DNA of 64,000 nucleotides from an uncultured Pelagibacteraceae bacterium (GTDB taxonomy: Bacteria > Pseudomonadota > Alphaproteobacteria > Pelagibacterales > Pelagibacteraceae). This document shows positions 1 through 64,000 of this stretch, in pieces; positions within the stretch are counted from its first letter, which is position 1; every line of letters begins with the position of its first letter. The stretch covers positions 59,629-123,628 of the forward strand of contig CACPCX010000001.1 in assembly GCA_902632545.1 (NCBI GenBank). The letters run 5' to 3'. The notes below the pieces were generated by a model. It searched no databases, was not told where the DNA came from, and saw nothing but the letters and a program-made list of their open reading frames with translations. The position numbers and the translations under genes are program-made.

Positions 1-93
1 TTACTAGGTTTTTCATCAATGATGATTTTTCTATTCATTCTTACAATTGGTTTTATATACGAATGGAAAAAAGGCGCACTAGACTGGGAATAA
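1..93 (+). CDS. nuoA: NADH-quinone oxidoreductase subunit A (3' end only)
   Basis: The window opens inside a reading frame that encodes the last 30 residues of a membrane protein and stops with TAA. The visible part is a hydrophobic helix followed by the ending [11 protein letters not shown], which is typical of the C-terminus of NuoA, a small membrane subunit of complex I near the quinone site. It lies 12 bases upstream of nuoB, as expected in a nuoA-N operon. The N-terminus is outside the window, so this is partial by position, not by mutation. Confidence 0.9.
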
Positions 94-105
94 AATTATT
101 AAACA

Positions 106-621
106 ATGACAAATAAAATAGATCAAGTTCCAGAAGAGTTTAAACAACTTGCAGATGACTTTGGTAAAAATGGATTTATTACTACGTCACTTGATAATCT
201 GATAAACTGGTCAAGATCCGGATCACTTCATTGGATGACCTTTGGACTAGCGTGCTGTGCAGTCGAAATGATGCAAACATCTATGCCAAGGTATGACCTT
301 GAAAGATTTGGTGCAGCACCCAGAGCATCACCCAGACAGTCTGATGTTATGATTGTAGCTGGTACCCTAACTAATAAAATGGCACCAGCATTACGAAAAG
401 TATATGACCAAATGCCTGAACCTAGATATGTAATATCAATGGGAAGTTGCGCTAACGGTGGTGGTTACTATCATTATTCTTACTCAGTTGTAAGAGGTTG
501 CGATAGGATCGTACCAGTAGATGTTTATGTACCAGGATGTCCCCCATCAGCGGAAGCATTATTATATGGAATATTACAATTACAAAAAAAAATTAGAGAA
601 AAGGGCTCTACTATAAGATAG
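106..621 (+). CDS. nuoB: NADH-quinone oxidoreductase subunit B
   Basis: NuoB is a peripheral-arm subunit of complex I that holds the terminal [4Fe-4S] cluster N2, which hands electrons to ubiquinone. The 171-residue protein shows the family signature LACCAVEMM (adjacent cysteines of N2), the [13 protein letters not shown] segment, [22 protein letters not shown] and the final [14 protein letters not shown] cysteine motif. Length is normal for the family. It sits between nuoA and nuoC with 2 bases to nuoC, so it is translated as part of the nuo operon. Confidence 0.98.
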
Positions 622-623
622 TT

Positions 624-1229
624 ATGAAAAGTTTAGAAGATCTAGAAAAAAAAATTAATTCGGGACTAACTACCAAAATTAATAAATCTGAAATTAAACA
701 TAATCAAGTTTATCTTGAGACTGATAAAGATCATTTATTAGATATATGTTTGTTTTTAAAAACTAATAATGATACAAAATTTAGACAACTAATAGATATA
801 ACGGTTGTTGATTATCCTGAAAGAAACCAAAGATTTGATATAGTTTATTTATTTTTAAGTCATGAATTTAATCAAAGATTAATTTTAAAATATTCAATTA
901 CAGAGAATGAAGTTATTCCATCTTTAACAAGTATTTTTCCTTCATCTAATTGGATGGAAAGAGAGGTGTTTGATATGTATGGTGTTACTTTTAAAGATCA
1001 TCCTGATCTTAGAAGAATATTAACTGATTATGGCTTTAAAGGTCATCCACTTAGAAAAGATTTTCCACTTACAGGTCATTCAGAAGTTAGATATAGCGAA
1101 GATGAAAAAAAAGTTATTAGTGAACCAGTTAAATTAGAACAAAATTTTAGAAATTTTGATTACGAAAGTCCTTGGGAAGGAACTAAGTATATAAAAGATG
1201 AAATAGATAGTAATGACAAAAAAAATTAA
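624..1229 (+). CDS. nuoC: NADH-quinone oxidoreductase subunit C
   Basis: NuoC (30-kDa subunit) is a structural part of the peripheral arm of complex I. The 201-residue protein contains the conserved signature [39 protein letters not shown]. It is separate from nuoD here, unlike the nuoCD fusion in enterobacteria. Its 3' end overlaps the start of nuoD by 17 bases in another frame, an unusually long overlap that suggests translational coupling. Confidence 0.97.
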
Positions 1230-2388
1230 AAATTTAAATTTAAACTTTGGACCACAGCATCCTGCTGCACATGGTGTATTAAGACTAATATTAGAACTTG
1301 ATGGAGAAATTGTTGAAAAAGCCGATCCTCATATTGGTTTATTACATAGAGGTACAGAAAAATTAATTGAAAACAAAACTTACATGCAAGCAGTACCTTA
1401 TTTTGACCGATTAGATTATGTGGCTCCTATGAATCAAGAACACGCATTCGCACTAGCAGTTGAAAAAATTCTTAATTTAAATGTTCCCATTAGAGCTCAA
1501 TATATAAGAGTAATATTTTGTGAAATAGGAAGAATTTTAAGTCACATCTTAAACGTTACAACCCAAGCTATGGATGTTGGTGCATTAACTCCAACTTTAT
1601 GGGGCTTTGAAGAAAGAGAAAAGTTAATGGGTTTTTATGAGAGAGTTTCTGGATCTAGACTTCACGCTAACTATTTCAGAGCTGGAGGTGTTCATCAAGA
1701 TCTGCCACAAGGACTTGAGGAAGATATTAGTAAGTTCTGTGACAGCTTTCCAAAAATAATAAATGACTTAGAGAGCTTACTAACAGATAACAGGATTTTT
1801 AAACAACGTAATGTTGATATAGGAGTAGTTACAAGACAAGACGCTCTAGATTACTCATTTTCTGGTGTCATGATAAGAGGATCAGGAGTTCCATGGGATT
1901 TAAGAAAATCTCAACCTTACGATTGTTATGAAAATTTAGAATTTAAAGTGCCTGTTGGAAAAAATGGGGATTGTTATGATAGATATTTATGTCGAATTGA
2001 GGAAATGAAAGAGAGTGTTTCCATAATCAAACAATGCTTGTCAAAAATGGAAAAAGGACCAATAAAATCTTTAGATGGAAAAATTAGTCCACCACCTAAA
2101 AAAGAAATTAAGCAATCAATGGAAGCACTTATTCACCATTTTAAATTATTTACTGAAGGTTATAGAGTTCCAAAAGATGAAATATATACTGCCGTTGAAG
2201 CTCCAAAAGGCGAGTTTGGTGTTTATTTAATATCTGATGGATCAAGCAAACCTTATAAATGCAAAATAAGAGCACCTGGGTTTTCACATTTGCAATCGAT
2301 GGATTATCTTATCAAAGGACATATGTTGGCTGATGTTCCTGCAGTGCTGGGTTCATTAGATATAGTATTTGGAGAGGTTGATAGATGA
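1213..2388 (+). CDS. nuoD: NADH-quinone oxidoreductase subunit D
   Basis: NuoD (49-kDa subunit) forms the quinone-binding pocket of complex I together with NuoB. The protein opens with [15 protein letters not shown], the hallmark of the family, followed by [15 protein letters not shown] and [18 protein letters not shown]; the C-terminus FGEVDR is also characteristic. Its 391 residues are normal. The start lies inside nuoC and the stop overlaps the nuoE start by 4 bases (ATGA). Confidence 0.98.
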
Positions 2389-2993
2389 GTTTGAGAAGAC
2401 CAGCAAAAATTCAACCAGAAAATTTTGAATTTACCAGTTCATCTCTAGAAGCTGCGAACAAAATTGTATCTAAGTATCCTGACGGTAAACAACAAAGTGC
2501 AGTTATGGCATTACTTTATATAGCTCAAAGACAAAATGATAATTGGATTCCTCTTGAGGCGATGAAATATATCGCAAAGTTTTTGAAGATGCCGTACATA
2601 AAAGTTTACGAGGTAGCAACTTTTTATACTATGTATAATTTAGCTCCAGTTGGAAAACATTTTATACAAGTATGCACAACAACTCCTTGCATGATAAGAG
2701 GAGCTAGTAAACTAGTTGAAGCGTGTAAAGAAAAAATATCTAAAAATGAATGTGAATTATCAAGTGATAAAAGTTGTTCATGGATGGAAGTTGAGTGTTT
2801 AGGAGCATGTGTTAATGCGCCCATGATGCAAATTAATGACGAATATTATGAAGATTTAGATAAAGAAAAAACAATTAAAATTTTGGATCAAATTTTAAGA
2901 GGGGAAACACCAAAACCAGGTTCATATAGAGGAAGAATAAACAATGAGCCAGAAAATAACAGAAAAACACTGATGGATTTTAAAAATGCTTAA
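2385..2993 (+). CDS. nuoE: NADH-quinone oxidoreductase subunit E (24-kDa, [2Fe-2S])
   Basis: NuoE carries the [2Fe-2S] cluster N1a in the NADH-input module of complex I. Ligand cysteines are visible in [12 protein letters not shown] and [17 protein letters not shown], in the thioredoxin-like ferredoxin fold. The N-terminal half has the helical bundle segment [19 protein letters not shown]. The start overlaps nuoD by 4 bases and the stop overlaps nuoF by 8 bases. Confidence 0.97.
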
Positions 2994-4317
2994 CGATCAA
3001 GATAGAATATTTAAAAATTTATATAACGATATGGGTTCAGATATAAGCTCTTCACAGAAAAGAGGTGATTGGGTAAATACTAAAGAGATTACTGACAAAG
3101 GAAGAGATTGGATTATAAATGAAATTAAAGAGTCTCAACTTAGAGGTAGAGGTGGGGCTGGATTTCCTACAGGTTTAAAATGGTCATTTGCTCCTAAAGA
3201 AGTAGGTTCAAGACCACACTATTTAGTAATAAACGGTGACGAGTCTGAACCAGGTACTTGTAAAGATAGAGATATATTAAGATTTGAACCACACAAATTA
3301 ATTGAAGGTTGTTTGATTGCATCATATGCAGTTCAAGCGCATGTCTGCTACATCTATATTAGAGGTGAATATTTTATTGATGGTCAAAAACTTCAAGCAG
3401 CTATAGATGAAGCTTATGAAAAAAAATTACTTGGTAAAAATGCAGCAGGAACTGGTTGGGACTTAGATATTTATATTCATTACGGTGCCGGAGCATATAT
3501 TTGTGGAGAAGAAACAGCTTTATTAGAAAGTATCGAGGGTAAAAAAGGTCAACCAAGATTAAAACCTCCGTTCCCTGCTCTAATTGGACTGTATGGATGT
3601 CCAACTATTATAAATAATGTAGAAACTATTGCTGTAGTACCGACAATTCTCAGAAGGGGTGGTAAATGGTTTGCTTCTCTTGGAAGAGAAAAGAATACAG
3701 GTACAAAAATATTTTGTATATCTGGAAATGTAAATACTCCGTGTAATGTTGAAGAAGAAATGAACATTCCATTAAAAGAATTAATTGAAGTTCATGCAGG
3801 TGGTGTAATTGGAGGTTGGGATAATCTTCAAGCTGTCATACCAGGTGGGTCGTCAATGCCATTAATTCCTAGAGAAAAATGTGAAACACTAACTATGGAT
3901 TTTGACTCACTCATGGCAGAGAAAAGTGGATTAGGAACTGCAGGTATTGTTGTGATTAATAAAGATCAAGACATTATTAAGTGTATGGCAAGAATTGCAA
4001 GATTTTATAAACATGAAAGTTGTGGTCAATGCACTCCTTGTAGAGAGGGATCTGGTTGGATGTGGAGAATGCTTGAAAGAATGGCTAAAGGGGATGCAAC
4101 AAAAGATGAGGTAGATATGTTAGGTGATGTAACCAATCAAATAGCAGGTCATACAATTTGTGCATTTGGAGAAGGTTCTTCTTGGCCAGTTCAGGGTCTT
4201 TTAAGACATTTTAAAAAAGAAATAATAGAGAGAAATAATTTGGATCCTATTGTACAGAAAAAAAATAATATTCCTTATTTAGTTGATCAACACTTGTTGG
4301 ATAAAAAAAATGCTTAA
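2986..4317 (+). CDS. nuoF: NADH-quinone oxidoreductase subunit F (NADH-binding, FMN)
   Basis: NuoF oxidises NADH using FMN and passes electrons through cluster N3. The NADH/FMN-binding segments [17 protein letters not shown] and [19 protein letters not shown] are present, and the C-terminal cluster motif [19 protein letters not shown] gives the N3 cysteines. The 443-residue length fits the family. It overlaps nuoE by 8 bases and nuoG by 8 bases when nuoG is started at its internal ATG. Confidence 0.98.
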
Positions 4318-6340
4318 ACTGAAAGTAAATGATATTGATGTCGAGGTTGAAGAGGGATTAACCGTTCTTCAAGCATGTGAAAAAGCTGGAGTAGAAATTC
4401 CAAGATTTTGTTACCATGAAAAATTATCAATAGCTGGAAATTGCAGAATGTGTTTAGTTGAGATGGAAAAATCTCCAAAACCTATCGCTTCATGCGCTAT
4501 GCCCGCTGCTGAAGGAATGAATATAAAAACAAATACGGAATTTGTTGAAAAAGCAAGAAAGGGTGTAATGGAGTTTCTTTTAGCTAACCACCCATTAGAC
4601 TGTCCAGTGTGTGATCAAGGTGGTGAATGTGATTTGCAAGATCAATCTATGTATTATGGAGTAGATAAATCAAGATTTAAAGAAAACAAAAGATTAGTTC
4701 CAGAAAAAAATATGGGACCATTAATAAAAACACAGATGACAAGGTGTATTCATTGCACAAGATGTGTAAGATTTGCAACTGAAGTAGCAGGTGTACCTGA
4801 GTTAGGAGCCATTGGTAGAGGGGAAGATATGCAAATTACAACATATCTTGAGCAGTCCATGCAATCAGAGCTATCAGCAAACGTTGTAGATCTTTGTCCA
4901 GTAGGTGCCTTAACCTCTAAACCTTACGTTTTTGAAGCAAGACCTTGGGAATTAAGAAAAACAGAAACTATTGACGTTATGGATGCTGTTGGATCTAATA
5001 TAAGGGTAGATACATATGATTGGGAAGTAAAAAGAGTTTTACCAATTATAAATGAGGATATTAATGAAGAATGGATTTCAGATAAAACGAGATATGCTTG
5101 CGATGGTTTACTTCATCAAAGATTAGACACACCTTTTATTAAATATAATAAAAAATTTGAAAAAGCATCATGGGCAGAAGTATACAAAATAATAAAATCT
5201 AAAATTGAAAATACATCAAAAGAAAAAATTTGTGGTTTTGTTGGAGATCTAATTAATATGGAAACTAGCTATATATTTAAAGAATTTTTTGATAGGACGC
5301 TTGATATAAAAAATTTCGAGTCAAGATCAGATAATAGATTTATCAATACCTCAAAAAGAGAAAATTATATATTTAACTCCTCTATAAATGGAATTGAGGA
5401 GGCAGATTTAATATTTTTAATAGGTGCAAATCCAAGATATGAAGCAACTATCCTAAATGCAAGAATAAGAAAATCTTATTTGAACAACAATACTAAAATT
5501 TATTCTTTAAATGAAAGTGGTGACTTAACCTATCCTTACAAAAGTTTAGACGGACAAACATTAACATTAAAAAATATCTTTGATGGAGCACATGACCTGT
5601 CAAAAAATATTTTAAATTCAAAAAAACCAATGATTGTGCTAGGTGAGTCATTTTTAAGATTAAATAACGCGGAGTTTTTATTTAATAAAATTAAAGATTT
5701 CTTAAGAAAGAACGATAAATTTTTAGAAGACTGGAATCCTTTAAATATATTATCTTGTGATGCATCATCAGTAGGAAACTTTGATCTTGGTTTAATTAAT
5801 AAAGAAACTGATTTATTGAAAGATTTAAAATCAAATAAATTTGAGATTGTTTATTTAGTTGGTCAAGACAATATAAATTTTAATAAAACAGATGAGTTTG
5901 TAATTTATCAAGGTAGTCATGGTGATAAGGGTGCCGAAATTGCTGATATTATACTTCCTGGAGCAGCTTATACAGAACAAGATGCTCACTATACAAACTT
6001 AGAAGGAAAAATTCAAAAAGCATACAAGGCTTCATACCCACCAGGAGAAGCTAAGGAAGATTGGCAAATAATTAATGAGATAGCTGAGTATTTGAATAAT
6101 AGAAAGTTATTTAATGATAAGGAAGAATTAGAAAGTAGTATGTTCAATTATCTAAATCTTCAAAAAGAAAAACAAAATAAAGATTATAAATATGAATTTA
6201 GTGGAGAATTTAAAAATGAAAAATTAAAAATAGATATTAAACCATATTATTTTTCAAATATAATAGCCAGATGCTCAAAAACGATGATTGAGTGTAATAA
6301 TTCAAAATTAAATTTAAAATCTACAGGTACTGAAGGTTAG
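4310..6340 (+). CDS. nuoG: NADH-quinone oxidoreductase subunit G (75-kDa)
   Basis: NuoG is the large iron-sulfur subunit of the complex I electron-input arm. An N-terminal [2Fe-2S] domain ([19 protein letters not shown]), a second set ([20 protein letters not shown]) and a [4Fe-4S] motif ([13 protein letters not shown]) are followed by a molybdopterin-oxidoreductase-like domain. The ORF track starts at 4283, but those nine extra residues lie in the nuoF frame region. The ATG at 4310 gives the conserved beginning [24 protein letters not shown], so I use it (676 residues). Confidence 0.96.
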
Positions 6341-6341
6341 T

Positions 6342-7340
6342 ATGGATTATTTGAGTATTATTTTTGATCAAGTATATAAAATATTATTTTTATTAATTCC
6401 AGTTTTAGTATCTGTTGCGATGATTGTTTGGCTCGATAGAAGAGTTTGGGCATTTGTGCAAAAACGACAAGGACCAAATGTTGTCGGACCTTTTGGGTTG
6501 TTACAATCTCTAGCTGACGCTTTAAAATATATCTTTAAGGAAATGATTATTCCTTCAAGTTCAAATAAAGTGATATTTATTTTAGCCCCAATAGTAACAA
6601 TGACATTAGCATTAATAGCTTGGGCAGTTATTCCTTTTGGAGCTACTCAAGTATTAGCAGATATAAATGTTGGTATTCTTTACTTATTTGCAGTTTCATC
6701 CTTAGGAGTATATGGAATTATTATGGGCGGTTGGGCTTCAAATTCCAAATATCCCTTTTTGGGAGCAATTAGATCTGCAGCTCAAATGGTATCCTATGAA
6801 GTATCTATAGGTGTGATTATTATAAATGTATTGCTTTGTGTTGGCTCCCTAAATTTAAATGACATTGTTATAGCTCAAAAAAATCTATGGTTTGTAATTC
6901 CATTATTTCCAATGTTTGTAATATTTTTTATTTCAGCTTTAGCTGAAACCAACAGACCTCCTTTTGATTTACCAGAAGCAGAAGCAGAATTAGTTGCTGG
7001 CTATCAAACTGAATATTCTGGCATGATGTACGCAATGTTCTGGCTAGGTGAGTACGCAAATATTTTATTAATGTGTGCGATGGGAGCAGTTTTATTTTTA
7101 GGTGGCTGGTTATCACCTTTAGAAATTTATCCATTCACATTAGTCCCTGGAGCAATATGGTTGATTTTAAAAATCTTACTTTTATTTTTCTTATTTGCTT
7201 TAGTAAAAGCTATTGTGCCGAGGTATAGGTATGACCAACTTATGAGACTAGGCTGGAAAGTATTTCTTCCTTTTTCTTTAATATGGGTAGTGCTAACAGC
7301 AAGTTTTCTATTTTACTTTAATCTTTTACCAACGAATTAA
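6342..7340 (+). CDS. nuoH: NADH-quinone oxidoreductase subunit H
   Basis: NuoH is the membrane subunit that joins the peripheral arm to the proton-pumping arm and forms part of the quinone channel. The 332-residue protein has about eight hydrophobic helices and the conserved sequences [22 protein letters not shown] and [27 protein letters not shown]. One base separates it from nuoG and three from nuoI. Confidence 0.98.
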
Positions 7341-7343
7341 TTT

Positions 7344-7829
7344 ATGAATATTTCGAGATTTTTTAAAACTATATTTATGACTGATTTTGTTGGAGGTCTA
7401 TATATGGCTTTAAAAGAATTTTTTAAACCAAAAAAAACAATAAATTACCCATTTGAAAAAGGTAAAATTAGTCCGAGATTTAGAGGAGAACATGCTTTGA
7501 GAAGATATCCTAATGGAGAAGAAAGATGTATAGCATGTAAATTATGTGAAGCTGTTTGTCCTGCACAAGCAATAACAATTGAGTCTGCCCAGAGAGTGGA
7601 CGGTAGTAGAAAAACAACTCGTTACGATATAGATATGATGAAGTGTATTTATTGTGGTTTATGCGAAGAGTCCTGCCCAGTTGATGCAATAGTTCAAGGA
7701 CCTAATTTTGAATTCTCAACAGAAACTAGAGAAGAGCTTTATTACACAAAAGAAAAATTATTAGATAATGGAGATCGTTGGGAGAATATTTTAGACGCAA
7801 ATATTAAAGCGGATAATATTCATAGATAA
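7344..7829 (+). CDS. nuoI: NADH-quinone oxidoreductase subunit I (2x[4Fe-4S])
   Basis: NuoI is a ferredoxin-like subunit with clusters N6a and N6b, relaying electrons toward N2. Both four-cysteine motifs are intact: [16 protein letters not shown] and [16 protein letters not shown]. An amphipathic N-terminal segment with the usual [18 protein letters not shown] stretch precedes them. The 161-residue length is standard for alphaproteobacteria. Confidence 0.98.
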
Positions 7830-7832
7830 TTC

Positions 7833-8465
7833 ATGATTGTACATTCAATTTTTTTTTATACGTTTTCTTTAATTGCGATTATCTCAGCTATAATGGTAAC
7901 TGCTTCAAAAAATACAGTGCACTCAGTATTTTTTTTAATTCTTGATTTTATTAGTATTTCTTGCTTGTTCATCATGATAGGAGCAGAATTTTTAGGAATG
8001 ATAATGTTGATTGTTTACGTGGGAGCAGTAGCAGTTCTATTTTTATTCGTGGTTATGATGTTGAATGTTGCTCAGCAAAAAAATCAATGGTTTGCTGCAA
8101 AAGATAGCTCTAAACATATCCCGATTGGTTTAATTATAAGTACTCTTATTTTTGTTGAAATTATAATTGTAATTGGTGGATGGAAATACAAACCAGAAAT
8201 TTTTGATTTGAATAACTCACTTACACAATTTAGTTTAAGTAACACACATTCTTTAGGTCAGATTTTGTACACTGACTATATTCACGTATTTCAAATAAGC
8301 GGTATGATACTATTAGTTGCTATGATTGGGGCTATTGTTTTAACTTTTAGACAAAGAGCTGGTGTTAAAAGACAAAGTTATATCAAGCAAATATCCCGCG
8401 AAAGAGCAGAGGGTGTTGAGGTATTAGAAGTTGAGACCAATAAAGGAGTTAGAATAGATGAGTGA
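7833..8465 (+). CDS. nuoJ: NADH-quinone oxidoreductase subunit J
   Basis: NuoJ is a five-helix membrane subunit of complex I. The conserved segment [30 protein letters not shown] is present, as is the late helix ending [10 protein letters not shown]. The 210-residue length is normal. The stop overlaps the nuoK start by 8 bases. Confidence 0.96.
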
Positions 8466-8769
8466 GATTGGTCTAGGACACTATTTAACTCTTGGCGCTG
8501 TAATTTTTTCAATTGGAGTAATTGGTATTTTTCTCAATCGAAAAAACATTATCGTAATATTAATGAGTATCGAATTAATATTACTAGCTGTAAATATCAA
8601 TTTAGTCTCTTTTTCAATATTTTTAGGTGATTTAACTGGTCAAATATTTACTTTATTTATCCTAACTGTTGCAGCTGCAGAAGCGGCAATAGGGTTGGCT
8701 ATTATTGTAGTATATTTTAGAAATTCAGGAACTATAAGAGTTGAAGAAATAGATAAGTTGAAAGGATAA
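8458..8769 (+). CDS. nuoK: NADH-quinone oxidoreductase subunit K
   Basis: NuoK is a three-helix membrane subunit with essential membrane glutamates. The 103-residue protein has the signature [21 protein letters not shown] (glutamate in helix 2) and [20 protein letters not shown] (glutamate in helix 3). It overlaps nuoJ and lies 2 bases before nuoL. Confidence 0.97.
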
Positions 8770-8771
8770 TA

Positions 8772-10682
8772 ATGGAACTTTCAATTATATTTCTTCCACT
8801 TATTGCATCAATTATCTCAGGTTTTTTTGGAAGATATATCGGTGATAGAAACTCTGAAATATTAACAAGTGCTCTTGTTTCAATTTCTGCACTTTTATCA
8901 ATACATGTTCTATATCAAGTAATTGTTAATCAATACGAAGAAAATATTGTTATAGCAACCTGGATAAACTCTGGGTCACTTGATGTCAATTGGTCGATGT
9001 TAATTGATCCATTATCAGCAGTGATGTTAGTTGTTGTAACTTCTGTGTCTGCTCTTGTGCATATCTACTCAATTGGTTACATGTCCCACGATCCTCATAA
9101 GCCAAGATTTATGGCTTATTTGTCATTATTCACTTTTGCAATGTTGATGCTTGTAACTTCAGATAATTTTATTCAACTATTTTTTGGTTGGGAAGGTGTT
9201 GGTCTATGTTCATATTTCTTAATTGGTTTTTGGTTTAAAAAAGAAAGTGCAAATGCTGCTGCTATCAAAGCATTTGTTGTTAATAGAGTAGGTGACTTTG
9301 GTTTTGCTTTAGGAATTTTCTTAATATTTTATTTATTTGGAACAGTTAATTACTCAGAAGTTTTTCAACAAATTCCAACTGTTGTAGATAAAAATTTATC
9401 ATTTTTAGGTTTTGAAGTTAAAGCTATAGATTTAGTTTGTTTACTCTTATTTATTGGAGCAATGGGTAAATCTGCACAGATATTACTTCATACATGGTTA
9501 CCTGATGCTATGGAAGGTCCAACTCCAGTTTCAGCATTAATTCATGCAGCAACAATGGTTACGGCTGGAGTTTTTTTAGTTGTAAGATGTTCTCCAATTT
9601 ATGAATATTCACCGTTAATACTAAATTTTATTACTATAGTAGGAATGACTACGGCCTTCTTTGCTGCAACAGTGGCTTTAGTTCAAACGGATATAAAAAA
9701 AATAATTGCTTATTCTACTTGCAGCCAACTTGGCTATATGTTTTTCGCAGCCGGAGTAGGTGCATATAATGTTGCTATGTTTCATTTATTTACTCATGCA
9801 TTTTTTAAAGCTCTTTTATTTTTAGGTTCTGGTTCAGTAATCCATGCGTTTAAAGATGAACAAAATATAAACAATATGGGTGGTGTATGGAAAAAGCTCC
9901 CATATACCTACGTTTTAATGATTATAGGAACACTTGCTTTAACAGGTTTCCCCTTTTTATCAGGATTTTATTCTAAAGATGCAATCATAGAATTTGCCTA
10001 TTTAAAAGGTAACACAACAGGATATTACGCTGCTGGAGTTGGAATAATTACAGCATTTTTAACATCTATTTATTCGTGGAGATTAATTTTTAAAACTTTC
10101 CATGGAGAGTATAACAATAAAAATATCAAGATAGAAGAAACTCACGAGTCTCCTATAGTAATGCTTCTTCCTTTATTTATTCTTTCAATAGGAGCGGTGT
10201 TTGCTGGTTTTTTATTTAAAGATCTTTTTATTGGTCATAGTGATAATATTTTTTGGGCAGAGTCAATTAAGTTTTTAAATCCTTTAAGCACTGAACATCC
10301 TCCTTTATGGTTTTTACTTTTAACACCTTGTTTAGTTTTATTATCTATTCCTATTGCTTATTATTTATTTGTAAGAAATAAAAATTTACCTAATGATATC
10401 GCATCAATAAATAAACCTTTATATAATTTTTTAGTAAATAAGTGGTATTTCGATGAATTGTATGAAGTTTTATTCATTAAATCATCAAAAAAAATTGGTT
10501 TATTTTTATGGAAATTTTGTGATGGAACTATAATTGATGGTTTTGGTCCTGATGGAATTTCCTCTTTTATTAAAAAATGTTCAATAAAAGCCTCTAAATT
10601 TCAAAGTGGTTTTATCTATCAATATGCATTCATTATGTTGGTAGGTTTCTCTGCTTTTTTAACCTTTTTAATAGTTAAATAA
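8772..10682 (+). CDS. nuoL: NADH-quinone oxidoreductase subunit L
   Basis: NuoL is the distal antiporter-like proton-pumping subunit of complex I. The 636-residue protein is almost wholly hydrophobic and carries FFGWEGVGLCSYFLIGFWF (pump glutamate), LLHTWLPDAMEGPTPVSALIHAATMVTAGVFL and FHLFTHAFFKALLFLGSGSVIHA, with the long C-terminal amphipathic tail expected of NuoL. The stop overlaps the nuoM start by 1 base (TAATG). Confidence 0.98.
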   Translation: MELSIIFLPLIASIISGFFGRYIGDRNSEILTSALVSISALLSIHVLYQVIVNQYEENIVIATWINSGSLDVNWSMLIDPLSAVMLVVVTSVSALVHIYSIGYMSHDPHKPRFMAYLSLFTFAMLMLVTSDNFIQLFFGWEGVGLCSYFLIGFWFKKESANAAAIKAFVVNRVGDFGFALGIFLIFYLFGTVNYSEVFQQIPTVVDKNLSFLGFEVKAIDLVCLLLFIGAMGKSAQILLHTWLPDAMEGPTPVSALIHAATMVTAGVFLVVRCSPIYEYSPLILNFITIVGMTTAFFAATVALVQTDIKKIIAYSTCSQLGYMFFAAGVGAYNVAMFHLFTHAFFKALLFLGSGSVIHAFKDEQNINNMGGVWKKLPYTYVLMIIGTLALTGFPFLSGFYSKDAIIEFAYLKGNTTGYYAAGVGIITAFLTSIYSWRLIFKTFHGEYNNKNIKIEETHESPIVMLLPLFILSIGAVFAGFLFKDLFIGHSDNIFWAESIKFLNPLSTEHPPLWFLLLTPCLVLLSIPIAYYLFVRNKNLPNDIASINKPLYNFLVNKWYFDELYEVLFIKSSKKIGLFLWKFCDGTIIDGFGPDGISSFIKKCSIKASKFQSGFIYQYAFIMLVGFSAFLTFLIVK

Positions 10683-12163
10683 TGAATTTTCCTATTCTTT
10701 CATCTTTAATACTATTACCAATAATAGGAGCTTTATTTTTATTTTTTACTAAAGATAAAGAAGGAAATAATTTAACCGCAAAATACGTTGCTTTATTCAC
10801 AACTATTGTTAATTTTTTAATTTCTATTTATTTGTGGATTGCTTTTGAGCAGTCTACCTCTAATTTCCAATTTATAGAAGATAGAATATGGATTGAAGGA
10901 TTTATTAATTATAAAGTTGGTATAGATGGAATTTCAATTTTATTTGTTATATTAACAACTTTTATTACGCCACTATGTGTAATTTCTGTAAACAATTCAG
11001 TAAAAAATAGATTAAGAGATTTTTTAATTGCAATACTGATTATGGAAAGCTTTATGATTGGTGTTTTTTGTGCATTAGATTTAGTTGTGTTTTATTTGTT
11101 TTTTGAAGCAGGATTAATTCCAATGTTCTTAATTATTGGAATTTGGGGGGGCACAAGAAGAGTTTATTCTGCATTTAAATTTTTTTTATATACACTTTTA
11201 GGTTCTGTTTTAATGCTAGTTGCAATAATTTCAATTTATTGGATAACTGGCACAACAGATGTAGTTAGGCTTTATGAAATTGGTATTGATGTTAAATATC
11301 AAAATCTTTTATGGCTGGCGTTTTTCAGTTCATTTGCAGTTAAAACACCTATGTGGCCTGTTCATACATGGTTACCGGATGCACACGTTGAGGCTCCTAC
11401 GGCAGGATCTGTATTACTAGCAGCAATATTATTGAAGATGGCTGGATATGGATTTATAAGATTTTCATTAGGACTTTTCCCTGTAGCATCAGAAACATTC
11501 ACCCCTTTAATTTATGTTTTGAGTGTAATCGCAATTATATTCACGTCTCTAATAGCATTAATGCAAGAAGATATGAAAAAACTTATAGCATATTCATCTG
11601 TTGCTCATATGGGGTTTGTAACATTAGGCATCTTCACTCTACAACAACAGGGAATTGAAGGTAGTATAATTCAAATGATAAGTCATGGATTGGTTTCAGC
11701 AGCTTTGTTTTTAACTGTTGGAGTAGTTTACGACAGAATGCATTCTAGATTAATAAGTACTTATGGGGGATTAGTTTCTGTAATTCCAAAATATTCAATA
11801 CTATTTATGATATTTGCCCTGGCATCCTTAGGTTTACCAGGGACAAGTGGTTTTATTGGTGAGTTTTTAATTTTAATGGGTGCATTCAAAGATAATTTTT
11901 TAGTGGCCGTTATTGCAAGTCTTGGAGTAATTTTAGGTGCTGCATATATGTTATGGCTATATAAGAGAGTGGTTTTTGGTAAACTAATAAATGAAGATCT
12001 CAAAAAAATTGTAGATTTGAATAGATCTGAATATTTTGTTTTAAGTTGTTTGGCAGCTCCAATTTTATTTTATGGGTTTTATCCAGATCCATTAATTAAC
12101 ACTATAGAGGTTTCTGTATCAGATTTAATTAGCATGCATGAAACGAATTTAGCTAGTAAATAA
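10682..12163 (+). CDS. nuoM: NADH-quinone oxidoreductase subunit M
   Basis: NuoM is the second antiporter-like proton-pumping subunit. The 493-residue protein contains VFYLFFEAGLIPMFLIIGIWGG with the conserved glutamate, FAVKTPMWPVHTWLPDAHVEAPTAGSVLLA and IAYSSVAHMGFVTLG. It lies between nuoL and nuoN with 1-base spacing on each side. Confidence 0.98.
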   Translation: MNFPILSSLILLPIIGALFLFFTKDKEGNNLTAKYVALFTTIVNFLISIYLWIAFEQSTSNFQFIEDRIWIEGFINYKVGIDGISILFVILTTFITPLCVISVNNSVKNRLRDFLIAILIMESFMIGVFCALDLVVFYLFFEAGLIPMFLIIGIWGGTRRVYSAFKFFLYTLLGSVLMLVAIISIYWITGTTDVVRLYEIGIDVKYQNLLWLAFFSSFAVKTPMWPVHTWLPDAHVEAPTAGSVLLAAILLKMAGYGFIRFSLGLFPVASETFTPLIYVLSVIAIIFTSLIALMQEDMKKLIAYSSVAHMGFVTLGIFTLQQQGIEGSIIQMISHGLVSAALFLTVGVVYDRMHSRLISTYGGLVSVIPKYSILFMIFALASLGLPGTSGFIGEFLILMGAFKDNFLVAVIASLGVILGAAYMLWLYKRVVFGKLINEDLKKIVDLNRSEYFVLSCLAAPILFYGFYPDPLINTIEVSVSDLISMHETNLASK

Positions 12164-12164
12164 T

Positions 12165-13583
12165 ATGGAAAATTTAAATTTAATATTACCTGAAATTTTT
12201 ATTTCTCTATCAATAATGTTTTTACTTATTTTGGGTGTATTTAAAAAAGATAGTTCTAAAATTACAGTCAATTTATCTTTATTTGTAATTTTAATTACAA
12301 CAATAATAACAATAAATGAAACCTTCTCAGTTAATAGAGAAACTTTATTTAACGGAAGTATTGTTATTGATCAAATGTCATCATTGATGAAAATTATAAC
12401 TTTAATTGGCGGATTTTTAGTTTTAGTTATTTCATCTACCTATTTAAAAATTTTTAAACTATACAATATAGAATATCCAATTCTAATTATTAGCTCGATA
12501 CTTGGTATGATGGTTATGATTAGCTCAAATGATTTAATTGTCTTTTATATGGGACTTGAATTACAATCATTAGCTCTTTACGTGTTAGCTACTTATAACA
12601 GAGATCAACTAAAATCATCTGAAGCTGGTTTAAAATATTTCGTTTTAAGTGCACTTTCGTCGGGATTATTATTATATGGATGTTCACTAGTTTATGGTTT
12701 CTCTGGTTCAACCAATTTTGACATAATATCAAATCAATTAAATTCTAATGAATATGTTTTAACGTTCGGAATTGTATTCATTTTGGTTGGTTTAGCATTT
12801 AAAATTTCTGCAGTCCCATTTCATATGTGGGCACCTGATGTTTATGAAGGATCTCCAACAACTGTAACTTTATTTTTTACAATAGTACCAAAAATAGCTG
12901 CCTTAACGGTATTTATAAGATTTTTATATGTTCCTTTTTTAAATTTAATCGACCAATGGCAAATGATAATTATCTTTTTATCAATTGCTTCTATGATATT
13001 TGGAGCAGTTGCTGCAATAGGGCAAACAAATATTAAAAGACTAATCGCTTACAGTTCTATAAGTCATATTGGTTACACATTGGCAGGGCTAGCTACGGCA
13101 ACAAATGAGGGAATACAAAGTTCGATAATCTATATTTCAATATATGTTGTTATGAATTTAGCTCTTTTCTCCTGCTTATTAATGTTAAAAAGAAAAGATC
13201 AATATTACGAGGATATTGATGATCTATCTGGGTTATCAAAAAATCACCCTTTATTATCTTTATGTTTGTTATTAATTTTATTTTCTTTAGCAGGAATTCC
13301 ACCTTTAGCTGGCTTCTTTGCAAAATTTTATGTTTTTAAAGCTGTATTAGAACAATCAATGTATTTTTTAGCTATAGTTGGATTGTTATCAACTGTAGTA
13401 GCAGCTTTTTATTACTTAAGAATTATAAAAATAATTTATTTTGATAAAGAAAAAGACAAATATGATACTGATCATAGCTTATGGTTAAAATTTTCACTCA
13501 CAGTTTCGACTATATTAATTCTTTTTTACTTCATATTTCCAAGCCTTCTAATAGATGTTGTATCAAGAATTAATATAATTTAA
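12165..13583 (+). CDS. nuoN: NADH-quinone oxidoreductase subunit N
   Basis: NuoN is the third antiporter-like subunit of complex I and closes the 14-gene nuo block. The 472-residue protein shows DLIVFYMGLELQSLALYVLATYNR, VPFHMWAPDVYEGSPTTVTLFF and LIAYSSISHIGYTLAG. The stop shares one base with the birA start, so the nuo operon appears to run on into the next genes. Confidence 0.97.
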   Translation: MENLNLILPEIFISLSIMFLLILGVFKKDSSKITVNLSLFVILITTIITINETFSVNRETLFNGSIVIDQMSSLMKIITLIGGFLVLVISSTYLKIFKLYNIEYPILIISSILGMMVMISSNDLIVFYMGLELQSLALYVLATYNRDQLKSSEAGLKYFVLSALSSGLLLYGCSLVYGFSGSTNFDIISNQLNSNEYVLTFGIVFILVGLAFKISAVPFHMWAPDVYEGSPTTVTLFFTIVPKIAALTVFIRFLYVPFLNLIDQWQMIIIFLSIASMIFGAVAAIGQTNIKRLIAYSSISHIGYTLAGLATATNEGIQSSIIYISIYVVMNLALFSCLLMLKRKDQYYEDIDDLSGLSKNHPLLSLCLLLILFSLAGIPPLAGFFAKFYVFKAVLEQSMYFLAIVGLLSTVVAAFYYLRIIKIIYFDKEKDKYDTDHSLWLKFSLTVSTILILFYFIFPSLLIDVVSRINII

Positions 13584-14116
13584 TGAAACTTAAAAAATTT
13601 AAATTCAAAAAAGTTAAAAGTACCAATAATACAGCTATAAGAATTATTAAAGAAAGCAATTATAATTTAGGTATGGTTATTGCTGAAACACAAACAAATG
13701 GTAGAGGACAGTACGGACGAAAATGGATTTCATCAAAAGGAAATTTATTTGTATCCTTTTTTAATGAATTAAATAAAAAAAACTTATCAATAAATACTAT
13801 AACTAAAATCAATTGTCTTTTAGTTAAAAAATTACTATCTGTATTTACTAGGAAAAAAATAATATTTAAAAAACCAAACGATCTTTTAATTGAGAAAAAA
13901 AAAATAAGTGGAATTTTGCAAGAAATTATATTTTTTAATAAAAAAAAATTTTTAATCACTGGTATAGGTATAAATATAATAAAAAATCCATATATTAAAA
14001 ATTATCCATCTACAAACTTGCAAGAAGTAACTAAAAAAAGTATTAGTAAATCAAATGTTGAAAATAAACTCAAAAAACTTTTTGAAAAAAATTTACCTAA
14101 ATTACTTAAAAATTAA
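13583..14116 (+). CDS. birA: biotin--[acetyl-CoA-carboxylase] ligase (short form)
   Basis: The product is a biotin protein ligase that attaches biotin to the carrier domain of acyl-CoA carboxylases. The catalytic segment AETQTNGRGQYGRKWISSKGNLFVSF carries the GRGxxGRxW biotinyl-AMP motif, and LIEKKKISGILQEI matches the next conserved block. There is no N-terminal DNA-binding domain, as in most alphaproteobacteria. At 177 residues it is shorter than I expect (about 230-260) because the C-terminal SH3-like domain is nearly absent. Its position after nuoN is the usual alphaproteobacterial one. Confidence 0.88.
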   Translation: MKLKKFKFKKVKSTNNTAIRIIKESNYNLGMVIAETQTNGRGQYGRKWISSKGNLFVSFFNELNKKNLSINTITKINCLLVKKLLSVFTRKKIIFKKPNDLLIEKKKISGILQEIIFFNKKKFLITGIGINIIKNPYIKNYPSTNLQEVTKKSISKSNVENKLKKLFEKNLPKLLKN

Positions 14117-14119
14117 ATA

Positions 14120-14866
14120 ATGTATATTTTAGGTGACATAGGTAATACTGATACTAAAATTTGTATTGTTTCTAAAAAAAACAAAATTTTAAAAAAAATT
14201 ACTTTTTTGTCTAAATCTGTAAATATTAATCAACTTAATAGTTTATTTAAAAAAAATAAAATCCAATTAAATAAAATAGAAAAAATTTTATTTTGTAGTG
14301 TTGTACCTAACACACTCCAAATAATTAAAAAATTTTTATCAAAAAAAATTAAACAAAAATGTTTTGAGGTTAAAAACTTAAACTTAAAATCGCTTATAAA
14401 AATTAAAGTTGATTATAAACAAGTAGGTTCAGATAGAATAAGCAATGCTATCAGTGTTATGAATAATAAAAATAATTTTATTATTTTAGATTTTGGAACG
14501 GCAACTACTTTTGATGTTCTTGTTAAAGATACTTATTATGGTGGGATTATTGCCCCTGGTGTTAGATTATCTTTAAATACCTTATCAAATAAAGCATCTT
14601 TAATTCCAAAAATTGATCTAAAAAAGGTAAATAAGGTGATTGGAAAAAACACAGTAAGTGCCGTTAGATCAGGCTTTTTTTGGGGTTATGCGGGTTTAAT
14701 TGACAATATTATTAATTTAATTAAGAAAGAAACTCGAAACTCTTACAAAGTAATTATTACCGGTGGATTTTCGAATTTATTTAAAGATTCAATTAAAACG
14801 AAAGCAAGTCATAACCAAGATATTACAATTAAAGGTCTAATCAAGATTTCAAAATTAATTAAATAA
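14120..14866 (+). CDS. coaX: type III pantothenate kinase
   Basis: CoaX phosphorylates pantothenate, the first step of coenzyme A synthesis. The ASKHA-fold phosphate motif DIGNTDTKICIV is at the N-terminus, with DRISNAISVMN, the catalytic aspartate region ILDFGTATTFDVL and GGIIAPGVRLSLNTL further on; GGFSNLF is the adenosine-side motif. The 248-residue length is normal. It sits between birA and RNase J, as in other alphaproteobacteria. Confidence 0.93.
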   Translation: MYILGDIGNTDTKICIVSKKNKILKKITFLSKSVNINQLNSLFKKNKIQLNKIEKILFCSVVPNTLQIIKKFLSKKIKQKCFEVKNLNLKSLIKIKVDYKQVGSDRISNAISVMNNKNNFIILDFGTATTFDVLVKDTYYGGIIAPGVRLSLNTLSNKASLIPKIDLKKVNKVIGKNTVSAVRSGFFWGYAGLIDNIINLIKKETRNSYKVIITGGFSNLFKDSIKTKASHNQDITIKGLIKISKLIK

Positions 14867-14867
14867 T

Positions 14868-16526
14868 ATGAAAGACGAGTTATTATTTTGTCCCTTAGGT
14901 GGATCAGGTGAAATAGGCATGAACATGAATTTGTTTGGCTATGGAAAACCTAGTGATCATAAATGGATTATGGTTGATATAGGTGTAACATTTGCAGATG
15001 ATACTATTCCTGGCGTTGATCTAATTTATCCAGATCCAGGTTTTATAGTTGAAAGAAAAGATAATTTATTAGGAATTGTTGTGACTCATGCACACGAAGA
15101 CCATATTGGTGCAATTGCACATTTATGGCCAAAGCTTAAATGTAAAATATTTGCAACACCATTTACAGCACTATTAATTAGAGAAAAATTCAAAGAAAAA
15201 CAAATTGATATCACTAATAATTTAAAAATTGTAGAGCTAAATGGAAAAGTTTCATTAGATCCATTTGAAATTGAATATATAACTTTAACTCATTCTATAC
15301 TAGAGCCAAATGGTTTAAGAATTCAAACTCCAGTAGGCTCTATTTTGCATACAGGTGATTGGAAAGTTGATCCAGACCCATTGGTTGGTGACAAAACAAA
15401 TGAAAAAAGATTAAAAGAGATTGGCGAAGAAGGTGTTTTAGCAATGATCTGTGACTCTACAAACGTTATGAGCGCAGGCAAAGCAGGATCTGAACTAGAT
15501 GTTAGAAAAAGTATGTTAAATATAATGTCTAGATTAAAGAAAAGAATAATTATAACTTCTTTTGCATCAAATGTAGCAAGAATGGAAACAGCATTTTATT
15601 GTGCAGAGCAAACCGGTAGACAAATTTCCTTAGTTGGAAGATCAATGCATCGTATTTACAAGGCAGCAAGACAATGTGGATATTTAAAAAATACTATTGA
15701 ACCAATTGATGCTCGTGAAGCAAAAAATTTCTCTAGAGAAAAAATTGTATATCTGTGTACAGGAAGTCAGGGCGAACCGATGGGTGCAATGATGAGAATT
15801 TCTAGCTATGTCCATCCGGATGTTTTTATTGAACAAGGTGATGCTGTAATATTTTCATCTAAAATTATTCCTGGAAATGAGAAAAAACTCTATAAACTTC
15901 ACAATCAACTAGTTAAAGATGGTATAGAGGTTATTTCTGAGGAAAATGAATTTGTTCATGTCTCTGGTCATCCAAACAGAGAAGACTTAAAAGAGATGTA
16001 TCAATGGGTAAAGCCAAAATGTGTAATACCGGTCCATGGTGAACACAGACATATGATTGAGCACATAAGCTTTGCTAAAGAAATGCAAGTTCCTCACCCA
16101 GTTCAAGTTGAAAATGGTGATATAGTTAAACTTTTTCCAGGAGATAAACCTGAAGTTTATGATAAGGCGCCTAGTGGCAGACTATTTTTAGATGGAAATG
16201 TAAGTATTGATCCAGATTCGCAGTCAATAAAGGACAGAAAAAATTTAAGTGCAAATGGATATTTAGAGGTAACTATTATGATTACCCCAAAAGGGAATAT
16301 TCATAATGATCCAATACTTTCATTTAGAGGTTTACCTGTTGAGGATAAAGATGATTTCACATATGGCTTGATTGAAGAAATTGAAATTATATCAAGAACG
16401 TTCAAAGTTGGAAGTAAACAACAAGAACATAATTTAATTGATGCTTTAAAAATTGCTTGTAGAAAATTTTCTAAAGAGAAAACAGGAAAAAAACCATTTA
16501 CAAATATCAACTTAGTAAGAATTTAA
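14868..16526 (+). CDS. rnj: ribonuclease J
   Basis: This is a metallo-beta-lactamase/beta-CASP ribonuclease that acts in RNA processing and decay. The metal-binding motif THAHEDHIGAI is intact, followed by LEPNGLRIQTPVGSILHTGDWKVDP, the beta-CASP stretch CTGSQGEPMGAMMRIS, VSGHPNREDLKEMYQW and the late histidine PVHGEHRH. The 552-residue length is standard. It lies 1 base after coaX, and its stop overlaps the next gene by 1 base. Confidence 0.95.
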   Translation: MKDELLFCPLGGSGEIGMNMNLFGYGKPSDHKWIMVDIGVTFADDTIPGVDLIYPDPGFIVERKDNLLGIVVTHAHEDHIGAIAHLWPKLKCKIFATPFTALLIREKFKEKQIDITNNLKIVELNGKVSLDPFEIEYITLTHSILEPNGLRIQTPVGSILHTGDWKVDPDPLVGDKTNEKRLKEIGEEGVLAMICDSTNVMSAGKAGSELDVRKSMLNIMSRLKKRIIITSFASNVARMETAFYCAEQTGRQISLVGRSMHRIYKAARQCGYLKNTIEPIDAREAKNFSREKIVYLCTGSQGEPMGAMMRISSYVHPDVFIEQGDAVIFSSKIIPGNEKKLYKLHNQLVKDGIEVISEENEFVHVSGHPNREDLKEMYQWVKPKCVIPVHGEHRHMIEHISFAKEMQVPHPVQVENGDIVKLFPGDKPEVYDKAPSGRLFLDGNVSIDPDSQSIKDRKNLSANGYLEVTIMITPKGNIHNDPILSFRGLPVEDKDDFTYGLIEEIEIISRTFKVGSKQQEHNLIDALKIACRKFSKEKTGKKPFTNINLVRI

Positions 16527-16771
16527 TGAGTGTAACTGGGCTAGCTATTATCTACATTATTATATGGTGGATAGTGTTCTTTGCTATTTTACCTATTGAT
16601 GTAAATCGAACAAAGATTGTAAAAATTGATGGTGAGGATCCTGGATCCCCTGAAAATCCAAAAATGTTGAAAAAATTCTTATATTGTACTGGAATTACTA
16701 CTGTCATTTTTATTATTATTTATTTATTAATTAAATTTGAATATTTAAATTTAAGAAATATGATCAATTAA
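16526..16771 (+). CDS. DUF1467-type small membrane protein
   Basis: This 81-residue protein has two hydrophobic helices (about residues 5-23 and 54-73) separated by a short polar loop with DVNRTKIVKIDGEDPGSPENPKM. The motif, length and position between RNase J and proS match the alphaproteobacterial DUF1467 family as I remember it. Function is unknown. The 1-base overlaps and gaps on either side show that it is a genuine operon member. Confidence 0.8.
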   Translation: MSVTGLAIIYIIIWWIVFFAILPIDVNRTKIVKIDGEDPGSPENPKMLKKFLYCTGITTVIFIIIYLLIKFEYLNLRNMIN

Positions 16772-16772
16772 G

Positions 16773-18107
16773 ATGCTTTTATCAAATTCATTTATACCAA
16801 TATTAAAAAATAATCCTTCAGAGGCAAAAATTAAATCTCACCAATTAATGTTGAGAGTAGGTATGATTAAGCAGGCGTCCGCAGGAATTTACTCATGGCT
16901 ACCTTTAGGTTTTAAGGTAATGAAAAAAATAGAAGACATTGTTAGACAAGAACAAAACAAAATTGGAGCTCAAGAAATATTAATGCCAACAATCCAATCT
17001 AGTGAAATCTGGAAGGAAAGTGGTCGTTATGAAGATTATGGTGAAGAGATGCTTAGAATAACTGACCGTCAAAATAGAGAAATGTTATATGGACCAACTA
17101 ATGAAGAGCAAGTTACCGAGATTTTTAGATCTTCAATAAAATCTTATAAATCACTCCCACAACTTTTGTATCATATACAATGGAAGTTCAGAGATGAAAT
17201 TAGACCTAGATTTGGAATTATGCGTGGTAGAGAATTTTATATGAAAGATGCTTATTCATTTGATGTATCTGACGAAGAAGCTTTTTATTCTTATAACAAA
17301 TTTTTTCTTTCATATTTAAGAACATTTAAAAGATTATCTTTGATAGCAATACCCATGGCTGCTGACACAGGACCTATTGGTGGAAATTTATCTCATGAAT
17401 TTATTATTCTTGCTGATACAGGAGAAAGTAAAATTTTTACTGATAAAAGAATATTTGATCTTGATAGCGCTGATACTCAACTAGAAAAAGCATCATTAGA
17501 AAGTATGAGAAAAAAATATGAACAGTTTTATGCTGTAACTGATGAAAAGTTCAATAAAGATGAGTTTGAAAAAATTGTTTCTAAGGAAAATCAATTGATT
17601 ACAAAAGGTATAGAGGTAGGTCATATATTTTATTTTGGTGACAAGTATTCAAAACCAATGGGAGCATCTGTTGATTTACCAGGAGGAAAAAAAGATTTTG
17701 TAAAAATGGGTTCTTATGGAATTGGTGTATCGAGGCTAGTAGGGGCTATAATTGAGGCTAAATATGATGATAAAAATGAAATCATGAAATGGCCATTGTC
17801 TGTTGCTCCTTATGATATTGCTCTAATACCAATGATAAATAAAAATGACACCTTAGCTTTAGATAAAGCAAATAATATCAACAAAGAATTATTAAAAAAT
17901 AATATTGATGCAATCATTGATGATACAGATGAGAATTTCTCATCAAAAACTAAAAAAATGAATTTAATTGGAGCTCCATATCAAATTATTATTGGTAAGA
18001 AAAGCGAAGGCAATTTATTAGAGTTTAAGGAGACTGGTGAAAAAACTCAAAATTTACCATTAGGTAAAATTATAGAAATTATAACTAAACAAAAAAATTC
18101 AATTTGA
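16773..18107 (+). CDS. proS: prolyl-tRNA synthetase
   Basis: This class II synthetase charges tRNA-Pro. Visible motifs are motif 1 around GIYSWLPLGFKVMKKIEDIVRQE, motif 2 QWKFRDEIRPRFGIMRGREFYMKDAYSFD and motif 3 GSYGIGVSRLVGAIIEA, then the anticodon-binding domain. At 444 residues it lacks the roughly 180-residue editing insertion found in E. coli ProS, which is the usual alphaproteobacterial short form. The stop overlaps the TTG start of the next gene. Confidence 0.97.
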   Translation: MLLSNSFIPILKNNPSEAKIKSHQLMLRVGMIKQASAGIYSWLPLGFKVMKKIEDIVRQEQNKIGAQEILMPTIQSSEIWKESGRYEDYGEEMLRITDRQNREMLYGPTNEEQVTEIFRSSIKSYKSLPQLLYHIQWKFRDEIRPRFGIMRGREFYMKDAYSFDVSDEEAFYSYNKFFLSYLRTFKRLSLIAIPMAADTGPIGGNLSHEFIILADTGESKIFTDKRIFDLDSADTQLEKASLESMRKKYEQFYAVTDEKFNKDEFEKIVSKENQLITKGIEVGHIFYFGDKYSKPMGASVDLPGGKKDFVKMGSYGIGVSRLVGAIIEAKYDDKNEIMKWPLSVAPYDIALIPMINKNDTLALDKANNINKELLKNNIDAIIDDTDENFSSKTKKMNLIGAPYQIIIGKKSEGNLLEFKETGEKTQNLPLGKIIEIITKQKNSI

Positions 18108-19315
18108 TTTCTACATTAGAAAAAGAAATTACTTTTAGATTTTTAAAAGCCCGAAAAAAAGATGGCTTTTTAAATGTTATATCAATTTTTTCTTTTATTG
18201 GCATAAGCCTTGGAGTTGCAGTTCTTATCATCGTGATGTCAGTTATGAATGGATTTAGAACTGAATTAATAGATAAAATAGTTGGTTTTAATGCTCATGG
18301 AGTTGTTAAACCTTACAAAAAACCGATAGCTTACATGTCAGATAAAGATTTTGCTAAAGGAGTTTTATCAAATGACGGAGAAGCTGTTATTTTTCATAAA
18401 AATGGGACAAAGGGTGTTTTACTAAAAGGATACTCAGAAAATGATTTTAAAGATCTAGAAATTTCAAATAATGATAGTTTTTTTGGTTCAAAAAATTTAA
18501 AAAAAAATACAATTTCTATTGGTCGAGATTTAAGTGATACTTTAGGTTTAGATATTGGAGATGAGGTTTCTATTACCTCACCCTCAGGTGTTCAAACATT
18601 AATCGGTTCCTTGCCAAAGCAAAAATTATTTCTAATAATCTCAATATTTGAAAGTGGATTATCGGAGTTTGATGAAAATATTGCGTATATAAATTTAAAA
18701 ACTTTAGAAGATTTTTTTGATAAAAATAAAAATGATAGATTTATTGAATATTATTTTAAAGATCCAAAAAATATAGAATATCATAAGGAAAATCTGATTA
18801 AATTATATCCCAATGCATTCGTTTATACTTGGGCTGATATGAATAGCTCATTATTTTCAGCACTTAAAGTTGAAAGAAATGTAATGTTTATAATCTTATC
18901 TTTAATTATTATTGTAGCTGCTTTCAATATAATTTCTGGTTTGACAATTTTAGTTAAGAATAAAACTCGAGATATTGCAATTTTAAAATCTATTGGAGTA
19001 TTAAATAAATCAATTGTTAAAATATTTTTTTTAGTTGGAGTATCGATAGGTACTTCAGCAACAATTTTTGGAATATTCTTAGGTGTCACATTTTCAATTT
19101 ATATAGAAAATATTAGACAATTTTTAAGTTCTGCATTTAATATTAGTTTATTTCCAGAAGAAATATATTTTTTAAGCAAAATGCCATCAGAAATAAATAT
19201 TAATTCTATAGTCATTATAACAATTTGTTCAATATTGATTACAATAATAGTTTCTATATTTCCAGCATTCAAAGCTGCAAAAATGGATCCAATAAAATCA
19301 CTGAAGTATGAATAA
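18104..19315 (+). CDS. lolC: lipoprotein-releasing ABC transporter permease (LolC/LolE family)
   Basis: This inner-membrane permease works with LolD to release outer-membrane lipoproteins to the LolA chaperone. One N-terminal membrane helix (SIFSFIGISLGVAVLIIVMSVMNGFRTEL) is followed by a periplasmic domain and three C-terminal helices ending SIFPAFKAAKMDPIKSLKYE, the FtsX/MacB-type fold. The start is TTG inside the TTGA overlap with proS; no ATG fits upstream of the conserved N-terminus. Only one permease gene is present here, so it probably acts as a homodimer. LolC or LolE naming is equally defensible. Confidence 0.93.
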   Translation: MISTLEKEITFRFLKARKKDGFLNVISIFSFIGISLGVAVLIIVMSVMNGFRTELIDKIVGFNAHGVVKPYKKPIAYMSDKDFAKGVLSNDGEAVIFHKNGTKGVLLKGYSENDFKDLEISNNDSFFGSKNLKKNTISIGRDLSDTLGLDIGDEVSITSPSGVQTLIGSLPKQKLFLIISIFESGLSEFDENIAYINLKTLEDFFDKNKNDRFIEYYFKDPKNIEYHKENLIKLYPNAFVYTWADMNSSLFSALKVERNVMFIILSLIIIVAAFNIISGLTILVKNKTRDIAILKSIGVLNKSIVKIFFLVGVSIGTSATIFGIFLGVTFSIYIENIRQFLSSAFNISLFPEEIYFLSKMPSEININSIVIITICSILITIIVSIFPAFKAAKMDPIKSLKYE

Positions 19316-19985
19316 TTTTTTAGAATTAAACAATATACGAAAAAGTTTTATCACTGAAAAAAAAATTAATGTATTAAGAGGTCTATCAAGAAAATTTAAG
19401 TTAGGTAAAATTTACGCAATAATGGGGCCCTCTGGTTCAGGAAAATCAACTTTATTAAATTTAATTTCTTTAATTGATAAGCCAACATCTGGTACTATTA
19501 AGTATAATAAAGTTGAGATTGATTTTAATCAAAATGAAAAAAATGATATATTTAGAGCTAAAAAAATAGGTATCATATATCAAGAAAATAATCTTCTTTA
19601 TGATTTTACAGCACTGGAAAACGTTTATTTTGCCTCTTTATCACTCAATAATGACAAAAAATTAGCAATATCTAAAGCTGAAAAATTGTTAAAAAAAATT
19701 GGACTTTCAAACAGATTAAATCATTTTCCATCACAACTGTCTGGTGGTGAAGCGCAAAGGGTGGCAATAGCAAGAGCAATCATAAATGATCCTCAAGTTA
19801 TTTTAGCCGATGAACCAACAGGTAGTTTAGATATGAATACGGCTAAAGATATTTTTAAACTTTTAAACAATCAAAAAAGATCAGACAGAATAATTATTTT
19901 TGCAACTCATAATAGATTTTTTGCAAAAAAAGCAGATTATCTGTTGGAGATGAGAGATGGTAGTATAAAATCATCTTATGCCTGA
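19308..19985 (+). CDS. lolD: lipoprotein-releasing system ATP-binding protein
   Basis: This ABC ATPase powers the adjacent permease. It contains Walker [10 protein letters not shown], the signature [15 protein letters not shown], Walker B VILADEPTGSLD and the H-loop ATHN. The 225-residue length is normal. It overlaps the permease by 8 bases and dnaE by 8 bases. By sequence alone it could be a MacB/FtsE-type ATPase; the neighbour decides for LolD. Confidence 0.95.
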   Translation: MNNFLELNNIRKSFITEKKINVLRGLSRKFKLGKIYAIMGPSGSGKSTLLNLISLIDKPTSGTIKYNKVEIDFNQNEKNDIFRAKKIGIIYQENNLLYDFTALENVYFASLSLNNDKKLAISKAEKLLKKIGLSNRLNHFPSQLSGGEAQRVAIARAIINDPQVILADEPTGSLDMNTAKDIFKLLNNQKRSDRIIIFATHNRFFAKKADYLLEMRDGSIKSSYA

Positions 19986-22900
19986 GTCTCAATCTCAAAA
20001 TTTTAATCACTTAAAGATTCATACTCAATATTCAATTTGTGAAGGCGCTGCTAAAATTGATGACCTGCAAAATTATTCTAAAAATAATAAATTAAAATCT
20101 TTAGGTTTATGCGACACTGCAAATTTATGTGGAGCTTTAGAGTTTGCTGAAAAAATTTCTAAATCAAACACACAACCAATTATTGGGACACAAATTAATT
20201 TTAAAAGTGGGGATACAACAGGATTACTACCTTTATTTGCCTTAAATGAAGTTGGCTATAAAAACATTATTAATCTTTCATCTGCATCTTATCTTAAAAA
20301 TGATAAATTATCTGAACCGCATGTAGAATTTAAAGATCTATTGCTAAATTCAGAGGGTGTTTCTATTTTTTCTGGAACTGTTTTTGGACTTTTTGGTAAA
20401 TTATTTGATAAAGGAAAGTTTGCTGAAATTAATAATCTTTATAATCAAATTAAAAAATCATTTGGTGATAGATTTTATATAGAAATTCAACGTCATAATG
20501 ATCTCAATGAAGTGGGATTTGAAAAGTTTAATTTGAAAAAATCATCAGAATTAAAAATACCGATAATTGCTACAAATGAAGTATTTTATATAAGTAAAGA
20601 CATGCATGAGGCACATGATGCTTTGATATGCATAGGATATAAGACTTATGTAAACGAAAAGAATAGACTAAAATTTTCTGATCAACATTATTTAAAATCA
20701 AATTCTGAAATGTTGGAATTATTCGCTGATTTACCAGAGGCTTTAGAGAATAATTATAATTTTCCTTATAGATGTAATTTTAGACCTATATTTTCAAATC
20801 CTATTCTACCAAATATAAGTAGTGATAAAGATGGAAATGCAAACGAAATATTAAAAAAAGATTCTTTAGAGGGACTAAAAATAAAATTTAATACAGTATT
20901 TGAAGTAAAAAACGAAGAATTAGAAAAAAATTCTACTTATCTAGAATATAAGCAAAGACTTAATCATGAGCTTTCAATAATTATTGAAATGAAATACTCG
21001 AGTTATTTTTTAATTGTCTCAGATTATATTAAGTGGGCTAAAAATAATGATATACCTGTAGGTCCAGGTAGAGGATCTGGAGCTGGCTCACTAGTAGCAT
21101 GGTGTTTATCTATTACAGATGTTGACCCAATTAAATTTAATTTAATTTTTGAAAGATTTTTAAATCCAGACAGAATTTCTATGCCTGATTTTGATATTGA
21201 TTTTTGCGAAGAAAAAAGAGACCAAGTTTTTGAGTATTTAACAACAAAATACAAAGACAGCGTTGCTCACATTATTACTTTTGGTAAATTAAAAGCTAGA
21301 ATGGTAATAAGAGATGTAGGACGTGTCCTTGGTTTAGCTTACGGCTTTGTAGATGCTATATCAAAAATGATACCATTTGATCCATCAAGACCTCAAAATT
21401 TAACGCAATGTATTGCTGGAGAACCTCGATTGCAGAAACTTATTAATGAAGATCCGAGAGTTAAAAAATTAATTAATTTATCTTTAAAATTAGAAGGACT
21501 TAACAGAAATGTAGCAACCCATGCTGCTGGAGTTGTAATTGCAGATAAAAAACTCACTGAGATAGTGCCATTATATAAAGATGCATCTGCCGATCTATTA
21601 CTACCATCAACTCAATTTGATATGTACTCAGCGGAAAATGCTGGTTTAGTAAAATTTGATTTCCTGGGTTTAAAAACACTTACAGTAATTAACAATACTC
21701 AGAAACTTATAAAAAATACAATTAAAGATTTTGATATAGAAAAAATTAATTACGAGGATCAAAAAGTTTTTGATTTATTGTCTTCAGGAAAAACGGTTGG
21801 GTTATTTCAAATTGAAAGTTCAGGAATGAGGGAGGCTTTAATTCAAATGAAACCTAATCATATTGAAGATATTATTGCATTAGTAGCTTTATATAGACCA
21901 GGACCTATGAGTAATATTTCAACATATAATGACTGTAAACATGGAAAACAAAAACCTGACTATTTACACCCACTTCTAGAAGATATTTTAAAACCTACCT
22001 ATGGAGTAATTATTTATCAAGAACAAGTAATGCAAATTGCACAAAAACTATCTGGATTTACAGCTGGACAAGCTGATCTATTGAGAAGAGCAATGGGTAA
22101 AAAAAAAAGAGCAGAACTTGACAAACAGAAACAGGGATTTATTGCTGGAGCTGTTAAAAATGGAATAGCAAAGGATGTTGCTGCTGGAATTTTTTTAAAA
22201 ATAGAACCATTTGCAGAATATGGTTTTAACAAAAGTCATGCTGCTGCGTATGCAATTATTTCATATCAAACATCTTTCTTAAAAACATATTATCCAAAGG
22301 AATTTATTGCGGCATCCATGACCATGGATATTTCTAATCAAAATAAGCTGAGCGAGTTTTACGAAGAATTAAAAAGATTAAATGTTGAAGTTGTTCGTCC
22401 TGATATAAATGAATGTTTTGCTGATTTTAGAACTAATGATGATAAATTTTATTATGCCTTAGGAGGTATTAAAGCTGTAGGTTATGAAGCAATATCAAAT
22501 ATAGTTAAAGAAAGGATTTTAAATGGAAAATTTAAATCTCTTCATGATTTTATAACCAGAGTAAATCCAAAAGATATAAATAAACTCCAATTAGAAGGCT
22601 TAGTTAAAGCAGGCGCATTTGATAATTTAAATAAAAATAGACAAGCTTTGCATGCGTCAATTCCTGGCATGATAATTAAAAATAAAAATATATTTGACAA
22701 TAAATCTGCTAATCAAATTGATTTATTCACAGAGGATGAAAGTGTTCAAGATGATATTGTAATTAAAACTGATGATTGGAAATTTGAAGAAAGATTATCA
22801 AAAGAATTTGAAGCAGTAGGTTTTTTTATTTCAGACCACCCATTAAATCAATTTTTAGAAATATTTGATGATTATAAAATAAAAGATTATTCTAGTTTTA

Positions 22901-23394
22901 TTTCTACAGAAAAAATTAAAAACTCTAATATTGCTGCAACATTATTGAAACTACAGGAGAGAAAAACTGCAAAAGGAAATTCTTATGCTGTATTAAAACT
23001 AACTGATTTATCAAGTGTATTTGAGCTATTTATTTTCTCGGATATTTTAGAATTAAATAGAGAAATTTTGAAAGAGGGAAGTTCTCTTATTTTAACATTA
23101 TCTAAAAATGTTTCTAATGACGAAAATCGCCTTACTAGAATTAATGTCCAAAAAATAGCATCACTTAAAGATTTATTTAATAGCCCAATAGATGAGATTT
23201 CATTTGAACTAAATTCTGAAGAACAAGTCGAAAAAATACAAAAAATTTTGAAAGATGAAGGTACAACTGTTGTAAATATTAATTTAGTTACTGAAGACAA
23301 TATCCTTAAATTTAGATTGAAAAATTCTCGAAAATTAGACAGAAAATCTATAAATCTCTTAAGAAATCAAGAAATTCAGGCACTAATTAACTAA
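19978..23394 (+). CDS. dnaE: DNA polymerase III subunit alpha
   Basis: DnaE is the replicative polymerase catalytic subunit. An N-terminal PHP domain (LKIHTQYSICEGAAKIDDLQ) is followed by the polymerase core with the catalytic acidic motif MPDFDIDFCEEKRDQVFEYLT, GPGRGSGAGSLVAWCL, and NKSHAAAYAIISYQTSFLKTYYPKEF, then an OB-fold region and a C-terminal domain. Its 1138 residues are typical. It overlaps lolD by 8 bases and ends the first uninterrupted gene run; no clear intrinsic terminator follows. Confidence 0.97.
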   Translation: MPESQSQNFNHLKIHTQYSICEGAAKIDDLQNYSKNNKLKSLGLCDTANLCGALEFAEKISKSNTQPIIGTQINFKSGDTTGLLPLFALNEVGYKNIINLSSASYLKNDKLSEPHVEFKDLLLNSEGVSIFSGTVFGLFGKLFDKGKFAEINNLYNQIKKSFGDRFYIEIQRHNDLNEVGFEKFNLKKSSELKIPIIATNEVFYISKDMHEAHDALICIGYKTYVNEKNRLKFSDQHYLKSNSEMLELFADLPEALENNYNFPYRCNFRPIFSNPILPNISSDKDGNANEILKKDSLEGLKIKFNTVFEVKNEELEKNSTYLEYKQRLNHELSIIIEMKYSSYFLIVSDYIKWAKNNDIPVGPGRGSGAGSLVAWCLSITDVDPIKFNLIFERFLNPDRISMPDFDIDFCEEKRDQVFEYLTTKYKDSVAHIITFGKLKARMVIRDVGRVLGLAYGFVDAISKMIPFDPSRPQNLTQCIAGEPRLQKLINEDPRVKKLINLSLKLEGLNRNVATHAAGVVIADKKLTEIVPLYKDASADLLLPSTQFDMYSAENAGLVKFDFLGLKTLTVINNTQKLIKNTIKDFDIEKINYEDQKVFDLLSSGKTVGLFQIESSGMREALIQMKPNHIEDIIALVALYRPGPMSNISTYNDCKHGKQKPDYLHPLLEDILKPTYGVIIYQEQVMQIAQKLSGFTAGQADLLRRAMGKKKRAELDKQKQGFIAGAVKNGIAKDVAAGIFLKIEPFAEYGFNKSHAAAYAIISYQTSFLKTYYPKEFIAASMTMDISNQNKLSEFYEELKRLNVEVVRPDINECFADFRTNDDKFYYALGGIKAVGYEAISNIVKERILNGKFKSLHDFITRVNPKDINKLQLEGLVKAGAFDNLNKNRQALHASIPGMIIKNKNIFDNKSANQIDLFTEDESVQDDIVIKTDDWKFEERLSKEFEAVGFFISDHPLNQFLEIFDDYKIKDYSSFISTEKIKNSNIAATLLKLQERKTAKGNSYAVLKLTDLSSVFELFIFSDILELNREILKEGSSLILTLSKNVSNDENRLTRINVQKIASLKDLFNSPIDEISFELNSEEQVEKIQKILKDEGTTVVNINLVTEDNILKFRLKNSRKLDRKSINLLRNQEIQALIN

Positions 23395-23403
23395 ATAATT
23401 GCT

Positions 23404-23432
23404 TGTTAAATATAGTAAATATTTGTAAATAC
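23404..23432 (+). promoter_or_regulatory. possible promoter for rpsB
   Basis: In the 130-base gap between dnaE and rpsB there is TTGTTA (23404-23409), a 17-base spacer and TAAATA (23427-23432). This would start a leader of about 85 bases. In DNA this AT-rich such matches arise easily, so support is weak and rests mostly on the need for a promoter after dnaE. Confidence 0.3.
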
Positions 23433-23455
23433 TCCATAAATTTAATTAATACGCA

Positions 23456-23517
23456 CACAGTTATTGGTTTTATACCTCCGGTCCTTAATTGGAAATTACT
23501 GTGGTGGCTTAACCGGG
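23456..23517 (+). promoter_or_regulatory. rpsB leader RNA with pseudoknot-like pairing
   Basis: CACAGT (23456-23461) can pair with ACTGTG (23498-23503). CCGGT (23478-23482), in the loop of that stem, can pair with ACCGG (23512-23516) just downstream; a U-G pair extends it by one. Together they form an H-type pseudoknot whose 3' strand covers the purine-rich CGGGA ahead of the ATG at 23525. The block is visibly more GC-rich than its surroundings. Known biology: ribosomal protein S2 autoregulates rpsB-tsf through the mRNA leader in other bacteria. That this structure does so here is inference. Confidence 0.6.
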
Positions 23518-23524
23518 AATAAAT

Positions 23525-24331
23525 ATGAAAATACCTAATATAACTATACAACAACTTTTAGAAGCAGGAGTTCATCTTGGACATAAGACTTTAAGATGGA
23601 ACCCAAAAATGAAAAAATACATTTTTGGAAAAAGAGACTCAATTCACATTATAGATTTAACCCAAACGCTTGAACTGACAAAAGTAGCTTTAGAAAAAAT
23701 TTATAACACTATAGCTAATAATGGAAAAATTTTATTTGTATCTACAAAAAAACAAGCTTCCGAAGCCATTGCAGAAGTAGCTAAGGATACAGATCAATAT
23801 TTTGTAAATTATAGATGGCTAGGAGGTATGTTAACCAATTGGGGAACAATATCTAATTCTATAAAAAAATTAAAAAAATTAGAAACTGATTTAGTAGCTG
23901 AAAACAGAGGTTTTACTAAAAAAGAACTTTTAAAAATGAGTGTTAAAAAAGACAAACTACAAAGATCATTAGGTGGAATTGCTGATATGAAAAAAGTTCC
24001 AGATTTAGTGTTTGTTATTGATACAAACTATGAGTCTTTAGCTATTGCTGAATCTTCTAAATTAGGAATACCAATTATTGCTATTTTAGATAGTAATTCA
24101 AATCCTGACAATATTGATTATCCAATTCCAGGTAATGATGATGCAAGAAGAGCTATAGATCTTTATTGCAATCTAATTAAAGAAACTATAAATAGCGCTA
24201 AAAATTCCAAACCATTATCTGAGTCAAAAAAAAATCAAGTTAATGAAAAAGATTCAAAAACAATTCAGGAATTGGATAGAGAAAAATTAGAGAAAAAATT
24301 TTCAAAAGAAGATAAGGGGAAATTAAATTAA
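23525..24331 (+). CDS. rpsB: 30S ribosomal protein S2
   Basis: S2 is a small-subunit ribosomal protein. The start [30 protein letters not shown] and [30 protein letters not shown], and [23 protein letters not shown] are diagnostic. At 268 residues it carries a charged, Lys/Glu/Asp-rich C-terminal tail of about 35 residues beyond the core. The stop and the tsf start share one base. A structured leader precedes it. Confidence 0.98.
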
Positions 24332-25182
24332 TGAGTGACATTGAAAAAGTAAAAAAACTAAGAGAATCAACTGGTGCTGGATTTAAAGATTGTAATTTAG
24401 CTATTAAAGAATCTAGTGGAGATTTAGACAAAGCAATTGAAATTTTAAGAGTAAAAGGAATTTCAAAAGCATCAAAAAAAATGTCTAGAGATGCAAAAGA
24501 GGGAGTTGTTGTTGTTAGTGCAGATCAATCAAAGACTTCAGTAATAGAAGTAAATTGTGAAACAGATTTTGTTGCTAAAAACGAGGATTTCATTACTTTT
24601 GTTAAAGAGTTAAGTGAGCTTAATAACGAAAAGAATTCAAATATTGAAGAATTAAAATCAACCAAAATGAAAAATGGTCAGACAGTTAATGATAATTTGG
24701 TAGCAATAATTGCAAAAATAGGTGAGAAAATTACAATTGGTAAAGCTAAAACAATACAAAATTCAACTGGTATAAATAATCATTACCTACATTCAGTTGT
24801 AAAAGATAATGTTGCAAAATTAGCTGTTATGGTTTCATTGGATACAAAAGATAGCTCAGAATCTGTCAAAACATTTAGTAAACAATTATCAATGCACATT
24901 GCAGCATCCAATCCGTTAGCTTTAGAATCTAGTTCTATTGATCAAGCAATAATTGATAAAGAACAAGAATTAGTCACTGAAGAATTGAAAAATTCAGGCA
25001 AACCAGAAGATATTGCTAAAAAAATTAGTCTAGGTAAAATGAATAAGTTTAAGGAAGAAAATTCTCTTCTAACACAAGCCTGGGTAATGGAACCAAAGAA
25101 AAAGGTAAAAGATGTCTTAAAAGAACTTTCTGTAGCAGATTTAAAAATTAAAGAATTTTACAGAATAAAGATTGGAGAATAA
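24331..25182 (+). CDS. tsf: elongation factor Ts
   Basis: EF-Ts recharges EF-Tu with GTP. The protein starts [37 protein letters not shown] (the UBA-like domain with TGAG) and has [17 protein letters not shown] in the dimerisation core. The 283-residue length is ordinary. It follows rpsB with a TAATG junction. frr begins directly after its stop, so no pyrH lies between them, unlike the common rpsB-tsf-pyrH-frr order. Confidence 0.98.
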
Positions 25183-25734
25183 ATGTTTGATGAAAAATCA
25201 TACAGCCTTAAAATGGATAAAGCCATTGAGGTTTTCTCGAAAGAATTATCTTCACTAAGAACTGGTAGAGCAAATGCTTCAATGCTTGATTTAATAAAAG
25301 TTGATGTTTATGGACAGCAAATGCCAATCAATCAAGTTGGAAGCATAACAACCCCCGAACCTAGAATGATAAATATTCAAGTATGGGATGCTAACAATGT
25401 ATCTCTACTTGATGCTGCAATTAAAAAATCAGATTTAGGATTGAACCCTCAAATAGATGGACAATTAATTAGATTACCAGTTCCAGAGCTGAATGAGGAA
25501 AGAAGAATGGAATTAAAAAAATTAATAAAATCTATTGGAGAAAAATGTAAAGTATCTATTAGAAATATTCGAAGAGAAGCAAATGAGGATCTAAAAAAAT
25601 TATTGAAAGATAAAGAAATCGGTGAGGATGACGAAAAAAATTATGAAAAAAAAGTTCAAACTATTACAGACAATCATATTAAGTCAGTTGATGACAAGGT
25701 ATCTTCAAAAGAAAAAGAAATAATGACAATATGA
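25183..25734 (+). CDS. frr: ribosome recycling factor
   Basis: RRF splits the post-termination ribosome together with EF-G. The sequence ELSSLRTGRANASMLDLIKVDVYGQQMPINQVGSI, the middle INIQVWDANN and the C-terminal helix VSIRNIRREANEDLKKLLKDKEIGEDD are conserved. It has 183 residues, the normal length. Its ATG directly follows the tsf stop, and its stop overlaps uppS by 4 bases. Confidence 0.98.
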   Translation: MFDEKSYSLKMDKAIEVFSKELSSLRTGRANASMLDLIKVDVYGQQMPINQVGSITTPEPRMINIQVWDANNVSLLDAAIKKSDLGLNPQIDGQLIRLPVPELNEERRMELKKLIKSIGEKCKVSIRNIRREANEDLKKLLKDKEIGEDDEKNYEKKVQTITDNHIKSVDDKVSSKEKEIMTI

Positions 25735-26405
25735 ACCCTTTAAGACATGTAGCCATTATCATGGATGGTAATGGGAGGTGGGGTTTGAAGTATAAAAAAT
25801 CAAGAAAAGCAGGACATAAAGCTGGTCTCAAAACTGTTGAAAAAATAATAAAGGAGTCCTTAAAAAACAAAATCAAATATTTGACTTTATATGCTTTTTC
25901 AACTGAAAACTGGAAGAGACCTAAAAATGAAGTTAATTATTTATTTGATTTACTAGAAAATTTCCTAAGAAATAGAATTGAGGATCTTAATAAACAAAAA
26001 ATTAAATTAAAAATAATAGGAATTAAAAGTTTTTCAAAAAAATTAAATAATCTTTTAAATTATTCAGAAAAAAAAACATCAAAAAATTCAACACTACAAA
26101 TTAATTTAGCTCTAAATTATGGTTCAAAAAAGGAGTTAATTAATGCATTTAAATCAATTACAAAAGCAAGAGTATCTGTTAACGAAAAAAATTTTACTAA
26201 TTATTTGCAAACTAAAAATATACCTGACCCAGATATATTAATAAGAACAGGTAACACAAGAAGATTAAGTAACTTTTTACTATGGCAGCTAGCTTACTCC
26301 GAAATTTTTTTTGAAAAAAAGTTATGGCCTGCATTTAATGAAAAAGATTATAATAAAATCATTAAAAAATTTAAAAAAATAAAAAGAAATTTTGGAAATA
26401 TTTAA
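25731..26405 (+). CDS. uppS: undecaprenyl diphosphate synthase (isoprenyl transferase)
   Basis: This cis-prenyltransferase makes the C55 lipid carrier for cell-envelope polymers. Visible motifs are HVAIIMDGNGRWG (catalytic Asp), LYAFSTENWKRP, LALNYGSKKELINA, and the C-terminal DILIRTGNTRRLSNFLLWQLAYSEIFFEKKLWPAF. Its 224 residues are close to normal. It overlaps frr by 4 bases and cdsA by 1. Confidence 0.96.
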   Translation: MNPLRHVAIIMDGNGRWGLKYKKSRKAGHKAGLKTVEKIIKESLKNKIKYLTLYAFSTENWKRPKNEVNYLFDLLENFLRNRIEDLNKQKIKLKIIGIKSFSKKLNNLLNYSEKKTSKNSTLQINLALNYGSKKELINAFKSITKARVSVNEKNFTNYLQTKNIPDPDILIRTGNTRRLSNFLLWQLAYSEIFFEKKLWPAFNEKDYNKIIKKFKKIKRNFGNI

Positions 26406-27073
26406 TGAATAAAAATCTTTTAAACAGAATTTTAACATCAATTATTTTGTTAGTAATTTTTTTATTTTGCTTATTTACGCAAAAAATATTATGGACTTTT
26501 TTGCTTATAACAGCTGCAATATTGTCATTTTTAGAGTTTAATAATTTGGTTAAAAAAAAATTTAAAAATAATCAAAATAATATTTTATCATTTAATATTT
26601 TTTCATTTATTTATTTGAGTCTATTTGTGTTTGTGGGTTATGAACTCTATAGCTCACCGCCATTAGATTTGCTATTTATTTTATTAATCTGTATATTTTC
26701 TGATACTGGTGGATATATTATTGGTAATTTAGTTGGGGGAAGAAAACTTACATCTATCAGTCCAAAAAAAACAGTATCAGGATCGATAGGTTCATTTTTA
26801 TTCTCAATTGTTCCTGTTTTTGTGTATTCATCAATTTATAATCAAACTGAAAACTTAATATTTTATTCAGAAAACCTAAGTTTATTAATTGCGACATGTT
26901 TATTTCTGTCGTTGATTTGCCAACTTGGAGACTTATTTATCTCTTATTATAAAAGACAAGCCAATGTAAAAGATACTGGCTCATTGTTACCAGGTCATGG
27001 AGGTTTGCTTGATAGAATTGACGGTATAATATTTGTTCTTCCTGCCGCTTTTATTATTGATAAACTATTTTAG
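26405..27073 (+). CDS. cdsA: phosphatidate cytidylyltransferase
   Basis: CdsA makes CDP-diacylglycerol from phosphatidate and CTP, the precursor of phospholipids. It is a polytopic membrane protein with the conserved SDTGGYIIGNLVGGRKLTSISPKKTVSGSIGS and the C-terminal signature KRQANVKDTGSLLPGHGGLLDRIDGI. At 222 residues it is somewhat shorter than the roughly 270-residue E. coli form, mainly through fewer N-terminal helices. Confidence 0.95.
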   Translation: MNKNLLNRILTSIILLVIFLFCLFTQKILWTFLLITAAILSFLEFNNLVKKKFKNNQNNILSFNIFSFIYLSLFVFVGYELYSSPPLDLLFILLICIFSDTGGYIIGNLVGGRKLTSISPKKTVSGSIGSFLFSIVPVFVYSSIYNQTENLIFYSENLSLLIATCLFLSLICQLGDLFISYYKRQANVKDTGSLLPGHGGLLDRIDGIIFVLPAAFIIDKLF

Positions 27074-27079
27074 CATATA

Positions 27080-28246
27080 ATGAAAAAAAAAATTATTATT
27101 TTAGGTTCAACAGGTTCAATTGGAATTAAAACTTTTAATATATTCAAACAAGATAAAAAAAATTTTCAAGTAATATTGCTTTCAACAAATTCAAATTTAA
27201 AAAAAATTATTAATCAAGCCAAAGAACTAAATGTAAAAAATATAATTGTTAATAATAAAAAAGTTTTTAACATAGCCAAAAAAAATAAAAATTTAAAAGC
27301 AATAAATATTTATAATAATTTTGATGAAATTAAAAAAATTATAAAAACAAGAAATATTTATTATTCTATGATATCTGTTACAGGATTAGACGGTTTAAAA
27401 CCAACAATATTGCTTTCAAGATTTTCTAAAAATTTAGCAATCGCTAACAAAGAGTCATTAATATGTGGATGGGGTTTAATTAATAAAAGCTTAAAAAAAT
27501 ATAAAACAAATTTTGTACCAATAGACTCTGAGCATTTCTCCATTTATACTTTATTAAAAAACAATAGGTTAGAAGATATAGAAAAAATTTATATTACAGC
27601 TTCAGGTGGGCCTTTTTTAAATTATCCAAAAAGTAAATTTAAATTAATCAAACCAAAAAAAGCTTTAAATCACCCTAATTGGAAAATGGGAAAAAAAATA
27701 ACAATAGATTCTGCTACATTGATGAACAAACTGTTTGAGGTTATTGAGGCAAAAAATATTTTTAATATACCATATAATAAAATCTCAATACTTACACATC
27801 CTGCTTCATACGTGCATTCAATTGTTAAATTTAAAAACGGTATAACCAAAATATTAATCCATGATCCTGATATGAAAATTCCAATAATAAACTCAATTTA
27901 TCAAAATAAATTAAAAGTTGTTAAAACGAAAAATTTAGATATGAAACTTTTAAATAATCTTGATTTAAAGGAGGTTGATTTAAATAAATTTCCTTCAATA
28001 AAACTGTTAAAAAAAATGCCAAAATATAATTCACTTTATGAAACTGTTTTAATAACTATTAATGATTTTTTAGTTTATAAATTTCTAGAAAATAAAATTA
28101 CTTTCAGTAAATTATTGAAACTTATTAATAAAATCCCCTGCTTAAAAGAATTTTCTAAATACAAAAAAATGAAACCTAGAAGTATTGAAGATATTTACAA
28201 ATTAAGAGATTATGTAAGTTTAAAATTATCTAAATTAGGTATATAA
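27080..28246 (+). CDS. dxr: 1-deoxy-D-xylulose-5-phosphate reductoisomerase
   Basis: Dxr performs the committed step of the MEP isoprenoid pathway, using NADPH. The N-terminal nucleotide motif ILGSTGSIGIKTF, the segment LAIANKESLICGWGLI, PIDSEHFSIY (metal-binding), ITASGGPFLNYP and HPNWKMGKKITIDSATLMNKLFEVIEA are all present. The 388-residue length is normal. It precedes bamA by 7 bases, where most relatives have rseP between the two. Confidence 0.97.
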   Translation: MKKKIIILGSTGSIGIKTFNIFKQDKKNFQVILLSTNSNLKKIINQAKELNVKNIIVNNKKVFNIAKKNKNLKAINIYNNFDEIKKIIKTRNIYYSMISVTGLDGLKPTILLSRFSKNLAIANKESLICGWGLINKSLKKYKTNFVPIDSEHFSIYTLLKNNRLEDIEKIYITASGGPFLNYPKSKFKLIKPKKALNHPNWKMGKKITIDSATLMNKLFEVIEAKNIFNIPYNKISILTHPASYVHSIVKFKNGITKILIHDPDMKIPIINSIYQNKLKVVKTKNLDMKLLNNLDLKEVDLNKFPSIKLLKKMPKYNSLYETVLITINDFLVYKFLENKITFSKLLKLINKIPCLKEFSKYKKMKPRSIEDIYKLRDYVSLKLSKLGI

Positions 28247-28253
28247 GCATCTC

Positions 28254-30506
28254 ATGAAAAAAATTTTTCTCAATTTTTTTTTAATACTGATTTTTTCAAC
28301 AAATTTAAGTTTTTCTAATGAAATTAATGAAATAAAAATAATTGGTAATAAAAGAATTTCAAACGAAACAATTATAGTTTTAGGAGATATTAAGCCTAAA
28401 CAAAATTTTACAAATAAGAATTTAAATAACACGTTAAGAAAACTTTATGAGACAAATTTTTTTTCTGATATAAATATAACTTTAGAAAATAAAATTTTAA
28501 AAATTGAATTAATTGAAAATCCAATTATTGAAAAAATCAATATTATTGGAATTAAAAAAAAATCTCTTGTCGAAGCTCTTAAAGCCACAATGTCTTTAAA
28601 AGATCGTATGTCATATACGGAATTTCAATTTAACAAAGATATTAATAAAATTAAAAATATTCTAACTACAAGTGGTTATTATTTTTCAAGCATAAAAGTT
28701 ACAAAAGAGGATAATATCGAATTTAATTCTATAATATTAAATTTAGACATAGAGCTTGGTAAAAAAGCAAAGATTAAAGATATTATATTTATAGGTGACA
28801 AAAAATTTAAAGATAAGAGATTATTAGAATTAATCGCATCTGAAGAATATAAGTTTTGGAAATTTATTACTAATAAAGTTTATTTAAATAAATCATTAGT
28901 AGATTTAGATACTAGATTGTTACAAAATTATTATAAAAATAATGGATACTATAATGTTAAAATTTTAAGCTCTTTTGCTGAACTAGATGGCACAGAAGGA
29001 TCATTTAAACTTACTTTTAATATTGATGCAGGAAAAAAATATTATTTTAATGAATTAAATTTAGAATTACCTGATGATTATAATAAAAGTGATTTTGAGA
29101 GTATAGATAAATTATTTAAATCTTTATCTAATAAAGAATATTCTTTAGATAATCTAAATATAATTTTAAATGAAATTGATCAAATTGCCTCTTTACAATT
29201 ATATGATTTTATAAAAATTGATGTAAAGGAAAATATAGTTGATAAAAATAAAATAAATTTTAATTTTTATGTTGAAGACTCTGAAAAATTTTATGTTGAA
29301 AAGATTAACATTTTGGGAAATTTTAATACCTTAGAAGAAGTTATTAGAAACAAATTTATTGTAGATGAGGGTGATCCTTTTAATGAAATTTTATATAATA
29401 AATCAGTAAATGAAATTAGATCATTAGGAATTTTTAAAAAAGTAGATACTGAAATAATCGATGGATCGACATCAAATACAAAAATAATAAATTTATCAGT
29501 TGAAGAACAGCCTACTGGCGAGATATCATTGGGTGCTGGTATAGGTACTACCGGTGGCGTTGTTGGAGGTTCATTAAAGGAAAAAAATTTTATGGGCTCC
29601 GGTGTGACATTGGATACAAATTTTCAAATATCTGATGATGGGGTAAAAGGCTCAATAACTTACGCAAAACCAAATTTTAATTACACAGATAACACACTAT
29701 TTACATCAATTAAATCTACTAACCAAGATAATCTTTCTAGCTCTGGTTATAAAATTACAACTGCAGGATTTTCACTTGGTACAAAATTCGAACAATTCGA
29801 AAATTTATTCTTTAGTCCAGAAATAGATTTTACTCAGGAAGATTTAACAACTAATTCTTCAGCATCAAATTCATTTAAAAAACAAGAAGGCTCATATAGT
29901 GATTTTTATTTCAATTATTCTTTATTTTACGATACAAGAGACAATTCCTTCAATCCTAACAGAGGAAACGTATTTATATTTAATCAAGAGTTACCATTAA
30001 TTTCATCAGACAATGAAATAAGAAATACATTAAGATTTACTAAATATAAATCACTTAATGACACAAAAGATATGGTAGGTAAGGCTAGTTTTTATTTGAG
30101 CGCTATTAATTCAATTGATGGATCAGATGTAAGAATTTCAAAAAGAACTAAAATACCATTCAATAGACTTAGAGGTTTTGAAAAAGGAAAAGTAGGACCA
30201 ATTGATGGTGGCGATTATGTTGGAGGAAATTATGCAGCTGCAATAAATTTGTCAACTAATTTGCCAGGTATATTATCTTCTTTTGAAAATTTAGATTTTT
30301 CCTATTTTATTGATGCTGGTAATGTATGGGGTGTTGATTATGATAGTTCAATAGATGACTCAAGTAAGATTAGAAGTTCAACAGGTATTGCTGTAGATTT
30401 TTTAACACCAATTGGTCCTTTAAGTTTTTCTTGGAGTTTACCAATCACAAAACACTCATCAGATAAAACAGAAACTTTTAGATTTAATTTAGGTACAACT
30501 TTCTAA
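28254..30506 (+). CDS. bamA: outer membrane protein assembly factor BamA
   Basis: BamA inserts beta-barrel proteins into the outer membrane. A signal peptide (MKKIFLNFFLILIFSTNLSFS) is followed by tandem POTRA-like repeats covering roughly residues 22-420 and a C-terminal beta-barrel. Barrel signatures include FRFNLGTTF at the very end with a terminal Phe, and RLRGFEKGKVGP matching the conserved VRGF/RGF loop of the Omp85 family. Its 750 residues are typical. The stop overlaps the skp start by 1 base. Confidence 0.96.
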   Translation: MKKIFLNFFLILIFSTNLSFSNEINEIKIIGNKRISNETIIVLGDIKPKQNFTNKNLNNTLRKLYETNFFSDINITLENKILKIELIENPIIEKINIIGIKKKSLVEALKATMSLKDRMSYTEFQFNKDINKIKNILTTSGYYFSSIKVTKEDNIEFNSIILNLDIELGKKAKIKDIIFIGDKKFKDKRLLELIASEEYKFWKFITNKVYLNKSLVDLDTRLLQNYYKNNGYYNVKILSSFAELDGTEGSFKLTFNIDAGKKYYFNELNLELPDDYNKSDFESIDKLFKSLSNKEYSLDNLNIILNEIDQIASLQLYDFIKIDVKENIVDKNKINFNFYVEDSEKFYVEKINILGNFNTLEEVIRNKFIVDEGDPFNEILYNKSVNEIRSLGIFKKVDTEIIDGSTSNTKIINLSVEEQPTGEISLGAGIGTTGGVVGGSLKEKNFMGSGVTLDTNFQISDDGVKGSITYAKPNFNYTDNTLFTSIKSTNQDNLSSSGYKITTAGFSLGTKFEQFENLFFSPEIDFTQEDLTTNSSASNSFKKQEGSYSDFYFNYSLFYDTRDNSFNPNRGNVFIFNQELPLISSDNEIRNTLRFTKYKSLNDTKDMVGKASFYLSAINSIDGSDVRISKRTKIPFNRLRGFEKGKVGPIDGGDYVGGNYAAAINLSTNLPGILSSFENLDFSYFIDAGNVWGVDYDSSIDDSSKIRSSTGIAVDFLTPIGPLSFSWSLPITKHSSDKTETFRFNLGTTF

Positions 30507-31027
30507 TGTTTAGAAAACTACTATTTATAATATCTTTTTTTTTATTAGTTACTAATAATTCACTAGCCCAAGAAAAAGTTGTATTCATAGATATAAATTT
30601 TATTTTTAAAAATTCAAATGTTGGTAAAGAATTAAACGAACAAATTAGAAAAAAAGATAATCAAATAAATTTAGAAATAAATAAATTTAAAAATGATATT
30701 GAAGTTAAAAAAAATGAAATAATATCACAAAAAAACGTAATTTCAGTTGAGGAATATAATAAAAAAATTGAAAATTTAGAGACTAAAATTAAAGAAATGA
30801 ATAAATTAATTGCAAAAAAAAAGAATGAATTTGATAAATTTAAAATTAAAGTTGAAGCAAGTTTTTCAAAAGAACTAAATTCAATTATAGAAATATATTC
30901 AACTGAAAATTCAATTGATATGATTTTTGATAAATCAAATTTATTAATGGCGCGAAAAGACTTAAATATAACGAAGAAAATTATTAATTTATTTAATGAG
31001 AATGTTAAAGAAATAAATATAAAGTAG
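30506..31027 (+). CDS. skp: periplasmic chaperone Skp/OmpH family protein
   Basis: Skp-type chaperones hold unfolded outer-membrane proteins in the periplasm. The 173-residue protein has a signal peptide ending NNSLAQ and then KVVFIDINFIFKNSNVGKELNEQI, followed by a long Lys/Glu-rich coiled-coil arm (about residues 50-120) and a conserved C-terminal strand. The position directly after bamA is the classical one. Assignment rests on fold pattern and context, since the family has little strict sequence conservation. Confidence 0.88.
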   Translation: MFRKLLFIISFFLLVTNNSLAQEKVVFIDINFIFKNSNVGKELNEQIRKKDNQINLEINKFKNDIEVKKNEIISQKNVISVEEYNKKIENLETKIKEMNKLIAKKKNEFDKFKIKVEASFSKELNSIIEIYSTENSIDMIFDKSNLLMARKDLNITKKIINLFNENVKEINIK

Positions 31028-31029
31028 TA

Positions 31030-31473
31030 ATGAATTTAAAAAAATCTCAAATTATTGATCTGTTGCCTCATAGAGAACCCATGCTATTAATAGATGAGTT
31101 AATAAATATAAAGAAACTACATTCTGCAACTGCTATTGTTAATGTAAGAAAAGATAGTTTTTATGTTCAGGGTCACTTCCCAGACCAACCAGTTATGCCA
31201 GGAGTTTTAATTGTAGAGGCTTTTGGTCAAGCTGCTGCTGCATTAACTGCTTCAGGTATAGATAAAAAAGAATATGAAAATAAACTAGTTTTTTTAATGA
31301 GTGTAGAAAAAGCTAGATTTAGGAATCCAGTAATTCCTAATTGCAAATTGGAGCTTAATATAGAAGCGATTAGATCTCATGGCAGAGTGTGGAAATATAA
31401 AGGTGAGGCATTTGTTGAAGGAAAAAAAATGGCTGATGCACAGTGGTCAGCGACAATAGTTGATCGAAAATAA
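31030..31473 (+). CDS. fabZ: 3-hydroxyacyl-[acyl-carrier-protein] dehydratase FabZ
   Basis: FabZ dehydrates 3-hydroxyacyl-ACP in fatty acid synthesis and competes with lipid A synthesis for its substrate. The sequence has LLPHREPMLLIDEL, the active-site segment GHFPDQPVMPGVLIVEAFGQAAA (catalytic His and Glu present) and KARFRNPVIPNCKLELN. The 147-residue length is normal. It precedes lpxD here, whereas the familiar order is lpxD-fabZ-lpxA. Confidence 0.96.
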   Translation: MNLKKSQIIDLLPHREPMLLIDELINIKKLHSATAIVNVRKDSFYVQGHFPDQPVMPGVLIVEAFGQAAAALTASGIDKKEYENKLVFLMSVEKARFRNPVIPNCKLELNIEAIRSHGRVWKYKGEAFVEGKKMADAQWSATIVDRK

Positions 31474-31526
31474 TTAGTAATATTTATTGATAAGTATTTA
31501 TTAATTGTTTTGATAAAAAACAACTA

Positions 31527-32507
31527 ATGACTAATCCTTTTTTTGAAAACAAAGGTCCAAAAAAAATTGAAGAGATTTTAAATCAAATCAAATTTCAAAA
31601 TAAATTTAAATACAGTGGAACAAAAATTGCTGATATTAAAGATCTTGTTAATGCATCAAATGAAGATATTACGTTTTTTCATTCTAAAAAATATGAGTTA
31701 GCTGCTTCAAAAACAAAAGCGGCTTTTTGCATAACAACAAAAAATTTATCCAATAAATTACCCCATTCCTGCAAACCAATAGAAGTTGACAATGTTCTTG
31801 TATCAACTGCAATGATTACCACAATGTTTTATCCTGATGCTATTTCAGATGATTTTGATGCACATACCTTAAATATTGAAAAAACTTCTTATAATAATTC
31901 TGTAAAGCATGGTCAAAATATTTTAATCGGAAAAAATGTTAAAATTGGATCAAACTGCTCAATCGGTCACAACACAATTATTGAAAGTAATGTTGTTATT
32001 GGTGATAACTGCTCAATAGGATCCAACGTTATTATTAGGAAAACATTAATTAATAACAATGTTTCAATTTTGGATGGCTGTGTTATTGGAAAAAAAGGAT
32101 TTGGTTTTTTTCCAAATAAAAACAAAAATATTCGTTATCCTCATATAGGTATTGTAATAATTGAAGATAATTGTGAGATTGGTTGTGGCTCAACAATTGA
32201 TAGAGGCTCTTTATCAAATACTTTAATTGGAAAAAATACTTTCTTAGATAATCAAGTACATATAGCTCATAATAATAAAATTGGTAATAATTGTATTATT
32301 GCTGGACAGGTTGGTTTTGCTGGAAGCTCTACACTTGGAAATAATGTTATGATAGGAGGACAAGCAGGAATATCGGGACATTTGAAAGTAGGAAACAATG
32401 TTCAAATAGGTGGTGGTTCAGGAGTGATTAAAGATGTACCTGATAATTCTAAAGTTATGGGTTATCCAGCTAAAGATCTAAAAAGATTTATTAAGGAAAA
32501 CAGATGA
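31527..32507 (+). CDS. lpxD: UDP-3-O-(3-hydroxyacyl)glucosamine N-acyltransferase
   Basis: LpxD adds the N-linked acyl chain in lipid A synthesis. An N-terminal uridine-binding domain (about residues 1-100) precedes left-handed beta-helix hexapeptide repeats such as IGKNVKIGSNCSIGHNTIIES and IGNNCIIAGQVGFAGSSTLGNNVMIGGQAGISGH, containing the catalytic-His region NQVHIAHNNKIG. It has 326 residues. A 53-base gap separates it from fabZ, and it overlaps lpxA by 4 bases. Confidence 0.95.
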   Translation: MTNPFFENKGPKKIEEILNQIKFQNKFKYSGTKIADIKDLVNASNEDITFFHSKKYELAASKTKAAFCITTKNLSNKLPHSCKPIEVDNVLVSTAMITTMFYPDAISDDFDAHTLNIEKTSYNNSVKHGQNILIGKNVKIGSNCSIGHNTIIESNVVIGDNCSIGSNVIIRKTLINNNVSILDGCVIGKKGFGFFPNKNKNIRYPHIGIVIIEDNCEIGCGSTIDRGSLSNTLIGKNTFLDNQVHIAHNNKIGNNCIIAGQVGFAGSSTLGNNVMIGGQAGISGHLKVGNNVQIGGGSGVIKDVPDNSKVMGYPAKDLKRFIKENR

Positions 32508-33280
32508 TACATAAAACTGCAATAATTGACTCAAAAGCAGAAATAGCATCAAATGTTGAGATAGGTCCATATTGTACAATTGGTCCTAACGTCGAAATTG
32601 GCGAAAACACTATTATTCAATCGCATGTTAACATTTCTGTAAGTGCCAAAATTGGAAAGGGAAATAATATTTATCCTTTCGTTTCAATTAACGATCCACA
32701 AGACTTAAAATATAATGGTGAACCTACAAATTTAGTAATTGGTGATAATAATAAAATAAGAGAATACGTAACAATAAATCCTGGAACAGTCGGTGGTGGT
32801 GGTAAAACAGTAATTGGAGATAACTGTTTATTTATGATTTCATCACATATCGCTCATGACTGCCAAGTTGGAAATAATGTAATAATTGCAAATAATGTAC
32901 CTTTAGGTGGTCATGCAATTATCGAGGATAATGTTGTTATTGGTGGCAACTCTGCAGTTCAACAATTCACTAGAATTGGCAAAATGGCAATGATTGGTGG
33001 GATGACAGGTGTATTGCATGACGTAATTCCTTATGGATTATCAACAGGAAATAGAAATTCATTACAGGGATTGAATTTAATAGGGTTAAGAAGAGCCAAG
33101 TTTGAAAATAAAGATATTTTAGGCTTGAGTGAAGCCTATAAGGAAATTTTTGCAACTAAAAATATCAATGAAAATATAAGTAAAATGAACGGGTCTTTTC
33201 AAGACAATCCGTTAGTTAAAAATGTAATTGATTTTATAACAAAAGATAAAAAAAGATCTATTTGCACACCATTTTCATAA
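32504..33280 (+). CDS. lpxA: acyl-ACP--UDP-N-acetylglucosamine O-acyltransferase
   Basis: LpxA catalyses the first acylation of lipid A. It is a beta-helix protein of hexapeptide repeats: IHKTAIIDSKAEIASNVEIGPYCTIGPNVEIG, PFVSINDPQDLKYNGEPTNLVIGDNNKIREYVTINPGT, and the catalytic-His stretch MISSHIAHDCQVGNNVIIANNVPLGGH. The helical C-terminal domain contains LIGLRRAKF. The length of 258 residues is typical. Confidence 0.96.
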   Translation: MIHKTAIIDSKAEIASNVEIGPYCTIGPNVEIGENTIIQSHVNISVSAKIGKGNNIYPFVSINDPQDLKYNGEPTNLVIGDNNKIREYVTINPGTVGGGGKTVIGDNCLFMISSHIAHDCQVGNNVIIANNVPLGGHAIIEDNVVIGGNSAVQQFTRIGKMAMIGGMTGVLHDVIPYGLSTGNRNSLQGLNLIGLRRAKFENKDILGLSEAYKEIFATKNINENISKMNGSFQDNPLVKNVIDFITKDKKRSICTPFS

Positions 33281-33281
33281 A

Positions 33282-34076
33282 ATGATAGGATTGATTTTTG
33301 GTGATACTGATTTTCCAAAGGAAATTTTAAAAACTATCAAAAAAAGGAATATAAAGTATTTGATAGTTGATTTGTCAAAATCAAAGAAATTTAAAAAGGA
33401 TAAAAAAACTTATGTGGTATCGATAGGTCAGTTTGGTAAAATTATTAATATTCTTAGAGAAAATAACTGTAAAAAAGTTTTATTTGCAGGAAAAGTAAAT
33501 AAACCAAACTTTTCTAAATTGAAATTAGATCTAAAAGGAATTTATTATATTCCTAGAATAATCAAAGCCTCAAAGCTAGGAGATGCCGCTATACTTAAAG
33601 AAATTATTAAAATATTAGCTCAAAATAAAATTAAAACTGAAAATTCACTAACATTTAGTCCTGAGCTATCTTTAAAAAAAGGTAATTTTTCAAAGATTAA
33701 ACCAAACAAGCAAGATCAATTAGATATCAAAAAAGCAATAATAACATTAAATAATTTAAGACAATATAATTTTAGTCAAGGAGTTGTGGTTAGAAATAAA
33801 AAGGTAGTTTCTATTGAAGGTAAAGGTGGAACCCAAATAATGCTTAAAAAAATCAGAAGTAAAAAATTTAGAAATCATGGTGTTTTGGTAAAGCTTCCAA
33901 AAAAGAAACAAGATCTTAGAATTGACCTACCTACCATTGGATTAAAGACTTTAAAACAATGTAAAACTGCTGGATTAAAAGGGATTGTTGTTAAAAATAA
34001 ACAGCATGTTTTTTTAGATAAAAATAAATGTATTAACTTTGCTAATAAAAATAAGATGTTTATCTCAGTAAAATGA
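33282..34076 (+). CDS. lpxI: UDP-2,3-diacylglucosamine diphosphatase LpxI (DUF1009)
   Basis: LpxI hydrolyses UDP-2,3-diacylglucosamine to lipid X, replacing LpxH in alphaproteobacteria. The 264-residue protein shows IGLIFGDTDFPKEILK at the N-terminus, VLFAGKVNKPNF, SKLGDAAILKEI, GVVVRNKKVVSIEGKGGT and DLPTIGLKTLKQCKTAGLKGIVV, which together match the family. Its place between lpxA and lpxB agrees. The basic tail has unusually many Lys and Asn, consistent with AT bias. Confidence 0.92.
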   Translation: MIGLIFGDTDFPKEILKTIKKRNIKYLIVDLSKSKKFKKDKKTYVVSIGQFGKIINILRENNCKKVLFAGKVNKPNFSKLKLDLKGIYYIPRIIKASKLGDAAILKEIIKILAQNKIKTENSLTFSPELSLKKGNFSKIKPNKQDQLDIKKAIITLNNLRQYNFSQGVVVRNKKVVSIEGKGGTQIMLKKIRSKKFRNHGVLVKLPKKKQDLRIDLPTIGLKTLKQCKTAGLKGIVVKNKQHVFLDKNKCINFANKNKMFISVK

Positions 34077-35209
34077 AAAAGATCTTTATACTAACCGGTG
34101 AACCTTCTGGAGATAGACTTGCTTCTAAGGTGATATCTAAACTTCAAGAAAATAATTCTAATATTAAGTATTCTTGTGTTGGTGGAACACATTTAAATTC
34201 ATTGGGAATAAAGTCTATTTTTGAACTTAAAGAAATTACTTATATTGGGTTCACAAGCGTTTTGTTAAATATTTTCAAAATAAAAAATAAAATTAATAAA
34301 ACTGTAGACGAGATTATAAAATTTAACCCAGATATTTTATTTAGTGTAGATAGTCCTGATTTTACGTTAAGAGTTGCTGAAAAGGTTAAAAAAATTAATA
34401 ATAAGATTAAAACTATTCATTATGTAGCTCCTCAAGTATGGGTATGGCGAGAGGGAAGGGTTAAGAAATTTAAAAAATTTTTAGATCATATTTTATTATT
34501 ATTTGAATTTGAAAAAAAATATTTTGATAAAGAAAATATTCCAAATACTTTCGTTGGTCATCCTTTATTAGAAGAAGAAACAAAAAATAGAACAGATCTA
34601 TCTAATATTATTTCAAGTGATAAAAAAATTATTTCTCTATTTTGTGGTAGCAGATCATCTGAAGTAAATTTACTATTACCAATTTTAATTGATTTTATAA
34701 ATCTAATGAATGCAAAATTTAATAATTTTATTTTTGTTTTTCATGCTACTGATGAGAATAAAAGTTTAATAATTGATAAAATTAAAAATTTAAATTTAGA
34801 AAATGTTGAAGTTATTTCCGATGAAAATATAAAAAAACAAATATTAAATAATTCTATTTTTGCAGTTTCTAAATCTGGAACAATTTCTCTTGAAATTTGT
34901 AATGCAAAAGTTCCCTCTATAATTATCTATAAAATGAATTTTTTAAATTTTTTAATTCTCAAAATGTTGGTTAAAATTAAATTTGCTAATATAATTAATA
35001 TTATTAATAATAAAGAAATAATTCCAGAGTTAATACAAAATGAGTGTAATGCTAAAGAGATTTACAATTCAGTTGTCTATTTTTTAAAAAACCCGGAATT
35101 AATGAATAAACAAATTAATGATTTTGAGGAGACCTTAACTAAAATTAGATCAAAAACCTCATCCTCCGATGAAGCTTCTACTGTACTAAACAAGTTTCTT
35201 ATTGGTTAA
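34073..35209 (+). CDS. lpxB: lipid-A-disaccharide synthase
   Basis: LpxB joins lipid X to UDP-diacylglucosamine to form the lipid A disaccharide. The start IFILTGEPSGDRLASKVI, VDSPDFTLRVAEKVKK, HYVAPQVWVWREGRVKKFKKFLDHILLLFEFE and the GT-B region SKSGTISLEICNAKVPSIIIYKMN are conserved. It has 378 residues. It overlaps lpxI by 4 bases, and its last 24 bases overlap the 3' end of gltX on the opposite strand. Confidence 0.95.
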   Translation: MKKIFILTGEPSGDRLASKVISKLQENNSNIKYSCVGGTHLNSLGIKSIFELKEITYIGFTSVLLNIFKIKNKINKTVDEIIKFNPDILFSVDSPDFTLRVAEKVKKINNKIKTIHYVAPQVWVWREGRVKKFKKFLDHILLLFEFEKKYFDKENIPNTFVGHPLLEEETKNRTDLSNIISSDKKIISLFCGSRSSEVNLLLPILIDFINLMNAKFNNFIFVFHATDENKSLIIDKIKNLNLENVEVISDENIKKQILNNSIFAVSKSGTISLEICNAKVPSIIIYKMNFLNFLILKMLVKIKFANIINIINNKEIIPELIQNECNAKEIYNSVVYFLKNPELMNKQINDFEETLTKIRSKTSSSDEASTVLNKFLIG

Positions 35210-36586
35210 TCTTTTTGTTACTTCTTCTTTTCCAAGTGAAATAATGATATCATATATTCCAGGACCAAATTTTGAACCTGTTAAGGCTATTCTTAAAGGC
35301 TGTCCAACACCTTTAAAATTTGTATCGTTTGATTTAATCAATTCTTTAACTATCGGCTCTAATGTTTCTTTGCTTAGTTTTTCAATAGTGGCAAAATGAG
35401 TCGTGAAATCAGAAATGACTTTTTTCGCTTTATTATCAATTAGTTTAATATCATCCTGATTAAAATTTACCTCATCTAATGTAATATATTGACCATTATT
35501 AAATATATCCTCTAATGTTTTTGCCTTATTCTTTAAGAAAGTTAGAGATTTTTTTATTTTATCTTTTTTATCTGATTTAATTTCACTCTTATATAATTTG
35601 CAGTATTCGATTAGTTGATTAAATAAATCATTTTCATCAATATTTTTAATGTAATGCTCATTCATTGATAAAATTCTACTCATATCTAGCTTAGATGGTG
35701 ATTTACCTATACCTTCTATGTTGAAATACTTAATACTTTCATCAAGAGTAAATATTTCCTTATCCTCAAAAGACCAACCTAATCTCAATAAATAATTTCT
35801 TAATGCATCAGGCATAATGCCAATTTTAGAATAATCATCTAATGTTGATGCATTATCTCTTTTTGATAATTTTTTACCTTCTATAGTGTGAATAAGAGGT
35901 ATATGTGCAAACTTTGGTAAATCCCAGTTCATTGCAACATATATTTGCATTTGTTTGAATGTATTAATTTTATGATCATCTCCTCTTATGATGTGTGTCA
36001 TATTCATTTGGTGATCGTCTACAGTCGCAGATAAATTATACGTTGGTGTACCATCATTTCTTAAGATGATAAAATCTTCAATTGTATTATTTTCAATTTC
36101 AACATCACCTTGAACCAGATCTTTTAGTATTGTCGATCCTTCTATTTTACTTTTAAATCTTATTACTGGTTTTATATCTTTAGGAGCATCAGACTCTGGT
36201 AGATCTCTCCATTTTCTATTATAGACATAAGGAAGTTTTTTTTGTCTAGCTCTTTTTTTTTGTTCTTCAATTTCTTCTGTTGAGCAATAACATTTATATG
36301 CATTACCATTTTTAAGTAATTCGTTTGCAACATTTATATGATCATTAATTTTTGTTGATTGAATGTATTCTTCACCATCATGTTCTATACCAAGCCATTT
36401 AAGAGATTTAATAATTTGAATTTTATGCTCATCCTTAGATCTTTCTTTGTCTGTATCTTCAATTCTAAGATGGAATGTACCTTTTTGATTTTTAGAGAAT
36501 AACCAATTAAACAAGGCAGTTCTTACTCCTCCAATATGAAGAGCACCTGTGGGGGACGGTGCAAAACGTGTTGCTACATTTGACAT
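35186..36586 (-). CDS. gltX: glutamyl-tRNA synthetase
   Basis: This class I synthetase charges tRNA-Glu, and possibly tRNA-Gln if an amidotransferase is used. The N-terminus VATRFAPSPTGALHIGGVRTALFNWLF contains the HIGG nucleotide motif and KLSKRDNAS is the KMSKS-type loop. The CYCS segment sits in the zinc-like insertion. The ORF track begins at a TTG one codon upstream; I prefer the ATG giving MSNVATRF. The 3' end overlaps lpxB by 24 bases in convergent orientation, leaving no room for separate terminators. Confidence 0.96.
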   Translation of the reverse strand: MSNVATRFAPSPTGALHIGGVRTALFNWLFSKNQKGTFHLRIEDTDKERSKDEHKIQIIKSLKWLGIEHDGEEYIQSTKINDHINVANELLKNGNAYKCYCSTEEIEEQKKRARQKKLPYVYNRKWRDLPESDAPKDIKPVIRFKSKIEGSTILKDLVQGDVEIENNTIEDFIILRNDGTPTYNLSATVDDHQMNMTHIIRGDDHKINTFKQMQIYVAMNWDLPKFAHIPLIHTIEGKKLSKRDNASTLDDYSKIGIMPDALRNYLLRLGWSFEDKEIFTLDESIKYFNIEGIGKSPSKLDMSRILSMNEHYIKNIDENDLFNQLIEYCKLYKSEIKSDKKDKIKKSLTFLKNKAKTLEDIFNNGQYITLDEVNFNQDDIKLIDNKAKKVISDFTTHFATIEKLSKETLEPIVKELIKSNDTNFKGVGQPLRIALTGSKFGPGIYDIIISLGKEEVTKRLTNKKLV

Positions 36587-36608
36587 CAATGTTGTTTAGA
36601 CTATTTTT

Positions 36609-37286
36609 TTAAAAGTTTCTATATAAAGATACTAAAACTCCTTGAACTTTAACTCTATCAGGTCCAAAAATCTTAGTTTCATAGTTTCTATTAGCACTTT
36701 CAAGGGCTACAACTTTGCCTTTTTTTCGAATTCTTTTTAACATAGCCTCATGCTCATCAATCAATGCTACGACAATTTTACCATTATCAGCAGTGTCGGT
36801 TCTTTTTATAATAACTGTATCACCTTCATGAATACCAGCATCTATCATAGAATCACCTTGAACTTTTAATCCAAAGTAATCTCCATTTTTTTCTAAATTA
36901 TTTGGTAGGGGAATTCTAGAAACTTCATTTTGTATTGCTTCAACAGGCGTTCCTGCAGCAATTTTTCCAAGAACTGGTACTTCAATTTCATCAGAATTAG
37001 TTTGCTCTTCATCTAGTCCACCTTTAATCACACTTGGTGAAAAGCTATTATAAATATCATTTGCAGAAGCGGTCTCTGGTAATTTAACTACCTCTAATGC
37101 CCTTGCTTTGTGAGCTAATCTTTTAATAAAACCTCTTTCCTCTAAAGCACTGATCAATCTATGAATACCTGATTTAGATTTTAAATTTAGAGATTGCTTC
37201 ATCTCTTCATAAGAAGGAGACACACCAGAATTTCTCAACTTCTTGTTGATGAATAAAAGCAGGTTTTTTTGTTTTTTTGTTAACAT
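36609..37286 (-). CDS. lexA: LexA repressor
   Basis: LexA represses the SOS DNA-damage regulon and cleaves itself when RecA filaments form. The winged-helix domain is at residues 1-70 (LTKKQKNLLLFINKKLRNSGVSPSYEEM). The self-cleavage site is Ala111-Gly112 in GKIAAGTPVEA, and the peptidase dyad is Ser146 (QGDSMIDAGI) and Lys184 (AMLKRI). Length is 225 residues. An alphaproteobacterial SOS box lies 25-39 bases upstream of the ATG, so it is autoregulated. It sits between trpC and gltX. Confidence 0.97.
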   Translation of the reverse strand: MLTKKQKNLLLFINKKLRNSGVSPSYEEMKQSLNLKSKSGIHRLISALEERGFIKRLAHKARALEVVKLPETASANDIYNSFSPSVIKGGLDEEQTNSDEIEVPVLGKIAAGTPVEAIQNEVSRIPLPNNLEKNGDYFGLKVQGDSMIDAGIHEGDTVIIKRTDTADNGKIVVALIDEHEAMLKRIRKKGKVVALESANRNYETKIFGPDRVKVQGVLVSLYRNF

Positions 37287-37310
37287 AAGAACAAATATCG
37301 TACAAATAAT

Positions 37311-37325
37311 GTTCTATAAAAGTTC
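37311..37325 (-). promoter_or_regulatory. LexA-binding SOS box of lexA
   Basis: On the lexA strand the sequence reads GAACTTTTATAGAAC (GTTC-N7-GTTC on the + strand), a perfect match to the known alphaproteobacterial LexA direct-repeat operator. It lies 25 bases upstream of the lexA ATG. Its 3' half contains the likely -10 hexamer TATAGA, with TTGTTA 15 bases further up (37334-37339) as a possible -35. Bound LexA would therefore block RNA polymerase directly. Confidence 0.88.
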
Positions 37326-37375
37326 TTTTAAATTAACAATACTAAAAAAAACAAGTAAAATAAGGCTTTATTTGG

Positions 37376-38167
37376 CTATAAAACAGAAAAAATAGAATTT
37401 TTATTTAAATTTTTCAAAAGTGATTCACCAATCAAAAAAGTGTTAATTAATGTTTTATTTTTAAGTTCTAACAATTCTTCTTTATTTTTAATACCGCTTT
37501 CAGATATTAAAGGACCTTTATGATATTTTACAACATCATAAATATCATAAGTTGTATTAATATCAGTTTTAAGTGTTTTTAAATTTCTATTGTTTATTCC
37601 AATTAATGAATTTTTAAAGTTCAAAGCTTTTTTTGCCTCTTCCACTGTATGAACTTCAACTATAACAGACATATTATATTTCAAAGCCTCATCGTATAAT
37701 TCAGATGCAAGATCATCAGAAACCCCAGCCAAAATAATTAAAATAGCATCTGCGCCATAGCTTTTTGCCAAAGGTATTTGAAATTTATCGATAAAAAAGT
37801 CTTTACACAAAATGGGTAAATTAATTTTATCCTTTATCTTGCTGATGTGAATTAAACTTCCTAAAAAATAATCTTCTTCAGTTAAAACTGAAAGACAAGT
37901 TGAATTATTATTTAAATAAATTTGAGCAATATCTACTGGGTTATAATCATCTATTATTATACCAGCTGAAGGACTTGCTTTTTTAATTTCAGCAATAATT
38001 GAAGTTTTATTATTTTTAATATTATTTTCTATTTTTTCTTTAAAATTAATATAATTGTTATTTTTATCAATTAACTCGTCCAAAGTTTTAAGATCTAAAG
38101 ATTTTTTTAACCTGTCAACTTTTTCAATTTTTTTTTGGATGATATTTTGTAGTATATTTTCAGACAT
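37376..38167 (-). CDS. trpC: indole-3-glycerol phosphate synthase
   Basis: TrpC closes the indole ring in tryptophan synthesis. The sequence includes SIIAEIKKASPSAGIIIDDYNPVDIAQIYLNNNSTCLSVLTEEDYFLGS, LPILCKDFFIDKFQI, SLIGINNRNLKTLKTDI and LISESGIKNKEEL, covering the catalytic Lys and Glu of the TIM barrel. The 263-residue length is normal. It overlaps trpD by 8 bases. The gap to lexA is 89 bases and holds the SOS box. Confidence 0.96.
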   Translation of the reverse strand: MSENILQNIIQKKIEKVDRLKKSLDLKTLDELIDKNNNYINFKEKIENNIKNNKTSIIAEIKKASPSAGIIIDDYNPVDIAQIYLNNNSTCLSVLTEEDYFLGSLIHISKIKDKINLPILCKDFFIDKFQIPLAKSYGADAILIILAGVSDDLASELYDEALKYNMSVIVEVHTVEEAKKALNFKNSLIGINNRNLKTLKTDINTTYDIYDVVKYHKGPLISESGIKNKEELLELKNKTLINTFLIGESLLKNLNKNSIFSVL

Positions 38168-39152
38168 TTTGAATTTTTTCTAGATGTGAAAAAGTTTTTC
38201 CAGAAAGGATAAATTCTCTTGAATAATTATAGGCTTCAGAAAATTCAGAGAATTTTTCTCCAACAATTAAACCTGCTGCAGCATTTAAACAAACAGCTTT
38301 TGAAAAATCATTATCTTCACCTTTAAATATTCTAATCATCTTGTCAGCATTAAATTTTGCATCATCACCTAATAAATTTTTGAAATTGACTGCATTAATA
38401 TCTAATGAATTTGGATCTATTTCAATTTCAGATATTTCACCATCTTTTAATTGAATAACTCTGGTTTTTGCAAATGGAGATATTTCATCTAATCCATCTT
38501 CACTATTAACTATCCAAGCAAATTTTAAATTTAAATTTTTAAGTCCCTCTGCAAAAATTTTTAATAATTTTTTATCAAAAACACCAACAACTTGTCTTTC
38601 AACAAGAGCAGGATTACTTAAAGGACCAATCATATTAAAAATTGTTCTTTTTCCAATTTTCTTTCTTATAGGACCAACAAATCTCATTGCACTATGATAA
38701 TTTGGAGCGAACATAAAACCAAAATTATTGGTATTAATTTCTTTCTCAATATCTTGTGGCTCTAAGTCAATTTTGATTTTTAAAGCTTCCAAAACATCAC
38801 CAGATCCACATTTTGAAGAAACAGCTTTATTACCATGTTTAGCTACTTTTGTGCCCATGCTAGATAAAAGCAAGGCAGAAGCGGTTGAAATGTTAAGAGT
38901 ATTCATTCCATCGCCGCCAGTACCGCAAGTATCAATACAGTCACTTACTGTCACTCTTTTTGATTTTTCTCTCAAAACAAAAACCCCACCAGCTATTTCA
39001 TCTGAAACTTCACCTTTTTCAGATAGTAAAGTTAGAAAACTGAAAATCTCATCGTCACTGGCTTTTCCAGTCATTAAAATTTCAAATGCTGACTTGCTTT
39101 CTTCGAAACTTAAATCCTCTTTATTTTTAAGTTTTTTTAAAATTTGATCCAT
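38160..39152 (-). CDS. trpD: anthranilate phosphoribosyltransferase
   Basis: TrpD transfers phosphoribose to anthranilate. Family motifs are DTCGTGGDGMNTLNISTASALLLSSMG (PRPP-binding), KHGNKAVSSKCGSGDVLEALKI and FMFAPNYHSAMRFVGPIRKKIGKRTIFNMIGPLSNPA. The length of 330 residues is typical. A 139-residue ORF on the opposite strand over the same region is a shadow. Four bases separate it from trpG. Confidence 0.97.
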   Translation of the reverse strand: MDQILKKLKNKEDLSFEESKSAFEILMTGKASDDEIFSFLTLLSEKGEVSDEIAGGVFVLREKSKRVTVSDCIDTCGTGGDGMNTLNISTASALLLSSMGTKVAKHGNKAVSSKCGSGDVLEALKIKIDLEPQDIEKEINTNNFGFMFAPNYHSAMRFVGPIRKKIGKRTIFNMIGPLSNPALVERQVVGVFDKKLLKIFAEGLKNLNLKFAWIVNSEDGLDEISPFAKTRVIQLKDGEISEIEIDPNSLDINAVNFKNLLGDDAKFNADKMIRIFKGEDNDFSKAVCLNAAAGLIVGEKFSEFSEAYNYSREFILSGKTFSHLEKIQNV

Positions 39153-39156
39153 AAAT

Positions 39157-39723
39157 TTAATAATTTATAAAGTTTTTTAATATTTTCATTCCAAATTTAG
39201 TTTTAATACTTTCAGGATGAAATTGTACACCATGAATATTAAATTTTTTATGTTGAACACCCATTATCACACCATCTTCTGTCTCTGCAGTAATCTCTAG
39301 ATCTTTTGAAAGTGTTTTTTTATCAATTACTAAACTATGGTATCTAGTAGCTTCAAAAGTACTTGGAAGATTTTTAAGGATGCCAATTTTTTTAGATTTT
39401 ATTTTACTTGTTTTTCCATGCATAAGTCTTCTAGCTTGTATAATACTTGAACCAAAAACTTGACCAATAATTTGATGTCCTAGACAGACTCCTAAAAAAG
39501 GTAATTCCTTATACAAAGAATTTAAAATATTAATACAGTTTCCAGATTGATTTGGGTTACCAGGGCCAGGTGAAATTACTATTTTATCAAATTTCTTTTT
39601 TCTAATTTCCTTTAAATTAATCTTATCGTTTCTAACAACTTCAACTTTAGTTTTTAATGAGGAGATATAGTGATACAAATTAAAAGTAAAACTATCGTAA
39701 TTATCTATTAATAATATTTTCAT
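39157..39723 (-). CDS. trpG: anthranilate synthase component II (glutamine amidotransferase)
   Basis: TrpG supplies ammonia from glutamine to TrpE. The class I amidotransferase triad is visible: Cys in PFLGVCLGHQIIGQVFG, and His and Glu in GVQFHPESI. The N-terminus LLIDNYDSFTFNLYHYI and SPGPGNPNQSG are also typical. The 188-residue length is normal. Its ATG shares one base with the trpE stop, which suggests translational coupling of the two subunits. It may also serve folate synthesis as PabA; that cannot be told from here. Confidence 0.96.
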   Translation of the reverse strand: MKILLIDNYDSFTFNLYHYISSLKTKVEVVRNDKINLKEIRKKKFDKIVISPGPGNPNQSGNCINILNSLYKELPFLGVCLGHQIIGQVFGSSIIQARRLMHGKTSKIKSKKIGILKNLPSTFEATRYHSLVIDKKTLSKDLEITAETEDGVIMGVQHKKFNIHGVQFHPESIKTKFGMKILKNFINY

Positions 39724-41183
39724 TATCTTAAAGCATTAATTAAAGCTTTAGCTTTATTAACTGTTTCATCGTATTCATTTTTGGGTTTGCTATCTGCAAC
39801 TATACCTGCGCCAGCTTGAACATAGAATTTTTTATTTTTAGCAACAGCGGTTCTTAAAGCTATACAGGTATCAAATTCGCCATTTGCAGCAAAATAGCCA
39901 ATTCCACCAGCATAAACTTTTCTTTTTGATGTTTCTAATTCATCTATAATTTCCATTGCCCTGATTTTTGGAGCTCCGGAAACTGTTCCTGCTGGAAAAC
40001 CAGCCAGTAGTGATTTAAATTTTGAAAATTTTTTATTATATTCACCAATTACATTAGAAACTATATGCATAACATGGGAATATTTCTCAATTATAAAGCT
40101 TTCTGTAACTTTTACTGAATTTATTTTTGATACTTTTCCAGCATCATTTCTACCCAAATCAAGAAGCATCAAATGTTCTGAAAGTTCTTTTTTATCTTTA
40201 AGAAGGTCTTTTTCATAAAATAGATCTTCTTTTTTTGTTTTACCACGCGGTCTTGTTCCAGCAATTGGCCTAATAGTAATTTTATTATCCCTTAGTCTTA
40301 CTAATATTTCAGGACTTGCACCAATTATTTGAAAATCATTAAAATTAAAGAAAAACATAAAAGGAGAGGGGTTAGTTACCCTAAGTTTTTTATAAATTTC
40401 TAAAGGTTTTTTTGTTAATTTTGCCTCAAATCTTTGACTTAAAACAACTTGAAAAATATCACCTAATTTAATGTATTTTTTTGCCTTATTAACCATTGTA
40501 AGAAATTTATTTTTTGAGGTATTTGATTTTACTTTTATATTATTTGATTTTTGAATAATTTTTTTATCGATATTTTTAATCAATGATTGAATTTGTAATT
40601 TAAATAATTCAGATTTAATTTTATTAAACTTTTTTTTATAATTTATTATTCTTTCATCTTTATAGATATTTGATATGAAAAATATTTCTTTTTTTATATT
40701 ATCATGAATTACCAATGTTCTTGGACGCAATAATCGAACGTCAGGCAGATTGAGATCATTTTTACAATTATTAGGAATTTTTTCTATATACCTAATAGAA
40801 TCGTAAGAAAAATAACCAGAAATTAATGAACAAATTTTAGGTAAATTTTTTGGTGTATTAAATTTGAAATCTTCTATAATTTTTTCAATTAAATTTTCAG
40901 GCATTTCTTTAAGCTTAATTTTTTTGCTATTTTGAATTAGATAAGAGTTTTTGTTATTAAATTCCCAAATTTTATCAGGATTTTTTCCAAATATTGTATA
41001 TCTACCTTTAATTTTACCTTTTTCTACAGACTCAAATATAAAACTATTTTTTTCTTTTAGAAAATTATCAATTAAATTTAATACCTCTTCATCATTTTTA
41101 ACTTTTTTTGAAGTGTAAATAATTTGATTTTTTTTGCTTCTATGTCGAAACTCAAAATCTTTGAAGCTTCGATTAACAATCAT
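39723..41183 (-). CDS. trpE: anthranilate synthase component I
   Basis: TrpE makes anthranilate from chorismate. The C-terminal chorismate-binding domain contains FQVVLSQRFEAKLTKKPLEIYKKLRVTNPSPFMFFFNF, IGASPEILVRL, RPIAGTRPRGKTKKED, ELSEHLMLLDLGRNDAGKVS and FPAGTVSGAPKIRAMEIIDELE. The protein has 486 residues. No Trp-rich leader peptide or attenuator is visible upstream, because the gene overlaps its upstream neighbour by 4 bases. Expression therefore depends on read-through from that gene or on an internal promoter. Confidence 0.96.
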   Translation of the reverse strand: MIVNRSFKDFEFRHRSKKNQIIYTSKKVKNDEEVLNLIDNFLKEKNSFIFESVEKGKIKGRYTIFGKNPDKIWEFNNKNSYLIQNSKKIKLKEMPENLIEKIIEDFKFNTPKNLPKICSLISGYFSYDSIRYIEKIPNNCKNDLNLPDVRLLRPRTLVIHDNIKKEIFFISNIYKDERIINYKKKFNKIKSELFKLQIQSLIKNIDKKIIQKSNNIKVKSNTSKNKFLTMVNKAKKYIKLGDIFQVVLSQRFEAKLTKKPLEIYKKLRVTNPSPFMFFFNFNDFQIIGASPEILVRLRDNKITIRPIAGTRPRGKTKKEDLFYEKDLLKDKKELSEHLMLLDLGRNDAGKVSKINSVKVTESFIIEKYSHVMHIVSNVIGEYNKKFSKFKSLLAGFPAGTVSGAPKIRAMEIIDELETSKRKVYAGGIGYFAANGEFDTCIALRTAVAKNKKFYVQAGAGIVADSKPKNEYDETVNKAKALINALR

Positions 41184-42598
41184 TTGAAATAATTTTTAAC
41201 TCTATCAATAGTTTTTTGATTTAGTTGAACTTGATATTTGTTATTTAGTAACTGATCGTATGATTGTAAAATATTTTTTCTGTCATTTGTTTTTTGGTTT
41301 TTTACAAATACAATATATTTTTCATCAGTCTTATTAAATAAATTTTTATTCACTCCTATAATTTTGACTAAATATATTTTATCCTCCTTATTTACTAAGG
41401 TAAAAGAATTTGTAGGTAGTGAATAAAGCATTTTTACTGAATTAATATCAATGATGCTATCATCCTCTATAGAATTTATAGACGAAAATTGTTTATTTGA
41501 TCCTGCTAGTTCTTCAAATTTTGAATTATCAAATTTTTTATTTTGAATTTCTTCTATAATTTTTCTATTAAGATCAAATTTACCTTTTTGATATATTAAC
41601 TCTGCTATTTCTCCTTTGATGATTTCATCATTTAAATCTGGAGCTCGACTGTATTCATTATTAATGTTATAAAATATAAAATTATCACCAGTTTCTATTA
41701 AGTCTATTTTTGATGCCTTTTTAGAGTAAATTAAATCTTCATTAATTTTTTTAGTAGAACTCGGTGCATATTCACTAACTTCAACAAAATCAACATTAAT
41801 ATCTTCTACTATGGAGCTGAATGTGTTCCCTTGAGAAATTTTATTTTCAATTGCATCAATCTTATCAAAAAAATCTTGGTTAAATTCATCAATTCCTATT
41901 AAATTTTTTGGATTTAAAATTACATACCTAAAATCTATATATTCTCTTTTTAATTGGTTCTCATTTTCATTTATAAATTCTTCAATTTCTTTTAAAGTAT
42001 ATTCGTCTTTAATTTTGTATAAATTTTCCATATCAAAATATTCGATTTGTAATGATTTGTTATTTTCCTCAAATTTATTATTTATTAAAAATTCAGGTGT
42101 TACTGTTCCAGCTCCAATAAAATCAAATAAATGTTTTTGTAACTCTCGATTTTTTAATTGTAGCTCGAATAAAGGTGCAGATAAATTATTGGATAATAAA
42201 AACTTCTCATATTTTATTCTTTGAAAATTACCATTTTCATCTTGGAAATTTTTATTCTCTTTAATACTTTTAAGAATTGTCACTTCATTTATTGTGATAT
42301 TAAAATCTTTAATTTCTAAATCAATTAAAGTAGTAGAGATTAAACCTGATAAAAGTTCTTCAATAATATTATTATCCAGATTATTTCTAATTACTTCTTG
42401 AGAAATCCCACTTTGATTAACATAGTCCATAAAGTTTTGGGTAGTAACATTTGTATTGTTTATTTTTGCAATGTTGTTTTGATTGTTAGTACTAAATCCT
42501 CCGCCAAAACCTCCAAAACCGAAAGCGATAATAATAATTATGATTAGAACTAATCCGCCAAACTGTTTCCAACCTAAATTTTTTAATTTCTCAATCAT
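41180..42598 (-). CDS. SurA/PpiD-like membrane-anchored periplasmic folding factor
   Basis: The 472-residue protein has a single N-terminal membrane anchor (FGGLVLIIIIIIAFGFGGFGGGF) with a short cytoplasmic lead, then a large periplasmic region. The segment IAKINNTNVTTQNFMDYVNQSG followed by IIEELLSGLISTTLIDLEI is the SurA-N/PpiD pattern. PpiD anchors near the Sec translocon and assists folding of exported proteins. I cannot make out a convincing parvulin PPIase domain in the middle, and the protein is shorter than E. coli PpiD (about 620). The neighbourhood with tpiA, secG and trpE matches ppiD of other alphaproteobacteria. Confidence 0.75.
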   Translation of the reverse strand: MIEKLKNLGWKQFGGLVLIIIIIIAFGFGGFGGGFSTNNQNNIAKINNTNVTTQNFMDYVNQSGISQEVIRNNLDNNIIEELLSGLISTTLIDLEIKDFNITINEVTILKSIKENKNFQDENGNFQRIKYEKFLLSNNLSAPLFELQLKNRELQKHLFDFIGAGTVTPEFLINNKFEENNKSLQIEYFDMENLYKIKDEYTLKEIEEFINENENQLKREYIDFRYVILNPKNLIGIDEFNQDFFDKIDAIENKISQGNTFSSIVEDINVDFVEVSEYAPSSTKKINEDLIYSKKASKIDLIETGDNFIFYNINNEYSRAPDLNDEIIKGEIAELIYQKGKFDLNRKIIEEIQNKKFDNSKFEELAGSNKQFSSINSIEDDSIIDINSVKMLYSLPTNSFTLVNKEDKIYLVKIIGVNKNLFNKTDEKYIVFVKNQKTNDRKNILQSYDQLLNNKYQVQLNQKTIDRVKNYFK

Positions 42599-42613
42599 TG
42601 TGTTATAAATTTA

Positions 42614-42640
42614 TTGATCTGTAAAAAACAAATCTATAGA
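42614..42640 (+). promoter_or_regulatory. possible tpiA promoter in the divergent gap
   Basis: The 56-base gap between the divergent ppiD-like gene and tpiA holds TTGATC (42614-42619), a 15-base spacer and TATAGA (42635-42640), which would place the transcript start only a few bases before the tpiA ATG at 42655. The match is suggestive, not strong. A promoter for the leftward gene must lie in the same few bases or inside tpiA. Confidence 0.3.
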
Positions 42641-42654
42641 TTAAAAAGTCAATT

Positions 42655-43395
42655 ATGACAAATAAATATATGTATTTTGTAGCTAATTGGAAAATGTTTG
42701 GTGATTTGAGAACTCTAAATTCACTTGATAAAGTAATAAAGTTTTCCAAAACTAATAAAAAAAATAAGTTAAAAATAGTTTATTGCCCCCCAAATACATT
42801 AATTCGACCATTGTCAAAAAGATTAAAAAAAACCAAAATTGAAGTTGGTGCACAAAATTGTCATCACAGCTATGACTATGGAGCTTATACAGGGCAAGTA
42901 AATTCTAAAATGCTTAAAAATGTTGGAGCTAAATATGTTATTTTGGGGCACTCAGAAAATAGACAGCTAGGTGAAACTGATAATCTAATTAATTTAAAAA
43001 TTAAAAATGCAATTAAATCAGGTCTAAAAATAATATTTTGCATCGGTGAAACTTTGAAAGAAAGAAGAGATAAAAAAACTAATCAGGTTTTAAAAAGACA
43101 AATTGAAAAAGGATTAAAATCAATAAAAAACAAATCCAAAATTATTATAGCTTATGAGCCTGTGTGGTCTATCGGTACAGGTGTAATTCCAAAAGAGAAA
43201 TCTTTAATTCAAACTATTTCATTTATTAAAAGTAGATTTATAAAAAAATATCCTAAAATTTTATATGGTGGATCTGTAAATACTAATAACTCTCATAAAT
43301 TAAAAAAAATTCGCAACATTGATGGTTTTTTGATTGGAGGTGCATCGCATAATCCAAAAAAATTTATTGATATAATTCAAAAAACCATTAATTAG
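42655..43395 (+). CDS. tpiA: triose-phosphate isomerase
   Basis: TpiA interconverts dihydroxyacetone phosphate and glyceraldehyde 3-phosphate. Active-site motifs are present: FVANWKMFG (Lys), GAKYVILGHSENR (His), IIAYEPVWSIGTG (Glu) and ILYGGSVNTNN (phosphate). The length of 246 residues is normal. It is transcribed divergently from the ppiD-like gene and precedes secG by 6 bases. Confidence 0.97.
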   Translation: MTNKYMYFVANWKMFGDLRTLNSLDKVIKFSKTNKKNKLKIVYCPPNTLIRPLSKRLKKTKIEVGAQNCHHSYDYGAYTGQVNSKMLKNVGAKYVILGHSENRQLGETDNLINLKIKNAIKSGLKIIFCIGETLKERRDKKTNQVLKRQIEKGLKSIKNKSKIIIAYEPVWSIGTGVIPKEKSLIQTISFIKSRFIKKYPKILYGGSVNTNNSHKLKKIRNIDGFLIGGASHNPKKFIDIIQKTIN

Positions 43396-43401
43396 GCTTC
43401 C

Positions 43402-43701
43402 ATGGAAACTTTGTTATTAGTAATTAACATCATACTTGCGGTTATTTTAGTCCTTTTAGTTTTGTTACAAAAATCAGAGGGTGGTGCTCTCGGTATTGGA
43501 GTTTCTCAAGAAAATTTTATGTTATCTAGATCAGCAGGTAGTTTCATGACAAAAGCTACTGCAATTGTAGCAACACTTTTTATTATCTGCAGTTTAGCTC
43601 TCACAATAATTTCAAGAGCAGAACTTACCCCTACTAGCTCAGTATTAGATACTGTTGAGGAAAAAACTGAAGATACACCCTCAATTCCAGAAAATAATTA
43701 A
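43402..43701 (+). CDS. secG: protein translocase subunit SecG
   Basis: SecG is a two-helix auxiliary subunit of the SecYEG channel. The 99-residue protein has helix 1 (TLLLVINIILAVILVLLVLLQKSEGGALGIG), with the conserved LLQxSEGGxLG turn, and helix 2 (AIVATLFIICSLALTII), then an acidic tail. The tpiA-secG-pyrG order is classic for proteobacteria. Confidence 0.94.
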   Translation: METLLLVINIILAVILVLLVLLQKSEGGALGIGVSQENFMLSRSAGSFMTKATAIVATLFIICSLALTIISRAELTPTSSVLDTVEEKTEDTPSIPENN

Positions 43702-43745
43702 TTAATCCTTTTCATTTCTTTTTTTATTCGCTATAAGATACTTCC

Positions 43746-45362
43746 ATGGCGCGATATATATTTGTGACTGGCGGCGTGGTCTCTTCACTTGGTAAAGGTC
43801 TTTCTTCAGCATCGCTAGCTTATTTACTGCAATCTAGAGGCTATAAAGTTAGATTAAGAAAATTAGATCCTTATTTAAATGTAGACCCTGGAACAATGAG
43901 TCCATTCCAGCACGGTGAGGTGTATGTAACAGATGATGGTGCAGAAACAGATTTAGATCTTGGCCATTACGAGAGATTTTCAGGTGTATCAGCAAAAAAA
44001 TCTGACAATATTACTACAGGAAAAATATATAATGATGTTTTGAAAAAAGAGCGTAAAGGAGAGTATTTAGGTAAAACAGTTCAAGTCATCCCTCATATAA
44101 CTGATCGTATAAAACAGTTTATAAAAAACGACTCAACTAAAGAAGATTTTGTAATTTGTGAAATTGGTGGAATAGTAGGAGATATAGAGAGCTTACCATT
44201 TGTAGAAGCAATAAGACAATTATCAAATGATGTTGGTAAAAAGAATGCTTTATTTATTCATTTAACATTAGTACCATATTTAAAAGCTTCTGATGAAATA
44301 AAAACAAAACCAACACAACATTCAGTTAAAGAATTAAGAAGCATTGGTATTCAACCAGATATAATAATTTGTAGATCTGAAAGACCCATTCCTTTGGAAC
44401 ATAGGAAAAAAATTTCATTATTCTGTAATGTAGGAATACAAAATGTAATAGAAACGGTTGATGTAAAAACAATTTATGAGGCACCAATTAGTTTTTTTAA
44501 TCAAAAATTAGATATTCAGGTTTTAAATTATTTTAAATTAAAATCAAAAAAACCTGCAAATTTGAAACCTTGGAAAAAAATTACAAAAATTATATTACAA
44601 AATAAAAAACAAGTTAATATTGCAATTATTGGTAAGTATGTAGAACTTAAAGATGCATATAAATCTTTGGATGAAGCTTTAACACATGGAGGTATTGATA
44701 ATAATATAAAAATAAAATTAATAAGAATAGACTCTGAAAAATTAAAAGTTTCTGAAATAAAGAAAAAGCTTAATAATATTTCAGGAATTCTGATACCTGG
44801 TGGTTTTGGTAAAAGAGGAACCGATGGAAAAATAGAGGCAATAAAACACGCTAGAATAAATAAAATACCCTTTTTAGGAATTTGTTATGGAATGCAAATG
44901 GCAATAATTGAATTTGCTAGAAACCAATTAAATTTAAAAAAAGCAACATCAAGTGAATTTGATAAAAAGGGTTTACCTATAATAGGTTTAATAAATGAGT
45001 GGACAAAAAATGGTAAAAAAATTAAAGGAACTGACAAAGATCTTGGCGGCACTATGAGATTAGGTTCTTATGATGCTAAATTAAAAGAAAACTCAAAGAT
45101 AAGAAAAATATATAAATCTAAACTAATCAAAGAGAGACATAGACATAGATATGAAGTGAATATTGTATTTAAAGATAAATTTGAAAAAAAAGGGATGATT
45201 TTTTCAGGTTTATCACCAGATAACAAGTTGCCAGAGATTATCGAGTTAAAAAACCATCCTTGGTTTATAGGTGTTCAGTTTCATCCTGAATTTAAATCTA
45301 GACCTTTGTCACCTCATCCTTTATTCTCATCATTTATCAAAGCAGCAAAAAATCATAAATGA
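43746..45362 (+). CDS. pyrG: CTP synthase
   Basis: PyrG aminates UTP to CTP using glutamine. The amidoligase domain opens [78 protein letters not shown]. The C-terminal amidotransferase has the Cys nucleophile in FLGICYGMQ and His/Glu in GVQFHPEF. The length of 538 residues is standard. A 44-base gap precedes it. Its stop overlaps the kdsA ATG by 4 bases. Confidence 0.98.
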
Positions 45363-46183
45363 ATAGTATTAAAGTAAATTGTGGAAATATAGAAATCTCA
45401 AATGATAACAAGATTTGTGTTATCGCAGGTCCTTGCCAACTTGAAACTGAGCAGCACGCAATGGATATGGCTGGAAAAATTCAAGAAATTACAAAAAAAT
45501 TTAAATTAGGATTTATATACAAAACTTCTTTTGATAAAGCTAATAGAACAAGCTTGAAAGGAAAAAGAGGTGCAGGCATAGATGCTTCATTGCCTATTTT
45601 TGACAAAATTAAAAAAGAATTAAATGTTCCAATTTTGACTGACATTCATAATGTTGAACAATGTTCTATAGTCTCTAATCATGTTGATATTCTTCAAATT
45701 CCTGCCTTTTTATGTAGACAAACAGATTTATTAATAGCCGCAGCAAAAACTAATAAAATTATTAATGTTAAAAAAGGTCAGTTCTTAGCACCTTGGGATA
45801 TGGTTAATGTTACTAAAAAAATTTCAGACTCAGGTAATAAAAATATTTTAGTTACAGAAAGAGGAGTAAGCTTTGGTTATAATACTTTGGTTTCAGATAT
45901 GAGATCATTACCAATTATGGCCAAAAATGGTTATCCAGTTATTTTTGATGCTACTCATTCTGTTCAACAGCCAGGTGGTCAAGGTGAAGCTTCTGGTGGG
46001 CAAAGAGAATTTGTTGAATACTTGGCAAGAGCAGCGGTGGCTGTTGGTGTTGCCGGAGTATTTATTGAAACTCATCAAGACCCTGACAATGCTCCATCAG
46101 ATGGTCCTAACATGGTGCCATTGAATAAATTAGAGAGTTTATTAAAACAATTATACGATATTGATAATCTAATTAAAAAATAG
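45359..46183 (+). CDS. kdsA: 3-deoxy-8-phosphooctulonate synthase
   Basis: KdsA condenses arabinose 5-phosphate with PEP to form KDO 8-phosphate for the LPS inner core. Conserved segments are [89 protein letters not shown] and [21 protein letters not shown]. Its 274 residues are normal. It links the tpiA-eno block with the lipid A genes elsewhere in the window. Confidence 0.97.
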
Positions 46184-47439
46184 TGATTAAAATTTTAAAG
46201 ATTAAAGGACGTCAAGTATTTGACAGTAGAGGAAATCCTACTGTAGAGGCAGAAGTTTATACTAAGAATAATTCTGCATCTGCAATTTGTCCCTCTGGTG
46301 CATCTACAGGAACTTTTGAAGCTTTTGAAAAAAGAGATCATAATAATAAAAGATATTTGGGAAAAAGTGTTTTAAATGCTGTTAATTTAATTAACACAAA
46401 AATTTCAAAAAAATTAAAAGGACAAAGTATTCACAATCAAGAAAGAATTGATGCATTGCTAATCAATCTAGATGGTACAAGACAAAAAAAAAATTTAGGA
46501 GCTAATGCGATGTTGGCTGTTTCTATGGCTGTTAAAAAACTTTCTGCAAAAGTGAAAAAATTACCTTTATATAAAACTTTCTCTCAAAAAAATAATTTTC
46601 AATTACCATACCCATTAATGAATATTATTAATGGTGGAGCTCATGCGAATAATGGTCTTAGAATTCAAGAATTTATGATCAGACCAGATCGAGCAAAAAG
46701 TTTTTCTGATGCTATGAGAATATGTTTTGTTGTAATTAAAAACCTAAGTAAATTGATAAAGAATAAAGGTTTATCAACATCTGTAGGAGATGAGGGTGGG
46801 TTCGCACCAATGATTAGTAGTAATAACCAAGCATTAGATTTGATTGTTGGTGCAATTAGAAAATCAGGGTTTATTAATGGTAAAGATGTTTCAATTTGTT
46901 TAGACGTAGCAGCAAATGAATTATTCAAAAAAAAGAAATATTCAATCCATTCAAAAAAATACATTTCAGTAGAGAAATCAATTGAAGAGTATCAAAAGAT
47001 TATAAAAAAATATAAAATCAAATCAATAGAAGACCCATTTGCTGAAAATGATTGGTTAGCATGGAACAAATTAATGAAATCAATTAAAAAAGTTCAGATA
47101 GTAGGCGATGATTTGTATGTAACAAACCTTGAAAGATTAAAGAAAGGATTTTTGAATATTTCATCAAATTCTATTTTAATAAAACTAAACCAAATTGGTA
47201 CAGTTTCAGAAACACTTGATGTAATTAAATTTGCTCAAACTATTGGATATAAAACTATTATTTCTCATAGATCGGGTGATAGTGAAGATACATTTATTGC
47301 TGATTTAGCAGTAGGAACTAATTCAAACCAAATTAAAACAGGCTCATTAGCTAGATCTGAAAGAGTAGCAAAATATAATCAATTGATACGTATTGAAGAA
47401 GAACTTGGAAAAAAAGCTAGGATGAATAGAATCAATTAA
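46183..47439 (+). CDS. eno: enolase
   Basis: Enolase converts 2-phosphoglycerate to PEP in glycolysis. Motifs include GRQVFDSRGNPTVEAEV, CPSGASTGTFEA, NIINGGAHANNGLRIQEFMI, TSVGDEGGFAP, SIEDPFAENDW, GDDLYVTN, LIKLNQIGTVSETL and SHRSGDSEDTFIADLAV. The start is GTG, sharing its first base with the last base of the kdsA TAG stop. Length is 418 residues. Confidence 0.98.
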   Translation: MIKILKIKGRQVFDSRGNPTVEAEVYTKNNSASAICPSGASTGTFEAFEKRDHNNKRYLGKSVLNAVNLINTKISKKLKGQSIHNQERIDALLINLDGTRQKKNLGANAMLAVSMAVKKLSAKVKKLPLYKTFSQKNNFQLPYPLMNIINGGAHANNGLRIQEFMIRPDRAKSFSDAMRICFVVIKNLSKLIKNKGLSTSVGDEGGFAPMISSNNQALDLIVGAIRKSGFINGKDVSICLDVAANELFKKKKYSIHSKKYISVEKSIEEYQKIIKKYKIKSIEDPFAENDWLAWNKLMKSIKKVQIVGDDLYVTNLERLKKGFLNISSNSILIKLNQIGTVSETLDVIKFAQTIGYKTIISHRSGDSEDTFIADLAVGTNSNQIKTGSLARSERVAKYNQLIRIEEELGKKARMNRIN

Positions 47440-47741
47440 TGCTTCAATTAATAAAAAAAAATTATTTTTTATTAATATCAGTTTTTCTTATTTTTTATTT
47501 TGTTTTTAATCTTGTTTCCGGTGAAAGAGGACTTTTTTCTTACATAGACAAGAAAGTAATTTTGTCTGACTTGAAAAATGAAGAATTATCTCTAGCTAAA
47601 AAAATAGAGGATATTGATCATAAAAATTCACTATTGAGCGACAATTTAGATCTAGATTTTATAGAGACTTTAATTAGAGAAAGATTCTTATTTGGAAAAG
47701 AAGATGAAACAATTTATATAATTAAAAAGAATGAAAATTAA
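47439..47741 (+). CDS. ftsB: septum formation initiator family protein (FtsB/DivIC)
   Basis: This is a small bitopic division protein of the FtsB/DivIC family, part of the divisome scaffold with FtsL and FtsQ. The 100-residue protein has a short cytoplasmic start, one membrane helix ([18 protein letters not shown]), the [12 protein letters not shown] turn, a coiled coil (about residues 40-70) and the late segment [20 protein letters not shown], typical of the family. Its position straight after eno is the widespread one. Confidence 0.9.
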
Positions 47742-48657
47742 AGTTAGACATCCTGAAAAAGTTAATAAACCTATAAATCCAATCAAAAAAAAACCAGAAT
47801 GGATAAGATCTAAATTATCAAACAGTAGAGAGTTCTTCTTAACTAAAACTGTAGTCAATCAAAATAATTTAGTAACCGTATGCCAGGAAGCCAATTGTCC
47901 AAACATTACAGAATGCTGGAGTAAGAGGCATGCAACATTCATGATTATGGGAGATACATGCACGAGAGCTTGTGCTTTTTGTGATGTAAAGACTGGTAAG
48001 CCTGAAGGTTTAGATCCATTTGAACCCTATAAAATTTCTAACGCTGTAAAAAAATTAAATTTAAAACATGTTGTTATTACTTCGGTTGATAGAGATGATC
48101 TTGAAGACGGTGGATCTAATCATTTTTATGAAGTAATTGAGGCTACACGTAAAAGAAATCCAGAAACATCTATTGAAGTTTTAACTCCAGATTTTCTTAG
48201 AAAAGGAGATGCGTATAAAAAACTTTTAGAAGCTGATTTGGATGTTTTCAATCATAACATTGAGACTGTACCACGTCTTTATCTTAAGGTAAGGCCTGGT
48301 GCAAGGTATTTTGGATCTTTAGAACTTTTAAAGAATGTCAAAAAATTTAATAAAAAAGTTTTTACAAAGTCTGGATTAATGGTTGGTCTTGGTGAAGATA
48401 AGGACGAACTTATTCAAGTAATGGATGATTTAAGAACAGCAGAGGTTGATTTTTTAACTATTGGTCAATACTTACAACCATCACCTAAACATCACCCGCT
48501 AAGCAGGTATTATCACCCTGATGAATTTAAAGAATTAGAAAATATTGCAAAAACAAAAGGTTTCTTACTTATTTCTTCATCGCCACTAACGAGATCATCG
48601 TATCATGCAGACGAAGATTTCGCGAAACTTAAAAAAAAGAGAATACAAAATAATTAA
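47731..48657 (+). CDS. lipA: lipoyl synthase
   Basis: LipA is a radical SAM enzyme that inserts sulfur into octanoyl chains on lipoate-dependent enzymes. The auxiliary cluster motif [29 protein letters not shown] and the SAM-cluster motif [10 protein letters not shown] are intact, and [12 protein letters not shown] is the conserved C-terminal serine region. Length is 308 residues. It overlaps ftsB by 11 bases. In many relatives the pdhABC-lpd genes come between eno/ftsB and lipA; here they are missing. Confidence 0.97.
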
Positions 48658-49112
48658 TGCCAAAAGCATCAGTTACGAGATTAATTGAATGTAAAAGAAA
48701 TCAACTGATTGATTTAGTTCTCGATATTGAGAAATATCCTGAGTTTGTCCCATTTTGCCTCGGATCAAGAGTTTATGAAAGAAACACGAGAGAAAATCTA
48801 ACCTTAATTATTGCCGACCTGACAATTGGCAAAGGTCCTTTCAAAGATACTTATAAAAGTGATGTTCAATTTAACAAAAAAACTAACATAATTAAAGTAA
48901 CCAATATTGGTGGACCTTTAAGACACCTTGAAAACAATTGGAAATTTATAGAATCTGACAACTGTACTGAAATTTTATTTGATATTGATTTTGAAATTGA
49001 AAATAAATTTCTTAATGTAGTTATGACAAAATCATTTCAGTATGGATTAAATAAAATAGCTGATGCATTTCAAAAAAGAGCACAAGATTTGTATCAACCT
49101 TTAAAAAACTAA
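48657..49112 (+). CDS. COQ10/RatA-type START-domain protein
   Basis: A 151-residue SRPBCC/START-like protein of the COQ10/RatA family. VTRLIECKRNQLIDLVLDIEKYPEFVPFCLGSRVYER is the family opening and FEIENKFLNVVMTKSFQYGLNKIADAFQKRAQDLY is the conserved C-terminal helix. In mitochondria COQ10 binds ubiquinone and supports its function; RatA was described as a toxin acting on ribosomes in E. coli. The lipA-adjacent position favours the respiratory role, but this is not proven. Confidence 0.88.
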   Translation: MPKASVTRLIECKRNQLIDLVLDIEKYPEFVPFCLGSRVYERNTRENLTLIIADLTIGKGPFKDTYKSDVQFNKKTNIIKVTNIGGPLRHLENNWKFIESDNCTEILFDIDFEIENKFLNVVMTKSFQYGLNKIADAFQKRAQDLYQPLKN

Positions 49113-49125
49113 AAAAAGGAAATAA

Positions 49126-49341
49126 ATGAAAAAAGTTGATAAAAAAAGACATTTAGCAAAAACTATAACTTGGAGAATAATTGCTAGTGCAGATACATTT
49201 TTAATAGCATGGATAATTACAGGTAAGTTTGATTGGGCAGGAACCATTGCAGGTATTGAAGTATTAACAAAAATGTTTTTATACTATTTTCATGAAAGAG
49301 CATGGTATAATTTCAGCAAATTTGGAGTTAGCAAAAACTAA
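49126..49341 (+). CDS. DUF2061 family small membrane protein
   Basis: This 71-residue protein begins KKVDKKRHLAKTITWRIIASADTFLIAWIITG and ends YYFHERAWYNFSKFG, the pattern of the DUF2061 family of two-helix membrane proteins. Function is unknown. A clear purine-rich ribosome-binding site (AAAGGAAA) lies just before the ATG. The stop overlaps the stop of the convergent cinA-like gene by 4 bases (CTAA). Confidence 0.85.
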   Translation: MKKVDKKRHLAKTITWRIIASADTFLIAWIITGKFDWAGTIAGIEVLTKMFLYYFHERAWYNFSKFGVSKN

Positions 49342-49802
49342 ATAAGATTTAATAATTTTTTTATAGCTTCTTTTACGGTTAATAATTGTATTTTATTACG
49401 ATTCTTAGATTTAAATTTATGTTCATGGATTTTTAAATAGTTTCCTTTTTTTATCCCTATATAAACCAAACCAACTGGCTTATGTTTTGATCCACCGCCT
49501 GGTCCTGCAATACCAGTTATTGATACATTAATTCTACTTTTTGAGATTTTTGATAAGTTTTTGACCATTACTTTGCAACACTCCTTACTGACAGCACCAT
49601 ATTTTTTGATGATATTTTTATTTACTCTTAATATCTTAATTTTTGCTTGATTAGAGTAGGTCGTAAGACCCATTTGAAAATACTTCGATGAATTAGATAA
49701 TTTAGTTAAATTATGAGCTAACAAACCGCCAGTACAAGACTCGGCTAGAGATATAGTTAACTTTTTTTTAATTAGTTTTTTATGAAGTGATTTAATGCTC
49801 AT
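49338..49802 (-). CDS. pncC: nicotinamide-nucleotide amidohydrolase (CinA C-terminal domain)
   Basis: PncC deamidates NMN to nicotinic acid mononucleotide in pyridine nucleotide recycling. The sequence LTISLAESCTGGLLAHNLTKLSNSSKYFQMGLTTYSNQAK holds the catalytic Ser, and VSITGIAGPGGGSKHKPVGLVYIG is the second conserved block. It has 154 residues, the stand-alone domain without the N-terminal MoCF half of full CinA. It overlaps pgpA by 1 base. Confidence 0.93.
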   Translation of the reverse strand: MSIKSLHKKLIKKKLTISLAESCTGGLLAHNLTKLSNSSKYFQMGLTTYSNQAKIKILRVNKNIIKKYGAVSKECCKVMVKNLSKISKSRINVSITGIAGPGGGSKHKPVGLVYIGIKKGNYLKIHEHKFKSKNRNKIQLLTVKEAIKKLLNLI

Positions 49803-50308
49803 TAAAATTTTAGACTAATTAAGTAAATTAATATCATGGCATATAATCCAGCAATTATATCATCCATGATTATTCCAAAATAGTTTTTATAATTTTTGTC
49901 AAAATAATTTACTGGAAAAGGTTTCAAAATATCAAAAAATCTAAAAAATATAAAAGAAAAAATATAATAAATTTCGATAGGACTATTTATTTGATTAGTT
50001 TGATTTAAATATAATAATAAAATAATTGGCATTGATTGACCTAAGACTTCATCTATTACAATTTGCCGAGGGTCTTTATTTTCAAATTCGGCTTCTGAGT
50101 CTTTTACAGCATAAAAAGAGTAAAAAAATAAAAGTATAAAAAAAATGATTGAAAATTTAAGATCATTATAACCAAGAACTTCATAGGCAATGTATAGAAA
50201 AACTACAGTTACAGCAGAAGTAATAGTACCAGGAATTTTAGTTAAATATCCATAACCAAAGAAAGTAGATAGCAAGATATTAATTTTTTTCATTCTGATA
50301 TTGAGCAA
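49802..50308 (-). CDS. pgpA: phosphatidylglycerophosphatase A
   Basis: PgpA dephosphorylates phosphatidylglycerol phosphate. The 168-residue membrane protein has the family motifs GYGYLTKIPGTITSAVTV, DPRQIVIDEVLGQ (acidic active-site residues) and FFRFFDILKPFPVNYFD, with four hydrophobic segments. The start overlaps the 3' end of ispDF by 19 bases. An in-frame downstream Met (MKKINILLST) would shorten the overlap to about 4 bases and is a reasonable alternative start. Confidence 0.92.
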   Translation of the reverse strand: MLNIRMKKINILLSTFFGYGYLTKIPGTITSAVTVVFLYIAYEVLGYNDLKFSIIFFILLFFYSFYAVKDSEAEFENKDPRQIVIDEVLGQSMPIILLLYLNQTNQINSPIEIYYIFSFIFFRFFDILKPFPVNYFDKNYKNYFGIIMDDIIAGLYAMILIYLISLKF

Positions 50309-51390
50309 ATAACTTCACAAGCTATAGCTTTTTCCTTTCCAATCAATCCAAGTTTTTCAACAGTTTTACCTTTTAGATTTATTAATTCTTTATCTATACC
50401 CAATAACTTAGATAAAGATTTAATAATTTTATCTCTATACTTTGAAACTTTTGGTTTTTCACAAATCAAATTTATATCTAGATTATTAATAAAATAGTTT
50501 TTTTTATTTAAAATTTCATTGATAGGTTTAAGCATTTTTGGAGATCTAATATTTTTAAATTTTTTTTGATTATCAGGAAAAAAAGTTCCAATATCCTTTT
50601 TTTTCATCGCTCCTAAAATAGAGTCTATTACAGAGTGAATAATTACGTCACCATCTGAATGACCTTTAAGACCTGAATGAAAAGGGATTTTTATCCCACC
50701 TAGAAAAAGCTTTTTACCCTTTATTAACCTATGTATATCAAATCCAATTCCAAAATAAGTTTTGTTGTTTTCTAAATCTTCTTTGTATGTGATTTTATTA
50801 TTTAAATTTTCACCTTTAATGATTTTTATTTTCAAATTATTTTCAATAAATAATGTAGCTTCATCTGTAACCTTATTTTTTTGTTTTACAGACAAGCTGT
50901 ATAAATCTTTAAATTTAAACGCTTGTGGTGTTTGCGTTAAGTAGGAATTATTTCGATTTAAATTAAAAAGTTGGTTTTTAATCATGTATTTAATAGAATC
51001 TTTTGAATTTATAGCAGGTATAACTGCTCTATAATTTTTAAGGGTTTTAATTAAGTTATTTAGAAGTTTAATTGTAAAATTTGGTCTTGCAGCATCGTGA
51101 ATTAAAACATTATTAGGTTTAAATTTTTTAATATATTTTAAGGCAATTAATGAAGAGTCAGATCTTTCCTTTCCACCTTTAATAATCAAAACATTTTTAG
51201 CTAATTTTTCCTTAATATTTTTTTTATTATTTACAACCAATATAATTTTTTTGAACAGCTTTGATTTTATTGCTTTTTCAAGAGAATGTTTAAAAAGAGC
51301 CTTGTTTTTATAAATATTAAATTGTTTTGGATTATTTGAATTAAATCTTTTGCTTTGTCCTGATGCTAGTATTATAAAATAATTATTCAT
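50290..51390 (-). CDS. ispDF: bifunctional 2-C-methyl-D-erythritol 4-phosphate cytidylyltransferase / MECDP synthase
   Basis: This fused enzyme carries two MEP-pathway steps. Residues 1-210 are IspD, with the nucleotide loop ILASGQSKRFNSNNPKQF and VLIHDAARPNFT. Residues from about 215 are IspF, with FGIGFDIHRLIKGKKLFLGGIKIPFHSGLKGHSDGDVIIHSVIDSILGA, including metal-binding Asp and His, and TFFPDN. IspDF fusions are standard in alphaproteobacteria. It is divergent from ntrY with only 25 bases between the starts. Confidence 0.96.
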   Translation of the reverse strand: MNNYFIILASGQSKRFNSNNPKQFNIYKNKALFKHSLEKAIKSKLFKKIILVVNNKKNIKEKLAKNVLIIKGGKERSDSSLIALKYIKKFKPNNVLIHDAARPNFTIKLLNNLIKTLKNYRAVIPAINSKDSIKYMIKNQLFNLNRNNSYLTQTPQAFKFKDLYSLSVKQKNKVTDEATLFIENNLKIKIIKGENLNNKITYKEDLENNKTYFGIGFDIHRLIKGKKLFLGGIKIPFHSGLKGHSDGDVIIHSVIDSILGAMKKKDIGTFFPDNQKKFKNIRSPKMLKPINEILNKKNYFINNLDINLICEKPKVSKYRDKIIKSLSKLLGIDKELINLKGKTVEKLGLIGKEKAIACEVICSISE

Positions 51391-51415
51391 TTATATTGGT
51401 AGTTTTTATATTCAA

Positions 51416-53197
51416 ATGTACGAATTTATTAAAAAAAATATATACTTAATAATATTATTTATTATCACATTATCGATAGGTTTTTTAACCTTTTTAACTT
51501 TTATAGATAAAGGATTTATTGAATTAACCGATCAAAATTTACAAATATTATTGGTTCTTAATATTTTTCTTTTATTAACACTCTTTATATTTATTTTCAT
51601 AGAAATTAGAAGTGCCATTAAAAATGACATTGATAAAGATGGTTTTAAATCAAATAAAAAATATATTACATATTTTGGTTTATTCACATTAATTCCGTCA
51701 CTACTGATATCAATATTTTCGTTATTTTTATTTTCTTTTGCTTTAGAAAAATATTTTGACAAAAAAGTTACAACTGTTGTTAATAATTCTTATGAATTGG
51801 CAAGGAATTATGTTGATGAAATCAGAAATAAAATTCAATCAGATATTGTTTTAATTGCTTTTGATACTAACAAAAGTAAAAAATTTTTAAATAATAATAC
51901 TAATGAGTACAGAAGGTTTCTAAATACTCAAAAATTAATTAGAAATGTAGATGAAATACATATCATAGATATTAATAAAGAAATTTTATTTACCACCTTA
52001 AATGAAGATCAGCAATATACACCTCCATTAGACAAGGCATTAAATCTAGTATTAGATGACGATCGTCCATTAAAAATTATTAATGCGCCAGAAAATATTT
52101 CTGCGGCTATAATGAGGCTACAAAATTTTGAAGATAGATTTTTATATGTTGTTAAATATTTAGATAAAGATATATCAAAGTATTTGGCCGAGTCTCAAGA
52201 AGCAATTAATTTTTACTATACTGTAGAAGAAAAAAGTACTGGTATTAAAATTTCATTTGCTATTATTTATATTATCGTTGTTAGTGTTCTATTATTTGTG
52301 TCTATATCTATAGCTATAAGATTTTCATCAAGATTTTTTAGGTCTATAAATAATCTCATAATTGCTTCAACATCAATTGGTCAAGGAAATTTTGATGCAA
52401 AAGTACCAGAAGTAAAGACCGATAAAGACCTTGAAAATTTAAATAAAAATTTTAATTTAATGATTGATAGATTGAAAAATCAGCAAGAAAAATTAATAAT
52501 TAATGAAAGACACGAGGCCTGGGGAAGTTTAGCTAGAAAACTTGCTCATGAAATAAAAAATCCTCTTACGCCAATTCAATTAACTATTGATAGACTAAAA
52601 AACAAATATTCTAATGAACTCAAAAAAAGTGAGTCAAATAATTTTAAGGAAAATTTAAAAATTATTAACAATCAAATTAAACAAATTGAAAAATTAGTTA
52701 ACGAGTTTTCTGATTTTGCAAGGATGCCAAAACCTATTTTTAGAGAAAATAATTTAGTAGATTTGATTGATGACAATATTAAATTATTAAAAGAATTAGA
52801 TAATTCTATTAATATTACATTTAATAAAAATTTAGATAAAATTTTACTTGAAAGTGATAAAGAACAAATAAGCAGGGTATTTTTAAATTTGATTAAAAAT
52901 TCAATAGAAAGTATCAATCAGAAAGCTCAAAATAATAGAAATTTCAATAAAAAAATCACTATTGAACTTATTCAAGAACATAGCCACATTAGAGCTACAA
53001 TTGAAGATAATGGTATTGGTTTTAGTAAATTGAAAAATAATATTAAAGATATACTTAATCCGTATTTTACAACTAAGAAAAATGGGACTGGTTTGGGATT
53101 GTCGATAGTAAACAAAATAGTTAATGACCATAATGGTAAAATTGATTTTATATCAAAAGATGATGGAGCAAAAATTAATATAATATTTTTAAAATAG
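51416..53197 (+). CDS. ntrY: NtrY-family sensor histidine kinase (without PAS domain)
   Basis: This membrane histidine kinase is the likely partner of NtrX. Three hydrophobic helices lie at about residues 8-30, 43-63 and 84-110, then an extracytoplasmic domain to about 275, a fourth helix (278-302), a HAMP linker (about 302-355), HisKA with the phospho-acceptor His378 (KLAHEIKNPLTPIQL) and a HATPase with N-box FLNLIKNSIES, EDNGIGFS and GTGLGLSIV. Classical NtrY has a PAS domain between HAMP and HisKA; here there is no room for one (593 residues against about 750). The signal sensed is unknown. Confidence 0.92.
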   Translation: MYEFIKKNIYLIILFIITLSIGFLTFLTFIDKGFIELTDQNLQILLVLNIFLLLTLFIFIFIEIRSAIKNDIDKDGFKSNKKYITYFGLFTLIPSLLISIFSLFLFSFALEKYFDKKVTTVVNNSYELARNYVDEIRNKIQSDIVLIAFDTNKSKKFLNNNTNEYRRFLNTQKLIRNVDEIHIIDINKEILFTTLNEDQQYTPPLDKALNLVLDDDRPLKIINAPENISAAIMRLQNFEDRFLYVVKYLDKDISKYLAESQEAINFYYTVEEKSTGIKISFAIIYIIVVSVLLFVSISIAIRFSSRFFRSINNLIIASTSIGQGNFDAKVPEVKTDKDLENLNKNFNLMIDRLKNQQEKLIINERHEAWGSLARKLAHEIKNPLTPIQLTIDRLKNKYSNELKKSESNNFKENLKIINNQIKQIEKLVNEFSDFARMPKPIFRENNLVDLIDDNIKLLKELDNSINITFNKNLDKILLESDKEQISRVFLNLIKNSIESINQKAQNNRNFNKKITIELIQEHSHIRATIEDNGIGFSKLKNNIKDILNPYFTTKKNGTGLGLSIVNKIVNDHNGKIDFISKDDGAKINIIFLK

Positions 53198-53198
53198 T

Positions 53199-54554
53199 AT
53201 GAGTGAAGAAATTTTAATTGTAGATGATAACGCTGACATTAGAAATATAATTAATGAATTGATTATAGATTCAGGTTACAAAACCCGTTTGGCAGCAAAT
53301 TATAATCAAGCACTTACGGAAATTGATAAAAAACTACCTGATGTTGCTATTCTTGATGTTAAATTAGATAAAGGAGACAATGATGGTATTAAACTTCTTT
53401 CACACATCAAATCTAAAAATAAAGATATACCGGTTATAATTATATCTGGCCATGCAAATATAGAAATGGCTGTTAAATCTTTACAGAATGGAGCATTTGA
53501 ATTTATAGAAAAACCATTTGATCAAGATAGATTACTTAATTTTGTTAAAAGAGCAGTAGAAAACTTTAATTTAAAAAAACAAAATAAAGAATATGAAAGT
53601 AAATTATTTTCATCATACGAATTAATTGGTGATAGTAAAAATATTGTAAATATAATTGATCAAATAAAAAAGATATCAATAACAGAAAGCAGAGTTTTTA
53701 TAAGCGGACCTTCAGGTTCAGGAAAAGAATTAATAGCAAGAAAAATTCACAAAACTTCAAATAGATACAAAAATCCTTTTGTTGTGCTTAATGGTGCTCT
53801 ACTTGATAATATTAAATATGAATTAGAATTATTTGGTGAAGAAAAAGAAAATGGATCTATTTCATATGGAGCCCTTGAAAAAGCAAATAAGGGTACACTT
53901 TTGATTGACCAAGTTTCAGAAATACCATTAGATATTCAATCAAAAATACTAAGAGTTTTAACAGATCAAAAATTTAAAAGAGTTAATGGTAGCAATGATG
54001 TTCATGTAGATGTGAGATTAATATGTTCTTCAAGTAAAGATTTAAAAAAAGAAATTGAATTAGGAAATTTTAGAGAAGATTTATTTCATAGAATAAATGT
54101 TTTTGAGATAAATGTAGAACCTTTAAATCAAAGAGTTTCTGATATTCCTTTGTTAATTAAATATTTTTCAAAAAAAATATGTGATAATTATAGTATTAAA
54201 GAATTAGAGATAGATGAAAATAATAGCTACATATTAAATCATAATTGGCATGGTAATGTTAGAGAATTAAGAAATTTAATTGAAAGAATTGCAATTTTAC
54301 AACCTGACTCAAAAGATAAAATCTCCAATATCATTAAAGAGTCTCTAAAAAATAATAATTTTGACGATCAATTGGCCGAAAACAGCCTATCTGTGCCATT
54401 AAAAGAAGCTAGAGAAAAGTTTGAAAAAGAGTATTTAACTATTCAATTAAAAAAATTTAATGGAAATATTTCTAAAACAGCAAATTTTGTTGGAATGGAA
54501 AGAAGTGCTTTGCATCGAAAATTAAAAGGCCTAGGGATTAAAGAATTTAATTAA
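53199..54554 (+). CDS. ntrX: NtrX-family response regulator
   Basis: The protein has a receiver domain (phospho-acceptor Asp53, acidic pair Asp9/Asp10, Lys105), an AAA+ domain with Walker A GPSGSGKE at 170-177 and arginine-finger region FREDLFHRIN, and a C-terminal Fis-type helix-turn-helix (NISKTANFVGMERSALHRKLKGLGI). The sigma54-contact GAFTGA loop is replaced by ENGSISYGALEKA. The Walker B segment reads GTLLIDQVSEIP, so the catalytic Glu is Gln238. ATP hydrolysis is thus doubtful and it probably acts as a sigma70-type repressor or activator. It lies 1 base after ntrY and immediately before trkA. Confidence 0.94.
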   Translation: MSEEILIVDDNADIRNIINELIIDSGYKTRLAANYNQALTEIDKKLPDVAILDVKLDKGDNDGIKLLSHIKSKNKDIPVIIISGHANIEMAVKSLQNGAFEFIEKPFDQDRLLNFVKRAVENFNLKKQNKEYESKLFSSYELIGDSKNIVNIIDQIKKISITESRVFISGPSGSGKELIARKIHKTSNRYKNPFVVLNGALLDNIKYELELFGEEKENGSISYGALEKANKGTLLIDQVSEIPLDIQSKILRVLTDQKFKRVNGSNDVHVDVRLICSSSKDLKKEIELGNFREDLFHRINVFEINVEPLNQRVSDIPLLIKYFSKKICDNYSIKELEIDENNSYILNHNWHGNVRELRNLIERIAILQPDSKDKISNIIKESLKNNNFDDQLAENSLSVPLKEAREKFEKEYLTIQLKKFNGNISKTANFVGMERSALHRKLKGLGIKEFN

Positions 54555-55946
54555 ATGAACATTATCATTTGTGGAGCTGGAAGAGTAGGGTTTACTATAG
54601 CCAAACAGTTAAGTGAGCAAGGCCATTCTATAACTGTTATAGATCTTTCCAGTGAGGATATCCAAAAAATAGATGATGCATTAGATGTGAAGGCTATAGT
54701 CGGTAAAGGAACATATCCATCAATCCTTGAAAAAGCTAATGCTGCTGAAACAGATATGATTATAGCAGTTACCAGAAATGACGAAATTAATATGTTAATA
54801 TGTCAGATAGCTTATTCGATATTCAACATTCCAAAAAAAATAGCTAGAATTAGATCTCAAGATTACTTAAATCCAAAATTTACAAGAGTATACAATAAAG
54901 AAAATTTACCCATAGATGTAATTATCTCACCTGAAATTGAGATAGCAAAATCAATACAAAGAAAACTTGAGGCACCAGGTGCATTAGACAGTGTTCCTTT
55001 TGCTGAAAATAAAATTAGATTGTTAGAAATTTTGATTAACGACAATTGTAAATTAAGCAATATTAAACTTAATGATTTAACTAAAAAATACCCCAATTTA
55101 GATGCCAACATAATTGGAATTATTAGAGAAGATAAATTTTTAATTCCAAAGAAAAATGATGAAGTAAGAAAAAATGATAAAATTTATGTTCTAATAAACT
55201 CCTCTCAAATGTCTGAAACTTTAGAAGCTTTTGGACACGATGAAAAAATATCTAAAAATATATTAATAGTGGGTGGTGGAAATATAGGTTTTAATTTAGC
55301 AAAAAATATTGAAGAAAATTTGGAGGCTGCGAGGGTAAAAATAATTGAAAAAAATAAAGAAAGAGCTGAATTTCTCGCTAGTGAATTAAATAATACGATT
55401 GTTATTAATGGAAATGCTTTAGATGAGGAAGTTCTTGTAGAAGCTAATTTACAAGAGGCCGAGACTGTTCTTGCTTTAACAAACGATGATGAAGATAATT
55501 TAATGGTAAGTGTTCTTGTTGAAAAATTTGCAAAAGACGAAAAAGATATTGATGATAAGAGGACAATGGCTTTAATCAATAAGCCTAATTACTCTTTGTT
55601 ACAAAATTCTTTAAAAATTGATGATCTCATTGACCCCAGAATGAATACAGTATCAAGTATTTTAAAACATATTCACAAAGGCACAATTGAAACAGCTTAT
55701 ACGATTATGGATGGTGAATATGAGGTAATTGAAGCTGAAATTATAGAAACCTCAGAGTTAATAAACAAAGAATTAAAAAATTCTAATCTTCCAGAAGAAA
55801 TCAGAATAGGTGCTGTATTAAGAGAAAATGAAGTTATAATACCGAGATCAAATTTTGTTTTTCAAAAAGAAGATAAAGTTGTTTTTTTAGCTAAAAAAGA
55901 TTCAATATCGGTAGTAGAAAATATATTTAGAATTAGTTCTATTTAA
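54555..55946 (+). CDS. trkA: Trk system potassium uptake protein TrkA
   Basis: TrkA is the cytosolic NAD(H)- and ATP-sensing gating ring of the TrkH potassium channel. It has two tandem RCK halves, each with a Rossmann motif: IICGAGRVGFTIAKQLSEQGHSITVID at the start and ILIVGGGNIGFNLAKNIE near residue 236, each followed by a TrkA-C domain. The 463-residue length is normal. Its ATG directly abuts the ntrX stop, so it is cotranscribed with the two-component genes. Confidence 0.96.
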   Translation: MNIIICGAGRVGFTIAKQLSEQGHSITVIDLSSEDIQKIDDALDVKAIVGKGTYPSILEKANAAETDMIIAVTRNDEINMLICQIAYSIFNIPKKIARIRSQDYLNPKFTRVYNKENLPIDVIISPEIEIAKSIQRKLEAPGALDSVPFAENKIRLLEILINDNCKLSNIKLNDLTKKYPNLDANIIGIIREDKFLIPKKNDEVRKNDKIYVLINSSQMSETLEAFGHDEKISKNILIVGGGNIGFNLAKNIEENLEAARVKIIEKNKERAEFLASELNNTIVINGNALDEEVLVEANLQEAETVLALTNDDEDNLMVSVLVEKFAKDEKDIDDKRTMALINKPNYSLLQNSLKIDDLIDPRMNTVSSILKHIHKGTIETAYTIMDGEYEVIEAEIIETSELINKELKNSNLPEEIRIGAVLRENEVIIPRSNFVFQKEDKVVFLAKKDSISVVENIFRISSI

Positions 55947-55950
55947 TTAA

Positions 55951-57357
55951 ATGTCACTATTTAGAGTAAAATATTTAAGTTTTTTTTTTGTATTAATTTC
56001 TCTCTTTTCTTTTTTAAATATTATTTATTCTTATTATTTTAACCTTTATCTAAATCTTAATACTTATTATTTTAGCTTTATCATATCTGCTGCAATTGGA
56101 TTGATTTTTTATAAAATTAAAACAAGTGAAAGAAAATCATCAATATTTGAAAAAATAGCAACTGTTTTATTAGGTTACGTTTTAATGCCTTTAGTTATGT
56201 CGATTCCTTTTTATTTAAGTATTTACAATTTGACTTTTTTAAATGCATTTTTTGAAGCTGTATCAGGATTTACATCAACAGGTTTTACTATATTTGAAAA
56301 TATAAAACATATAGATCAAGGGCTAATTTTATGGAGGTCATCTATTCAGTGGATCGGAGGTTTATATTTTTTATATTCTATAATATTTTTAATAGATATT
56401 TATGATGAAAGCTTAAAAAAATCTCTAACAAATTTTCTATCTTTTAATTCCTCTGAAATACTAAAACAATCAATAAAAATTTTATTGTTGTACTCAGGAT
56501 TAACTTTATCAATTTTTATTATTTTAAATATTTTTGGTATAAGATCATTTAATTCGCTAAATTTAGCGATGACAATTATTTCATCAGGAGGCTTTCTACC
56601 TGTAAACAATCTTTCATCAATTTTAGTAAATGATTTTCAGATTATAATATTTTCATTTTTAATGTTGATTTCTTTTTTTAGTATTTTTTTTACATATAAT
56701 TTAATTTTTTTAAGAAATAAAAATTTAAATTTTTTTTACGAAGATATACATTTATTTTTATATTTTATTTTTGTTGTAAGTATCTTTTTTGTTTTTTTTA
56801 GCTATGATACTAATTTCACTTTCAGTTTTTTATCTTTAGTTAGCAGTATTTCAAATATAGGTATTTCTCTTGAAATTGACCAAACTAACTTAAATTTTAT
56901 TTTTATTTTACTTGTAATAGTTGGTGGATCTTTTTTTTCTACAAGCTCAGGTATAAGATTTTTAAAAATCTATTCTTTGACCAAATATTCTATTAATCAA
57001 ATTCTTTCTTTTAGCAGACCAAAAAATGTATTTATGAATAAACTGGCTTTTTCTAAAATTAATTTTGACGCAGAAGATATAAATAAATATTTTTTAACAA
57101 TATTGATTTTTGTTATTTCTCTTTTTTCATTAACTATATTGTTATCTTTATCAAATATTCAATTTGAATATTCATTTACATTAGCTGTATTAACTCTAAT
57201 GAATACAGTTAATTCCTCCGCTTATGGTGTGGCTGACTTTGATTTTCTAAATTTACACTTTTTGACCAAATATTTTCTTATATTTTTTATGATAATCGGA
57301 AGAGTTGAACTTTTATCTTTATTATTAATAGCTAAAAAATTTCTTTTTAAAAATTAA
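55951..57357 (+). CDS. trkH: Trk system potassium uptake protein TrkH
   Basis: TrkH is the potassium-translocating membrane subunit. The 468-residue protein has about ten hydrophobic helices and the selectivity-filter-like loops EAVSGFTSTGFTIFENI, TIISSGGFLPVNN, SISNIGISLEI and NTVNSSAYGVADF, plus VVGGSFFSTSSGIRFLKIY. It follows trkA by 4 bases and completes a TrkAH system. It is the last gene of the ntrYX-trkAH run. Confidence 0.95.
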   Translation: MSLFRVKYLSFFFVLISLFSFLNIIYSYYFNLYLNLNTYYFSFIISAAIGLIFYKIKTSERKSSIFEKIATVLLGYVLMPLVMSIPFYLSIYNLTFLNAFFEAVSGFTSTGFTIFENIKHIDQGLILWRSSIQWIGGLYFLYSIIFLIDIYDESLKKSLTNFLSFNSSEILKQSIKILLLYSGLTLSIFIILNIFGIRSFNSLNLAMTIISSGGFLPVNNLSSILVNDFQIIIFSFLMLISFFSIFFTYNLIFLRNKNLNFFYEDIHLFLYFIFVVSIFFVFFSYDTNFTFSFLSLVSSISNIGISLEIDQTNLNFIFILLVIVGGSFFSTSSGIRFLKIYSLTKYSINQILSFSRPKNVFMNKLAFSKINFDAEDINKYFLTILIFVISLFSLTILLSLSNIQFEYSFTLAVLTLMNTVNSSAYGVADFDFLNLHFLTKYFLIFFMIIGRVELLSLLLIAKKFLFKN

Positions 57358-57385
57358 TTAAGTATTATATATATCTTTAAATTTT

Positions 57386-57462
57386 GCGCCCTTAGCTCAG
57401 CTGGATAGAGCATCGGTTTTCTAAACCGAGGGTCGGAGGTTCGAATCCTCCAGGGCGCGCCA
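57386..57462 (+). tRNA. tRNA-Arg (anticodon UCU)
   Basis: The 77-base sequence folds as a full cloverleaf: acceptor GCGCCCT/AGGGCGC, D-stem GCTC/GAGC, anticodon stem TCGGT/ACCGA with loop TTTCTAA giving anticodon TCT, and T-stem GGAGG/CCTCC with loop TTCGAAT. CCA is encoded at the 3' end after discriminator G. It lies 28 bases after trkH; TATATA at about 57366 could be its -10. Confidence 0.97.
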
Positions 57463-57498
57463 TTAATATTATCACCTCTTTTATTGATAAATTAATCC

Positions 57499-57504
57499 TT
57501 GACT
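57499..57504 (+). promoter_or_regulatory. possible -35 element of the aap operon
   Basis: TTGACT lies about 130 bases ahead of aapJ. No clear -10 follows at the usual spacing (AAATTT or AATTTA at 16-17 bases). Alternatives such as TTGAAG (57543) with TTAAAT 17 bases on are equally possible. I record it only because the aap operon must start in this 174-base gap. Confidence 0.25.
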
Positions 57505-57578
57505 AAAATACTTATTAATTAAATTTAGAACCTATATTTTGCTTGAAGACTTATTTCTTACATGCTTAAATTAAGAAT

Positions 57579-57615
57579 ATTCAAAAGCAATTTTGAATTA
57601 TTTGTTAACAAATAA
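57579..57615 (+). promoter_or_regulatory. two abutting inverted repeats upstream of aapJ
   Basis: ATTCAAAA (57579-57586) and TTTTGAAT (57591-57598) form an 8-base inverted repeat with a 4-base loop. It runs directly into a perfect 18-base palindrome, TTATTTGTTAACAAATAA (57598-57615). The ATG of aapJ follows 21 bases later, after a good ribosome-binding site (AAAGGAAG). The arrangement could be a regulator-binding site or 5' UTR hairpins on an abundant transport mRNA. No GC-rich stem or T-tract makes it a terminator. Confidence 0.5.
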
Positions 57616-57636
57616 AAATAACATAAAGGAAGAATA

Positions 57637-58677
57637 ATGTTTAAATACTTAAAACAATTAACTTCTTTAGTTGCTATGGTTGCAGTGTTGTTTACTTTTA
57701 CAACAGAAACTATGGCTGCTAAAAAATCTAAAACACTTAAAAACACTCAAAAGAAGGGGTTTGTAAGATGTGGAGTATCTCAAGGTCTTCCAGGATTTTC
57801 TAATGCTGATGCAGCAGGAAATTGGACTGGTATTGACGTTGACGTATGTAGAGCGGTAGCTGCTGCAGTATTAGGTGATGCAAACAAAGTTAAGTTTACA
57901 CCATTAAGTGCTAAAGAAAGGTTTACAGCTTTAACTTCTGGTGAGATTGATATCTTATCAAGAAACACAACTTGGACTCTTTCTAGAGATGCTGATATCG
58001 GACTTACTTTCGTTGGAGTAAACTTCTACGATGGTCAAGGTTTCATGGTTAGAAAAAGTTCTGGTATTACTTCAACAAGCCAATTCAAAGATGGTATCTC
58101 AGCTTGTACAAACATTGGTACAACAACTGAGTTAAACATGAGAGACTTCTTTAACTCAAAAGGAATTTCTTATGAGCCAGTTGCTTTCGAAAAAGCTGAT
58201 GAGGTCGTAGCTGCTTATGATGCTGGTAGATGTGATACATACACTACTGATAAATCAGGTTTAGCTGCACAAAGAACTAAAATGTCTAACCCAGATGAAC
58301 ACATAGTATTACCTGAAACTGTTTCTAAAGAGCCTTTAGGACCAGTTGTAAGACAAGGTGACTCTGTTTGGGAAGATATCGTTAGATGGTCTTTAAATGC
58401 TATGATCGAAGCAGAAGAGTATGGAATTACTTCTGCTAATGCAGACTCAATGAAAACTTCAGACAATCCAGCTGTAAAAAGATTGGTTGGTGCTGAAGGT
58501 GAATTAGGTGCTGCTTTTGGTCTAGACAATGAGTGGAGCTTAAGAATTATTAAGCAAGTTGGTAACTATGGTGAAAGCTACAAAAGAAATATAGCTGACA
58601 CTGGAATTTTACCTGATAGAGGTCCAAATGAATTATGGACTAAAGGTGGAATTCTATATGTGCCACCTGCAAGATAA
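57637..58677 (+). CDS. aapJ: general L-amino acid-binding periplasmic protein AapJ
   Basis: This is the substrate-binding protein of the Aap general amino-acid ABC importer. A signal peptide ends near ETMAA, followed by GFVRCGVSQGLPGFSNADAAGNWTGIDVDVCRAVAAAVLGD, the AapJ/YhdW pattern, and ends LWTKGGILYVPPAR. Length is 346 residues. Codons look more selected for expression than in neighbours, with several GGT and GCT runs. SAR11 binding proteins of this kind are known to be abundant. A strong hairpin terminator follows before aapQ. Confidence 0.96.
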   Translation: MFKYLKQLTSLVAMVAVLFTFTTETMAAKKSKTLKNTQKKGFVRCGVSQGLPGFSNADAAGNWTGIDVDVCRAVAAAVLGDANKVKFTPLSAKERFTALTSGEIDILSRNTTWTLSRDADIGLTFVGVNFYDGQGFMVRKSSGITSTSQFKDGISACTNIGTTTELNMRDFFNSKGISYEPVAFEKADEVVAAYDAGRCDTYTTDKSGLAAQRTKMSNPDEHIVLPETVSKEPLGPVVRQGDSVWEDIVRWSLNAMIEAEEYGITSANADSMKTSDNPAVKRLVGAEGELGAAFGLDNEWSLRIIKQVGNYGESYKRNIADTGILPDRGPNELWTKGGILYVPPAR

Positions 58678-58695
58678 TTGCATATTTAAATAATT

Positions 58696-58728
58696 AAAAA
58701 GGGCTAGATTTTTCTAGCCCTTTTTTTT
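58696..58728 (+). terminator. intrinsic terminator/attenuator between aapJ and aapQ
   Basis: GGGCTAGA (58701-58708), loop TTTT, TCTAGCCC (58713-58720) form a perfect 8-base-pair stem followed by eight T. The flanking A5 on the 5' side can extend the stem into the T-tract. This is the only textbook intrinsic terminator I see in the window. Its position inside the aap operon, just before the aapQ start, suggests partial termination that makes the binding protein more abundant than the permeases. Confidence 0.93.
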
Positions 58729-58740
58729 ATAAGCGTTCAA

Positions 58741-59892
58741 ATGGACCTGAAATTACAAAAAATCATTCCCCAATTAATTACTGTTTTAGTTGTAGTATTG
58801 GTTTTTGGTTTTTTTACATATAACGCACAAATCAATATGGAGAACAGAGGTATTGATTTTGGTTACGGATTTCTTTCTCAAGAATCTTCATTTGATGTGC
58901 AGTTCTCACTTATCGAATATGATGGATCTCATTCTTACTTCAGAGCTTACCTTGTTGGTTTGCTTAATACTATTTTAGTTTCTGTTATTGGAATTATTTT
59001 TGCAACAGTTTTAGGTGTTATCGTTGGTGTAGCAAGGTTATCTCCAAATTATTTGATAAATCAATTTGCTGCTTTTTATGTAGAATTTTTTAGAAACATC
59101 CCATTACTTTTACAAATATTTTTTTGGTATTTCGCTGCTTTAAGAGCCTTACCTTTGCCTCAAGATGCTGATGCAATGTTGGGTGTTTTTTTCTTAACGA
59201 TTAAAGGTTTATATGTTCCAGCATTTATTTGGGAAAATCTAAATGTATTTTTATATTCAATAATTGCAGCAATTGTAGCAATAGTTGTTATAAGAATTCA
59301 TGCAAGAAAAGTTCAAGAAACACAAGGTAAACAATTACCAGTTTTTTGGATATCTGTTGGTTTAATTTTTATATTACCTTTGCTAAGTTTTTTAATAGGA
59401 GGTGTAAGTTTATCCTTTGAAATTCCAAAACTAAAACAATTAGCAACAACTTCATTCATATACGAAGGTGGTGTAAGTTTACCACCAGAGTTAATAGCTC
59501 TGACTTTATCATTAGCCTTGTATACAGCTACTTTTATTGCTGAGTGTGTTAGAGCTGGTATACAAGGTGTTGGAAAAGGTCAAAAAGAAGCTGCAGCTTC
59601 TATAGGATTAAATCCTAATCAAGTTTTAAAATTAGTTGTAATGCCACAAGCATTAAGAATTATTATTCCACCAACAACTAACCAATATTTAAATTTAACT
59701 AAGAATTCTTCTTTAGCTGCTGCTATTGCTTATCCTGATCTAGTACTAGTTTTTGCGGGAACAGCATTAATGCAAACTGGTAAAGCGATTGAAATAGTTT
59801 CAATAACAATGCTTACTTACTTGAGCTTAAGTATTTCAATTTCAATTCTTATGAATTGGTACAATAAAAAAATTGCTATTAAGGAAAAATAA
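58741..59892 (+). CDS. aapQ: general L-amino acid ABC transporter permease AapQ
   Basis: AapQ is one of two inner-membrane permeases of the Aap importer. The 383-residue protein has multiple helices, the HisM/GlnP-type region LNTILVSVIGIIFATVLGVIVGVARLSPN and the EAA-loop sequence EAAASIGLNPNQVLKLVVMPQALRIIIPPTTNQYLNLTKNSSLA. ENRGIDFGYGFLSQESSFDV near the N-terminus is typical of AapQ. It begins only 12 bases after the terminator T-tract and 1 base precedes aapM. Confidence 0.95.
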   Translation: MDLKLQKIIPQLITVLVVVLVFGFFTYNAQINMENRGIDFGYGFLSQESSFDVQFSLIEYDGSHSYFRAYLVGLLNTILVSVIGIIFATVLGVIVGVARLSPNYLINQFAAFYVEFFRNIPLLLQIFFWYFAALRALPLPQDADAMLGVFFLTIKGLYVPAFIWENLNVFLYSIIAAIVAIVVIRIHARKVQETQGKQLPVFWISVGLIFILPLLSFLIGGVSLSFEIPKLKQLATTSFIYEGGVSLPPELIALTLSLALYTATFIAECVRAGIQGVGKGQKEAAASIGLNPNQVLKLVVMPQALRIIIPPTTNQYLNLTKNSSLAAAIAYPDLVLVFAGTALMQTGKAIEIVSITMLTYLSLSISISILMNWYNKKIAIKEK

Positions 59893-61335
59893 ATGTCAAA
59901 AATTAGCTTTTTAAAACCAAATAAAGATAACTTAACTACCTTTTTATACATGGGTTCATTTTTATTTGTTATTAGTGTTATTGATGTTTTTCTTAATTCA
60001 TTCTTTAGTTTAAACATCACTGGATTTTTACCATCATCATTAAGTTTTATAATCCCAATTATATTAGGATTTATAGGTTTACATTTTATAAGAATTGAAA
60101 ACAGTGGTTATAAGTTTTTAGATAAAGTAAACAAAAATATTAATACTAATAATTTTAATGCAATCTTATCCTTATTAATTATTTTTATAATCATTAAGTC
60201 AACACCACCAATTTTAAGCTGGTTTGTAATTGACGCAAGTTTTGCTGGAGATAGTAAAGATATGTGCTCAGGTGGCGGAGCTTGTTGGACTTATATTAAA
60301 GTCTGGTTTAGAAGATTTATGTATGGCATGTACCCAAATGCTGAGCAATGGAGGATTAATCTTTCATTTGTAGCATTAACACTATTAGGTTCAGTTGGAT
60401 ATTTTGCTACTGAAAAGTTTAAAAAATATTTAACATTATACTACGTTGTAATTTATCCATTTATAGCTTTCTTATTTATTTTCTTTTTTATATCAGGCGG
60501 TCCTATATTTTTTGACTTCTCTTATGGAATAATCGCAGCAGTAATTTCAATAATTATTGGTTTCTTTATCCCAAGTAAATTTAAATTTTATTATTTTATA
60601 TTTGTGCCAATCACTCTTTATATTGCTTTAAAATATTTCATCTTTTACGAGGAATTAATTGAGTTGGGTAAACTTGATGGATTAAATTGGGTCGAAACTG
60701 GAGCTTGGGGAGGATTATCACTTACATTTATAATTTCATTTTTCTGTTTAATTTTCTGTTTTCCTATAGGAATGGCATTCGCACTTGGTAGAAGATCTGA
60801 TTTTCCACTAATAAGATACATATCAATAGGGTTTATTGAATTTTGGAGAGGTGTTCCGTTAATTACAGTTTTATTTATGTCTGCTGTGATGTTTCCAATG
60901 TTTTTACCTGCAGATTTTTTTATAGATAAATTAGTTAGATGCATAATAGCTATTTCTTTATTTGAAGCAGCTTATGTTGCTGAAGTTATTAGAGGAGGTT
61001 TACAAGCTTTACCACGTGGTCAATACGAGGCTGCAAAATCACTTGGAATGGGTTATTGGAGAATGCATATATTTGTAATTTTACCTCAAGCTTTAAAACT
61101 TGTTATTCCTGGTATAGCTAATACGTTTTTGGCTTTAGTAAAAGATACACCTTTAATATTTGTGGTTGGTTTATTAGAAATAGTAGGAATGTTAAATTTA
61201 GCAAAAACCAATCCTAAATGGTTAGGATTTGCAATGGAAGGCTACGTATTTGCTGCAATAATTTTCTGGATTATTTGTTATGCAATGAGTAAGTATAGCT
61301 ATAATCTAGAACAGAAATATAAAACAGAGAGATAA
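59893..61335 (+). CDS. aapM: general L-amino acid ABC transporter permease AapM
   Basis: AapM is the second permease of the importer. The C-terminal half has GAWGGLSLTFIISFFCLIFCFPIGMAFALGRRSDFPLIR, EFWRGVPLITVLFMSAVMFPMFLP and the EAA loop EAAKSLGMGYWRMHIFVILPQALKLVIPGIANTFLALVKDT. CSGGGACWTYIKV is the conserved AapM segment. At 480 residues it is about 100 longer than the AapM proteins I know (about 380). The extra length is in the N-terminal half as added hydrophobic helices before and after the GGACW segment. Confidence 0.94.
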   Translation: MSKISFLKPNKDNLTTFLYMGSFLFVISVIDVFLNSFFSLNITGFLPSSLSFIIPIILGFIGLHFIRIENSGYKFLDKVNKNINTNNFNAILSLLIIFIIIKSTPPILSWFVIDASFAGDSKDMCSGGGACWTYIKVWFRRFMYGMYPNAEQWRINLSFVALTLLGSVGYFATEKFKKYLTLYYVVIYPFIAFLFIFFFISGGPIFFDFSYGIIAAVISIIIGFFIPSKFKFYYFIFVPITLYIALKYFIFYEELIELGKLDGLNWVETGAWGGLSLTFIISFFCLIFCFPIGMAFALGRRSDFPLIRYISIGFIEFWRGVPLITVLFMSAVMFPMFLPADFFIDKLVRCIIAISLFEAAYVAEVIRGGLQALPRGQYEAAKSLGMGYWRMHIFVILPQALKLVIPGIANTFLALVKDTPLIFVVGLLEIVGMLNLAKTNPKWLGFAMEGYVFAAIIFWIICYAMSKYSYNLEQKYKTER

Positions 61336-61338
61336 ATT

Positions 61339-62073
61339 ATGTCAGACAGTATTATTCAAATAAAAAATATGAATAAATGGTTTGGTGATTTTCAAGTTTT
61401 AAAAGACATTAATCTAGAAGTTAAAGCAAAAGAAAAAATTGTTGTTTGTGGTCCTTCAGGATCTGGTAAATCCACATTAATTAGATGTATAAATAGATTA
61501 GAGGAACATCAACAAGGAGATATTATCGTTGATGGAAACACTTTGACGGAAGATACAAAAAATATTGAGCAAATTAGAGCGGAAGTTGGAATGGTATTTC
61601 AACAGTTTAACTTATTTCCACATCTATCAATTGTAGATAATTGCACACTCGCACCGATTTGGGTAAAGAAAATGCCAAAAAAAGAAGCAGAAGAATTAGC
61701 TTTAAAACATTTAGAAAGAGTTCAAATACTTGATCAAGCTCAAAAATTTCCTGGTCAATTGTCAGGTGGTCAACAACAAAGAGTTGCTATAGCTAGAGCA
61801 CTTTGTATGGAGCCAAAAATAATGTTATTTGATGAGCCTACATCAGCCCTAGATCCAGAAATGATTAAAGAAGTTTTAGATGTAATGGTTGATTTAGCAA
61901 ACCAAGGTATGACTATGATAGTTGTTACCCATGAGATGGGATTTGCTAAAGAGGTAGCTGATGAGGTTATTTTTATGGATGAAGGAATGATTGTTGAAAG
62001 AGCTGAAACTAAAGAGTTTTTTGCTAACCCTAAGAGCGATAGAACTAAGCTGTTTTTAAGTCAAATTTTATAA
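61339..62073 (+). CDS. aapP: general L-amino acid ABC transporter ATP-binding protein AapP
   Basis: AapP is the ATPase of the importer. It has Walker [11 protein letters not shown]-loop [10 protein letters not shown], signature [15 protein letters not shown], Walker [15 protein letters not shown] and H-loop [13 protein letters not shown]. The 244-residue length is normal for polar amino-acid ATPases. It follows aapM by 3 bases. A weak AT-only hairpin follows but no convincing terminator. Confidence 0.97.
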
Positions 62074-62261
62074 AAAATATATACGAATTTAGTGATAATT
62101 CTAAATTACACAAACTAAATATTTTTATTTTGCATTCAACTAATGCTTGACACTATTTGGGTTTTTTTAAATTTCTCACAAAAAATAATAAATTTTTCTA
62201 TTGCAGTAACATTAATAAATCTGTTCAATAGGATTTTAAAATTTAATTAAGAGGGGTCTTA
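62074..62261. other. 188-base AT-rich intergenic region between aapP and the XRE gene
   Basis: The gap contains a weak 7-base stem (AATTTAG 62086-62092 / CTAAATT 62101-62107) without a T-tract, and a TTGACA at about 62149 with no clear -10 at proper spacing. The promoter of the XRE gene presumably lies here. I see no ORF or RNA gene. Confidence 0.5.
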
Positions 62262-62263
62262 AT
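62246..62263 (+). promoter_or_regulatory. inverted repeat over the ribosome-binding site of the XRE gene
   Basis: ATTAAGA-GGGG-TCTTAAT is a perfect 7-base inverted repeat whose loop is the GGGG of the ribosome-binding site and whose 3' arm contains the first two bases of the ATG (62262). As RNA it would hide the start codon; as DNA it is a symmetric 18-base site suitable for a dimeric helix-turn-helix protein. Autoregulation is an inference. Confidence 0.5.
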
Positions 62264-62633
62264 GGAAGATAATTTCAACAAGCACTTAGGCAATAAGCTA
62301 AAGTTAAGAAGATTAGCTTTGGGATTGACGCAAACAAAAGTTGCAAAAGCTATAAATGTTACATTTCAACAAATTCAAAAATATGAAAAAGGTACTAACG
62401 GCGTTAGTTCGATTAGATTACTACAACTTTCTAATTACTTAAAAGTACCAATTAACTATTTTTTTGAAGATTTTTCGGAATACTTAATAAATTTAGAAAA
62501 ATCTCAAGAGGGTCACATGAATGTTAATTATAATTTTTTAGTAAAATTATATTCAGAACTTAATGCAGATCAAAAATTAAAATTTAATAAATCTTTACAA
62601 ATATCAGGGTCAAATATTTCAAAAGCAGTTTAA
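62262..62633 (+). CDS. XRE-family helix-turn-helix regulator (PraR/PhrR-like)
   Basis: The 123-residue protein has an N-terminal Cro/CI-type helix-turn-helix: LGNKLKLRRLALGLTQTKVAKAINVTFQQIQKYEKGTNGVSSIRLLQLSNYLKVPINYFFED. The VTFQQIQKYEKGTN stretch is characteristic of the small alphaproteobacterial regulators that include rhizobial PraR/PhrR. The C-terminal 50 residues are short and charged. A strong purine-rich ribosome-binding site (GAGGGG) precedes the ATG. Target genes cannot be told from the sequence. Confidence 0.9.
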   Translation: MEDNFNKHLGNKLKLRRLALGLTQTKVAKAINVTFQQIQKYEKGTNGVSSIRLLQLSNYLKVPINYFFEDFSEYLINLEKSQEGHMNVNYNFLVKLYSELNADQKLKFNKSLQISGSNISKAV

Positions 62634-62684
62634 AAATTAATTTGAATCTAGCCCCGTATTAATTTTTTAAACAAATTGTTTTTT

Positions 62685-62760
62685 TGGCTCCTCGGGCAGG
62701 ACTCGAACCTGCGACCAATTGATTAACAGTCAACTGCTCTACCAACTGAGCTACCGAGGA
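62685..62760 (-). tRNA. tRNA-Asn (anticodon GUU)
   Basis: On the minus strand: acceptor TCCTCGG/CCGAGGA, D-stem GCTC/GAGC, anticodon loop CTGTTAA with anticodon GTT, T-arm GCAGG-TTCGAAC-CCTGC, discriminator G and encoded CCA (76 bases). The long minus-strand ORF over this region is only a read-through of the two tRNA genes. It is 50 bases downstream of tRNA-Cys and probably cotranscribed with it. Confidence 0.97.
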
Positions 62761-62810
62761 ATATAAAAAAGTCAACTTACTTTTTTTTATAACTAAAACA
62801 AGATTTTTTT

Positions 62811-62884
62811 TGGAGGCAACGCCCGGAATCGAACCGGGATACAAGGATTTGCAATCCTCTGCGTAACCATTCCGCCACGTTGCC
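62811..62884 (-). tRNA. tRNA-Cys (anticodon GCA)
   Basis: On the minus strand: acceptor GGCAACG/CGTTGCC, anticodon stem GAGGA/TCCTT around the loop TTGCAAA with anticodon GCA, T-arm CCCGG-TTCGATT-CCGGG, discriminator T and encoded CCA (74 bases). It is the upstream member of a tRNA-Cys/tRNA-Asn pair transcribed leftwards. Confidence 0.97.
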
Positions 62885-62897
62885 ATCTTATTTTTAG

Positions 62898-62903
62898 ATA
62901 ATA
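62898..62903 (-). promoter_or_regulatory. possible -10 of the tRNA-Cys/tRNA-Asn unit
   Basis: TATTAT on the minus strand lies 13 bases upstream of the tRNA-Cys 5' end, a sensible -10 position for a tRNA with a short leader. No convincing -35 is seen at 17 bases. Confidence 0.35.
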
Positions 62904-62969
62904 GCTACAGATGCCTTTTTATATTAAATTTTTAATATTAGTCTATTAAATAACGATCCAAATTCATTA

Positions 62970-62997
62970 TTGTTAATTTAGATTATTAAATTATAAA
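62970..62997 (+). promoter_or_regulatory. possible valS promoter
   Basis: TTGTTA (62970-62975), a 16-base spacer and TATAAA (62992-62997) lie just ahead of valS. The start of transcription would fall about 5 bases before the ATG at 63009, giving an almost leaderless mRNA. This fits the absence of a ribosome-binding site there. Confidence 0.4.
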
Positions 62998-63008
62998 CTT
63001 TAACACTA

Positions 63009-64000
63009 ATGAGCAGTGATAAATATATACATTCTGATGTTGAAAATAGAATCTATTCTTATTGGGAAAAAAATGGTCTTTTTAAACCTAAAGAAAATTC
63101 AAAAAAATTCTCTATTGTAATTCCTCCACCAAATGTAACTGGTAGTTTACATATGGGTCATGCTCTTAATAACTCAATTCAAGATTTATTGGTCCGTTAT
63201 CATAGAATGAATAATTTTGAAACTTTATGGCAACCAGGTACAGACCATGCTGGAATTGCTACACAAGCATTAGTAGAGAAAAAATTATTATCTGACAAAA
63301 TAGATAAAAATGAAATTGGTAGAGAAAAATTTATTGAAAAAGTTTGGGAATGGAAAGAGCAATATGGAGACATAATAATTAACCAATTAAAAAAACTTGG
63401 TTGTTCTTGTGATTGGTCAAGAAATGCCTTCACCATGGATGAGAATTTATCCAAATCAGTAATTAAGGTTTTTGTAGATCTTTACAACAAAGGTCTAATT
63501 TATAAAGATAAGAAATTAGTTAACTGGGACACAGTTTTAAAAACAGCTATTTCAGATCTAGAAGTAGATCAAAGAGAGGTAAATTCTAAAATTTATTATA
63601 TTAGATATCCTATAGATGGCACTGACCAGTTTATAACCATTGCAACTACAAGACCTGAAACAATGCTTGGTGACACAGCTATTGCTGTTAACCCAAAAGA
63701 TGAACGATTTAAATCCTTTGTTGGAAAAACAGTTACCATTCCAATTGTAGGAAGAAAGATTAAAATTATTGAAGATGAGTATGCAGATCCTGAACAAGGA
63801 ACAGGAGCATTAAAAATAACTCCGGCTCATGATTTTAATGACTATGAAGTTGGGCAAAGAAATAATCTTGAAATTGTAAATATTTTTAATGAAGCAGGAA
63901 AAATAAATGAAAACGCTCCTGAACATTACGTAGATCTTGATAGGTCTGAAGCAAGAAAACAAATCCTAAAAGAACTTAAAGAAAAAGAATTTTTTGTAAA
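63009..64000 (+). CDS. valS: valyl-tRNA synthetase (5' part)
   Basis: This frame starts with ATG and stays open to the window end (330 complete codons), so it is missing from the ORF track. It reads [10 protein letters not shown], then [33 protein letters not shown] with the HMGH nucleotide motif of class I synthetases, [34 protein letters not shown] and the editing-domain part [25 protein letters not shown]. These are typical of ValS. The 3' two thirds lies outside the window. Confidence 0.97.

Follow-up and report, generated by a model that had tools for sequence, protein, structure and literature searches.

Very probably, the pseudoknotted element at 23452–23516, upstream of the ribosomal protein S2 gene in a Pelagibacteraceae (SAR11) genome, is the SAR11 representative of a known cis-acting leader, the rpsB motif, at which S2 most likely represses rpsB-tsf by locking the pseudoknot. 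The leader itself is already known, having been published as the rpsB motif (Meyer et al. 2009) and catalogued as Rfam RF01815; the present analysis confirms that published leader and finds that both of its helices covary. Coordinates are those of the window, the whole stretch of 64,000 nucleotides analyzed, and all features described lie on its plus strand. The nearest rpsB relatives of the host genome are named Pelagibacteraceae, with protein identity of up to 93%.

The leader occupies the 130-base gap between the end of dnaE (23394) and the start of rpsB (23525), and lies directly upstream of rpsB, as do the published motif and RF01815. The identities of dnaE, rpsB, tsf, and frr around it were confirmed, with rpsB (23525–24331) matching TIGR01011 at 317.7 bits and tsf (24331–25182), encoding EF-Ts and the second gene of the presumed operon, matching TIGR00116 at 247.1 bits. 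The upper part of the main stem, P1, consists of six base pairs between CACAGT (23456–23461) and ACTGTG (23498–23503), exactly where an earlier sequence-only reading had placed them, and three of the six pairs show double changes among relatives. Below these is a bulged A (23455), unpaired in the RF01815 alignment and invariant in 74 leaders, followed by three lower pairs joining 23452–23454 to GTG at 23504–23506. The lower pairs, like P2 and P3 inside the loop, were absent from that first reading; they follow the RF01815 alignment and are C-G, G-U, and C-G here; most sister-family leaders have A-U, U-A, and C-G instead. Two of the three are invariant across the 74 leaders and the middle one is weak, and the comparison supports this lower part of P1 as a whole. 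P1 is capped, as in the published motif and RF01815, by a junction with two short hairpins that were placed by comparative alignment: P2 (GGT/ACC, 3 bp, 23466–23476) and P3 (CC/GG, 2 bp, 23483–23492), the latter having 3 bp (CCC/GGG) in several relatives. Between the two, J2-3 carries CCGGT (23478–23482), which pairs with ACCGG (23512–23516) in the 3′ extension of P1 to give the 5-bp pseudoknot found in both descriptions. The 3′ strand lies at −13 to −9 relative to the rpsB ATG, 8 nt before it, which bears out the second helix of the sequence-only reading. In two diverged Pelagibacteraceae leaders (L110 and L111, 1417–1503 in each), P2 is longer, with GGGC/GCCC replacing GGT/ACC.

The main text of Meyer et al. 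2009 (PMC2704228) describes the motif as P1, P2, and P3 with a J2-3 pseudoknot, present in the majority of both Alphaproteobacteria and Gammaproteobacteria, and ties it to the S2 regulation shown in E. coli. It was found there in Cand. Pelagibacter ubique, with the dnaE-rpsB gap listed. By this main-text description, the element in the window differs in nothing of kind: the organism group, the dnaE-rpsB gap, P1, P2 (3 bp), P3 (2 bp), and the J2-3 pseudoknot are the same. A term search of a 2020 survey of 20 ribosomal leaders did not find the S2 leader. The earlier reading had been unable to tell whether the element was catalogued and had suggested a comparison with Rfam; the answer is yes, since RF01815 matches 23452–23533 (30.9 bits, E = 3e-4). 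The match runs end to end and keeps the conserved blocks CCUCCGGU and GUGGUGG-UUAACCGG, while the SAR11 copy has a shorter P3, a shorter distance to the ATG, and a score below the gathering cut-off of 40 bits. For this last reason, automatic annotation misses the SAR11 copy, and tRNAs are all that Rfam finds in the window at gathering level. The gathering threshold is a database cut-off and no defining feature of the published motif, for which Cand. P. ubique was itself the source; the low score therefore reflects the cut-off of the model. No match to RF00127 (t44) was found in the window region or in the genome to which it belongs.

Taken from one sequence, the structure is suggested but not proven, and the evidence is modest. 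As the sequence-only reading had remarked, the block is richer in GC than its surroundings (45% in 23452–23516 versus 14% in the 57 bases just upstream and 28% in the whole window). The nested fold alone, without the pseudoknot, was not better than dinucleotide shuffles (z = 0.10), and when the gap was dinucleotide-shuffled 2000 times, 23 of the shuffled sequences had a 6-bp stem together with a 5-bp GC-rich pseudoknot in a comparable arrangement. Scanning for promoters yielded a single weak match, which shuffles equaled. It is conservation and covariation that place the structure far beyond chance.

A scripted pattern detected the leader at 126 of the 130 Pelagibacterales loci examined; at one of the remaining four the contig starts within rpsB (L079), and the other three (L113, L114, and L116) have a leader whose form fell outside the pattern. 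In an alignment of 74 distinct Pelagibacteraceae leaders, 98.9% of pair cells were paired, a value that dropped to 27–52% when the 3′ partners were displaced in a slid control. Six pairs had changes on both sides, in 40 such cells, versus 1.9 pairs and 8.5 cells in shuffles, and this level of covariation was attained by none of 500 shuffles. The P1 variants in this alignment include CG/UA/AU/GU, GC/AU, and UA/CG. In the pseudoknot, GC gives way to UA at one pair in L054 and L075, turning CCGGU/ACCGG into CCUGU/ACAGG; pseudoknot covariation within SAR11 is confined to these two sequences and may represent a single event. The same two leaders (1417–1503 in each) also differ at the end of P3, where GGAAA is replaced by GGTAA, possibly as a tertiary change linked to that in the pseudoknot. 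The earlier reading had made its claim depend on covariation in the two helices, and with both covarying the claim stands.

The leader is widespread in the order and extends beyond it. A covariance model built from SAR11 leaders only (R1), which scores the copy in the window at 112.8 bits, found matches in 245 of the order's 297 genomes; among the 150 with a completeness of 90% or more, 134 had a match. In two nearly complete genomes without a leader match (G054 and G056), rpsB was also undetectable, so assembly gaps account for at least part of the genomes lacking the leader. R1 also recovers diverse leaders of other Alphaproteobacteria, at loci initially located with RF01815, and the homology to the rpsB motif thus holds across the class with a model made from SAR11 alone. 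RF01815 itself matches 192 of 289 alphaproteobacterial genomes at E ≤ 1, of which 75 exceed its cut-off. The 40-bit threshold thus excludes SAR11 and most of the matching alphaproteobacterial genomes, hiding the element in the majority of those where it is detectable.

In E. coli, the rpsB 5′ UTR matches RF00127 at 83.5 bits. The pseudoknot is CCGGU/ACCGG in the Alphaproteobacteria, whereas E. coli shares GGGGU/ACCCC with most of the Gammaproteobacteria sampled; other gammaproteobacterial leaders have intermediate forms (CGGGU/ACCCG in L226, UGGGU/ACCCG in a further four). This change between the classes is the strongest support for the pseudoknot, within a cross-class pattern search that required perfect pairing, so that broken pseudoknots were uncountable by design. 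Four gammaproteobacterial loci that the search missed proved on visual inspection to contain one G-U pair, and a conserved context, GGAGG..UAACCCC, locates the 3′ strand independently of the pairing requirement. The E. coli leader (Aseev et al. 2008, cited in PMC10931766; RF00127) shares with the SAR11 copy P1, a following GUGGAGG, a 3′ strand able to pair with the loop, and the place before rpsB-tsf. It differs in its pseudoknot, in its longer inner stems, and in a Shine-Dalgarno site downstream of the pseudoknot, which ends 24 nt from the ATG.

The analysis itself establishes the fold, which is conserved and covaries, along with its position ahead of rpsB-tsf and its homology to the E. coli leader; by analogy with E. 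coli, S2 would bind the SAR11 leader as well. When S2 outnumbers the 30S subunits, the free protein, possibly joined by S1 as in E. coli, would bind the fold that P1, the bulge, and the pseudoknot form on the rpsB-tsf mRNA and lock the pseudoknot, whose 3′ strand stands 8 nt before the AUG; this would block 30S loading on rpsB and lower tsf expression. The sequence-only reading had proposed the leader as a candidate for S2 autoregulation, in agreement with the evidence and the literature, and in SAR11 it keeps the status of a candidate. According to a 2024 review (PMC10931766), S2 represses rpsB-tsf in E. coli through conserved features of the 5′ UTR, aided by S1, with an operator that excludes the Shine-Dalgarno site and the start codon and a mechanism that is called unclear. 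Occlusion of the start region, which we infer as the repressing step in SAR11, may for that reason not be the mechanism. The SAR11 form could serve as a minimal leader for the study of how S2 represses translation. A real conserved leader that responds to a ligand other than S2 alone (EF-Ts, S1, or an S2-S1 complex) is the alternative that survives best, and is unlikely. The operon also encodes EF-Ts, a few motif copies precede the EF-Ts gene according to the main text of Meyer et al. 2009 (PMC2704228), and effective repression by S2 in E. coli needs S1 (PMC10931766). The same main text, however, places the motif directly before rpsB in nearly all cases, and S2 supplied in trans represses in E. 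coli (PMC10931766; PMC2704228, main text).

With S2 repression as the preferred reading, the spacing to the start codon bears on how it would operate. In 109 Pelagibacteraceae leaders the 3′ strand of the pseudoknot ends 7–10 nt before the ATG (8 nt in 102), and only 2 of these leaders have a separate Shine-Dalgarno-like word in the intervening bases. The distance is 8–10 nt in 17 sister-family leaders, which have no separate Shine-Dalgarno word and in which GGAG overlaps the pseudoknot. It is 12–23 nt in other Alphaproteobacteria with ATG starts, usually with AGGA or GGAG between, and 14–25 nt in the sampled Gammaproteobacteria; these ranges leave aside two wrong-strand matches (L136 and L161) and two doubtful non-ATG starts (L137 and L158). 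A search within the main text of Meyer et al. 2009 (PMC2704228) found no discussion of the Pelagibacterales pseudoknot-ATG geometry. Tentatively, the S2 leader may have been compacted in Pelagibacterales such that the pseudoknot itself fills the ribosome landing site. Repression would then act by occluding that site directly, in contrast to E. coli, where the operator reportedly leaves out the ribosome-binding site. Within the window, Shine-Dalgarno words precede 7 of the 55 genes versus 3–4 at control positions, and since they are this scarce throughout, their lack at rpsB is not special by itself. The same scarcity leaves room for a structure that helps ribosome placement, and hence for a constitutive translation-enhancing or mRNA-stabilizing element without feedback, but the location of the pseudoknot in the ribosome landing zone and the reported autoregulation of the homologous E. 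coli leader (PMC10931766) make this improbable.

It is very improbable that the element is a small RNA and not a leader. RF01815 and RF00127 are both typed as sRNA in Rfam, not as cis-regulatory leaders, and the E. coli annotation has tff/T44 as a putative small RNA; against this stand the spacing to the start codon, which is almost the same in every one of the 126 leaders measured, and a search between leader and rpsB that found no terminator-like site. Chance pairing within an AT-rich gap, for which one could cite the unremarkable single-sequence fold and the roughly 1% of shuffles with this geometry, can be practically dismissed given a structure that is conserved across the order and the class and covaries in both helices.

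Downstream of the leader, tsf adjoins frr directly (24331–25734). The UMP kinase gene pyrH appears, by profile searches, to have been lost in the Pelagibacter genus: all 13 genomes searched, one of them a single contig with a listed completeness of 100%, gave only weak partial TIGR02075 matches (at most 46 bits) to larger proteins. Matches to TIGR01359 (UMP/CMP kinase family) were all below the cut-off and possibly represent adenylate kinase, and a literature search on SAR11 and pyrH found nothing relevant. In seven of eight sister-family genomes, a pyrH scoring above the TIGR02075 cut-off is located about 1 kb past rpsB on the contig they share.

Follow-up and report, generated by a model that had tools for sequence, protein, structure and literature searches.

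The ntrX locus described here raises a simple question: what becomes of an AAA+ regulator when its catalytic Walker B glutamate is replaced by glutamine? This exchange is a standard tool to freeze AAA+ motors. NtrX is a nitrogen-stress gene switch, and SAR11, the group carrying the locus, is among the ocean's most abundant bacterial groups. The gene lies in a 64,000-nucleotide stretch of DNA, hereafter the window. The source genome is a draft of 38 contigs, 77.8% complete, and its relatives agree with its NtrX state. Features needed below are as follows.

51416..53197, + strand: ntrY, cognate histidine kinase, intact (domain matches NtrY_N, HAMP, HisKA and HATPase_c)
53199..54554, + strand: ntrX, NtrX response regulator of 451 amino acids, REC, AAA+ and Fis-type HTH domains (profile matches, 5m7n)
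53355..53357, + strand: Asp53, predicted phosphorylation site, intact (102/102 Q-group sequences)
53706..53729, + strand: Walker A, GPSGSGKE, residues 170-177, intact (K176 in 102/102 Q-group sequences)
53790..53792, + strand: Asn198, 'glutamate switch' partner, retained here and replaced by Asp in genus g9
53823..53879, + strand: L1 loop region, residues 209-227, without GAFTGA like all sampled NtrX
53910..53912, + strand: codon 238, CAA, encoding Gln at the Walker B catalytic Glu column (translation, alignment)
54069..54092, + strand: arginine-finger stretch FREDLFHR, residues 291-298, intact (R292 and R298 in 102/102)
54255..54278, + strand: sensor II stretch NVRELRNL, residues 353-360, intact (R355 in 102/102)

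Several lines bear on the identity of the protein. NF051870 (NtrX) is the top family, scoring 536.8 bits over residues 3-447, below its curated cut-off of 600, and the runner-up family scores 333.7 bits. Domain matches are PF00072, PF00158, PF25601 and PF02954, which include a sigma-54-activator-type AAA+ domain, its lid and a Fis-type HTH. The top solved structure is Brucella NtrX, 5m7n (394 bits, 7.6e-117). Directly upstream is ntrY, and the gene order ispDF-ntrY-ntrX-trkA-trkH is kept in most relatives sampled. This is the only bacterial enhancer binding protein (bEBP, PF00158) in the source genome. In S. meliloti NtrX, D53 has been shown to be the phosphorylation site (PMC9223101).

An earlier note, made from the DNA letters, had read a Gln in the Walker B catalytic column and had described Walker A and the arginine-finger region as kept. 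Both readings hold. Walker B is GTLLIDQ, with DQ instead of the DE catalytic pair, and the Glu of Brucella LYLDEVADMP aligns with Gln238. The arginine-finger stretch reads NFREDLFHRI and sensor II reads NVRELRN.

How widely is the change shared? We compared NtrX from SAR11 genomes with that of other alphaproteobacteria, the latter nearly all from different families. In an even draw of the source genus (42 NtrX), position 238 is Gln in 23, His in one and Glu in 18, so that 24/42 are without Glu. The best 80 loci of a separate collection gave 78 Gln and two His, as expected for close relatives. Asn occupies this position in 17/17 genomes from four further genera of the family (g5, g7, g9 and g12). 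The remaining sampled genera, and 16 sequences from the order's second family, have Glu. Outside SAR11, 88 sequences comprise 83 with Glu, two with His, one with Asn, one with Asp and one unreadable at this point (83/87 readable are Glu). The paralogue NtrC was found next to NtrX in 17 of the 20 genomes checked; it has Glu in all 17, including two genomes whose NtrX has lost it. This distribution, over SAR11, other alphaproteobacteria and NtrC, shows that loss of the Walker B Glu is a recurrent trait of NtrX, concentrated in SAR11. Hence, alignment across these groups upholds the earlier note in one respect, since Gln238 is no strain quirk or error. It corrects any SAR11-wide reading: sister clades keep Glu and four genera have Asn. 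A literature search, mostly of open-access papers, found no description of an NtrX Glu-to-Gln substitution. Separately, seven Pelagibacter genomes of 94-97% completeness (G127, G143, G162, G172, G188, G194 and G196) gave no NtrX match, reflecting assembly gaps or true losses.

Trees place these changes more precisely. In a first tree, from which column 238 had been removed, all Gln and His types group together with an SH-aLRT of 100; this clade (31 rows) sits among Glu-bearing Pelagibacter. The first tree splits the Asn-type SAR11 sequences into two basal groups and a second tree unites them with support of 89, so the number of origins of this type, one or two, depends on the tree. Since the Q/H clade is nested in Glu types, and Asn types are separate, SAR11 has lost the Glu at least twice (E to Q, later Q to H; and E to N), with about four scattered losses outside SAR11. 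We conclude that Gln238 marks one Pelagibacter clade, rather than SAR11 overall. Comparison of the Q/H clade with every Glu-type SAR11 sequence gives only three fixed differences (90% or more in each group): 238 (E/Q), 246 (T/I) and 348 (Y/H).

The earlier note had coupled the substitution to a missing GAFTGA loop. That coupling does not stand. A GAFTGA-like motif, defined as G[ASC][FY]TG, occurs in 0/276 NtrX (0/88 from other alphaproteobacteria and 0/188 from SAR11). Hence, alphaproteobacterial NtrX ordinarily lack it, as has already been noted for Caulobacter (PMC10274813). We reject loss of GAFTGA and of Glu as a single event, because the motif is missing family-wide in this sample. Sigma-54 (PF04552) has no match in the 77.8% complete source genome and none over the cut-off among 117 genomes of the order; for comparison, it was found in 67/80 class-level genomes. 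The sigma factors reported for SAR11 are sigma-70 and sigma-32 only (PMC13198564). A tie between loss of Glu and loss of sigma-54 is unsupported: rpoN is present in 3/4 non-SAR11 genomes that have lost the Glu versus 64/76 with it (Fisher P 0.5).

Codon changes at position 238, counted by parsimony and therefore rough, indicate how each residue is maintained. The Q/H clade, with 99 distinct sequences of which three have His, gives about 15 synonymous changes (CAA/CAG) and one amino-acid change (Q to H). The chance of at least 15/16 being synonymous is about 1e-6 for an assumed neutral share of one third, and about 3e-4 for one half. Hence, Gln238 is clearly kept by selection. Asn-type SAR11 sequences show four synonymous and no non-synonymous changes, and purifying selection holds the codon both as Gln and as Asn. 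Glu-type SAR11 sequences show 12 synonymous changes and no others, so the Glu still matters in sister Pelagibacter NtrX, for hydrolysis or for the switch. Within the Q clade, Walker A and Walker B are among the slowest stretches, with N/S counts of 0.07 and 0.09, versus 0.28 for the protein as a whole.

The rest of the ATP site is similarly conserved. Asp9, Asp10, Asp53, Lys105, Lys176, R292, R298, R355 and HTH residues vary little or not at all across the Q, H and N groups, and every sampled sequence has Asp53. The Walker B Asp237 is kept in 100/102 Q-group sequences; the other two (L067 and L104) have Glu instead (LLIEQ). The Q group retains Asn198, whose counterpart pairs with the Glu in the PspF 'glutamate switch'. 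In genus g9, all seven genomes sampled (L161, L162, L163 and L165-L168) combine Asp198 with Asn238. This exchange of Glu:Asn for Asn:Asp looks like a compensatory swap, a hypothesis drawn from one lineage. Elsewhere in the class, one NtrX (L261) has both its Walker A Lys (GPVGSGQE) and its Walker B Glu (LYLDH) replaced and has probably lost normal ATP binding; its genome gave no rpoN match.

What, then, might Q-type NtrX do? One guide is the engineered PspF E108Q, which carries the identical change in the same column, and also retains the switch Asn. This protein has <1% of wild-type ATPase activity, binds ATP 30-fold more tightly and forms constitutive hexamers, with or without nucleotide, in which the glutamate switch is engaged (PMC4132715). 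It engages RNA polymerase, with good activation only on pre-melted DNA (PMC4132715). Note that PspF E108Q is a laboratory mutant of a sigma-54 activator with GAFTGA, whereas in NtrX the change arose naturally, has become fixed and affects a protein that lacks GAFTGA. By this analogy, the earlier note's expectation of ATP binding without hydrolysis gains support. We think it fairly likely that Q-type NtrX is a phosphorylation-controlled, ATP-binding and essentially non-hydrolysing regulator of sigma-70 type. With similar confidence, we regard Gln238 as a natural counterpart, fixed and kept by selection, of the Glu-to-Gln 'ATP trap' familiar from textbook Walker B mutants. The protein would probably work as an ATP-gated clamp, and not as a motor. 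We infer its loss of ATPase activity, oligomeric state and sigma-70 mode.

The steps could be as follows. NtrY would phosphorylate Asp53. Walker A, sensor II and arginine fingers acting in trans would hold ATP, and the bound nucleotide would stabilise an NtrX oligomer. The Fis-type HTH would then bind operators at sigma-70 promoters, where NtrX may activate or repress by contact or occlusion. Remodelling of sigma-54 would not be expected, because the GAFTGA loop and sigma-54 are both absent. With hydrolysis no longer needed, the catalytic Glu would be free to go, and a replacement favouring tight ATP binding and stable oligomers could then become fixed.

Known regulators offer partial parallels. 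NtrX proteins of other alphaproteobacteria (Brucella 5m7n/5m7o/5m7p, Caulobacter, Sinorhizobium) share the orthologous architecture, the NtrY partner, the lack of GAFTGA and an intact Asp53, Walker A, arginine fingers and HTH. The difference is that the Walker B Glu is preserved in Brucella NtrX and in 83/87 class-level NtrX. Rhodobacter capsulatus NtrC, a sigma-70 bEBP likewise described as without GAFTGA, is reported to act at sigma-70 promoters in a way that requires ATP to be bound but not hydrolysed, according to the account in PMC10274813. It differs in being an NtrC rather than an NtrX. We know of no loss of the Glu from its Walker B motif. Vibrio cholerae VpsR, a bEBP-like regulator, also acts at sigma-70 promoters with no GAFTGA; ATP and phosphorylation are reportedly unneeded there, as summarised in PMC10274813, whereas Walker A and Asp53 of the NtrX studied here are strictly conserved. 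Relative to sigma-54-dependent bEBPs, our NtrX is without GAFTGA, without the DE pair (DQ instead) and without a genomic sigma-54. Caulobacter NtrC, also without GAFTGA, provides a caution: its Walker B Asp mutant is non-functional (PMC10274813). Hence, loss of GAFTGA alone does not make hydrolysis dispensable.

These comparisons bear on the competing explanations. That Gln238 reflects a sequencing, assembly or strain-specific error is barely credible. Nothing was found in its favour beyond the draft state of the source genome; some 100 independent genomes have Gln there, through either CAA or CAG codons, and we reject this candidate. Loss of the Glu is likewise neither chance nor error, because the Q/H clade shares it across 99 different nucleotide sequences. 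A more serious alternative, which we nevertheless think unlikely, is that Gln238 NtrX turns over ATP slowly, the substitution tuning the lifetime of the active oligomer. Slow ATPase activity is possible, being compatible with the sequence. The residual ATPase of PspF E108Q is stimulated 4-fold by its target (PMC4132715), the remaining catalytic-site residues are kept, both arginine fingers included, and Gln238 itself is under selection. However, SAR11 replacements also include Asn and His, a better fit to lost catalysis than to rate tuning.

Replacement by Q, H, N or D in different lineages could instead suggest relaxed constraint, with the ATPase decaying in a streamlined genome and the domain a mere scaffold whose ATP binding is unused. 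Disappearance of GAFTGA and sigma-54 would fit, as would the lost Walker A Lys of L261. We consider such decay improbable, since 102 Q-type sequences show no variation in Walker A, the arginine fingers or sensor II, and purifying selection acts on codon 238 in both its Gln and Asn forms. Several findings count against our preferred reading, of an ATP-binding but essentially non-hydrolysing regulator: sister Pelagibacter NtrX keep the Glu under equally strong selection, the Walker B Asp mutant of Caulobacter NtrC is non-functional, PspF E108Q has some residual ATPase, and the source genome is incomplete. A broader proposal, which we offer only tentatively, is that SAR11 NtrX has repeatedly become ATP-locked and non-cycling. 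The switch would be rewired, as Gln:Asn in the clade studied here and as a charge-swapped Asn:Asp in one genus (E238N with N198D). ATP binding would then serve as a structural or energy-status signal read without hydrolysis.

NtrX without GAFTGA (Caulobacter, PMC10274813) and an engineered Glu-to-Gln change (PspF, PMC4132715) were already known; a natural, fixed Glu-to-Gln change in an NtrX clade appears, from the papers found, to be new. Evolution has fixed an AAA+-freezing mutation in the only recognised bEBP of the source genome. If the preferred reading is true, an AAA+ regulator does not need an ATPase cycle to function, and the role of ATP in regulators lacking GAFTGA becomes testable with natural Q-, N-, H- and E-type orthologues. 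Residue 238 is a natural experiment, since two closed genomes of the source genus differ there, one with Gln and one with Glu; cultured relatives of both types would allow tests.

Possible operators were also sought. The Brucella/Sinorhizobium NtrX motif, CAAN2-5TTG, has no match within 51250-51430, upstream of ntrY. A match at 57588, upstream of yhdW, was rejected as an operator: it is not conserved, and the window holds 149 matches. No regulon could be built, because the palindrome TTTGTTAACAAA, also upstream of yhdW, has a single occurrence in the genome. Upstream of an amino-acid transporter gene (57637), a TTCAAAA-n-TTTTGAATTATTTGTTAACAAATAAA block at 57580-57616 is nearly invariant in the Pelagibacter compared. 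It has no Rfam match. Within it lies ATTTGTTAACAAAT (57600-57613), a perfect palindrome of 14 bases; the palindrome's 12-base core has a single occurrence in the genome. The block is possibly an operator or a 5' UTR element. Between trkH and the transporter gene is a tRNA-Arg (anticodon TCT, 57386-57462), whose position is kept in relatives.
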